Origin: Actinocrinis puniceicyclus
GTDB lineage: Bacteria > Actinomycetota > Actinomycetes > Streptomycetales > Catenulisporaceae
Assembly (NCBI RefSeq): GCF_018283645.1
Contig: NZ_JAGSXH010000058.1
Coordinates: 1-38,304, forward strand
Reading direction: 5' to 3'
DNA length: 38,304 bases
The notes under the pieces are model-generated. The model was not told the origin of the DNA, made no database searches, and saw only the letters and a program-made list of their open reading frames with translations. Shown here in pieces: positions 1-38,304 of this stretch. A program made the position numbers and the translations under genes. Within the stretch, counting starts at the first letter, position 1. Every line of letters starts with the position of its first letter.

Positions 1-461
1 CGACAACCCACGTCCTACCAGGAGCTTTGTTATATCTGACGCACCGTCCACATCGTGATCGAGTCGCAACCAGCGATCGTCAAACCACCCCACACACCAT
101 CAGACCACCCTTAACTTTAGGGCAGTGTGGGTAGCGGTCATGTGACCGTCGCCTCATAAGGCGTCGCAAGCATTACCCGGTACGTCAGGCCGGTAATCCG
201 TCGGCCCTCACCACGGGGTCACCGCATAGCAGGGCGTTCAAGGCACGGGTCGGGACCCGTGTCCTCTTCGACGCGCCTTCGTCGCCTCTTCTCCGAACGG
301 GCACTCAAGCGCGCGCACCGACCCTTCCGAACACGAGAGAATTCGCCGCGAGACGCCATGACAGCGTGCAGCCCGATCGGGAAGACCACGCAGGGAAGAC
401 TCTTCCGTGAATACACGGCGCTCAGCGGGTTACACGTCCGCCAATTTTGCATGTGGGGAAC
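1..461. promoter_or_regulatory. Non-coding leader upstream of the polysaccharide operon
   Basis: No convincing gene is seen here; the short open frames lack a ribosome-binding site and actinomycete codon bias. The first 200 bases are richer in A and T than the rest of the window, as expected of a promoter region. Two symmetric elements are visible: a palindrome at 135-148 (CGGTCA-TG-TGACCG) and a GC hairpin at 244-261. The promoter of the eleven-gene + strand operon most likely lies here, because every later gene in it overlaps or nearly abuts its neighbour. I could not assign -35 and -10 boxes with confidence. Confidence 0.5.
244..261. terminator. Short GC hairpin, possible terminator or leader structure
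   Basis: CACGGGT pairs with ACCCGTG across a CGGG loop, and a pyrimidine-rich stretch (TCCTCTTCG) follows on the + strand. It could end transcription of a gene to the left of the window, or be a structured part of the operon's 5' leader. Stem length is modest, so this is tentative. Confidence 0.3.
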
Positions 462-1295
462 ATGACGAATCAGGCACACCTACCTGCGTCCTGGCCAAGT
501 GTTTCTGTGGTCATTCCGACGTTGAATGAAGCCAAGAACCTGCCGCACGTGTTCGCTCGGCTACCGGGCGGCGTCCACGAAGTGATCGTCGTGGACGGTC
601 ACTCGGTCGACGACACCTGCGCGGTCGCTCGCCGGCTCAGGCCGGACACCCGGATCGTCATGCAGAACCGCAGCGGCAAGGGCAACGCGCTGGCCTGTGG
701 CTTCGCGGTCAGCACCGGTCAGATCGTCGTCATGCTCGACGCGGACGGATCAGCCGATCCCGGCGAGATTCCCGGGTTCGTCCAGGCCCTGCTGAACGGC
801 GCCGACTTCGCCAAGGGAAGCAGGTTCGCCCCGGGCGGCGGAAGCTCCGATCTGACCCGGCTGCGCACGATGGGCAACCGGGTGCTCATGGCCGTGGTGA
901 ACCGGGCCTACGGCACGGCTTATACGGACCTGTGTTACGGCTTCAACGTCTTCTGGCGGCGGCACCTTCCCGTGCTGAGGCTGGATTCGACGACGCCGCC
1001 GCGAGACGGCGCGCAGCGGCTGTGGGGTGACGGATTCGAGATTGAAACATTGATCGCCATACGCGTGACCGTGGCACGCCTCGCGGTGGTCGAGGTGCCC
1101 AGTTTCGAACATTCCCGTATCCACGGCGCCAGTAATCTCACCGCGGTCAGCGACGGCCTGCGCGTGCTGCGGACGATTTTCGCCGAACGGCGCGCTCGTA
1201 ACGCGGCCGTGCGGCCGCCCCATGGATTCCCCGACACGGGCATGGTCGAGGAATTCGCATCATTTCAGGCACCAGGCTCACGGGAGGCGAAGTGA
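462..1295 (+). CDS. Glycosyltransferase family 2 (polyprenyl-phosphate sugar transferase type)
   Basis: This 277-residue protein has the GT-A fold signature of family 2: an N-terminal VVIPTLNEAKNL segment, the VDGHSVDDT segment of nucleotide binding, and a DADG metal-binding motif followed by DPGEI. The pattern resembles DPM1-like enzymes that load a sugar onto a polyprenyl phosphate or start a glycan chain, acting on the cytoplasmic face of the membrane. No transmembrane helix is obvious at the C-terminus. ATG at 462 is preferred because GGGGA lies just upstream; an in-frame TTG at 447 has no ribosome-binding site. The stop overlaps the GTG of the next gene (GTGA). It is the first gene of the operon. 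Sugar and acceptor cannot be told from sequence. Confidence 0.88.
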   Translation: MTNQAHLPASWPSVSVVIPTLNEAKNLPHVFARLPGGVHEVIVVDGHSVDDTCAVARRLRPDTRIVMQNRSGKGNALACGFAVSTGQIVVMLDADGSADPGEIPGFVQALLNGADFAKGSRFAPGGGSSDLTRLRTMGNRVLMAVVNRAYGTAYTDLCYGFNVFWRRHLPVLRLDSTTPPRDGAQRLWGDGFEIETLIAIRVTVARLAVVEVPSFEHSRIHGASNLTAVSDGLRVLRTIFAERRARNAAVRPPHGFPDTGMVEEFASFQAPGSREAK

Positions 1296-2167
1296 ACGGC
1301 GTCGCACAGAATCTGCGCGGGGCGGCGCGGTCAACGGTTTACCGCCTGCCCGCCGGCCTGGAAAGACGGCTTCTTTTCAGCTACTACCAGCGCAGGCTCC
1401 CGCGCTTCGGCAGGCCGGTGACATTCAGCGACAAGGTCAACTGGCGCATCCTGAACGACCGCAGGCCGCTGCTCGAATGGACCTGCGACAAGCTGGCCAT
1501 GAAGGAATACGCGCGGAAAGCGGGACCGGATCGGCTGCGCGTGCCGCGGACGATCTGGTCCGGCGCAGACCTCGGCGAACTGACGGCGGTCGAACTGCCC
1601 GAGCACTGGGTGCTCAAGCCGAATCACCGGTCCGGGCTGATCTACTTCGGCAGCGGCAAGGCCGATCTGCGGGAGCTGTCGGCCGTGACGGCGACCTGGC
1701 TCGACCCGTTCGAGTCGAGCAGGCTGCGCGAATGGGCCTACGCCAAGGCCCGTGCGCTGTTCCTGGTCGAGGAACTGCTCGGGCCGCCGGGATCGCCGCC
1801 TCCGGACTACAAGATCTTCGTCTTCGACGGCGAGCCGGACCTCATCGAGATGGTGAACCGGTATGACGGGAACCAGCAGAGGCTGTACCGGACGGACTGG
1901 ACGCCGCTGGAAGTGCTGTACGGGCCGCAGTCAATCGCTCCCGTGGCACCACGGCCGCCGCAGTTGGAGCGGATGCTCGACATCGCGCGGCGACTGGGCG
2001 AGCCCTTCGACTTCATCCGTGTCGACCTTTACGACGTCGCCGGATCGATCGTCTTCGGCGAGCTCACCGCCTATCCCTGCGGGGGTCTTGAGCGCTTCAG
2101 ACCGGCCTCGTTCGACGTCGAGCTCGGCGAGAAGTGGCGACTACCCGCATTGCGGCCGGCCACGTGA
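1292..2167 (+). CDS. TupA-like ATP-grasp ligase
   Basis: The 291-residue protein matches the TupA-like ATP-grasp family, named after the teichuronopeptide gene of alkaliphilic Bacillus. Family hallmarks are FSDKVNWRILNDRRPLL near residue 45, CDKLAMKEYAR, VPRTIW, LKPNHRSG (ATP-binding Lys strand), the late acidic segment FDFIRVDLYD and the metal-ligand region GELTAYPCGG. ATP-grasp enzymes of this type are thought to join an amino acid or acid to an amine or carboxylate through an acyl phosphate, here presumably on a cell-surface glycan. The GTG start overlaps the previous stop by 4 bp and has a good ribosome-binding site (GGGAGGCGA, 1282-1290). The next gene encodes an amino-acid epimerase, which fits an amino-acid-decorated polysaccharide. 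The true substrate is unknown. Confidence 0.85.
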   Translation: MNGVAQNLRGAARSTVYRLPAGLERRLLFSYYQRRLPRFGRPVTFSDKVNWRILNDRRPLLEWTCDKLAMKEYARKAGPDRLRVPRTIWSGADLGELTAVELPEHWVLKPNHRSGLIYFGSGKADLRELSAVTATWLDPFESSRLREWAYAKARALFLVEELLGPPGSPPPDYKIFVFDGEPDLIEMVNRYDGNQQRLYRTDWTPLEVLYGPQSIAPVAPRPPQLERMLDIARRLGEPFDFIRVDLYDVAGSIVFGELTAYPCGGLERFRPASFDVELGEKWRLPALRPAT

Positions 2168-2193
2168 AGCCGGCCGAAGGTAAGGAGCCGGAC

Positions 2194-3183
2194 ATGCTCG
2201 ACCCGGATCGCCGGGCCCTGCAGACCGACCATGACGACCTGCGCCTGCGCGGCGTCCCCGGCATCGACGTCGAACTGCTGGCTTTCTCGCTCATGCACGG
2301 CAACGGCAACCTGATCCTCCTGGTGGACGAGACTCTCAGCGGTCTGTCAGCGCACGCGATCGGAAGCGACCTCGGGCGCGAACTGTGCGAGTCGTTCACG
2401 GCAGTGCGCGTGGACGGGATCGCTTTCGTCCGGACGGCCGACGGGCCGGTGCGGATGACCTACTTCGACCGGGACGGCACGAACGCCTCGATGTGCGGTA
2501 ACGCACTGCGCTGCGTGACTCGGTACGGCACCGAACGCGGATACCTGCGCGGCGACGCGGACGTCATCATGACCGACGACGGACCGAAGTGGGTTTCGGC
2601 GGCCGAGGGCCGGATCCGCGTCGCGCTCGGGCCCGGGCGGGAGTTCCAGCGTGTCGCCGCCGACCGGTATTTCGTGTTCAGCGGCGTGGCGCACCTGATC
2701 GTGCTGCTCGATGATCAGCAGGACCTTGATGCGGTCGACGTGCGGAGCGCGGGCGCCGCGCTGCGCTACGACGAGCAGCTGTGCCGCCGGCTGAATCATC
2801 CGGAAGGCCTGCACGTCGACTTCATGCAGCGGTACGAGGACGGCGTGCGCATCCGCACCTACGAGGTCGGGGTGGAGGACGAAACAAGGGCCTGCGGTAC
2901 CGGTTCCGCGGCGTCCGCCTACGTGGCCAACCGTGTCTGGGGTCTGCCATACCCGGTCCGCGTGGTCGTCAGGGAGGGCGAGATACAGGTCGGGGAGAGC
3001 GGGCACGGGCTGCTCATCAGCGGAACCACCGGCCACCTGTTCGGCAACATCCCGCCGATCGACGCACCGATTTCGAGGGCTGCGCAGCCGTCCAGTACAG
3101 CGCAGCCGTCGAGTCCCGCGCAGCCGTCGAGTCCCGCGCAGCTTTCCAGTCCAGCGCCGGCAATCGGAGGCTCCGGTGGCTGA
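2194..3183 (+). CDS. DapF-like amino-acid epimerase/racemase
   Basis: This 329-residue protein has the PLP-independent two-cysteine architecture of diaminopimelate epimerase: MHGNGN at 34-39, the first catalytic Cys in MCGNALRC (C101) and the second in ACGTG (C234). Both proton-shuttling thiols are kept, so it should invert an amino-acid alpha carbon. Residues that hold the distal end of diaminopimelate in DapF look replaced: N64 is Asp92, N157 lies at Val in SGVAH, N190 is His and R209 is Val225. A different amino acid is therefore likely. The ATG at 2194 is chosen for its AAGGAG box at 2182-2187; a GTG at 2134 would overlap the TupA-like gene. Beyond the family length there is a low-complexity tail of AQPSSP repeats. 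It is probably a pathway enzyme of the glycan operon rather than the housekeeping DapF. Confidence 0.82.
   Translation: MLDPDRRALQTDHDDLRLRGVPGIDVELLAFSLMHGNGNLILLVDETLSGLSAHAIGSDLGRELCESFTAVRVDGIAFVRTADGPVRMTYFDRDGTNASMCGNALRCVTRYGTERGYLRGDADVIMTDDGPKWVSAAEGRIRVALGPGREFQRVAADRYFVFSGVAHLIVLLDDQQDLDAVDVRSAGAALRYDEQLCRRLNHPEGLHVDFMQRYEDGVRIRTYEVGVEDETRACGTGSAASAYVANRVWGLPYPVRVVVREGEIQVGESGHGLLISGTTGHLFGNIPPIDAPISRAAQPSSTAQPSSPAQPSSPAQLSSPAPAIGGSGG
3082..3153 (+). repeat. 18-bp tandem repeat at the 3' end of the DapF-like gene
   Basis: Four copies of an 18-bp unit (GCGCAGCCGTCGAGTCCC consensus) run from 3082 to 3153; copies two and three are identical and the outer two differ at a few positions. 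They encode four AQPSS(P/T)-type hexapeptides just before the stop codon and the ribosome-binding site of the next gene. Confidence 0.9.
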
Positions 3184-4405
3184 GCCCAGGCGGGTATGCG
3201 TCGTCGGCCCGGGAACCCGCTTCCTCTCCGGCATCACCTACTACACGTACTCCCTGATCGAGGCGCTCACCGCGGCGGGGCACCAGTGCTCGGCCGTGCT
3301 CATCCGCGATCTGGTGCCGGTCCGTCTCTATCCGGGCCGGGCCCGGGTCGGCGGCGCCCTGACCGAGTTGCGCCTGCCACCGCAGGTGCCGCGGTTCGAC
3401 GGAGTCGACTGGTACTGGGGCCGGTCGCTGGTCCGCGCGGTCGCGTTCCTGCGCAGGCAGCGGCCGCAGGTCCTGGTCCTGCAGTGGTGGACCGGGGCCG
3501 TGCTGCACACCTATCTGGTGCTGGCCGTCGTCGCCCGGCTGTGCGGCGCCAGGGTCGTCGTGGAGTTCCACGAAGCCCAGGACGTCGGCGAGGCCCGGCT
3601 GCCGTTCGTCTCCCGCTACATGGACCTGCTGGGCCGCGCTCTGCTCAGGCTCTCGGCGGCGCAACTGGTCCACTCGCGGTTCGATCACGACCAGGTCAAG
3701 GGTCGCTACGGGGTGGACGAGAGCGCGGTGGTGATTCCGCACGCCGGCTACGACTACCTCCCCTCGCGCCCCCCGCTGCGGGACGCCCCGCAGGGCGTTG
3801 TCAACCTGCTGTATTTCGGCGTCATCCGGCCGTTCAAGGGCGTCGAGGACCTCATCGCGGCCGTGGACCTGCTCGGCCCGGACCGCTCCGGGTTCTGGCT
3901 CACGCTCGTGGGCGAGACCTGGGAGGGCTGGGATCTGCCGAGCCGTCTGATCGCCGACTCGCCGCACCGGGATCGGATCACGTTCGTCAATCGGTACGTC
4001 ACCGACGACGAAGCGGCCGGCTACTTCGCCGGCGCCGACGTCGTCGTGCTGCCGTATCACCGCTCCTCCTCCTCCGGGCCACTCCAGATCGCGATGGCCG
4101 CTGGGCTCGCGTTGGTAGTGACGAAGGTCGGGGGTCTGGTCGAAGCCACGGCCGGCTATCCCGGCGCGGTGCTGGCCGATCCGCGCGACCCGGCCTCGCT
4201 GGCCCAGGGCATCCTCCAGGCGGCCGGGCTCGTCGGACGGCGATTCGAGGGCGTCACCACCTGGGCCGACACCGCCCGCGGCTACACGGAACTGTTCGAC
4301 ACAGTGTTGTCCGACGCAGGGCCGTCCGACACAGGACCGTCCAACGCGGTGCCGTCCAACGCGGTGCCATCCGACGCGGTGCCATCCGACGCGATGTCGC
4401 GGTGA
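3176..4405 (+). CDS. Glycosyltransferase family 4
   Basis: A 409-residue GT-B-fold glycosyltransferase. The N-terminal domain begins VCVVGPGTRFLSGITYYTYSL, and the C-terminal nucleotide-sugar domain carries LLYFGVIRPFKGVEDLI, the acceptor/donor loop SSSSGPLQIAMAAGLALVVT and a GGLVEA turn typical of GT4 retaining enzymes. It should act in the cytoplasm, adding a sugar to the lipid-linked repeat unit. The GTG start at 3176 has CGGAGG five bases upstream and overlaps the previous stop by 8 bp; open frame further upstream is antisense-like and is not used. The last 35 or so residues are a low-complexity tail made by a 15-bp repeat. Sugar specificity is unknown. Confidence 0.88.
   Translation: MAEPRRVCVVGPGTRFLSGITYYTYSLIEALTAAGHQCSAVLIRDLVPVRLYPGRARVGGALTELRLPPQVPRFDGVDWYWGRSLVRAVAFLRRQRPQVLVLQWWTGAVLHTYLVLAVVARLCGARVVVEFHEAQDVGEARLPFVSRYMDLLGRALLRLSAAQLVHSRFDHDQVKGRYGVDESAVVIPHAGYDYLPSRPPLRDAPQGVVNLLYFGVIRPFKGVEDLIAAVDLLGPDRSGFWLTLVGETWEGWDLPSRLIADSPHRDRITFVNRYVTDDEAAGYFAGADVVVLPYHRSSSSGPLQIAMAAGLALVVTKVGGLVEATAGYPGAVLADPRDPASLAQGILQAAGLVGRRFEGVTTWADTARGYTELFDTVLSDAGPSDTGPSNAVPSNAVPSDAVPSDAMSR
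4294..4398 (+). repeat. 15-bp tandem repeat at the 3' end of the first GT4 gene
   Basis: Seven units of 15 bp run without a break from 4294 to 4398; the clearest is GTCCAACGCGGTGCC, present twice in a row at 4339-4368. They encode a PSDAV-like pentapeptide series ending three codons before the stop, which overlaps the flippase start. Confidence 0.92.
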
Positions 4406-5793
4406 CGTTCCTGCGCACGCCCTTCGCACGCGACCGGCTCGGTTCCCGGCTTCGCGTCCGCACCGGGGACCCGCTGGTGATGAACTCGTTGTATCTGACC
4501 GCGACCACGGTCGTGACCTCGCTGCTCGGATACGTCTTCTGGACGGTGGCCGCGCGGATGTATCCGGCGTCGGCCATCGGCGAGGCCGGCGCGGGCGTCT
4601 CGGCCATGGCCTTCGCCTCGCTGCTGGGCGCCCTGGGCGGATCCATGGCCGTGCTGGCCGAGTTGCCCGGCAAGCGCGGGCCGCGCGAGTGGTCGGCCAC
4701 CATCACCGCCCCGCTCGTGTTCACCTCGGCGACGTCGGCGGCCACCGCGCTGGCCACCGTGGCGGTGCTCTCGCTGATGGGGCATTCGGCGTTCCTGTAC
4801 CGGGACGGTTGGTGGGTGGCTGCGTTCGTGGTCGGCGTGGTGGCCACGACGGCCTCCCAGGTGCTGGAGAGCGTCTGGGTGGCCGAACGCCAGGGGATCT
4901 GGTTTCTCGGCGCGAGCACCGTCTTCGCCGTCGTCAAGCTGGCGATCGTCGCCCTTCCGGTGTTCGCGGTGTTCGGGGCCACCGGCATCCTCTCCGCCTG
5001 GTCGGCCGTCCTGGCGGCCACCACCGCGGGCTGCGTGCTGGTGCTGGTGCGCCGGTTCGGATACCGGCCGCGGCTGACGGGCCTGCGCGGGCAGATCTGG
5101 TCGATGCGGCAGAGCCTCACCGGAAACTACGTGATCAGCGTGGGCGATCAGGTGACGCTTTACGCGGTCCCGGTGATCGTCGCGCTGAAGGTGTCTCCGC
5201 AGGCCGCGGGCTGGTTCTACGTGGCCTGGAAGATCGGCGGCTTCTACGCGGTGTTCGCCTCGGCCGTCGGCACCTCCACCTTCGCCGAGGGCAGCCACCG
5301 CCCGCACCGCGTGCTGTCGCTGGCGGCGGCCGGGATGAAGATGATCCTTCCGCTGATCGCCCTCGGCGCCGCCGTGACGATCCTCGGGGGCCGTCTGATC
5401 CTGCACGCCTTCGGCGCGCAGTACGCGGCCCACTCATACACGCTTCTCGTTCTGCTGTCGTTGGGAGCCTTTCCCGACGCGGTGGTCACGATCTACCGCG
5501 GTGTCCTGCGGGTGCACAAGCGGTATCGGACCGCGGCGGCCATCTGCTGGGCCGTCTCCGTCTCCCGGCTCGCTTTCACCGCGCTGGCCTTGGGCTGGTG
5601 GGGCATCACCGGCGCCGGCTGGGCCTGGCTGGCCACGCAGACGGCCGGCGCGCTCTGGTGCGCGCTCGATCTGGCCGTGCACCGCGGCGCGTTCAACGCC
5701 GCGGCAGAAGCCTTCGCCGCAGCAGAAGTCATCACCGCGGAAGCGGTCAGTACCGCGGTAAAAGCCGACAAAGTGTTGAAGGAGGATTCATGA
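4402..5793 (+). CDS. Polysaccharide flippase (Wzx/MOP superfamily)
   Basis: This 463-residue protein is almost entirely hydrophobic helices, about 12 to 14, with short polar loops. It begins the membrane part with SLYLTATTVVTSLLGYVFWTVAARMYPASAIG, a pattern typical of MOP-superfamily polysaccharide transporters: an N-terminal helix, then an ARxY..xxG.g loop (given here only in outline). It would flip the undecaprenyl-linked repeat unit across the membrane. The GTG at 4402 overlaps the previous stop (GTGA), but no strong ribosome-binding site is seen, so translation is probably coupled; ATG at 4480 is a possible alternative. The C-terminal tail is Ala/Glu/Val-rich and derives from an 18-bp repeat. 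The next gene starts inside its stop codon. Confidence 0.83.
   Translation: MTFLRTPFARDRLGSRLRVRTGDPLVMNSLYLTATTVVTSLLGYVFWTVAARMYPASAIGEAGAGVSAMAFASLLGALGGSMAVLAELPGKRGPREWSATITAPLVFTSATSAATALATVAVLSLMGHSAFLYRDGWWVAAFVVGVVATTASQVLESVWVAERQGIWFLGASTVFAVVKLAIVALPVFAVFGATGILSAWSAVLAATTAGCVLVLVRRFGYRPRLTGLRGQIWSMRQSLTGNYVISVGDQVTLYAVPVIVALKVSPQAAGWFYVAWKIGGFYAVFASAVGTSTFAEGSHRPHRVLSLAAAGMKMILPLIALGAAVTILGGRLILHAFGAQYAAHSYTLLVLLSLGAFPDAVVTIYRGVLRVHKRYRTAAAICWAVSVSRLAFTALALGWWGITGAGWAWLATQTAGALWCALDLAVHRGAFNAAAEAFAAAEVITAEAVSTAVKADKVLKEDS
5698..5769 (+). repeat. Degenerate 18-bp tandem repeat at the flippase 3' end
   Basis: Four imperfect 18-bp units beginning GCCGCGGCAGAAG or ACCGCGG (5698, 5716, 5734, 5752) encode AAAEAF, AAAEVI, TAEAVS and TAVKAD. 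The repeat ends just before the ribosome-binding site of the epimerase gene. Confidence 0.7.
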
Positions 5794-6758
5794 TGCGGTG
5801 CCTGGTGACGGGTGGCTGCGGTTTTGTGGGCTCGGCGCTGGTACGACGGCTGCTGGCCGAGTCCTGCGAGGTCCTCGTCGTGGACGATCTCTCCCGGGGT
5901 TCGCGGGAGAACTTCGGAGCGGACCGGGACCTGGTCCGCGTGATCGAGCAGGACGTGACCGACGGCCTGGACCGGGTCTTCTCGTCCTTCCAGCCCCAGG
6001 CCGTCTTCCATCTGGCCGCGCTGCACTTCATTCCCGACTGCGACGCCGACCCGGCGCGCTGCCTGCGGGTCAACGTGGACGGCACGCGGTCCGTGCTGCA
6101 AGCCGCGGCGGGACTTCGCAGCCCGGCCAGCCTGGTGCTGGCCTCCTCCGCGGCGGTATACGCCCCGGCCGACGGGCCGCATCGAGAGCAGGAGGATTCC
6201 CTGGGGCCGGTCGACGTCTACGGGTACTCCAAGCGCTGGACCGAGGAACTGGCGGCGGGTTTCGCGGCCCGCACCGGAACCGGGGTGGGAATCGCACGAC
6301 TCTTCAACGTCTTCGGCCCGGGCGAGACCAACGCGCACTTCATCCCCAGCCTCATCTGCCAGATGAAGGCGGGGGAATCGGTCCGGCTGGGGAATCTCTC
6401 GACCAGGCGGGACTACGTGTTCGTCGACGACGTCGCCGACGCGCTGCTGCGGCTGGCCCGGCACTGCGGCGGCGACTTCGTGCCCGGACAAGCGGTGACG
6501 GTCAACGTCGGCAGCGGGCGGGCCTACTCGGGTCATGACGTGGTCGAGGCGCTGACCAGGTCGATGACGGGAACCGAGCCGGCCGCCGTGGCCCCGGTCG
6601 TCGACCCGAGCCGGCTTCGCCCGGTGGACCGCCCCACCCTGCTGGCCGACCCGACCCTGGCGCAGAAGCTGCTGGACTGGGCACCTCGCACGTCCCTGGC
6701 CGACGGCCTGCGGGCCGCTTGGGACCGCCCGGTCGGCGCCGGGGTGACGCTGACATGA
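5790..6758 (+). CDS. NAD-dependent sugar epimerase/dehydratase (extended SDR)
   Basis: The 322-residue protein has the Rossmann nucleotide motif TGGCGFVG near residue 7, an acidic DD ending strand two (VVDDLSRG), the central catalytic YGYSK (YxxxK) and the conserved LFNVFGPGE and RDYVFVDDVADA segments. These place it with UDP-glucose 4-epimerase and GDP/dTDP-sugar dehydratase-type extended short-chain dehydrogenases. It should make the nucleotide sugar used by the neighbouring glycosyltransferases. ATG 5790 overlaps the flippase stop, and a strong AAGGAGG lies at 5779-5785; ATG 5793 is equally possible. Length is normal for the family. The exact sugar cannot be assigned. Confidence 0.88.
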   Translation: MMRCLVTGGCGFVGSALVRRLLAESCEVLVVDDLSRGSRENFGADRDLVRVIEQDVTDGLDRVFSSFQPQAVFHLAALHFIPDCDADPARCLRVNVDGTRSVLQAAAGLRSPASLVLASSAAVYAPADGPHREQEDSLGPVDVYGYSKRWTEELAAGFAARTGTGVGIARLFNVFGPGETNAHFIPSLICQMKAGESVRLGNLSTRRDYVFVDDVADALLRLARHCGGDFVPGQAVTVNVGSGRAYSGHDVVEALTRSMTGTEPAAVAPVVDPSRLRPVDRPTLLADPTLAQKLLDWAPRTSLADGLRAAWDRPVGAGVTLT

Positions 6759-7846
6759 GGATCGCCATGGTTTCGGCGCACTACGCCCCGTTCGCCGGGG
6801 GCGTCGAGTCCCACGTCGAGGAGATCGCCAAGCGGCTGGCCGAGCGCGGGGAAGCCGTCGAAGTGCTCACCCACCACGACTCCCCCGGCCTTCCCGACAC
6901 CGAGACGCGCGAGGGCGTCCTGGTGCGGCGGTACAAGGTGCCGGTGAACAGCCGGCACTTCGGGGTGTCTCCGGCGGTGTGGGCCACGCTGCTTCGGCAC
7001 CGGGGCCGTTACGACGTGGTGCACGCGCACGGCTACCATTCCGCCGCTCCCCTGGCCGCCGCGATGGCCGGCGCCTCGCCGATGGTGTTCACGCCGCACT
7101 ACCACGGCACCGGGCACTCACCGCTGCGCAAGGCCATCCACATCCCGTACCGGGCCGCCGGCGCGGCGATAGCGGCCCGTTCGCAACGCATCATCTGCGT
7201 CTCCCGCGCCGAGGCCGATCTGTTCCTGACGCACTTCCCCTCGGCCCGGCCGCGCGTCACGGTCATTCCCAACGGCGTCGATCTGGGGCGGATCACCGCG
7301 GCCCGGCCGTTCCCCGACGTGGAAGCGGTGGTCATCACCGGCGGACGCCTCGAGTCGTATAAGCAGGTTGACCGCATCGTCGAAGCCATGGCGCTGACGC
7401 CGCCCGGGCTGCGCCTGGTGGTCACCGGGGACGGCCCCGAGCGCGGCCGCCTCGAAGCACTCGCCGATGAGCGCGCGGTGCGGGACAGGGTCAGCTTCAT
7501 CGGCCGGGTGCAGACCGATCCGCTGTACCGCTGGTACGCCAGCGCCGAGGTGTTCTGCTCCATGTCGTCGAACGAGGCGATGCCGGTCACCATCCTGGAA
7601 CTGTTGGCCGCGGGCGCCCGCGTGGTCGCCTCGGACATCCCGGCGCACCGCGACATCCGCGAGCGCACCGCGGGAGCGATCACCCTGGTGCCCCTCGATG
7701 CCGACCCGGGCGTCCTGGCCCGCGCCCTGGAGCGGGCCGTCAAGGCGGCGCCCGCGCCGGCGCAGCGGATCCCGACCTGGGACGAGGTGACGACGCAGAC
7801 CCTTGATGTCTACCGCGACGTGACGAGCGCGGTGGCGGTGGCATGA
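6755..7846 (+). CDS. Glycosyltransferase family 4
   Basis: A 363-residue GT4 enzyme. It opens with MRIAMVSAHYAPFAGGVE, the glycine-rich acceptor loop of GT-B enzymes, then VVHAHGYHSA, VIPNGVDL and ITGGRLESYKQVDRIVEA, and ends with the donor-site segment SNEAMPVTILELLAAG, including the expected ExxxxxxxE-type acidic pair. It acts on a nucleotide-sugar donor in the cytoplasm. The ATG overlaps the previous stop codon (ATGA), so translation is likely coupled; the ribosome-binding site is weak. Its own stop overlaps the first of four candidate starts of the following gene. Confidence 0.9.
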   Translation: MRIAMVSAHYAPFAGGVESHVEEIAKRLAERGEAVEVLTHHDSPGLPDTETREGVLVRRYKVPVNSRHFGVSPAVWATLLRHRGRYDVVHAHGYHSAAPLAAAMAGASPMVFTPHYHGTGHSPLRKAIHIPYRAAGAAIAARSQRIICVSRAEADLFLTHFPSARPRVTVIPNGVDLGRITAARPFPDVEAVVITGGRLESYKQVDRIVEAMALTPPGLRLVVTGDGPERGRLEALADERAVRDRVSFIGRVQTDPLYRWYASAEVFCSMSSNEAMPVTILELLAAGARVVASDIPAHRDIRERTAGAITLVPLDADPGVLARALERAVKAAPAPAQRIPTWDEVTTQTLDVYRDVTSAVAVA

Positions 7847-7902
7847 ACGAAGGCGGCGTGAACGAAGGCGGCGTGAACGAAGGCGGCATGAACGACCGAC
7901 CG
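7843..7902 (+). repeat. 15-bp repeat that multiplies the start codon
   Basis: Three units of (A/G)TGAACGAAGGCGGC at 7843, 7858 and 7873 are followed by a partial fourth unit beginning ATGAACGA at 7888. Each unit contains a start codon and a Shine-Dalgarno-like GAAGGCGG that sits directly before the next start codon. Confidence 0.93.
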
Positions 7903-9045
7903 GTGCGGGTTCTGTACTGGTTCACCCAGCCCACTCCGTACGCGGTGGCGCGCTTCAACGCGGCCGCCCAGCGGCCGGAGCTCGACTTCCATGCCGTCTT
8001 CTCGCAGGTGCGCGAGCCGGACCGGTCGTGGGACGTGGACGAGTCGGCCTGGAAGTTCCCCGCGGGCTACCTGGGCCGGATCAAGGTGCCGGTGAAGGAA
8101 CTGCGCCGGCTGCGCCCGGACGTGTTCATCCTGGAGTACGACCGCTGGAACCTGGCCCTGGGCGCGGTGATCGGCTTCGCCGCCGCTCGGCGGGTGGCGT
8201 TCCGGGTGCTGCCCAACTTCGATGCCTGGTCGCGCCGCACCTGGTGGCGGGAGCTGGGCAAGAGGGTGCTGTTCAAGGCGGTTGACGCGGCGAAGGTGCC
8301 AGGGCCGCACGGAGCCGCACTGGCGACCCGCTACGGCTTGCCGCGGGAGCGCGTCACCGTGGTCACGCAATCGATCGACGTGACCCACTACGGCCGAGGT
8401 CGCGACATGCGGGCGGCCGAACGGCAGCGGCGGCGCGAAGCGCTGGGGCTGTCCGGATGCGTCTTCCTGTACGTCGGTCGAGTCTGGGCGGGCAAGGGAC
8501 TGGACGAGTTGTTCGCCGCCTACCGGCAGGTCCGTGCGGTCCGCGACGACATCAACCTGCTGATAGTCGGCGACGGCGTCGACTACGAACGCTACTTCGG
8601 CCGGGAGGCGGCCACGGCCGGCGTCGGGTTCGCGGGGTTCGTACAGCCGGCCGATCTCCCGCAGTGGTACGCCCTCTGCGACGTCCTGGTCTTCCCCACC
8701 CACGGCGATCCGAACGGGCTGGTGGTGGAGGAGGCACTGGCCGCCGGCCTGCCCGTGATCGTCTCCGACGCCGCGGGCGACATCAGGGCCCGCGTTCCCG
8801 AGTGCGTCGGCCGCGTCTTCCCGGTAGGGGACGCCGGCGCCCTGGCCCGAGCCATGCGGGACCTGGCCGAGCCGTCGCTGCGGGCGCCCATGGCCCGCCG
8901 CGCGCCGGCCTGGGTCGCATGGAAGGACGACGAGCGCTACGCCGAGGATCTCGCGCGGTTCGCCCGCAGTGTCACGGCAAGCCCGCGCAGGCGGACCGTC
9001 CACCGCGCCGCCTGCGCGGCCGTCGGCCGCCTGCTGGCCCGGTGA
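7843..9045 (+). CDS. Glycosyltransferase family 4
   Basis: A 400-residue GT4 enzyme with VLYWFTQPTPYAVARF at the N-terminus, VTQSIDVTHY at the linker, FLYVGRVWAGKGLDELFAA at the start of the donor domain and the donor loop HGDPNGLVVEEALAAGLPVIVSD, where the E-E pair fits the family. It should add a sugar to the lipid-linked glycan. The start is unusual: a 15-bp repeat supplies four in-frame starts (ATG 7843, GTG 7858, GTG 7873, ATG 7888), each after a purine-rich GAAGGCGG. ATG 7843 overlaps the previous stop and is given here, but ATG 7888 is the start that best matches the domain. Confidence 0.88.
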   Translation: MNEGGVNEGGVNEGGMNDRPVRVLYWFTQPTPYAVARFNAAAQRPELDFHAVFSQVREPDRSWDVDESAWKFPAGYLGRIKVPVKELRRLRPDVFILEYDRWNLALGAVIGFAAARRVAFRVLPNFDAWSRRTWWRELGKRVLFKAVDAAKVPGPHGAALATRYGLPRERVTVVTQSIDVTHYGRGRDMRAAERQRRREALGLSGCVFLYVGRVWAGKGLDELFAAYRQVRAVRDDINLLIVGDGVDYERYFGREAATAGVGFAGFVQPADLPQWYALCDVLVFPTHGDPNGLVVEEALAAGLPVIVSDAAGDIRARVPECVGRVFPVGDAGALARAMRDLAEPSLRAPMARRAPAWVAWKDDERYAEDLARFARSVTASPRRRTVHRAACAAVGRLLAR

Positions 9046-9064
9046 GAGAAGGGCGAGAGCGCGA

Positions 9065-10996
9065 ATGATGGTGCCCAGGACCATGACGGCGGTGCCTGTG
9101 ACCATGGCGGAAGGGGCCTACCCTCGCCTGGTGCCTGATGCGATACGCGGACGCAGGGCCGCCCGCGCGGCCGGGCTGGCGGTCGGGTCGGCCCTCGCGG
9201 CCGACGGAGCCGGAGTCCTTCTGCTGGCGGCCGCCGACGCGCGATCCCGGTCCGGGGCGTCGGGCGGTTACCCGCTGTTCTGGGCCGGGCTGGCCCTCAT
9301 CTTCGCGCCGAGCGCGGGGGTTCTGCTGCTGTCTCGGCGCGGCCGAGCGGCCCGGCTCGCCGTGGCCCTGGGTTTCGGGCTCGCGCTGTACCTGGCGAAG
9401 GTCGTCTACGAGCCGACGGCGTTCACCTTCCACGACGAGTTCGCCCACTACCGCAACGCCGCCAACCTGCTGTCATCCGGCCGGCTCTTCGGCTACAACC
9501 CGCTGATCCGCGCCACCGGCTACTACCCGGGCCTGGCCGTGGCCACCGACGCGCTCGCGCGCCTGACCGGGCTTTCGGTCTACACCAGTGGCCTGATCCT
9601 GATCGGCTGCGCGCGGCTGACGCTGGTCGGGGCGCTGTACCTGCTCGTCGACGAACTCCTCGGATCCGCGCGGGCCGCCGGCGTGGCCGTCCTGGTGTAC
9701 GCGGCAGGTCCCAACTTCCTCTACTGGGACGCCCAGTACGGTTACGAATCGCTGGCGCTGCCCCTGGCCGTCCTCGCGCTCTTCTTCCTGGCGCGCCGCG
9801 GCGGGCGGGCGCCGGGCGCCCCGGCGCTCCTGTGCGCTCTGGCGGCCGGGCTCGCCGTGGTGGCCACCCATCACATAACGGCCTGGGTGCTGGCCGTACT
9901 GCTTGCGGCGTGGGCGGCGGCGGTCCGGTCGCGTCGCCGTCAGAGTTCTGACGTTGCATCGACGGAGCCGGACGCGGCGCCGGGAACCGCCGCGGCGGCA
10001 CAGTACGCGCCGACGCTCCCGGCCACGGTCACCACCGGCACGGCGGTGGCGTGGCTGCTCGCCGTGGCACCGATCACCCTCGGATACATCGGCCCGGTGG
10101 TGGCGCGCGCCGCCGTGCAGGGTTTCCAGCTCATCGTCGAACTGCACACCTCGCGCACGCTGTTCGCGAACACGGGCCAGGCCGCCACCGCGCCGGCGTG
10201 GGAGCGGGTGGCCGCCGTCGCCGGAACCCTGGTCATCCTCGCGGCCCTTCCGGTCACCCTCTATCGCGGCAGGCGAACCGGCCTTCCCGTGATCGTCAAG
10301 CTACTGACGTGGTCCTCGCTGGCGTGGGTGGCCCTGCTTCCGCTGCGGTTCACCGCCGGCGGACAGGAGACGGCGAATCGATCCTCCGAGTTTCTCTACG
10401 TGGGTATCGCCGTGTGTTTCGCGCTCCTGCTGGAGCCCCTCCTCGCCTCGTCCCGATGGCGGCGCGTGTCAGCCCTCGGTATCGTCGCCGTGCTGTTCGT
10501 GGGCGGCGTTTCGGTCTCCTGGAACTACTCGCAGCGGCTGGCATCGGACTACCGGCTGACGAACGGATCGGCGCTCGTGACTCCGGACGATCGGGCGCTG
10601 GCCCAATGGATGCTCGCCACGCTCGGTCCGGGGCACCGCGTCGCGACGGACGACCAGACCGGACTGGCCCTCGGTTCGCTGGGACGCCAGGACGTGCTCG
10701 CCTCGGCCGAGGACGGCTCGCGCACGTGGCTGATCTTCTATCCGCCGAGCGTCACCGGTGACGTCCTGGCCGAGATACGCAGATCGGCAGTCGAGTACGT
10801 GGTCGTACAGCGAGACGTGCTCGACCTGCCGACCGGTGTCACCCGCTTCGACGACTCCGAACCGGCGCAGTACTACGACTCCCCGCTGCCCGCCGCCTCG
10901 CTCTCCAAATTCGATTCGAGCCCCCTGTTCCGAGAGATCTACGCGGCCGGGTCTGTGCGCCTGTACCAGGTCGTCGCATCGGCGCGCGGGCGCTGA
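9065..10996 (+). CDS. Polytopic membrane protein, GT-C glycosyltransferase-like
   Basis: This 643-residue protein has many hydrophobic segments and a short acidic motif, FHDEFAHYRNAANLL (about residues 120-135), in what should be the first large extracytoplasmic loop. A DE or ED pair at this place is typical of GT-C enzymes that use polyprenyl-phosphate sugars outside the cell. A soluble C-terminal domain of about 150 residues follows the last helix. I could not place it in a named GT family. Four in-frame ATGs lie at 9065, 9068, 9083 and 9104; the first is favoured because GAAGGGCGAG lies upstream. The 19-bp gap from the previous gene keeps it in the operon. It may add side-chain sugars or polymerise the repeat unit. 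Confidence 0.7.
   Translation: MMVPRTMTAVPVTMAEGAYPRLVPDAIRGRRAARAAGLAVGSALAADGAGVLLLAAADARSRSGASGGYPLFWAGLALIFAPSAGVLLLSRRGRAARLAVALGFGLALYLAKVVYEPTAFTFHDEFAHYRNAANLLSSGRLFGYNPLIRATGYYPGLAVATDALARLTGLSVYTSGLILIGCARLTLVGALYLLVDELLGSARAAGVAVLVYAAGPNFLYWDAQYGYESLALPLAVLALFFLARRGGRAPGAPALLCALAAGLAVVATHHITAWVLAVLLAAWAAAVRSRRRQSSDVASTEPDAAPGTAAAAQYAPTLPATVTTGTAVAWLLAVAPITLGYIGPVVARAAVQGFQLIVELHTSRTLFANTGQAATAPAWERVAAVAGTLVILAALPVTLYRGRRTGLPVIVKLLTWSSLAWVALLPLRFTAGGQETANRSSEFLYVGIAVCFALLLEPLLASSRWRRVSALGIVAVLFVGGVSVSWNYSQRLASDYRLTNGSALVTPDDRALAQWMLATLGPGHRVATDDQTGLALGSLGRQDVLASAEDGSRTWLIFYPPSVTGDVLAEIRRSAVEYVVVQRDVLDLPTGVTRFDDSEPAQYYDSPLPAASLSKFDSSPLFREIYAAGSVRLYQVVASARGR
9070..9111 (+). repeat. 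Two-copy 21-bp repeat carrying start codons
   Basis: Two adjacent 21-bp units, each starting GGTGCC and containing GACCATG, occupy 9070-9090 and 9091-9111 and match at 16 of 21 positions. They supply extra in-frame ATGs (9083 and 9104) at the start of the GT-C-like gene. Confidence 0.65.
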
Positions 10997-11113
10997 CGAC
11001 GAGAACACCGACGGCGCGGGTCCTGGCTATGAGAACGTTGACGATGAGAGCGCTGATAATGAGAGCACTGACAACAAGTAACCTGACGACGAGAACACCG
11101 ACGACGAGCCGAC
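10994..11113 (+). repeat. 15-bp tandem repeat spanning a stop codon, a gap and three start codons
   Basis: Eight imperfect 15-bp units (consensus near TGACGAYGAGARCAC) run from 10994 to 11113. The array starts with the stop codon of the GT-C-like gene, fills the gap, and covers the first 28 codons of the next gene. A perfect 21-bp copy at 10993-11013 recurs at 11083-11103, exactly 90 bp (six units) later. Units three to five contain ATGs at 11029, 11044 and 11059 in one frame. Confidence 0.9.
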
Positions 11114-11820
11114 GCGGGCTGCGGGCGGCCTGTTCGACGCTCGCCGTCGCCGCGTTCGTCGTCGTCTGCGCGTCGTCGGCCGGGCCGGTCAGGCAGATCG
11201 CGGGCCTGGGCCTGGCCGGCGCCCTCCTCTGCGCCGCGTGGCTCGTCCACCGGGCGCGATTCGAAGCGATCGTGCCGGCCGCCGGTCTGACTCTGGTCTT
11301 CCTGGTCCTGGCCGGGCTCGCGCTCGCCGCCGTTCACGCCCTGAGCACCGTCCCCTTCGCGCTGACGTTGACGCTCGTCACCCTCGCCGCCCTCTGGGCC
11401 GGCGCCCTGCGTGCCCCCGCCGGGTCCGCCGGGTCCGCGGAGCGAAGCGCACGGCTCAACGCGCCGCCCCCGCTCGCCGCCGCCGGCGTCCTGGCCTTCG
11501 CGGCCGCCGCGGTCCTGGCCGTTCACCACGGCGCGTCCGCGGCCACGGCCGACGCTGACGCAGCGTCATCCGTCGCGATCTGGGCCTACCCCTCGGGGGG
11601 GCAACTCCAGGTCGGCGCGCGGCAGCCCGCCGGGCGCGGCGGCACGTCGCTGCGGATCGTCGTGACCCAGGCAGGCGTCACCGTCGCGACGTGGAACGAC
11701 ATTCGCCTCGCCCCGGGCGGGACCTGGCAGGCACCCGCGTTCACCGTCACCGGCGACGGCCCCGTCAGGGTGGTCGCGCTTCACGGCGGGACCGTCGTGG
11801 CGAGCCTGTCGAATCGGTGA
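11029..11820 (+). CDS. Unknown membrane protein with extracytoplasmic C-terminal domain
   Basis: I do not recognise this 263-residue protein. After a repeat-derived N-terminus (MRTLTMRALIMRALTT) come four to five hydrophobic helices (roughly residues 32-125 and 145-165). A soluble C-terminal part of about 90 residues follows, with alternating hydrophobic strands ending VVALHGGTVVASLSNR, which looks like a small beta-domain outside the cell. Starts are possible at ATG 11029, 11044 or 11059; none has a strong ribosome-binding site. It lies 32 bp after the GT-C-like gene and 23 bp before the hydrolase gene, so it belongs to the operon and may be an accessory of glycan export or modification. No catalytic motif is visible. 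Confidence 0.65.
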   Translation: MRTLTMRALIMRALTTSNLTTRTPTTSRRGLRAACSTLAVAAFVVVCASSAGPVRQIAGLGLAGALLCAAWLVHRARFEAIVPAAGLTLVFLVLAGLALAAVHALSTVPFALTLTLVTLAALWAGALRAPAGSAGSAERSARLNAPPPLAAAGVLAFAAAAVLAVHHGASAATADADAASSVAIWAYPSGGQLQVGARQPAGRGGTSLRIVVTQAGVTVATWNDIRLAPGGTWQAPAFTVTGDGPVRVVALHGGTVVASLSNR

Positions 11821-11843
11821 CGGCAACCCGGGAAACGAGGCCG

Positions 11844-13406
11844 ATGAGACGCCGCGGCCTGCGGTTACGCATCGGGCTGACGGCGGCTGTGATCACCGTG
11901 ATCGCCGCACTCATGTCCGCGGCGGCGCCGTCCGGCCCGTCACCCGCGGCAGGCTGCGGGAATGCCGGCAGCCGGTCATCCGCGCTGAGCCGATACCTGC
12001 GCACCCTGCGGCTCATGAACTACTTCCCGTCCGACGCGGGATGGCAGTACATGTGGACCCGGTGGGAGCCCGACCGGATCGACCACGATTTCGCGGTCAT
12101 GGCGACCATGGGCGTCAATACGGTCCGGATCACGGTGTTCCCGGACGTGATGGGCTTCCCGACGCCGAGTGCGGCCATGCGATCCCGCCTCGCGCAGATC
12201 CTCGGCATGGCCGGCGCCCACGGGCTCAAGGTGCAGCTGTCCCTCTTCGATCAGTTCACCGACTTCGCGGATATCCCGGACAGCCTGACCTGGGCACACG
12301 ATCTGCTCGAACCCCTGGCCGGAAGCTCGCGGCAGATCGGGTTCATCGACCTGCGCAACGAAATCGACGCGCCGGCCACGATGGATGATCCTGCCGTTCA
12401 CCGGCCTCAGGTCTACCGGTGGCTGGACGCGCTGCTTCCCGCAGTGCGACACGACGCGCACGGCGTCCCGGTCGCCCTGTCCGTGACCGAGCCGGCCCAC
12501 ATCAGTGCCCTGCGGGTCGCCCTGCGGGTCGAGCCGGACTTCTGGGACCTGCACTACTACTCGTCCGACGCTCTCGCCTACGCGACCATGGACGAAGCGA
12601 TCCAGGCCGCGGCGCCCCGGCCGGTCTTCGTAGGGGAGACGGGCTTCGCGACGGCGGCGGACGGTTCCCCGCCGGGCCTGCCCGCCGCGGCGCCTTCGCT
12701 GGAGGCATACCAGGCGCACTACTACCAGGTGATCGAGCAGGCCGCGCTCTCGCTTTGTCTCGGCCCGGCCGCCCCCTGGGCCCTGTACGACTTCACCCGG
12801 GCCGCCATTCCGAGCCGGCAGCAGCCGGACCAGTACGCCTTCGGGCTGCTCGACACCGACGGCAAACCCAAGCCCGCGGCCGCCGTCATCCGCCGGATCT
12901 TCCACGGCGCGAGCATCGGCGATGACTTCAACGGCGACTTCTCACAGGCGGTGACGACGCCCCGGGGCGAACTGCCGGCCGTCTGGCGCCTGTGGGAGCC
13001 CGACCAGGCTCGGTTCGCGCTGGACCCGGCCCGCGGTCACGAAACGCCGGGCTCGGCCCGCATCTCGGACAGCGGCGGCTCCGCTGAGGGCATGCCGGCG
13101 TTCTATACCGTCCCGGTTCAACCGCAGACAGTGCCGGGATACCGCTACCGCGTGACGGCGTGGGTCCGCGGGCAGGCGGCGACCGGGACCACCGTGGTCA
13201 ACGTCAGCTGGTTCGACAGCCGCGGCGTCTTCATCAGCGGCTGCGACTCGGCCGCCCTCGACCCGGGCGACACGGACTGGACCGAACTGGAAGCCACCGG
13301 GACGGCGCCGCCCGCGGCCGCCTTCGCGGAAATCTGGCTCAAGAGCGCGCACAACTCCGGCGCCGTGTGGTTCGACGACGTGACCTGGACGCGGTGGGCG
13401 GCATAG
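11844..13406 (+). CDS. Membrane-anchored clan GH-A glycoside hydrolase with C-terminal jelly-roll domain
   Basis: This 520-residue protein begins with a basic region and one hydrophobic helix (about 9-28), so it is exported or anchored by its N-terminus. Residues 45-350 look like a (beta/alpha)8 glycosidase of the GH5-like clan GH-A: a predicted acid/base Glu in IDLRNEID (E173), HYY near 237, and a predicted nucleophile in VFVGETGF (E265). Residues about 355-520 form a beta-rich domain with FDDVTW near its end, typical of carbohydrate-binding jelly rolls. ATG 11844 follows GAGG; a GTG at 11817 overlaps the previous stop but has no ribosome-binding site. As the last gene of the glycan operon it may trim, release or edit the polymer. 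Confidence 0.8.
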   Translation: MRRRGLRLRIGLTAAVITVIAALMSAAAPSGPSPAAGCGNAGSRSSALSRYLRTLRLMNYFPSDAGWQYMWTRWEPDRIDHDFAVMATMGVNTVRITVFPDVMGFPTPSAAMRSRLAQILGMAGAHGLKVQLSLFDQFTDFADIPDSLTWAHDLLEPLAGSSRQIGFIDLRNEIDAPATMDDPAVHRPQVYRWLDALLPAVRHDAHGVPVALSVTEPAHISALRVALRVEPDFWDLHYYSSDALAYATMDEAIQAAAPRPVFVGETGFATAADGSPPGLPAAAPSLEAYQAHYYQVIEQAALSLCLGPAAPWALYDFTRAAIPSRQQPDQYAFGLLDTDGKPKPAAAVIRRIFHGASIGDDFNGDFSQAVTTPRGELPAVWRLWEPDQARFALDPARGHETPGSARISDSGGSAEGMPAFYTVPVQPQTVPGYRYRVTAWVRGQAATGTTVVNVSWFDSRGVFISGCDSAALDPGDTDWTELEATGTAPPAAAFAEIWLKSAHNSGAVWFDDVTWTRWAA

Positions 13407-13560
13407 GAGCGTACGCGCAGAGGGTTGGCGCGCCCTTCCCGCCCGAGCCGGGCACCGCGCCGACGGGGTGCGCGCGCTTCGGTACCATCTGTGCGAATGA
13501 GGTCCTTAACAGCGCGCGCTCTGAATCTCGCGGAGCACGGGGCCGTGGTGGGGGTGCGTC

Positions 13561-13719
13561 GTGAACATCATCCGGCGACTGCTGCTGTGCCGATGTGGGC
13601 ACGGGCGAAACGCCCATCAGCACTACCGCAAAGGCAGTGACTGCGCGCTCTGCGACTGCCGCCGCTGGGCCCCGGCCCGGCTGCCGCGCAGCGACGGAAG
13701 AGGGCGGGCGACGCGGTAG
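13561..13719 (+). CDS. Small Cys/His-rich protein, likely zinc-binding
   Basis: A 52-residue frame begins with GTG after a GGGGGTG ribosome-binding site and ends inside a terminator hairpin. The centre reads CRCGHGRNAHQHYRKGSDC then ALCDCRRW: Cys at 10, 12, 28, 31 and 33 and His at 14, 19 and 21, spaced as in small zinc-ribbon-like proteins. From memory, short proteins with a CGHG...H.HYR.G.DC..C pattern recur in actinomycetes without a known function. It is preceded by a TACCAT box at about 13482 that could be a -10 element. It stands alone between the glycan operon and the convergent minus-strand genes. Confidence 0.68.
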   Translation: MNIIRRLLLCRCGHGRNAHQHYRKGSDCALCDCRRWAPARLPRSDGRGRATR

Positions 13720-13755
13720 GGCGCACTTGCGCACGCCCTACCGCCGTCCGCCCGC
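13704..13755. terminator. Bidirectional terminator hairpin
   Basis: A long GC-rich inverted repeat pairs GCGGGCG-ACG-CGGTAGGGCG (13704-13723) with CGCCCTACCGCCGTCCGCCCGC (13734-13755) with only small bulges. It lies between the convergent small Cys/His gene (+) and the small membrane protein gene (-), where a shared terminator is expected. The stop codon of the + strand gene is inside the left arm. Confidence 0.8.
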
Positions 13756-13770
13756 GACAACCGGTCGCAG

Positions 13771-13974
13771 TCACCGCTTGCGGCGCGCCCGCCACAGACT
13801 CCACGGCAGCACCAACACCACGGCCGCGGGCAGGACCCACCAGGCCGGAACCTGGCTCCTGCTCACGCCGAAGGTGATCGCCAACGCGGCGATGACGCAC
13901 ACCGCCACCCGCCAGTCGTCGCCGACGATGAAGTCGTACCAGAAGGCGCCGAAGGCCCTGAGCCGTGCGATCAT
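13771..13974 (-). CDS. Small two-helix membrane protein
   Basis: A 67-residue protein with two hydrophobic segments (about 24-36 and 44-58), the motif FWYDFIVGDDWR before the first helix and a basic C-terminus (WRARRKR). The ATG overlaps the stop codon of the COG4280-like gene (ATGA), so the two are translated together and probably work together. It is the last gene of this minus-strand unit, followed by the shared terminator. No catalytic residues are evident; a small partner subunit of the upstream transporter-like protein is the simplest guess. Confidence 0.75.
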   Translation of the reverse strand: MIARLRAFGAFWYDFIVGDDWRVAVCVIAALAITFGVSRSQVPAWWVLPAAVVLVLPWSLWRARRKR

Positions 13975-14753
13975 GACCGCTCCATTTCCAAAGCCGCGAC
14001 CCGCGGGGCGGTTTCACGCGACGGGGCCGAGCGGCGCAGCAGCGCGACCAGCCCGAGCGCGAAGAGCGCGGTGAGCGGCGCGATCACCAGCAGCGCCGCG
14101 TCACTGCCCGGCCAGCGCGCGTGCGCGCCCTCGGCGCCCCAGAACATCCCGAAGCTGGTGAGCATCACGCCGACCACGAACTTCAGCGTGTTCTCCGGCA
14201 CCCGCGACAACGGCGCCTTGGCCGCCAGCCCGGCCAGAGTCACCGCCACGATCGCGCACAGCGCCGCGATCGCCGCCAGCGGCACGTCATGCTGATTACC
14301 GCCGAACGTGATCGCGATGAACGCCACCTCAAGCCCTTCGAGCAGCACGCCCTTGAACGAAAGGGTGTAGGCGTACCAGTCGGTGACCACCCAGCGCCGC
14401 TCGGCCTGCGCGTCACGCGCCGCGGCCAGCTCCCGGCTGAAGATCGCGTCCTCGTCGTGCAGATCCTTGTGCCCGCTCGCGCGCAGCACCGCCTTGCGCA
14501 GCCACTGCAACCCGAAGATCAACAGCAGCGCGCCCACCAGCAGCCGCAGCGCACCGAGCGGGATCGCGGTCAGCGCCGGACCGAGCACCGCGACCACCGC
14601 CGCCAGCACGATCAGCGCGCTGATCACACCCTGGCCGGCCGAACGCCAGCCGCGCGCGGTGCCCGCGGCCAGCACGATCGTCAGCGCCTCGACCGCCTCC
14701 ACCGCGCACGCCAGGAACACGGCTGCGAACAACGCACCCCCGGTACCCGTCAT
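13971..14753 (-). CDS. COG4280-like polytopic membrane protein with ExxE motifs
   Basis: This 260-residue protein has about seven hydrophobic helices. It carries two matching ExxE motifs in membrane segments, VEAVEA (E19/E22) and LEGLEV (E139/E142). Such pairs resemble the REGLE-type motifs of FTR1/EfeU iron permeases, where the glutamates bind iron, though the Arg is missing in both. The match to the uncharacterised COG4280 family is from memory. A strong AAGGAGA lies 7 bp before the ATG. A candidate operator lies 54 bp upstream and is shared with the ABC transporter, so a role in metal uptake is plausible but not shown. It overlaps the small membrane protein gene by 4 bp. Confidence 0.72.
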   Translation of the reverse strand: MTGTGGALFAAVFLACAVEAVEALTIVLAAGTARGWRSAGQGVISALIVLAAVVAVLGPALTAIPLGALRLLVGALLLIFGLQWLRKAVLRASGHKDLHDEDAIFSRELAAARDAQAERRWVVTDWYAYTLSFKGVLLEGLEVAFIAITFGGNQHDVPLAAIAALCAIVAVTLAGLAAKAPLSRVPENTLKFVVGVMLTSFGMFWGAEGAHARWPGSDAALLVIAPLTALFALGLVALLRRSAPSRETAPRVAALEMERS

Positions 14754-14806
14754 CGCCTGTCTCCTTCCACGGCCGCACCGACCGCAAGATTCTTCACCTG
14801 GGAACC

Positions 14807-14820
14807 CTAACAGTCGTTAG
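14807..14820 (-). promoter_or_regulatory. Candidate operator palindrome, site 1
   Basis: On the minus strand this reads CTAACGACTGTTAG, an inverted repeat CTAAC-GACT-GTTAG. It lies 54 bp before the COG4280-like gene and coincides with the last codons and stop of the ABC ATPase gene. Twelve of fourteen bases match site 2 in front of the binding-protein gene. The form is like a TetR-family operator; the regulator is not in the window. Confidence 0.5.
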
Positions 14821-16048
14821 CATCCATGTATAACTCTCCAAGCGGCGATTTTCCGTCCGGCTCGTCCTCGAGCGGGTAGGCGAAGCAGCCGTCGGGGTCG
14901 AGGGTGACACACACCTGTTCGCCGCGTCGGCGGGCGCGAGTATCGAACACCGCTGTCAGTGTGCTCTCCGCGCAGGCCACGACGTGCTCGTAGCCGCGTC
15001 CCCGGTACGCGATGTCGATGACGGTGCCGGCCAACATGCCGTCGGGCGGCGCATCCACGGCGTCGAGGATGCGGGTGGCCGCGGGTCGCACCATGAGCCG
15101 GGCGCGCTGCCCTTCGGTGAGCCGGAGCGGGGTGCGCGCGCGCAGGCGGTGCCCGGCGACGAGCACGACGGCGTGTTCCGGGTCGGCAACGGCGGCCACC
15201 CCGGTCAGTTCGCCGGCCAGGCCGGTGAAGCGCGCGACGAAGGGGGTGGCGGGCCGGTGGTAGATCGTCTCGGGCTCGGCGAGTTGGACCAGCCGTCCGG
15301 AGTCGAGGACGCCGATCCGATCGGCCAGCGCGAACGCCTCGGACTGGTCGTGGGTGATGTAGACGGCCGTGGTGCCCGCCTGCCGCGTCAGCGTCGAGAT
15401 CGCGACCCGGAGCCGCTCGCGCAGGTCGGTGTCGAGGTTGGACAACGGCTCGTCGAACAGCAGCAGGCCGGGGCTGGCGACCAGCGCGCGGGCCAGGGCC
15501 ACCCGCTGCTGCTGGCCGCCGGACAGCTCGTGCGGGTAGCGCTCGCCGAGGCCGGCCAGGCCGACACGCTCAAGGGCCTCGCCGGTGCGGCGGGCCGCGT
15601 CGGGGGCGGGCAGCTTGCGGCGGCGCAGCGCGTAGGCGACGTTGCCGCGCGCGGTCAGGTGCGGCCACAGCGCATAGTCCTGGAAGACCATCGCCAGGTC
15701 GCGCCGCTCGGGCGGGAGGTGTTGTCTGCGGGTGCTGACGATGTACTCGCCGAGCTTGATCTCGCCGTCGTCGAGCCGTTCGATACCGGCCAGGGCGCGG
15801 GCCAGGGTGGATTTGCCGGAACCGGAGGGGCCGAGCAGCACGAGGAACTGCCCGGCGGGCACGTCCAGGTCGATGCCGGCCAGGGCGCGGGTGGCGCCGT
15901 AGTGTTTGACCGCGCCGCGCACGCGCACGCTGTGCCCGGTGGCGGCTGCGGACGGCGATGTCTCCGGCGCGGTGGACGGTTCGGTGGACGGTTCGGTGGA
16001 CGGCGCGGGATTGATGCTCGCCGCGGACGTCGCGGGTGTGGTGGTCAT
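14807..16048 (-). CDS. ABC transporter ATPase, ferric iron/polyamine type
   Basis: A 413-residue ATPase of the FbpC/PotA class. It has Walker A GPSGSGKS (73-80), the Q-loop in [10 protein letters not shown], the signature LSGGQQQR, Walker B LLLFDEP with SNLD, the H-loop in YITHD and a C-terminal TOBE-like domain that usually senses substrate or regulators. It powers the adjacent permease at the inner face of the membrane. The N-terminal 40 residues are a low-complexity Pro/Ser/Thr extension containing STEP repeats. ATG 16048 follows GGGGAGGA and overlaps the permease stop (ATGA). Its final codons overlap the candidate operator of the next gene. Substrate is inferred from the binding protein and is not certain. 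Confidence 0.9.
15971..16006 (-). repeat. 12-bp tandem repeat in the ATPase N-terminus
   Basis: Three 12-bp units read GGTGGACGGTTC (twice) and GGTGGACGGCGC on the + strand. They encode STEP, STEP and STAP-type tetrapeptides in the disordered extension ahead of the ATPase domain. Confidence 0.85.
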
Positions 16049-17835
16049 GCGTTCCTCCCCAGGTGGCGCCAGCCGGCGGGGGCGGCGAGCCGGAATACGC
16101 CCCAGACGAGGGCGATCACGAGCAGCGCGGCGAGGATCGCGATGACCTGCATCGCGGTGCCGCCGCCGTAGTCGTAGTTGGCCAGCGCCTTCTCGATGCC
16201 GACGGAGACCGGCGGATGGTCGGGCGGGTAGAGCAGCTGGGAGACCGGCAGTTCCAGCACGGTCGCGCCGAAGGTGAGCGACCAGGCCGACAGCAGCGGG
16301 CGGGCGAGCAGCGGCAGGGTGAGGCGCAGCCAGGAGCCGAGCGGCCCGTGGCCGTGCACCCGGCCGGCCTCGCGCATCGACTCCTGCAACTGTCCGGCCG
16401 CGCCGAAGAGCACGCGGGCGGCGGGCGGCAGCGCGGTGGCGACGTAGCCGAGCACGAGCAGCGTCGTGGTCTGATACAGGTGGATGCCCAGGTCGTTGGT
16501 CAGCGGCAGGTTGTAGGCGAAGATGTATCCGGCCGCGAACACGATGCCCGGCAGCGCCACGGCGGCGAGCAGCAGCAGGTCCAGCAGCCGCGCGGAACGA
16601 CGGGAGCGGCGGCCGGTGAGCGTGCGGGCCACGACCAGGCCGAGCAGCACGGTGACGGTCGCGGTGACCGCGGCCAGCTGCGTCGAGAACAGCAGCGGCT
16701 GGCGCAGCGCCGCACTGGAGAGCACGCGGCCGTAGTTGGACAGGGTGAAGCCGTGGCTGCCCAGCAGCGACCCGAGGCCGTCGATCAACGATGCGCTGAC
16801 GGCGCCGAACGCGGGCACCCCCAAGCAGGCCCCGACCAGCAGCGTCATGCCGGCGACCGCGGCCGCGGCGGCCTGCTTCGGCAGGGCGCGGCGGCGGGCC
16901 GGGCGGGTGCGGCCGCCCAGCACGCGGTAGCTGCGGCCGCGCAGCGCGGCGGACTGGGCCAGCAGCGCCAGGCCGGCCATGCCCAGCAGGACCCAGCCGA
17001 CCGCGGCGGCCACCGGGAACTGCACCGGGAAGTTGTCCACCGCGTTGTAGAGCGCGAAGGTCGCCACGGGGAAATGCGCGTCGTTGGCGAGCGTGGCCGC
17101 CACGCCGAAGTCGCTGACCGATTCGGCGAACACGATCGCGAGCGCGGACCACAGGGCGGGGGCCAGCAGCCCGGCCACGGTGCGCGCGGCGGCCGCCCGC
17201 CCGCCGCCGTGCACGCGCACCGCGGCCTCGAACTCCTCCCCCAGGCCGCGCAGTCCGGCGCCGATCGCCAGGTAGGCGAACGGAATGCCCTTGACCGTCA
17301 GGACCATGATGACTCCGGCGGGACCGTAGAGCAGGGTCCGGGCGAAGCCGTCCGGCACGCCGAGCAGATCGAGTACGCCCTGGGGTTCGAGCAGCCGTTC
17401 CCAGCCCAGCGCGATCAGATAGGAGGGCACGAGCAGCAGCGCGAACATCGACGCGCTCCACACTCTGCGCCCGGGCACGGCGGTGCGCTGCACGGTCCAC
17501 GCCACCGCGCCGCCGAGCACGGCGGCCAGCAGCGCGCTGGCGACGCCGACCAGCAGCGAGTCGCCGATGCCGCGCAGCAGCGGACCGGAGAGAGCGCCGC
17601 GGAACCCGTCGAGGGTGAGCCATGCGCCGCCCTGGCCGAAGAGCCTCGGGCTGACGGCGACGAGCAGGAAAAGCGCGATCGGCAACAGCAGGATCGCCAC
17701 GACCAGGGCCCAGAAGACGGCCATGGGCGCGGCGCGCAGCCGGCCGCCCGCCGAGCGCCGTCCGGTGAGCCCGCCGCGCGGTGCGGGCACGACGGTCGGC
17801 GCCGGCGCGCTCGGCTCAAGGCTCTGCGCGGTCAT
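16045..17835 (-). CDS. ABC transporter permease, fused double-domain (FbpB type)
   Basis: This 596-residue protein contains two binding-protein-dependent transport permease domains in one chain, as in FbpB-type ferric iron permeases. Each half has about six helices and an EAA-type coupling loop: EEFEAAVRVHGGG in the first half (near 210) and ESMREAGRVHGHG in the second (near 490). It forms the channel that the ATPase drives. ATG 17835 follows a strong GGGAGGAG, and the stop overlaps the ATPase start. A strong hairpin separates it from the binding-protein gene upstream. Family assignment is firm; the substrate is not. Confidence 0.9.
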   Translation of the reverse strand: MTAQSLEPSAPAPTVVPAPRGGLTGRRSAGGRLRAAPMAVFWALVVAILLLPIALFLLVAVSPRLFGQGGAWLTLDGFRGALSGPLLRGIGDSLLVGVASALLAAVLGGAVAWTVQRTAVPGRRVWSASMFALLLVPSYLIALGWERLLEPQGVLDLLGVPDGFARTLLYGPAGVIMVLTVKGIPFAYLAIGAGLRGLGEEFEAAVRVHGGGRAAAARTVAGLLAPALWSALAIVFAESVSDFGVAATLANDAHFPVATFALYNAVDNFPVQFPVAAAVGWVLLGMAGLALLAQSAALRGRSYRVLGGRTRPARRRALPKQAAAAAVAGMTLLVGACLGVPAFGAVSASLIDGLGSLLGSHGFTLSNYGRVLSSAALRQPLLFSTQLAAVTATVTVLLGLVVARTLTGRRSRRSARLLDLLLLAAVALPGIVFAAGYIFAYNLPLTNDLGIHLYQTTTLLVLGYVATALPPAARVLFGAAGQLQESMREAGRVHGHGPLGSWLRLTLPLLARPLLSAWSLTFGATVLELPVSQLLYPPDHPPVSVGIEKALANYDYGGGTAMQVIAILAALLVIALVWGVFRLAAPAGWRHLGRNA

Positions 17836-17861
17836 GCTTTCCGCTCCTCCCGGTGACGTCC

Positions 17862-17894
17862 GTGGGGGCCGCCCTATGCGCGGGCGGCCCCCAC
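17862..17894 (-). terminator. Intercistronic hairpin between binding protein and permease
   Basis: GTGGGGGCCGCC pairs perfectly with GGCGGCCCCCAC over a nine-base loop. It begins 7 bp past the binding-protein stop codon and ends 27 bp before the permease start. Such hairpins commonly act as partial terminators or 3' RNA stabilisers, so that binding protein is made in excess over the membrane components. Confidence 0.75.
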
Positions 17895-17901
17895 GTCCTG
17901 G

Positions 17902-19008
17902 CTACTTGATGTCGGTGTCGAAGAAGGTGTTGATCTGGTTCTCCAGCGGGCCCCAGAAGTAGGGGTCGAGGCGCTGGTACTGGGCGGGCAGCGGCGGCAT
18001 GCCGGCCCGCGGCGAGACGCCGGGGACGACGGGCCAGTACAGCGAGTCGCCGCTCGGGTCGCCGCTCTGCATCGCCGCCTGCCCGGCCGGGGAGAGCACG
18101 TACTGCACGAACTTCTCGGCTTCGGCCTGCAGGTTCGCCGGGGCGCCCTTGTCGATGCCGATGACGCCGGGCAGCAGGGTGGACTGCGGCAGGTACACGA
18201 TCTTCGGGTCGAAGTTCGCGTTCTTCGGGGCCTTGGCCACCTCGCCGAGCGCCGCCGAGCTCTGGATGATCCCGTAGTCGATCTGGCCGGTCTCCAGGGC
18301 GTGCAGGGTGTCACCGTTGGTCGGGAACACGTGCAGCCCGTTGCCCTTGAGCCGGGTCAGGAAGCTCTCCCCCGCCTTCACTCCGCCGTTTTGGCCGCCG
18401 AGCTGGTTCATCAGGCCGGCGATCAGCGGGTAGGTCGGGCCCGACTGCGACGGGTCGTTCATGCCGACCTTGCCCTTGTACGCGGCGCCGGCCAGGTCCT
18501 GCCAGGTGGTGGGCGCGGCGCCGGCGGCCTTGGCGGCGTTGTAGATGAGGGCCGGGACGACGGTGGTGCTGACCGGGATGTAGGCGTGGTCGGCGGGCAC
18601 CAGCGCCTGGCCGGCCGGGGTCAGGGTGACCGGCGGGGTGTAGTCCAGCAGTTGTCCCTGCTTGTCCAGGGCCGCGAACGCCGTGTCGCCGTCGACCCAC
18701 AGCACGTCCCACTGCGGGTTGTTACGCTCGGCCGAGACCTTGGTCAGCAGGGGGCCGGTGCTGTCGTCGTCGAGCTTGACCGGGATTCCGGTGGCCGCGG
18801 TGAACGCCTTGGTCACCGGGGCGTCATAGCCCTGGGCCGAGTAGACGACCAGCGGTGCGACCGCGGCCGGCGCGGAAGCCGTACCGGAAGAACCCGCCGC
18901 GCCCGCGGTGGTGGTGCCACCCGCTGAGTTACCGCAGGCGGTGGCGGCCACGGCCAGCAGCAGGACTGCGGCGCCGACTCCGGCGTCCCGCCGTTTCCAG
19001 GAGATCAT
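17902..19008 (-). CDS. ABC transporter substrate-binding lipoprotein, ferric iron (AfuA/FbpA) type
   Basis: A 368-residue extracytoplasmic solute-binding protein. A basic N-terminus and hydrophobic stretch end in a lipobox-like ATAC followed by GNS, so it should be a lipoprotein. The mature part starts with a Ser/Thr/Ala-rich linker and then LVVYSAQGYDAPVTKAF, the first strand typical of the COG1840 family; WDVLWVDGDTAFAAL and SGPTYPLI are further family-like segments. No adjacent Tyr-Tyr pair, which binds iron in FbpA, is present, so thiamine, phosphonate or polyamine ligands remain possible. ATG 19008 is chosen; a GTG at 19020 lies too close to its upstream GAG. A candidate operator and TACATAT box lie just upstream. 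Confidence 0.85.
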   Translation of the reverse strand: MISWKRRDAGVGAAVLLLAVAATACGNSAGGTTTAGAAGSSGTASAPAAVAPLVVYSAQGYDAPVTKAFTAATGIPVKLDDDSTGPLLTKVSAERNNPQWDVLWVDGDTAFAALDKQGQLLDYTPPVTLTPAGQALVPADHAYIPVSTTVVPALIYNAAKAAGAAPTTWQDLAGAAYKGKVGMNDPSQSGPTYPLIAGLMNQLGGQNGGVKAGESFLTRLKGNGLHVFPTNGDTLHALETGQIDYGIIQSSAALGEVAKAPKNANFDPKIVYLPQSTLLPGVIGIDKGAPANLQAEAEKFVQYVLSPAGQAAMQSGDPSGDSLYWPVVPGVSPRAGMPPLPAQYQRLDPYFWGPLENQINTFFDTDIK

Positions 19009-19038
19009 TGATCTTCTCACCTCGACACGCTCGGATAT

Positions 19039-19053
19039 GTAACCGTCGTTAGG
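19039..19053 (-). promoter_or_regulatory. Candidate operator palindrome, site 2
   Basis: On the minus strand this reads CCTAACGACGGTTAC, with the inverted arms TAAC and GTTA around a GACG core. It lies 30 bp before the binding-protein ATG and overlaps a TACATAT box that could be the -10 element, so a bound repressor would block transcription. It matches site 1 (14807-14820) at 12 of 14 positions. Confidence 0.5.
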
Positions 19054-19274
19054 AATCGTGCGTGACGATCAAGACGAGGTGGCGAGGGTCAAGTGACCGG
19101 TACATGAACTGCTGGCCACCGCTTGGCGAGCGGGCGAGAATGACCCGGTTTCGGCCGGTGCACTCGCCCGATCGGGCGCCGAGACCGGTAAGCGAGCCGA
19201 TGCGTGCGGTGATGCCCGGGGCACGGGACCTTCACCGACGTCAGTCCGAAGGACGCGCCGGTCAATCCGGATGA

Positions 19275-19326
19275 CGCCCCGACCGCGCCGGTACCGCCGA
19301 TGGCGGGTACCTGCGCGGTCGGGGCG
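19275..19326. terminator. Nested perfect hairpin downstream of the hydrolase gene
   Basis: A 13-bp outer stem CGCCCCGACCGCG / CGCGGTCGGGGCG (19275-19287 and 19314-19326) encloses an inner stem formed by GGTACCGCC and GGCGGGTACC with one bulge. It starts 53 bp beyond the hydrolase stop codon on the minus strand and should stop read-through into the ABC operon promoter. Confidence 0.8.
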
Positions 19327-19379
19327 AGTCGTGCTTCTGCCGGCCACCGTCTTCGAGGAGGGCGGAGACCCGCGCGCTC

Positions 19380-20144
19380 CTACTTCAGGTGCCGGGCGAA
19401 GAACCGGTTCGCGTCGTCCTCCTCGAACCGCGGGACGCCGGCGTGGCCGCCGAGGTTGGCGTGCAGTGTCTTCTCCTTGGAGCCGAAGGCGTCGAACAGG
19501 TCCAGGGCCTGTTGCCGGTTGTTTCCTTCGTCGTCCCACTGCAGCAGGACCTGAAGCGGGATGGCGACCTGCCGGGCCTCCTCGAACACGGCGCGGGGCA
19601 CGAAAGTGCCGGCGAACATAACGGCGGCCGCGATGCGCGGCTCGAGCACCGCCAGCCGGATGCCGATCGCGATCACCCCTCCCGCGTACCCGACCGGGCC
19701 GCCGATCCCGGGCAGCGAAAGCAGGGCGTCCAGGGTGGCCCGCCATTCCGGTACCGCCCTTTCGACCAGCGGCAGGACGAGCCGGTCGACGATCTCTTCG
19801 ACCGGCTCGCCGGTCTCCAGCGCCCGCCGCAGGTCGGCGCGGGCCTGCTCGGCGGCGGCGGAACGAGGCCGGTCGCCGCTGCCGGGCAGCTCGATGGTCG
19901 CCGCGGCGAAGCCCTCCGCCGCGCGGTACCGGGCCCGGGCCGCCAGGCGGGGATACATCTCGCGCAGTCCGCCGGGGTGGCCGAGCAGGATCAGCCGGGC
20001 CGGAGCGGACGTGGATGCGGATCCGGATGTGGATCCGGACGTGGATGCGGATCCGGGCGTCCACAGGATGCCGGGGATCTCGCCGAGGGTGAATTCGCGT
20101 TCGAGGACGCCGTCGTCGAGGCGCTGCTCGGAGGTGAATCGCAT
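19380..20144 (-). CDS. Alpha/beta hydrolase (dienelactone hydrolase-like), nucleophile Ser apparently lost
   Basis: This 254-residue protein has the alpha/beta-hydrolase layout: LILLGHPGG near the oxyanion strand, the nucleophile-elbow region PVGYAGGVIAIG, an acid-bearing LLQWDDEGN and a late His in GGHAGVP. The elbow normally reads GxSxG, but here residue 154 is Ala (GCG codon at 19683-19685), one base away from Ser (TCG). The Asp and His are kept. The protein may thus be inactive, or may bind rather than cleave its ligand. Near the N-terminus a Ser/Thr/Gly repeat (GSASTSGSTSGSAST) is inserted before the first core strand. ATG 20144 follows a weak GAAAGG. No operon partner is evident. Confidence 0.82.
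   Translation of the reverse strand: MRFTSEQRLDDGVLEREFTLGEIPGILWTPGSASTSGSTSGSASTSAPARLILLGHPGGLREMYPRLAARARYRAAEGFAAATIELPGSGDRPRSAAAEQARADLRRALETGEPVEEIVDRLVLPLVERAVPEWRATLDALLSLPGIGGPVGYAGGVIAIGIRLAVLEPRIAAAVMFAGTFVPRAVFEEARQVAIPLQVLLQWDDEGNNRQQALDLFDAFGSKEKTLHANLGGHAGVPRFEEDDANRFFARHLK
20006..20056 (-). repeat. Repeat inside the hydrolase gene (30-bp period)
   Basis: A 21-bp segment starting CGGACGTGGATGCGGATC at 20006 recurs exactly at 20036, with a related GGATGTGGATCC between. It encodes alternating Gly/Ser/Ala/Thr residues in a likely surface loop. Confidence 0.85.
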
Positions 20145-20451
20145 GGTCGTGCCTTTCGGGAGTGCTCGCGAACGGCGCTCCCGGACGACCTATCGTCCGA
20201 CCGTGACCCCGGAGGGGAGCACCCATGTCGATACGTTCACGGGTACCACCTCCTCGGTCTCTGGCACGGCTTCCGGAAAGCTAGCAGCGCGCGTCGCGGT
20301 CCGCCAACAGGTTTTCGCGCAGACCCCGGGGCTCGCCGCGAGGGCGGTCCAGCGCGCTCCCACAGGCGTCCCGCGCCGCGGATCGCGCCACAGCTGTCCC
20401 GATCGCCCAAGCGAACCCTCCCGCGGATTTCCACGCCCGCGGCCTGGTCGA
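20145..20451. other. Intergenic region with a possible leader ORF
   Basis: The region lies between the end of the EssC-like gene and the hydrolase gene. The only distinct element is a 16-codon frame on the minus strand (20190-20240) behind a strong ribosome-binding site. No clear terminator was found for the EssC-like gene; a CCGCGG direct/palindromic pair at 20421-20442 is too weak to call. Confidence 0.45.
20190..20240 (-). CDS. Possible 16-residue leader peptide
   Basis: A GTG start follows a perfect GAGGAGG at 20249-20255 with 8 bp spacing, and the frame MNVSTWVLPSGVTVGR ends 45 bp before the hydrolase ATG. The ribosome-binding site is stronger than that of the hydrolase itself. It could be a leader peptide, or simply the tail of a chance frame. 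No repeat of regulatory codons is visible. Confidence 0.25.
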   Translation of the reverse strand: MNVSTWVLPSGVTVGR

Positions 20452-23400
20452 TCACGCGATTGCACGCATGAGACCGGAGGCGTCGTCGGCTAGCGCGACC
20501 TGCACGACCGCCGACTTGCCGGAGTTCAGGAACAGTGCGCGGCCCGGCGGGAAGTCGTCACGGTCGAGCTTGCTCGTGTTCAGCCCGGGGAAGACCTGCG
20601 GATCGGACGCGTCGGGAGTCAGCAACAGCCCGGCCGGTCCCGACTTCAGCTTCGACATCAGCGACGAGGCCGAGATGGGAACGTTCTGCAACGCCGCCGT
20701 CTCGCTCTGGACGACCAGCAGCCCGTGGCCCATCAAGCACGCGGGGACCAACTGCTCCAGCCCGGTGCGCGTCTGATCGAGCGTGAGGAACGGCACCAGC
20801 TCATCGACGAACAGCGCGACTCGCCGCTGCGGGTCGCGCGCGGCCACCGCCGTCGCGAACTCCTTGAGCAGCTTCTCAGCTTCCTGCGGGTCGCCGGCGC
20901 GGCTCTCCCACAGGGGCAGCGAGTACGTCTCCGCCTCGCTCGCACCGAGGTAGAACAGGCGCGTCCCCGGCTTCCAGCGATGCAGCGCGGCAGCGACCGT
21001 GCGCAGCGCCGTGCGACGACCGGAACCGGCCGGACCGGCGATCAGCAGCGTGCCGCGCGGCGCGAAGGCCACCGGCTCCAGGTCGCGCAGGCCACGAGCG
21101 AAGACCGGTCGTCCTTCCCGCTCGGAGGGTAGCTGCGCGAGCGGGATCAGCTCGTCGAGCCTGGCCACCCCGGGCGCCGCCGGGACGCCCTCCTCGATCA
21201 TCTCCTGAGCCAGAACCCGGATGTTCGCCGCCTGATCTCCGAGTGCCGGAGCGGTACCGAGGATCGCGGCCTGGATCTCGGCGCGGCCGATCAGTCCCCG
21301 GCCGGGCGGGGAGGTCTGCTTCAGGATGTTCGCCGGTACGCCAAGGCCGCTGTAGCCGCTGTCCTCCGTCATCCGCAGCACCACGCGCTGCTGCATGGTC
21401 GAGGCCAGGCCGGCCGGCACCGAGTTGGCGCGGTCGGCGCTCAGTACCACGTGCACGCCGACCGGCCGGCCCTCGGCGGCGATCGCGGCGAGCTGGTTGA
21501 AGACGTGCGCGCGGCCCGGGATCCCGTCGTACGCCTGGCGCAGCGGCAGGAAGTTGTCGATCAGAAGCAGGACCCTGGGTTCCTCCCAGCAGCCGGTGCG
21601 GGCGCGGTAGTCGGTGACGGTGCCGCAGTCCACCGCCGCGTACGCCTGCTTACGCCGGGAGACCAACTCGGTGAGGGTGCCCACCAGCCGTTCCACCCGC
21701 TCATCGTCCTCGCCGGGAATCACCGCGCCGACGTGCGGCAGTTCTTCCAGCATCGCCAGCGCGCGGGTGCCGAAGTCGAGGGCGTACACCTGGCACGGCC
21801 CGGCGTGCGCGGGGAAGCCGGCGGCGATGGCGAGCGCGCGCAACAGCGTGCTCTTGCCGGAGCCGCTCGCGCCGTACACCGCGAGGTTTCCGTGCACGTC
21901 CGGTTCGAAGGCGACGGTCGGCTGCGCCTGGTTCTCCGGGTCGTCCCGCACACCGAAGACCAGTGCGGGTGCCGCTCCCGGCGCGGCCGGGTCGAGCAGC
22001 GTGACCAGGTCGTAGACCGCTTGCAGCGGCGCCCGCCAGGGCAGCCGCGGCGCGGGCAGCACGGCCTGGGCGCTGGCCGCGCGGATCGCCTCGACGAGCC
22101 GGGCGAGGTCGGTGGGGCCCTGGTTGGCCGGTGCCTGCGTGGTCTCGGTCCGCCAGGGCGAACCGCCGCCGAACCGCAACTCCTCGACCTGGATCTGCGC
22201 GGGCGGCGGCTGCTCGCTGGTCCAGCCGCCGGCGTAGGCGGTCTGGAACGGGATCAGCCGGCCCGGCCCGGTCTTCGACACCGCGCGGCCCGGGTATCCG
22301 GGGTCGAAGTAGGCCGCGTCCTTCACGCCGAGCACGTCCAGGCTGTCGGCCTCGTCGGCCACGCGCAGCGCGACGCGCAGGTTGGTGTTGGCACGCAGGT
22401 TCGGGGTGATGACGCCGCCCGGGCGCTGCGTGGCCAGGATCAGGTGCACGCCGAGCGAACGGCCGCGCTGCGCCACGTCGATCATGCCGTCGACGAATTC
22501 GGGCAGCTCCTTGACCAGCGCGGCGAATTCGTCCACGACGATGACGAGGCTCGGCGGTGCCTCGGCTACGCCCAGCTTCTCCAACTCGATCAGGTCCTTG
22601 GCGCGGTACTTGGCGAACAGCCGCTCGCGGTAGCGCAGTTCGGCGCCGAGGCTGATCAGTGCTCTGCGTACAAGGTGCTGGTCGAGGTCGGTGACCAGGC
22701 CGATGGCGTGCGGCAGGGTGCTCAGGCCGCCGAACGCGGAGCCGCCCTTGTAGTCGACCAGCAGGAAGGTGACCCGCTGCGGGCTGTAGTTGGCGGCCAG
22801 GGCGAGGATCCAGGATTGCAGCAGCTCGCTCTTCCCGGCGCCGGTGGTGCCGCCCACCAGGGCGTGCGGCCCGTCGGCACGCAGGTCGAGCGAGTGCACA
22901 CCGGTCGCGGTGCGGCCGATGAACGCGCGCAGGCCGCCGGCGTGCCGGGCGGGCTTCTCCGGCGCGCGCGGCCCTGTGACGATCGACTGGTTCGCGCTCC
23001 ACCGGCCGAGCACCGCCTCGGCCTGCGGGGAGAGCAGGTCTTCGTAGATGCTCAGCAGCGGGACGGATCCGGGCAGGTCGCCCTCATCCTCGACCCGCGC
23101 GCCCGCGTCGACCAGCGGCGCCAGCGCGCGGGCCAGGTCGAGCGCTTCGCGGCGGGAGACGCCCTCGACTGCCAGCGGCTCGACGCTCTGCCCGGCGCGC
23201 AGGAACGCGGCGGTCGCGTGCCGCGGGTCCTGGGTGTAGGTCACCACGACCCGGCAGGCGGCCGGCAGCAGGGCTCGGTCAGAGGCGAGCCAGAGCACGT
23301 GCACGCCGAGCGGGCCGCCGCGTTCGGCCAGCTCGACCAGACGGCTGCGCTCCACCGGCGCGTCGTTCTCGACCAGGACCAGGATCGCCGGCCCGCGCCC

Positions 23401-24945
23401 GGGCGAGGCCGCGGATGGTTGCGCGGACGCGAGCGAGCGCGCGGATCCCGCGGCCCGGTGCGACGGCTCGGCCGCCCTGCGTTCGGCGAGCACGGCTTCG
23501 AGCTCTGATACCAGACCCATCGCCTCGGGCCCGGTGGCGGCGAGCCGGATCCCGCCGAGCGGGCTGTGCGCCGAGGAGGTGTGCGGCAGCCACTTGAGCC
23601 AGTCCCAGTCGGGCATGCTCACGGAGGAGGCGACGGCCGCGAGGCACAGTTCCGCCGGGGAGTGCAGCGCCGTGGCCTCGATGACCAGCGCGCGGGCGGC
23701 CTCCAGCATCGCCTCGCGCGGACCGGCCAGGCCGAGCGCACCGTCGTCCGCCGGATTCGCGACCACCGGCACGCCGTCGACGTGCGTGAAGCGGGCCGCC
23801 TGCTCCTCCAGCTTCGCGCGGTGCTCGCTCGGCGGCCCGGGCGGCAGCGTTATCTGCGAGCGGGACGGGCGCCGCCCGGTGCCGAGCCGCAGCTCGCCGA
23901 AGCCGGGCTCGCCGGGGCGCCGGGCCCACAGCAGCTCGCCGGTGTGCGCGATCGCGTCGCGGCAGTCGGCGAGGGTCGGATGCTCCTGGACGCGGGCCTG
24001 GAACTCGCGCCGCGCGGCGTCCTCGGCGCGGGCGGCGAACTCGGCCAGTTCGGATTCGAAGCGTTCGATGTCCCGCTTGTGGCGCCGGTTGCCGCTCATG
24101 AACGACTCGGCCGCGTAGCCGACGCTCATCAGTGGGCTGAGTGCCGCGAAGACCAGGGCGTTGCTCGACCGTCCGGAGACCGCGTACATCATGCCGCCCA
24201 TGAACAGCGGCGCGACCATCGGGATCAGCGGCGGCCTGGTGCGTTCCCGGGGACCGGGCGCGGTCGGCGCCGCCAGTTGCTCGCCGGGGAAACGCGGTTC
24301 CAGGCGCGGGGGCCTGATGAACGCGGCGCCGGTCGCCGCCGAGCCGCCTGCCGCCGCGGCGCTCGGCGCGGCGCCGATGGTGAGCATCAGTTCGGTGTCA
24401 CCCAGCTCGACCCGGTCGCCGGAGCGCAGGATCGCGCGAGTCACGTCCCGCTGCCCGATCTGCACGCCGTTGGCCGAAGCCTGGTCGTGTATCTCCACCG
24501 AGGTGCCCACTGTGATGAGGGCGTGACGACGGGAGATCTGCGGGTCGGCCAGCCGCACCTGGCAGTCCGGGCCGCGCCCGACGAGGTTGTCGCCCAGACG
24601 CAGGGTTATGCGACGGCCGGCCTCGATGCCGCCGGTGACGACGAGGGTCGCGCCGGACTCGGGCGAGGGCTGCACCAGCGTGCCCGAGGCGCTGGTCACC
24701 GCCACCGCCATGCCGGATCGCAGGATACTGCGGCCGACCTTGGCCGCCGGGTCGATGGCGGGCGCGGCCGCGTGCTGGGCGGCGCCCGCCGGGCGCAGGG
24801 TGGCGTCCGGCAGTACCGCGGGCGCCTTCGGGTCGGCGCGTTGCAGGAACTCGGCCAGCTCGCCGATCCGCGCGTCGGCGTCGAGGGTGGCCAGCAGGTC
24901 GACCTGCTCTCCGTCGCGACGCTGCAGGGTCAGTTTCAACTTCAC
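20452..24945 (-). CDS. EssC/EccC-type FtsK/SpoIIIE ATPase with N-terminal FHA domain
   Basis: This 1497-residue protein has the layout of a type VII secretion motor. Residues 1-80 look ubiquitin-like and 108-190 form an FHA domain (GRGPDCQVRL, ISRRHALI, SANGVQIG). Two membrane helices lie near 238-285. Three ATPase modules follow: the first with Walker A GGTTGAGKSE (698-707) and Walker B VIVVDEF, the second with GASGSGKST (1025-1033) and LLLIDNF, the third with GPAGSGRRT (1304-1312), where the Walker Lys is Arg. Only the first looks fully canonical, as in EccC proteins. The FHA domain is like that of Firmicute EssC and would bind phosphothreonine. GTG 24945 follows GAAGGAGG and overlaps the previous stop (GTGA). 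It should pump a protein substrate through the membrane. Confidence 0.88.
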   Translation of the reverse strand: MKLKLTLQRRDGEQVDLLATLDADARIGELAEFLQRADPKAPAVLPDATLRPAGAAQHAAAPAIDPAAKVGRSILRSGMAVAVTSASGTLVQPSPESGATLVVTGGIEAGRRITLRLGDNLVGRGPDCQVRLADPQISRRHALITVGTSVEIHDQASANGVQIGQRDVTRAILRSGDRVELGDTELMLTIGAAPSAAAAGGSAATGAAFIRPPRLEPRFPGEQLAAPTAPGPRERTRPPLIPMVAPLFMGGMMYAVSGRSSNALVFAALSPLMSVGYAAESFMSGNRRHKRDIERFESELAEFAARAEDAARREFQARVQEHPTLADCRDAIAHTGELLWARRPGEPGFGELRLGTGRRPSRSQITLPPGPPSEHRAKLEEQAARFTHVDGVPVVANPADDGALGLAGPREAMLEAARALVIEATALHSPAELCLAAVASSVSMPDWDWLKWLPHTSSAHSPLGGIRLAATGPEAMGLVSELEAVLAERRAAEPSHRAAGSARSLASAQPSAASPGRGPAILVLVENDAPVERSRLVELAERGGPLGVHVLWLASDRALLPAACRVVVTYTQDPRHATAAFLRAGQSVEPLAVEGVSRREALDLARALAPLVDAGARVEDEGDLPGSVPLLSIYEDLLSPQAEAVLGRWSANQSIVTGPRAPEKPARHAGGLRAFIGRTATGVHSLDLRADGPHALVGGTTGAGKSELLQSWILALAANYSPQRVTFLLVDYKGGSAFGGLSTLPHAIGLVTDLDQHLVRRALISLGAELRYRERLFAKYRAKDLIELEKLGVAEAPPSLVIVVDEFAALVKELPEFVDGMIDVAQRGRSLGVHLILATQRPGGVITPNLRANTNLRVALRVADEADSLDVLGVKDAAYFDPGYPGRAVSKTGPGRLIPFQTAYAGGWTSEQPPPAQIQVEELRFGGGSPWRTETTQAPANQGPTDLARLVEAIRAASAQAVLPAPRLPWRAPLQAVYDLVTLLDPAAPGAAPALVFGVRDDPENQAQPTVAFEPDVHGNLAVYGASGSGKSTLLRALAIAAGFPAHAGPCQVYALDFGTRALAMLEELPHVGAVIPGEDDERVERLVGTLTELVSRRKQAYAAVDCGTVTDYRARTGCWEEPRVLLLIDNFLPLRQAYDGIPGRAHVFNQLAAIAAEGRPVGVHVVLSADRANSVPAGLASTMQQRVVLRMTEDSGYSGLGVPANILKQTSPPGRGLIGRAEIQAAILGTAPALGDQAANIRVLAQEMIEEGVPAAPGVARLDELIPLAQLPSEREGRPVFARGLRDLEPVAFAPRGTLLIAGPAGSGRRTALRTVAAALHRWKPGTRLFYLGASEAETYSLPLWESRAGDPQEAEKLLKEFATAVAARDPQRRVALFVDELVPFLTLDQTRTGLEQLVPACLMGHGLLVVQSETAALQNVPISASSLMSKLKSGPAGLLLTPDASDPQVFPGLNTSKLDRDDFPPGRALFLNSGKSAVVQVALADDASGLMRAIA

Positions 24946-27221
24946 GGCGTGCCTCCTTCGGCGGCGTCGGGGCGGGCTCGCGACGCCAGCGTGCTGCGCA
25001 GCGAGAGCGTGGCGAGGAAGCGGCGGTGCCTGCGACTGGCGCGGGCCATGGCGCGCCTGGCCTCGTCGACGCGTTTCCAGTAGGCGGCGGCCTGGTGCGT
25101 GGTCGGGTCCGTCGGGCCGAACACCATCACGTCGGCGGTCCAGGCGAGGTCGGCCAGGTCGTACGCGGCGAGAGCGAGCGCCTGCACCCTGCGTGTGCCG
25201 AACTCGGGCACTGACACGCCAAGGTCACGCGCGTAGTCGGTCAGCTCCCGCCAACCAGCTGAGTACCGGCTGACCGGCGGTCCGCTGGTGCGCCGCCGGT
25301 GCCTGCGCCGGGCCTTGAGCGCGTACGCCGCGCCGTAGATCGCCGCGGCCGCGAGTATGGGTGACAGGAATCTGACAATGCGCATCAGGAGGTTGAGCAG
25401 CCAGGCGAGGGAACCGCCGGTGCCGGGCGGCAGTGGGCCCGGGACCACATGCGTGGCGTGCGTTTCCTTGTCGGTGGTCGGCGGATGTGCCGCGTTCGGC
25501 GGCGGCACGGGGGCCGCCGCGGCGTCCTGGACCTGCTGCGGCGGCTCCTGGTCGGGCTTCTTCGTGCTGTCCGGCATGAAGGCCGTGTCCGGGACGGTGA
25601 CCCACGCGCCGCCGGCCACGTGCAGTTCGACCCAGGCGTGCACGTCCTTGCCTTGCACGACGCCGTCGCTCTCGGGGATCGCGCCGAGCACGACCCGCGC
25701 GGGCATGCCGAGGCTGTTGGCGGCCAGCGCGTACGCGGCGGCGTACTGCTCGTCGTCGCCGACCGGCTGCGCGCCGTTGAGGAATCCGGAGAGGCGGAAC
25801 ATGCTGTGTCCGGGCAGGTATTGGGTCTCGCCGGGTCCGCCGTCGCTGTATGCGCCGGTCGTGCGCAGGTAGGTGGCGATCGCCTGGAGTTGCGCGCTCA
25901 GCCCGCTTGCTCCCTTCGCCCAGGTGGCGGCACGGCTGGCGAACTGCGCGCCGAAGCCGTCGGTCAGGTCGGGCGGACCGTAGGGCGGCGGCGCGGCCGA
26001 GTAGGTCGGCGCGGTCAGGTCGGTGTGCAGCGTGAAGGTGGTTGCGGCGGGAAGGCCGTTGATGACGACCCCTGATGCGGAGGCGACGTTGTATCGCAGG
26101 TCTGCGGCCAGTTGCCTGGTATCGGCGCCGGTGAAGGAGATCGAGGTGACGCTGCCCGCGGTGGGGAGCCAGACGTCGATGTCGCTCGCCGATGCGTAGG
26201 CGCGGGCGATGGTGATCCGCACGGTGCTCGTCGGGCCGGGTGCCGCGACCGCGTCGGCGGCGTCGGGGGTGATGACGGAGCCGACGCGCAGGAAGGCCGC
26301 GGCGCCGGCGCGGTTGGTGGCGCCCCAGACCGAGCCGTTGTAGTCATCGAGGGTTGCGATGCGCACGGGGGTGCCGACCGGCAGTCCGGTGACCGTGAAC
26401 AACGTCTGATCCCACAACTCGTTCGCGTCGCGGGTGTACTTGCGGTAGCCGACCAGCGGGCTCGGGTACTTGTTCAGGTCGAGCGGCGGGAGCACCCGGT
26501 CGCGCAGAACCGCGCGGTTCTGCGGGTCGCTGCCGGGCAGCAGGGGACCGGCGAGGGCGGCCATGGCGGCGGCGATGCAGAGCACGACGATCGCGGCGAT
26601 CGGCTTGTAGTGACGGCGGGAGCCGTCCGCCGCCGTGGGCTGGACGCGGCGCACGCGCAGCGCCGACCAGGAGAGGCAGAGCACGGCGGTGGCCAGGCCG
26701 GTGGCGGACCACGGCGCGTGCGAGCGGGTGCCGAGCGCGATCGCGCCGCCGAGCAGCAGCAGCGGTGCGGCCAGCGGGAGCGCTGCGGCGCGCACGCGCC
26801 GGGCCAGGGTCAGGCTCAGGGCGGCCGCGACAAGGCCGAGGATGAAGGGGACGGCGAGCAGGGGGCCGTCCGCGGTCACCGGCGGGGTGGTGGTGAGCAG
26901 TTCCTTCCAGCCGGAGACGGCCGCGGCGGCGACGGTGCGCAGCGCGGGCAGGCTCGGTGCGAAGCCCGCGACGCAGTCCGCGCGGTCGAGCAGCGCGGGG
27001 CCGACGAGGAGGTACGCCAGGACGGTGCCGAGCGCGGTGATCAGTGTGGAGGCACGCAGTGCGTAGGTGAGGTAGGCGAGGGCGAGGCCGAGCGCGATGC
27101 CGATCGCGCCGATCGCGAGGTAGCTCCAGTCAATGTATGTGGTACGCAGGTCGGCGAGCGTGGCGCTTTGCGAGGTGCGCGCCGCGCCGCGCAGTTTCGC
27201 GGAGAGAGGATAGGTGCTCAT
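24942..27221 (-). CDS. Transglutaminase-like membrane protein (TgpA-like), catalytic Cys replaced
   Basis: A 759-residue membrane protein: several helices in residues 30-230, an extracytoplasmic region of about 330 residues with a transglutaminase fold, a helix near 600-625 and a cytoplasmic C-terminal tail. The transglutaminase core is recognisable as QPVGDDEQYAAAYALAANS and GMPARVVLGA (486-514), DVHAWVEL (His528) and VPDTAF (Asp545). The catalytic Cys is expected at the second Asp of GDDEQY (about 490), so the domain is probably not a working thiol enzyme and may bind peptides or act structurally. MoxR-DUF58-transglutaminase neighbourhoods are widespread in bacteria. ATG 27221 follows GGAGGCG, overlaps the DUF58 stop and is overlapped by the EssC start. 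Confidence 0.87.
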   Translation of the reverse strand: MSTYPLSAKLRGAARTSQSATLADLRTTYIDWSYLAIGAIGIALGLALAYLTYALRASTLITALGTVLAYLLVGPALLDRADCVAGFAPSLPALRTVAAAAVSGWKELLTTTPPVTADGPLLAVPFILGLVAAALSLTLARRVRAAALPLAAPLLLLGGAIALGTRSHAPWSATGLATAVLCLSWSALRVRRVQPTAADGSRRHYKPIAAIVVLCIAAAMAALAGPLLPGSDPQNRAVLRDRVLPPLDLNKYPSPLVGYRKYTRDANELWDQTLFTVTGLPVGTPVRIATLDDYNGSVWGATNRAGAAAFLRVGSVITPDAADAVAAPGPTSTVRITIARAYASASDIDVWLPTAGSVTSISFTGADTRQLAADLRYNVASASGVVINGLPAATTFTLHTDLTAPTYSAAPPPYGPPDLTDGFGAQFASRAATWAKGASGLSAQLQAIATYLRTTGAYSDGGPGETQYLPGHSMFRLSGFLNGAQPVGDDEQYAAAYALAANSLGMPARVVLGAIPESDGVVQGKDVHAWVELHVAGGAWVTVPDTAFMPDSTKKPDQEPPQQVQDAAAAPVPPPNAAHPPTTDKETHATHVVPGPLPPGTGGSLAWLLNLLMRIVRFLSPILAAAAIYGAAYALKARRRHRRRTSGPPVSRYSAGWRELTDYARDLGVSVPEFGTRRVQALALAAYDLADLAWTADVMVFGPTDPTTHQAAAYWKRVDEARRAMARASRRHRRFLATLSLRSTLASRARPDAAEGGTP

Positions 27222-28573
27222 CGGACGCCTCCGGAGGCGAGCAGGGCACGCAGATCAGGTAGCTGAGCGAGCGTGTACACGTTCATCGCAGTGCCGGGGA
27301 CGACGCCGCTGCGCTTGGCGGGGTCGACTCGCAGGGCATTGACCGCCACTTCGGGCCGCAGGCCGCCCCGCACCTGGCGCAGCCGGGCCCCGTCCGCGTT
27401 CGGGCCGGTGACCAGCAGCGCGACGCTGGTGTGCGGGGCGAGCCCGGCGCTGCGCGCGACCAGTGCGCCGAAGTCGCCGCCAGTGGCGAACCGCGCGCGG
27501 GCGCAGGCGTCGAAGAGCGCTGCTTCGTCGGTCAGGTCGCGCACCTGCCGGTCGGCGACGACGATCGTCGCGCCGATCCGGTCTTCGATCGCCCGGCGCG
27601 CGACCGACGCGGCGGCGCTGATCGCGGTCTCGAACTGATCAGGGTCCGTATAAGAGGCGACGTCGCCGTCGACGGCGATCAGCAGGTGCGTGCTGTGGGT
27701 CTGGAGGAACTGGCGTACCAGGAAGCGCTGCGAGCCGGGGGCGAGGGAGCCGACGCGGGCCGAGGAGCGCCAGTGGATGTGCCGCCGGTCGTCGCCGCGC
27801 ACGTAGTCGCGCAGGGTGTGGAAGTCCAGGTCGCTGGGCGAGATCTGCTCGTCGGTGCGGCCTTCCAGGTCGTGCAGCAGGCCGGCGCCGAGCGGGCTGA
27901 GCGGCACCGTGCGCGGGTAGACGATCAGCTCTTTGACTTCCGGCCACTGCACGGTGCGGCGCAGCAGCCCGAGCGGGTCGGCGCGGACCGTGGTGGCGGG
28001 GCCGATGGCGATCACGCCACGCCGTTCGGCCGAGATCGGCGGGAAATCGTCGACGATCACGCTCTGGTCGCGCCCGAGGCGCGGCGCGGGGACCGCTACG
28101 GGCTGCTGGTTACCGACCGGGCCCACGGCCAGTTCGAGGCCGACGGGCAGCAGCATGCGCTGCGCGCGGTTGGTCAGCTCGACGGTCAGGTCCACGGTTT
28201 CGCCCGCCGGGACCCGCCAGCGCTCGGGCCGCACGGTGACGCGCACGGGCGCGCGTCCGAGGACGAACGCGATGGACAGCAGGATACTGATGAACCCGGC
28301 CGTGGCCGCGACGGTCAGTTCCAACCAGCCGAAGTGTGCGCCGACCAGCCAGGCCGTGAGCGAGCCGAGCAGCACGCCGCGTCCCGCGCCGGTCAGCACG
28401 CGCGAGGGCGGCGCGAGGTACCGCGCGGACAGGTCGCGACCGACGCGGGCAATGCGCAGGATCGCGTCGGCTGCGGGCCGCAGTCGGGTCTCGTGGCGGC
28501 GCAGCGCCTGCGGAAGTCGGAGGCGAGAGCGCGGCGCGCTGGAGCGGCGCCCGGTCGGGTAGGTCAGGTTCAT
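27218..28573 (-). CDS. DUF58 domain protein
   Basis: A 451-residue protein with two hydrophobic helices near residues 60-105, a beta-sandwich middle part (VRVTVRPERWRVPAGE) and the DUF58 hallmark LRDYVRGDDRRHIHWRSSAR (about 256-275), followed by a vWA-like alpha/beta region. DUF58 proteins accompany MoxR ATPases and are thought to be partners in metal-dependent chaperone or assembly work at the membrane. The ATG follows GAGGA with an 8-bp spacer, lies 11 bp after the MoxR stop, and its stop overlaps the transglutaminase-like start. Biochemical function is not known for this family. Confidence 0.9.
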   Translation of the reverse strand: MNLTYPTGRRSSAPRSRLRLPQALRRHETRLRPAADAILRIARVGRDLSARYLAPPSRVLTGAGRGVLLGSLTAWLVGAHFGWLELTVAATAGFISILLSIAFVLGRAPVRVTVRPERWRVPAGETVDLTVELTNRAQRMLLPVGLELAVGPVGNQQPVAVPAPRLGRDQSVIVDDFPPISAERRGVIAIGPATTVRADPLGLLRRTVQWPEVKELIVYPRTVPLSPLGAGLLHDLEGRTDEQISPSDLDFHTLRDYVRGDDRRHIHWRSSARVGSLAPGSQRFLVRQFLQTHSTHLLIAVDGDVASYTDPDQFETAISAAASVARRAIEDRIGATIVVADRQVRDLTDEAALFDACARARFATGGDFGALVARSAGLAPHTSVALLVTGPNADGARLRQVRGGLRPEVAVNALRVDPAKRSGVVPGTAMNVYTLAQLPDLRALLASGGVR

Positions 28574-28584
28574 CTCGGTGTTCC

Positions 28585-29616
28585 TCAGCGGTCCACGGGC
28601 GGCGGGACGCTGCGCAGGACGCGCTCAAGCAGTTGCGACGCCGCGGCGGATGTGGAGCCGGCGCCGAAGGAGTGGCCAGTGCCGGGGGTGGTGCCGGCAG
28701 CGCCGTCGAAGCGGGCTTCCGGCTTGAGCGTGACGCGGTGGGCCAGGACGGGCAGCGCGAGCCGGTCGATGTCGTCCGGCAGCACGAAGTTGCGGCCTTG
28801 CGAGATCGCCCAGGTTTTCGCGCAGCGCACCAGCGCGAGGCAGCCGCGCGGTGAGACGCCGAGTTGTATGTGCTCGTGGTTGCGTGTGGCCTCCGCGATG
28901 CGGCCGACGTAGTCGAGGCAGCCCCAGCGCACGGTGACCAGGTCGGCGGCGCGGATGAGTTCTGATACCGCGTAGGAGGAGACGACCCGGTTCACGGTGG
29001 CGGACCGGTCGCGCACCTCGGCTGCGGCGAGCAGTTCGACCAGCGATTCACGGTCGGGGTAGCCGAGCGCGATCTTCATCAGGAAGCGGTCGAGTTGCGC
29101 TTCGGGCAGCGGGTAGGTGCCGGCGTGCTCGACGGGGTTCTGTGTCGCGATCACCATGAACGGGCTTTGCAGTTCGTGGGTTTCGCCGTCGACGGTGACC
29201 TTCGCCTCCTCCATGACCTGAAGCAGCGCGGACTGGGTCTTGGGCGAGGCGCGGTTGATCTCGTCGGCCAGCACGATCTCGTTGAAGATCGGGCCGGCCA
29301 GGAACTCGAAGGAGCGCTTCTCCTGGTCGTAGACGTGCACGCCGGTGACGTCGGCGGGCAGCAGGTCCGGGGTGAACTGGATGCGTCCGCTGCGGCCGTC
29401 GACGATCTGCGCGATGGCCTTCGCCAGGGAGGTCTTGCCGGTGCCCGGGTAGTCCTCAAGCAGCAGGTGGCCGCCGGACAGCAGGCAGGTGAGCGCGAGC
29501 CGGATCGGTTCCTCCTTGCCGAGGATGGCGACCCCGACGTTCTGCACCATCCGGTCGAACAGGTCCTTGAACTTCAGCGCCTCCTCGGCGCTGATCCGCG
29601 GGGCTTCGGTCTGCAT
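28585..29616 (-). CDS. MoxR-family AAA+ ATPase
   Basis: The 343-residue protein has a complete AAA+ module: Walker A YPGTGKTS (56-63), Walker B IVLADEINRA (113-122), sensor 1 in MVIATQNPVEHAGTYPLPEA and the arginine region QLDRFLMKI, followed by the helical lid. MoxR ATPases act as chaperones for assembly or activation of specific complexes, typically with a DUF58 or vWA partner; both neighbours fit. The ribosome-binding site is weak (GGAG, 11 bp away), and the gene starts 69 bp after the giant surface protein gene. It is expected to be cytoplasmic. Confidence 0.93.
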   Translation of the reverse strand: MQTEAPRISAEEALKFKDLFDRMVQNVGVAILGKEEPIRLALTCLLSGGHLLLEDYPGTGKTSLAKAIAQIVDGRSGRIQFTPDLLPADVTGVHVYDQEKRSFEFLAGPIFNEIVLADEINRASPKTQSALLQVMEEAKVTVDGETHELQSPFMVIATQNPVEHAGTYPLPEAQLDRFLMKIALGYPDRESLVELLAAAEVRDRSATVNRVVSSYAVSELIRAADLVTVRWGCLDYVGRIAEATRNHEHIQLGVSPRGCLALVRCAKTWAISQGRNFVLPDDIDRLALPVLAHRVTLKPEARFDGAAGTTPGTGHSFGAGSTSAAASQLLERVLRSVPPPVDR

Positions 29617-29685
29617 GTGCGGTGTGCTCCGTATCGTCGGTGGTGCTGAAAAAGGGAAGACTGGGCGGCAACTATCAGTGCTTTG

Positions 29686-32600
29686 TTATGGCCATACGTA
29701 GGAGCCTTGGACACCGCCACAGGTGACGTAAACCGTTCCGGGCTGGTATCCGAAGTAGGCTCCAGAGTCCTTGCTCTGGTTCGGCCCGTAGACCTCGGTG
29801 AATCCGTTGAAGCCGCCGGCCGAGCTGTTGAAGCTGCACGTCACGTTGCCGCTGAAGTTCGCTGTTTGGATATGGATGTAACCGCATGACGAGTTATTGC
29901 AGGTGTACTTCCCGTCACACAGAGGCTCACCTGTGTAACCGCACAGTGCGCCGCGCGAAACGGTCACCGTCGGCGGAGGCGGCGGAGTCGTGGCCGAACC
30001 GGAGGCGGTCACGGTCGCGCGTCCCGGGTCCGAGACGGTCAGGTTGATCGTGTCCGTGCTGCTGTAGCCCATGTTGTCGCTGCTCGACCAGCTCCACGGC
30101 GCGGTGCCCGTCGTGAAGGTCTGCGTCTGCCTGCTGGTCTGCACGGTCACGGTCGCCGGCTTGCCGTTGGGGTTGACCGACACGGTGAAGTTCACCACCT
30201 GACCACTCGCCGACGCGGACACGTTCGGGCTCTCGATCGGGCCGTACGCCGTCACCGTCGCGGAAACCTGCGCGTCGCACGGGTTTCCCGAGAAGTTCGC
30301 ACCCGAACTCTGGTTGCAGTCCTGGAGGCTGACCGACTGCGCCTGGCCGTTCGTCAGCACGCCGATCGTCTCCTGCACCCCGGTCTGGCCGGAGGTCGGG
30401 AAGGTCCAGCTGCCGCATTGGCCACCGGAGTATGTGCAGGTCACGATCGAGGTCTTACCGTGCGAGGCCGGGGCGTCGAACTTCAACACCGCCTGGCTGT
30501 TCTGACCGGTGGGCGTGGCGGTGTAGTTGGTGATCGGGTCCGGGGTAGCGGCCGCCTCCATCTGCGTTCCCGGACTCGACGGCGAGGTGTGAGTCTTCGC
30601 ATCGAGCGACACATCGGCGTTCGCGGCCGTCACCGTGTACGTGTACACCGTGCCGTCGTTGGCCAGCCCGGAATCAGGGCATGTCAACGCGGCGACCGCG
30701 CTGCACACGGTCTTGGTCCCGCCGCTCGACGCGCGCATGACCGTGTAAGTCGTCGGCCCGGGGCCGTTCGGGTCGACAGCGGTCCATGAGACGTCGACCG
30801 ACCGCTCGGTCGAGTTCGTCGAGTTCGTCACCGCCAGGCTCGGCGCGGCCGGGGCCGGCGGAGCACCCGCGGACTGGCCCTGCACGGTCGCCGACGGTCC
30901 GGGCCCCTGCGCGTTCACGGCGATCACGGTGAACGTGTACACCTGGTCGTTGGTCAGCCCCGTCGCGGTCAGGCTGGTCGTGCTCGAATTCGCCTGGCCG
31001 CCACCGGTCCACGTCACGTCGTACCGGAGCACCGGGGTGCCGGCGTCCACCGGCGCTGCCCAGGCCAGGTGCAGCGTTCCGTCCTGCGGGATCGACGTCA
31101 CCAGCGCGGTCACCGCGTCAGGGACCGTATTCGGCATGGCCGGGGCCGAAGCCGGGCTCGCCGCGCTCCAGTCCACCAGGTTGTGCGCCTGGACCGTGAA
31201 CGTGTACGTCCTTCCGTTGGTCAGGTTGCTGATCGTGCACGGTGAGGCCGCGCAGACCTGCTGACCGCCGGAGTAGCTGACCCGGTAGGAGTCGATCGGC
31301 GCGCCGTTGTCCGCGGGAGTCGGCCAGGACAGCTGCACCGCGCGGCTAAGCACCGTGCGGCCGATCGTCGGCGTTCCCGGGGCGTCCGGCTTGCCGAGGA
31401 CATTGAGCGCGATCTGGCCGGTGCTCTGCCGGTCCGCTCGGCTGCGGTCGGCCACGTCGGTCACTGTGACGGCGAAGGTCTGCGCGCCGTGCGAATCCGT
31501 CCCGGGCGTGATGCGCACCGTCGCGCCGCTCGCCGAGGCGGACGCGGGCATGCCCGAGGTCTGCGACACCGACACCACCGAGATCACCGGATCGGCCAGC
31601 TGCGAGCTGACATACGAGCTCAGATTCACGGTCGCGCTCTGGCCGGCCTTGACGCCGTTGACCGTGATCGGCAGCACGGCGGGCGGCGGGGCGGCGACCA
31701 CCTGCACCAGCAGCTGGCTCGTCGCGCCGCGGAAGCCGACCGCGCCGACCGTGAGCGTTCCGACAGCGTTCGGAGTCGCGGCGCTACCGGCCGTGACGGT
31801 CAGCTTGTGGTCACCGGACCCGGCGAGCGAGAGTCCGGCGGCCGGATGCAGCCACTGCGCCGAGAAGTGCAGCGAACCGGCGGTCGACGCATTCGCCGTC
31901 CACACGTGGCACACCGAGGTCACGTCGATGTTCAGCGGCGCCCCGCCCTCCACTGCGGTCAGCGGGTCGCTCGGGCAGCGCAGCACCGGGGTGTCCGGGC
32001 CGACCTGCACCGGGAGCGTGATCACCGCCATGACCCCGTGCGGATCGGTCAGCGAGGTGCCGTCTGTCACCTGGAAGGTGACCGACGCAGGGCCCGCATA
32101 GCCGCCGGAGGCGGTCAGCACCAGTTGCCCGGTGCCCCGGTTCGCCGCGCTCAGGCCCGGGGAGGGGGCGGCCCAGATCTGGTCGGTCGTGGTCAGCCGC
32201 AGCGGCCTGCCGCTCGGATCGGCGACATAGTCGGACACTGCGATGCTCGTCTTGCCGTTCACCGGCACCGTGATCGACTTGCCGGCCTTCGCGTACGGCG
32301 CTCCGGCTCCCGCCGCGACCACGTGTGCGTAGCCGACCGCCGTCGCGCCTTGCGGGTCACGCACCTCGAAGACATAGATGTGCGGGTTCGCGGCGACCGG
32401 GACGACGAGCTTCCCGCCGACGATCTTCGCCGAGGCGTCGAAGACCTTGGACAAGGTCAGGTCGCCGGGCGTGCCGTCCGGGTCGCCGGCCTGCGCGAGC
32501 ACGTCGAGCGTCGCCGTCGTCGCCTTGCCGTCAGGGGTCGCATACGTGTCGGGGACGACCGGCGGAATGTCGTAGCCGGGCTGGGAGTGCGCCGTGATCG

Positions 32601-35600
32601 TCGCCGAGGAAGGCCGGCCGAGGCCGTCGCTCACGTCGTAGGTGACGACCTCGGGTTTGCCGTCGTTCGGCGGCGCGACGACGTTCACCGGGCCCTGGGC
32701 CGACGCGACCGTGATGCCGGAGGGCAGGTCCGGGTTCGCGGACTTCGGCACCGCGACGGTCGCCGTGTCGCCGGCCGCGACCAGGTCGTTGGCCAGCACG
32801 TCCACCGCGACATGCGCTCCCGGCGCGGCCGTCACCGTGTCGTCAACGGCGACCGGCGGCTGCGCCGCCCCGGGCGGCACCACGGCGATGCCGACCTGCG
32901 AGGTGCCGGACAGTCCATAGTCGTCAGTGACCTGATAGGTGAAGGTGTCCGTGCCCGCACTCGTCGGGAAGGCCAGGTAGGTCAGCGAGGTCGCGTTTGA
33001 GGAGACGATCCGCCCCAGCCTCGGCGCGGATCCGATGCCGGTGAGCGCGACGCTGTCGCCGTCCGGGTCCACGCCGCCGGCCGGGATCGGCACCGTGATC
33101 GTCTCACCCGCGACCGCGCGCGCGATCACCTGCTGCGGCTGCGGCCGCCGGTCCGGGTTCGTCGCGGACGGCAAGGGGTTCACAGTCACCGTCAGGTGAC
33201 CGGTGGCGGGCTCGCCGGACGGGTTCTGCACCAGGTAGTCGACCACGACCGTCAGCGGCGTGCGCACCTTCGAGGCCGGCGGCGCGACGTAGCGCACGAC
33301 GTTCCCGGTCACGTAGGCGGCTCCGGCAATGGCCTGGTTCGCGGCGGACTGCGCCGTGACCTGAAGCTGACCGGGACTCGGCGCCCCGGGCACGTTCGCG
33401 ACCAGACTGAGCGGCGCGCCGGCCGGGTCGATGTCGTTGTCCAGCACCGGCACCGAGACCGAGTCCCCGGCCCGCACGACCGCCGTGTCGTCCACCGGCA
33501 CCGGCACATCGGTGCCGGGCGGCGGCAGTTGCGTGACGGACACCTCGCCGGTCACCGGCGCCGTCATCCCGTCGGTCACCGTGTAATGCACGATCCGTGG
33601 CCGCGCGTCGAGCGATGCGGACAGGGCGTTGATACGCAGCCAGTGCCCGTCGACGATGCCGACCTGAAGCTGCCCCGACTCCTGATCCCCCGGCTGCAGA
33701 ACCACCTGCGCTCGTTGGACCACCAGCAGCGCGCCACTCGGGTCGTAGTCGTTGGCGAGCACGTCGACGGTCGCGGGCTGCTGACCGTAGAGCACCGCCA
33801 CGTCCGGCATCGCCACCGGGGGCGCGGGAGAGGACGGCGCCGGCGCGATGTCGACGCGGATGACGCTCTTGGCGAACGGCGCGTTGCCGAACTCGTCGGT
33901 GTAGTCGAGCATGTACGTACCCGGACGTGAGGCCGTCACGGTCACCGTGCCGCTGTCCAGGTCCGTGGTCACCTGGGCGCCGGACGGGCTCGCGATCGGC
34001 GCGGCCAGCTTCAACTGCACGCCAGGGTCGCTCGGGTCGCTGCCCGGAAGGTCGTTGTCCAGCGGGTGGATCGTCACCGGGTGGCCGACCTCGCCACGCG
34101 CCGCGTCCGGCTGCGCGATCGGCGCGACCGTCTTCGCCGCGCTCGCGCTCTGCACCGCGACGGTCACCGTGCCGTTCACCGGCGCCGAACGACCATCCGA
34201 AACCTGATAGGTGATCGTCTGGTTCCCGGCGGTTGCCGGCGCGGTGTAGTCGAGGAACCCGTCACCGGTCGCGACCGCCGTTCCGGCCTTGGCCGAGGCC
34301 CCCGCCAGCGCAAGCGGATCGCCGTCGAAGTCGCGCCAGTCGCTGAGCACCGGCAGCGAGACCCGGCCGCCGGAGGGCGCGGTCAGCGCGGTCGGCTGGT
34401 AGCCGCGGCGCAGTTGCGGGCTGCGGTTCTGCGCATCGGTGCGCACCTGCACCGTGATGTTCGCGGTCGCGGTCAGGCCCTTGCCGTCGTCGATCGTGTA
34501 CTTGAAGTGCAGTTCGCCGGAGGCCGAGCCGAGCACGAGCGCGACGCTCTGACCGTCCGGGGCGATGGCCAGGCTCGCGACTGAAGCCTTGTCGAGGTCG
34601 GAGACACGGGAGATCGACAGGACGCTGCCGTTCGGATCCGAGTCGTAGTCGAGCGGATGCAGGATGGTGGTCCGGTTCGGCCGCGCGCCGAGCGTCACGT
34701 CCGCGGCCTTCGGCGGCTGGTTTCGCTGGTTCAGCGAGTTCTGGTCGGTTTTGTTGCGGTTGCCGGCGGCCGTCACCGGCGGCGGTTGCACCGCCTGCCA
34801 ATCGTCGACACGCACCGGCTTCTGCGTCAGGTCGAACAGGACGCCGGTGGCAAGGTCGTTGAGCACCAGCGCGCCACGGTTCTGCCGGAAGACCGGAGCG
34901 ACCAGTTCGCCCGCGTCGGCGAGGTTCAACGCGCCGGCGCGGCGGCCGTCGCAGCCGGCCACCAGACCGTCCTGCGTCGTCGCCCAGGCCGCGTAGGCGC
35001 AGTTGCCGAAGAAGACCGGCGCGGCGGGCTTGCCGCTCCCGGCCGTTGACAGCACGCTGACCTGGCCGGAGGACAGGTCCACGGCGAGCAGATCGCGGGA
35101 AGTGGCGACGAGTACGGTGGCGGCGGCCGGTCCGGGCACCTGGAGCAGGGCGTCGCTCTGGCCGGTCAGGTCGAGGTGCGCGGTCGGTCCGCCGGAGACG
35201 ATCAGCGTCCCGGTCGCCGCGTCGAGCGCGACGAGGCGGTCGCCGACCGCGGTCACGCGCACGCTCGTCAGGGCTTTGCCGAGGCTGCCGTAGTTCGCGG
35301 CGGCGAACCCGGTCGCGGTGCGTGCCACCGCGGCGGTCTTTCCGTTGGCCGCCACCGCGTACACCGCGCCGTCTACGCCGACGGCGAGGGCCGCTCCCGC
35401 GTCGGAGGCGCCTCGCGTCGCCACCGAGGCGACCGGCGCGGCCCCGTCTGCGAGCGAACTGAGGCCATTGATCTGCTGGTCGCCGTCGACGGCGGCGGCC
35501 CGCACGGCCCCGCTGCGCGGGTCGAGGGTGGCCAGCGTGCCGCCGGACAACTGCGCCTGGTCCGCGACGCCGAGCGTGACGCCCTGGTCCGCCAGCGTCT

Positions 35601-35937
35601 TCGCGTCGACGGTGTCCACCGGGTACAGCTCTCCGGTCGCCTGGTCCCAGGCCGCGACCGCGGAGCCGTCCTGCAGAATGTCGAGCTGGTAGTTCGACTG
35701 CGCGCCCTTCGGCGGATAGAAGGCGGCGTCGAGCGCACCGGCCGGTTTGTTGAGCCGCCCGAACAGGCCGTCCTGGTTGTTGGTGACCCAGATTCCGCCG
35801 TCGTGCAGCGCGACGTGCTGCACGGGGTAGCCCTCGGCGAGCACGGCGCCGGCGATGAGCGCGCCGACGGTCGCGGTCAACACCGCGACCGAGGCGAGCG
35901 AGGTCCACCGGCGTCGGATGCGCGCGCTGGTCTTCAC
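29686..35937 (-). CDS. Giant surface protein: beta-propeller-like head, cadherin/Ig-like repeats, Fn3 domains
   Basis: This 2083-residue protein has one N-terminal hydrophobic helix (about 14-34) serving as signal or anchor, then extracellular modules in order. Residues 40-380 carry WD/NHL-like strands typical of a beta-propeller. From 400 to 1400 there are about nine cadherin/tandem-95-like units, recognisable by VDVLANDYDPSG, VPVLDNDIDPAG, VDVLANDLVAAG and closing YxVxDG strands. Four Fn3-like domains follow from 1515 to 1895 (for example VQLSWPTPADNGAPI and YTFTVQAHN), then an Ig-like unit. A Cys-rich C-terminal segment from 1995 has about six Cys (LCGYTGEPLCDGKYTC). No LPxTG or C-terminal helix is seen. 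The GTG start follows TAGGAG. It is probably an adhesin or structural filament served by the downstream MoxR-to-EssC genes. Confidence 0.87.
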   Translation of the reverse strand: MKTSARIRRRWTSLASVAVLTATVGALIAGAVLAEGYPVQHVALHDGGIWVTNNQDGLFGRLNKPAGALDAAFYPPKGAQSNYQLDILQDGSAVAAWDQATGELYPVDTVDAKTLADQGVTLGVADQAQLSGGTLATLDPRSGAVRAAAVDGDQQINGLSSLADGAAPVASVATRGASDAGAALAVGVDGAVYAVAANGKTAAVARTATGFAAANYGSLGKALTSVRVTAVGDRLVALDAATGTLIVSGGPTAHLDLTGQSDALLQVPGPAAATVLVATSRDLLAVDLSSGQVSVLSTAGSGKPAAPVFFGNCAYAAWATTQDGLVAGCDGRRAGALNLADAGELVAPVFRQNRGALVLNDLATGVLFDLTQKPVRVDDWQAVQPPPVTAAGNRNKTDQNSLNQRNQPPKAADVTLGARPNRTTILHPLDYDSDPNGSVLSISRVSDLDKASVASLAIAPDGQSVALVLGSASGELHFKYTIDDGKGLTATANITVQVRTDAQNRSPQLRRGYQPTALTAPSGGRVSLPVLSDWRDFDGDPLALAGASAKAGTAVATGDGFLDYTAPATAGNQTITYQVSDGRSAPVNGTVTVAVQSASAAKTVAPIAQPDAARGEVGHPVTIHPLDNDLPGSDPSDPGVQLKLAAPIASPSGAQVTTDLDSGTVTVTASRPGTYMLDYTDEFGNAPFAKSVIRVDIAPAPSSPAPPVAMPDVAVLYGQQPATVDVLANDYDPSGALLVVQRAQVVLQPGDQESGQLQVGIVDGHWLRINALSASLDARPRIVHYTVTDGMTAPVTGEVSVTQLPPPGTDVPVPVDDTAVVRAGDSVSVPVLDNDIDPAGAPLSLVANVPGAPSPGQLQVTAQSAANQAIAGAAYVTGNVVRYVAPPASKVRTPLTVVVDYLVQNPSGEPATGHLTVTVNPLPSATNPDRRPQPQQVIARAVAGETITVPIPAGGVDPDGDSVALTGIGSAPRLGRIVSSNATSLTYLAFPTSAGTDTFTYQVTDDYGLSGTSQVGIAVVPPGAAQPPVAVDDTVTAAPGAHVAVDVLANDLVAAGDTATVAVPKSANPDLPSGITVASAQGPVNVVAPPNDGKPEVVTYDVSDGLGRPSSATITAHSQPGYDIPPVVPDTYATPDGKATTATLDVLAQAGDPDGTPGDLTLSKVFDASAKIVGGKLVVPVAANPHIYVFEVRDPQGATAVGYAHVVAAGAGAPYAKAGKSITVPVNGKTSIAVSDYVADPSGRPLRLTTTDQIWAAPSPGLSAANRGTGQLVLTASGGYAGPASVTFQVTDGTSLTDPHGVMAVITLPVQVGPDTPVLRCPSDPLTAVEGGAPLNIDVTSVCHVWTANASTAGSLHFSAQWLHPAAGLSLAGSGDHKLTVTAGSAATPNAVGTLTVGAVGFRGATSQLLVQVVAAPPPAVLPITVNGVKAGQSATVNLSSYVSSQLADPVISVVSVSQTSGMPASASASGATVRITPGTDSHGAQTFAVTVTDVADRSRADRQSTGQIALNVLGKPDAPGTPTIGRTVLSRAVQLSWPTPADNGAPIDSYRVSYSGGQQVCAASPCTISNLTNGRTYTFTVQAHNLVDWSAASPASAPAMPNTVPDAVTALVTSIPQDGTLHLAWAAPVDAGTPVLRYDVTWTGGGQANSSTTSLTATGLTNDQVYTFTVIAVNAQGPGPSATVQGQSAGAPPAPAAPSLAVTNSTNSTERSVDVSWTAVDPNGPGPTTYTVMRASSGGTKTVCSAVAALTCPDSGLANDGTVYTYTVTAANADVSLDAKTHTSPSSPGTQMEAAATPDPITNYTATPTGQNSQAVLKFDAPASHGKTSIVTCTYSGGQCGSWTFPTSGQTGVQETIGVLTNGQAQSVSLQDCNQSSGANFSGNPCDAQVSATVTAYGPIESPNVSASASGQVVNFTVSVNPNGKPATVTVQTSRQTQTFTTGTAPWSWSSSDNMGYSSTDTINLTVSDPGRATVTASGSATTPPPPPTVTVSRGALCGYTGEPLCDGKYTCNNSSCGYIHIQTANFSGNVTCSFNSSAGGFNGFTEVYGPNQSKDSGAYFGYQPGTVYVTCGGVQGSYVWP

Positions 35938-35994
35938 GAACGGTCAACTCCTACGTGTACTGACAGAATCAGGTGCGGGCGGCGCGGCGGACGG

Positions 35995-37668
35995 CTACTG
36001 TCCGCAGCCGGGCTGCGACCAGTCCGGGTCGCCGTTCGAGCCGTCGAGGCGGACGACCTTGATCTGGACGCACAGGCGGATGCCTGCGGGGTCCGGCAGG
36101 TCGAGGGCGGGGGTCTTCGCCGTGCCGGTGCGTTTTCCGTCAGAGCTCTGCCATCGGAAGGTGTCGCTGGCGAGGGCCGCGGAGTAGGTCCAGCTGAAGT
36201 GCACGGTGGCCGAGCCCGTGCGGGTCGCGGTGACGGTCACCGCTCCGGGCGGTTCGTTCCCGCCCAGCGCCACACCGGGATCCACCGGGACGTCGCCGGT
36301 CGCGGACGCTGATACGCCCTGGGTGCCCGGAGCGTTCCCCTGCGCCGAGCCGCCCATGCTGAGCGTCGCCACGACGACGACGACCACGGCCACGGCCGTC
36401 AACGCGCCGAGCGACACGACGAGGCCACGCCTGTGGTTGCGCGCCGCGCTCTGGCCGTCCGCGGAAGTCGGCTGGTCGTCGGTCAGCGTCTCCGTCCGGG
36501 AGCGGTCCTTCAGGACGGTGTGCGAGCCCATGGTCTGGTTCTGCGCGAGCACGTCGCGAGGCCCGTCGTCGCGAGGCCGTTGGTATCCGTACGCTGACGA
36601 TTCCGGCGCGTTGGAGGGTACTGGCGCGCCTTTCGCGTGCAGCACGGTCTGGTCGTCCTGGTCGTCGTCCCGTTGCGGCGCGGACCGGGCGAAGTCTCCG
36701 AAGCCGCTTACCGGCTCCTGGGTCGAGTGGCCGGGCGAAACCGTCGACCGCGGCGGCGCGTCGCGCAGGACCGTTTCGTCGATCTCGTCGGCGCGCCGCT
36801 CGTAGGCCGCGCTGCCAGCCGCGCCGCCCTCGGCCGCGATGCGCGTCAACGCGGCGAGTACGTCGTCAGCGGACTGTGGCCGGTTGCGCGGATCCCGGGC
36901 GAGCATCCGCAGCAGCAGGTCGGTGAGCTGCGGCGGAACGTCCCGTCTGGCCATGCCCGGGGTGGGCTGACCGGCCAGGGTGCGCTGTCTGAGCGAAGCG
37001 GGACTGTTGTCCCCGTGCGGAATGACGAAGGGGGCTGATCCGCTCAGCAGGTGCCAGAGCGTCGCGCCGAGCGAGTAGATGTCGGAACGCTTACTCGCGA
37101 TCGCGTTCTCCTCGCGCATGACCTCCGGCGCGGCCCAGGACGGGGAGAGCGCGAACGTGCCTTGTTCGTGCTTGAGCCGGCGGGCGATTCCGAAATCGCC
37201 GAGCAGGTAGCTGCTGCCGGCCTGCGCGATGAAGACGTTCGCCGGTTTGATGTCCTGGTGCAGCAGCCCGATGGTGTGCGCGGCGGCGACGGCTTCGGCC
37301 AACTGTCTGCCGATCGTCAGCACCTCGGCCACCGGCAGTTGCCGCAGCCGCTTGACCCGCCGGTGGAGGTCCCCTTCCTCGTAGTAGAACGTGACAAGGC
37401 AGGGTGTTCCGTCGACGGCTTCCTTGAAGGCGAGCACCGGCACGATCAGCTTCTCGTGTCCGAGCTGCGCCATCACGTTCGCCTCGTCGACGAACAGGGT
37501 TCGCCGGTCCGGGTCGGGCCCGAAGGTGCGCGGCATCTTCACCGCCACCCTGCGAAACGGAGTCTGCTCGTAGTACAGGTACACGTAGGAGCTGCCGCCC
37601 GAGCCGATGGGCCCGCGGTATTCGTAGCCTTGGATGGCGGGCGGCTTGGGCAGGTTGGCCGCGCTCAT
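35995..37668 (-). CDS. Transmembrane Ser/Thr protein kinase
   Basis: A 557-residue eukaryotic-type kinase. Residues 15-280 hold the catalytic domain: G-loop GSGGSSYVYL, Lys44 in VAVKMP, Glu62 in DEANVM, catalytic loop HQDIKPAN (non-RD, with Asp139 and Asn144), DFG (158-160) and APE (180-182). A linker (285-410) contains repeated threonine motifs ETVL, QTVL, HTVL and ETLT. One helix (about 415-438) leads to a small extracytoplasmic Fn3-like domain ending with a Cys pair. It should sense something outside and phosphorylate threonines inside, such as its own linker and the neighbouring FHA proteins. ATG 37668 follows GAGGCG and overlaps the FHA gene stop (ATGA). It is 57 bp ahead of the giant protein gene. 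Confidence 0.92.
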   Translation of the reverse strand: MSAANLPKPPAIQGYEYRGPIGSGGSSYVYLYYEQTPFRRVAVKMPRTFGPDPDRRTLFVDEANVMAQLGHEKLIVPVLAFKEAVDGTPCLVTFYYEEGDLHRRVKRLRQLPVAEVLTIGRQLAEAVAAAHTIGLLHQDIKPANVFIAQAGSSYLLGDFGIARRLKHEQGTFALSPSWAAPEVMREENAIASKRSDIYSLGATLWHLLSGSAPFVIPHGDNSPASLRQRTLAGQPTPGMARRDVPPQLTDLLLRMLARDPRNRPQSADDVLAALTRIAAEGGAAGSAAYERRADEIDETVLRDAPPRSTVSPGHSTQEPVSGFGDFARSAPQRDDDQDDQTVLHAKGAPVPSNAPESSAYGYQRPRDDGPRDVLAQNQTMGSHTVLKDRSRTETLTDDQPTSADGQSAARNHRRGLVVSLGALTAVAVVVVVVATLSMGGSAQGNAPGTQGVSASATGDVPVDPGVALGGNEPPGAVTVTATRTGSATVHFSWTYSAALASDTFRWQSSDGKRTGTAKTPALDLPDPAGIRLCVQIKVVRLDGSNGDPDWSQPGCGQ

Positions 37669-38304
37669 CCGGTCGCCTCGTAGATGAAGGAGACGACGCC
37701 GGCCAGCGTCACCTCGGCCCCGGGCTCGACGAGGCGGGTCCCGCCGGGCGGCAGCGCCTCGGCCGGCCCGCCGCCTGGTGGCCGGATGGTGGTGCCGTTG
37801 GTGGATCCGAGATCGGTCACCATGACCCGCCAGCCGACCAGCCGGATCTGCAGGTGGTTGCGGGAGATGTCCTTGCCGGGACTGGGCAGGCGCAGCACGT
37901 GCTGTTTGTCAATGCTCTGGCTTGTAGGCTTCGGTTCGCGGCCGAGTAGCACGTCCTGGTCCAGGGGGATGTCCTCGCCGGTGGAGAGCCGCAGCACGCC
38001 GAGAACCGGGCGTGGCACGTGCGTCTCCTGCTGCGGCGGCACTGTCTGCGGGCACACCCGGCACCGCTTGGCCTGTGGCGGATTCAGGTGTCCGGCAGTG
38101 CATCGGATCGCTGCGACCATCGGCCGGCCGACCGCGGCGTTCGTGCTCTGACCGTTGCCGGCCGAGCTGTATACGGTGGTGGAGATGTCCTCGTCATCGT
38201 CCTCGTCCTCCGAGGCAGCCATCGTGGCCGTCGGCGCCTCAAACGCCGCTGTCGCGGCAGGCGCCGGCGCAGGAGGCGGCGGAGCTGCCGGCGGCGTCGG
38301 CGGT
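37665..38304 (-). CDS. FHA domain protein with zinc-ribbon (5' part beyond the window)
   Basis: The frame is open to the right edge of the window, so the N-terminus is missing; an internal ATG at 38222 is not preceded by a ribosome-binding site. The visible part starts with a Pro/Ala-rich linker, then a strongly acidic stretch with EDISTTVYSS, a zinc-ribbon-like RCTAGHLNPPQAKRCRVC and a C-terminal FHA domain (LLGREP, ISRNHLQIRL, DLGSTNGT). FHA domains bind phosphothreonine peptides; the adjacent kinase gene, which overlaps by 4 bp, is the likely source of these. The acidic TT segment resembles the phosphorylated tail of GarA-type regulators. The linker implies a further domain upstream. Confidence 0.85.
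   Translation of the reverse strand, partial: PPTPPAAPPPPAPAPAATAAFEAPTATMAASEDEDDDEDISTTVYSSAGNGQSTNAAVGRPMVAAIRCTAGHLNPPQAKRCRVCPQTVPPQQETHVPRPVLGVLRLSTGEDIPLDQDVLLGREPKPTSQSIDKQHVLRLPSPGKDISRNHLQIRLVGWRVMVTDLGSTNGTTIRPPGGGPAEALPPGGTRLVEPGAEVTLAGVVSFIYEATG

Follow-up and report, generated by a model that had tools for sequence, protein, structure and literature searches.

The window analysed here, 38,304 nucleotides of Actinocrinis puniceicyclus DNA, carries a tightly packed operon in which the gene for a TupA-type ATP-grasp ligase is directly followed by the gene for a DapF-fold amino acid racemase, among glycosyltransferase genes and a gene for a flippase-like membrane protein. We propose that this operon builds a surface glycan bearing a D-configured diamino acid. 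The racemase, predicted to be a cofactor-independent, two-cysteine enzyme (C101/C234) of the PddB type, would convert an L-diamino acid into its D-form, L-2,4-diaminobutyrate (Dab) being the likeliest substrate and ornithine the alternative. The TupA-type ligase would activate a carboxylate on the glycan or on a precursor, in all likelihood at C6 of a uronic acid, and link it to the D-amino acid through one of the latter's amino groups, while the GT2 and GT4 enzymes would assemble the repeat and the flippase-like protein would export it. As a whole this scheme is plausible without yet being probable; the use of the racemase product by the ligase on a glycan, taken alone, has about an even chance. 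More tentative still is a version in which a cationic D-diamino acid, either D-Dab or D-Orn, forms an amide with a uronic acid of the glycan, the racemase having been recruited from poly-D-Dab-type secondary metabolism and paired with the TupA-type ligase; the resulting D-aminoacyl polysaccharide would resist proteases and be zwitterionic or cationic. The combination of these known parts is new and its product is predicted. If the proposal is true, D-diamino acids are glycan decorations too, and not peptide building blocks only, and looking at gene neighbourhood would identify amino acid and ligase together in a single test.

The arrangement reported in the initial annotation, a TupA-type ligase gene and then a DapF-fold gene within a packed glycosyltransferase/flippase-like operon, was borne out by profile matches and gene coordinates (Table 1). 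The GT2 and ligase genes overlap by 4 nt and the racemase gene overlaps the downstream GT4 gene by 8 nt; this GT4 gene also overlaps the gene for the flippase-like protein. At its longest the racemase reading frame opens at 2134, and its start is probably the ATG at 2194, which is preceded by AAGGAG and lies 26 nt from the ligase stop. The gene at 11817–13406 may or may not belong to the operon. Of the window proteins scanned, none was recognised as the product of a uronic-acid or polyglutamate gene.

Table 1. Genes of the operon and its downstream neighbour.
Predicted product	Coordinates	Strand	Basis and remarks
GT2 family glycosyltransferase, no TM-like segment	462..1295	+	PF00535 81 bits; start chosen by sequence inspection
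TupA-type ATP-grasp amidoligase (predicted)	1292..2167	+	PF14305 81.5 bits
DapF-fold amino-acid racemase, PddB-like (predicted; D-diaminobutyrate or related diamino acid)	2194..3183	+	PF01678/TIGR00652
GT4 family glycosyltransferase	3176..4405	+	PF13692 60 bits
Flippase-like membrane protein, 9 hydrophobic segments, without Pfam match	4402..5793	+	
NAD-dependent sugar epimerase (extended SDR), GalE-like	5790..6758	+	PF01370 174 bits
GT4 family glycosyltransferase	6719..7846	+	PF13439 111 bits
GT4 family glycosyltransferase	7843..9045	+	PF13692 87 bits
DUF6541-like protein, weak PMT_2 (GT-C) similarity, both below cut-offs	9065..10996	+	
Protein with one N-terminal hydrophobic segment, weak GH42-like similarity (16.3 bits, below cut-off 21)	11817..13406	+	

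The ligase matches Pfam PF14305 (ATPgrasp_TupA) over profile positions 2–239 of 241 (cut-off 25, E 9e-23) and is the sole match to this profile in the host genome. Aligned with 17 homologues, it shares with all of them the residues of 26 invariant columns (18 of 18 sequences), including K67, K109, E160, K174, R243, D245 and E257; this alignment leaves out five additional matches, of which L045 has two, L046 two pieces and L048 one, its second. A single-sequence AF2 model of the ligase had a pLDDT of 32. TupA kin were not found in viral contigs, and the plasmid search returned P0001 kin in 122 records. TupA-type ligases are sometimes found with no evident glycan locus around them (L039, L040). 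The namesake of PF14305 is the TupA protein of Bacillus halodurans teichuronopeptide, a cell-surface polymer that combines acidic sugar with amino acid, as does the one predicted here (PMC8153356). That polymer consists of polyglucuronate and poly-gamma-L-glutamate, whereas here a racemase adjoins the ligase; the two systems are compared by description and family name. Cj1438C of the C. jejuni capsule is likewise a TupA-like ATP-grasp enzyme from a cluster with GT2 enzymes, and amidates C6 of glucuronic acid (PMC11800379). It differs in being fused to a GT2 domain and in taking serinol phosphate or ethanolamine phosphate as its amine, not a D-amino acid; TupA-type ligases are therefore not restricted to amino acids.

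The closest relative of the racemase that we found (55–59% identity, 55% by tblastn) is encoded at locus L080, by a gene starting 27 nt behind that of a 1336-aa Pls/PosA-type (PddA-like) NRPS (505.6 bits, cut-off 423.1). Two further relatives share 37–40% identity: the L010 protein (40%), whose gene is flanked by those of a MutL-type reactivase and a D-ornithine 4,5-aminomutase, and the L011 protein, whose gene lies behind an NRPS. In a tree of 12 sequences the window and L080 proteins group together (94/95) and are joined by the L010 and L011 proteins (99/96). The ligase/racemase pair was seen in none of the 18 TupA regions and none of the four racemase-relative loci (L010, L011, L012 and L080/L081) sampled. 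These samples came from 394 genomes of the class, 343 of the order, 396 of the phylum and 397 from another order, partly overlapping, and for most genomes the best 5–6 first-look candidates were scored, so that relatives can have been missed. In the 394 class genomes the only other racemase match at 1e-20 (G346, L057) has the residues of a canonical DapF, and plasmid kin of the racemase, in 11 records, share at most 31.3% identity. A description of the pair was not found in the titles and abstract openings of the open-access literature.

The two genes could be neighbours by accident of cluster assembly, the racemase making a D-diamino acid for another use (free, or in a peptide or siderophore made elsewhere) and the ligase attaching another amine, such as an amino alcohol phosphate or an L-amino acid. 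This is what the lack of recurrence among the sampled loci, the amines reported for the C. jejuni ligase in PMC11800379 and the NRPS and aminomutase neighbourhoods of the racemase kin would suggest; the location of the racemase gene between the ligase and GT4 genes, with its overlap with the latter, argues the other way, as does a host genome in which a search for Pls-type synthetases, as distinct from ordinary NRPSs, gave nothing over cut-off (best 21.6 bits). We regard an accidental neighbourhood as somewhat unlikely, and the idea that the racemase feeds a Pls-type synthetase of the host was rejected on the same search. The earlier suggestion that the pair supplies and attaches a D-amino acid to a surface glycan gains force, and is narrowed to a diamino acid, because the epimerase is not an ordinary DapF (see below), its kin have a Pls-type synthetase, an aminomutase or an NRPS as neighbour, and a TupA-type ligase amidates a capsule uronic acid; it is weakened by the failure of the pair to recur in the samples, an outcome that the initial annotation had itself named as a refutation.

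The product of the second gene had been called a DapF-like epimerase, and its reading frame (2134–3183) does pass the cut-offs of PF01678 (93.3 bits, cut-off 34.7) and of the NCBIfam DapF model TIGR00652 (137.9 bits, cut-off 114.65), but it is a second, divergent copy, a separate full-length DapF being encoded elsewhere in the genome (G000:C222). Aligned with H. influenzae DapF, the racemase has D92, V165, H207 and V225 in place of Asn64, Asn157, Asn190 and Arg209, so none of the four residues that bind diaminopimelate by its distal carboxylate remains, and Glu208 is retained as E224. Arg209 and Asn64 are kept in 20 of the 20 DapF-type proteins compared, GNPH in 19 and Asn190 in 17 (the other three being gapped), in a lopsided set where 15 proteins come from one family (f59) with Ser instead of the second catalytic Cys; Arg209 is also kept in four PDB DapF alignments. 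The catalytic cysteines C101 and C234 are present and sit before helices 102–115 and 235–249 of the AF2 model (pLDDT 77.8), whose fold matches DapF (Z 23.7–30.2) and the O-ureidoserine racemase 7vdy (Z 28.2, 247 residues, rmsd 2.5, 27% identity); the three chains ranked above 7vdy are DAP epimerases (Z 28.8–30.2). The O-ureidoserine racemase, from the D-cycloserine pathway, is similarly a pathway-specific racemase with a DapF fold, differing from the window enzyme in substrate and gene context. The window enzyme is very probably a racemase rather than a DAP epimerase.

Its features agree with the published description (PMC8225329) of PddB, the PLP-independent Dab racemase of poly-D-Dab synthesis in Streptoalloteichus hindustanus. 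PddB has a DapF fold with three Asn replaced, Arg209 changed to Val, Glu208 kept, cysteines at 101 and 233 and an N-terminal extension of 27–28 residues, in a genome that holds a separate DapF; it shares 53–57% identity with its homologues (PMC8225329). The first residue of H. influenzae DapF pairs with residue 29 of the window racemase, which gives the latter a 28-residue extension. The gene contexts differ: the window racemase adjoins a TupA-type amidoligase and a GT4 enzyme, not a Pls/PosA-type (PddA) synthetase, which is the neighbour at L080. At the Arg209 position the L080 protein carries Pro instead of Val, and a class-III transaminase was not found in its 27 kb (two queries, without positive control), so that the L080 polymer is not established as poly-D-Dab. 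The motif YEVGVEDET was discarded as a Dab marker: it is absent from L080 and present in a Haloarcula protein (L012) without the N-terminal extension, and alone does not mean Dab.

From these sequence comparisons, the racemase substrate is rather likely to be a cationic diamino acid, and Dab itself comes close to an even call. The same mechanism could operate with another residue, D-ornithine, D-lysine, D-2,3-diaminopropionate or other. Ornithine is supplied by arginine synthesis, the L010 relative adjoins a D-ornithine 4,5-aminomutase, and no Dab transaminase of the host passed the cut-off (best 242 bits versus 401.6, a GABA transaminase); one host class-III enzyme (L085) is ambiguous, with 261.6 bits for the Dab-transaminase model and 263.9 for the acetylornithine model, both far below cut-off. 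This variant of the scheme is nevertheless unlikely: identity reaches 59% with the L080 protein, whose gene follows that of a Pls-type synthetase, and 37–40% with the L010 and L011 proteins, and PddB was inert on ornithine and 2,3-diaminopropionate, in a panel that also had Arg, Lys and LL-DAP (PMC8225329). That the gene encodes a second, divergent diaminopimelate epimerase supplying meso-DAP for peptidoglycan, unlinked to the ligase, would fit the TIGR00652 score and the kept cysteines; with its pocket residues replaced and DapF encoded by another gene, this reading is set aside as highly improbable. The L080 and L010 proteins also pass TIGR00652 (138 bits for the window protein, 130 for L080, 118 for L010, and 112 for L011, which just misses), and this cut-off therefore does not discriminate DapF from racemase. 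It captures pathway-specific racemases as well, and further D-amino-acid pathways may hide in genomes under the name dapF.

In favour of an amidated uronic acid, the host encodes four nucleotide-sugar dehydrogenases, two of which come closest to models of UDP-glucose 6-dehydrogenase without reaching the cut-offs of these models. A match to MoeE5 (98.8 bits), among the best PDB matches, had made the SDR of the operon a candidate UDP-glucuronate 4-epimerase, which was rejected: two UDP-glucose 4-epimerase chains score higher (107.4 and 100.2 bits), and the carboxylate-binding Thr-Ser-Ser and Arg185 of BcUGAepi are absent, which counts against the proposed scheme. Before V-Y the SDR reads Ser-Ala-Ala and MoeE5 reads Ser-Ser-Ser, and GPGETNAH of the SDR aligns with GPGQRPDM of MoeE5, the Arg of which would correspond to Arg185. 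Against the GalE model the SDR scores 129.6 bits, below the cut-off of 262.3.

The genome of Actinocrinis puniceicyclus (6.77 Mb, completeness 98.85%) carries the genes considered here in a tightly packed run on the plus strand. Both the TupA-type ligase and the DapF-fold gene were re-located in this operon, bearing out the gene calls and coordinates of the initial annotation. The ligase stop is followed after 26 nt by the most likely start of the DapF-fold gene, which in turn overlaps the downstream GT4 gene by 8 nt. Elsewhere in the window, a large minus-strand set at 14807-38222 resembles a gene cluster for surface proteins and kinases (ABC ATPase, solute-binding protein, transglutaminase, DUF58, MoxR ATPase, 1497-aa FtsK/FHA ATPase, 2083-aa Big_9/fn3 repeat protein, protein kinase and FHA protein).

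Genes of the plus-strand run, with window coordinates
Order	Product	Position	Strand	Remark
1	GT2	from 462	+	
2	TupA-type ATP-grasp ligase	1292-2167	+	4-nt overlap with GT2 gene
3	DapF-fold protein	2194-3183	+	most likely start ATG 2194, AAGGAG ahead of it
4	GT4		+	
5	flippase-like membrane protein		+	
6	NAD sugar epimerase (SDR)		+	
7, 8	two GT4		+	
last	DUF6541-like protein	to ~10996	+	

The DapF-fold protein is not DapF. Asn64, Asn157, Asn190 and Arg209 of Haemophilus influenzae DapF, which hold the distal carboxylate of diaminopimelate (DAP), align with D92, V165, H207 and V225, and Glu208 is retained as E224. We compared this pocket in 20 DapF-type proteins with loci, drawn from 39 non-own matches (38 and 1 in two surveys). 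In this lopsided set, where 15 of 20 come from one family and carry Ser for the second catalytic Cys, Arg209 and Asn64 are present in all 20, GNPH in 19 and Asn190 in 17, the other three being gapped. Arg209 also appears in four printed PDB alignments (three of E. coli type, the fourth from Acinetobacter baumannii). A separate, full-length DapF with the canonical residue set is encoded on another host contig (C222). The predicted structure of the window protein (AF2, four-row alignment, pLDDT 77.8) has the DapF fold, with C101 and C234 at helix starts.

The same features characterize PddB, the racemase of poly-D-Dab synthesis, reported as the first cofactor-independent 2,4-diaminobutyrate (Dab) racemase. 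PMC8225329 describes an N-terminal extension of 27-28 residues, Cys101/Cys233, Arg209 changed to Val, three Asn replaced and Glu208 kept; the window protein, compared against this published description, resembles it. Residue 1 of H. influenzae DapF aligns with its residue 29. According to the same paper, PddB shares 53-57% identity with three homologues, one of them a demonstrated Dab racemase.

The nearest relative found for the window protein, at locus L080, shows 59% identity and was the sole match at 1e-35 in 397 genomes. Its gene starts 27 nt after the gene for a Pls/PosA-family NRPS of 1336 residues (505.6 bits against a cut-off of 423.1), reproducing the pddA-pddB order of synthetase then racemase; the L080 protein has Pro where the window protein has Val at the Arg209 position. 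Two class-III transaminase queries gave no match in 27 kb around this pair, and poly-D-Dab is therefore not an established product of this locus. The next relatives (37-40% identity) adjoin a D-ornithine 4,5-aminomutase in Streptomyces (L010) and sit behind an NRPS in Saccharothrix (L011). In a tree of 12 sequences, the window protein grouped with L080 (94/95), and both with L010 and L011 (99/96). The proposed involvement of a D-amino acid is better grounded than it was initially. In Streptomyces sp. CB02366, the DapF-fold gene (L010:7980-8873) lies between a MutL-type reactivase and the fused aminomutase, in a region (L010:3754-11401) also encoding an ornithine/lysine monooxygenase and a PLP decarboxylase; its product may be a PLP-independent ornithine racemase. 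A Haloarcula relative (L012, 29-31% identity) has the motif YEVGVEDET in common with the window protein but lies in another setting, beside a chorismate-binding enzyme; in H. pellucida (L012:5777-8783) the gene follows this enzyme and a glutamine amidotransferase.

In an alignment of the window ligase with 17 homologues, 26 columns are invariant across all 18 sequences. PMC11800379 describes a TupA-like domain in Campylobacter jejuni Cj1438 that forms an amide at C6 of glucuronic acid, with serinol phosphate or ethanolamine phosphate as the amine; the chemistry demonstrated there is therefore uronic-acid amide formation, not amino-acid transfer as such. TupA-type relatives occur at E 1e-15 in 13 of 394 genomes of the class, the host included, and the host alone among 14 genomes of its family has a PF14305 match. 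Some neighbours were inspected at 5 of 18 loci. Glycan genes were among them at L036 and L038; the one neighbour scanned at L037 had no Pfam match. The TupA-type genes of two congeneric genomes (L039:10318-11268, L040:10505-11440) adjoin a formyltransferase, with an M24 peptidase further on at L039, and no glycan locus was evident among the neighbours scanned. TupA-type ligases may act outside polysaccharides.

Our sample lends no support to a recurring pathway. The 22 non-own TupA matches fall within 18 regions of 10-20 kb, all fetched; a profile that gives 89.5-108 bits for four DapF-type proteins not used to build it found a DapF-type gene in none of them. Conversely, no TupA-type gene lies near the racemase relatives at four loci (L010, L011, L012, L080/L081). 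The pair is therefore, as far as sampled, confined to this genome: known parts in an unusual combination.

As for substrates, no Pls-type synthetase exceeded the cut-off in the host genome. UDP-glucuronate is likely available, because four nucleotide-sugar dehydrogenases did, two being nearest to UDP-glucose 6-dehydrogenase models but under those models' own cut-offs. No UDP-glucuronate gene was recognised in the window, and the operon's SDR lacks the carboxylate-binding residues of UDP-glucuronate 4-epimerase. No Dab transaminase was over the cut-off in the host, the best match (242 bits versus 401.6) being a GABA transaminase; four (L084-L087) of the eight places with loci were examined, and L085 could be either an acetylornithine or a Dab transaminase, scoring under both cut-offs. 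This outcome speaks against Dab, or for Dab made by an unrecognised enzyme, or for ornithine.

Most likely, the racemase would produce a D-diamino acid, which the TupA-type ligase would link to a uronic acid in the repeat unit through an amide bond. The glycosyltransferases would build this unit and the flippase-like protein would export it. In this scheme, the identity and order of the genes, the altered DAP pocket and the kinship are established by the sequence data, and both substrates, the connection between the two enzymes, the uronic acid and export are inferred. The predicted glycan would bear one free amino group and one free carboxylate per modified residue, and would be partly cationic and hard to digest.

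Two further observations concern DapF-type proteins. Fifteen genomes of the host's phylum (family f59; L060, L061, L063, L064, L066, L067, L069-L077) encode a DapF-type protein with Ser (ASGSG or ASGTG) at the expected place of the second catalytic Cys, with the DAP-binding Arg retained. Two other genomes of the host's family encode a DapF-type protein with ERGNEAETLSCASG (L055:9025-9969, L056:9106-10041); in the tree these fall beside L078, a protein of the same order, and not with the window protein.
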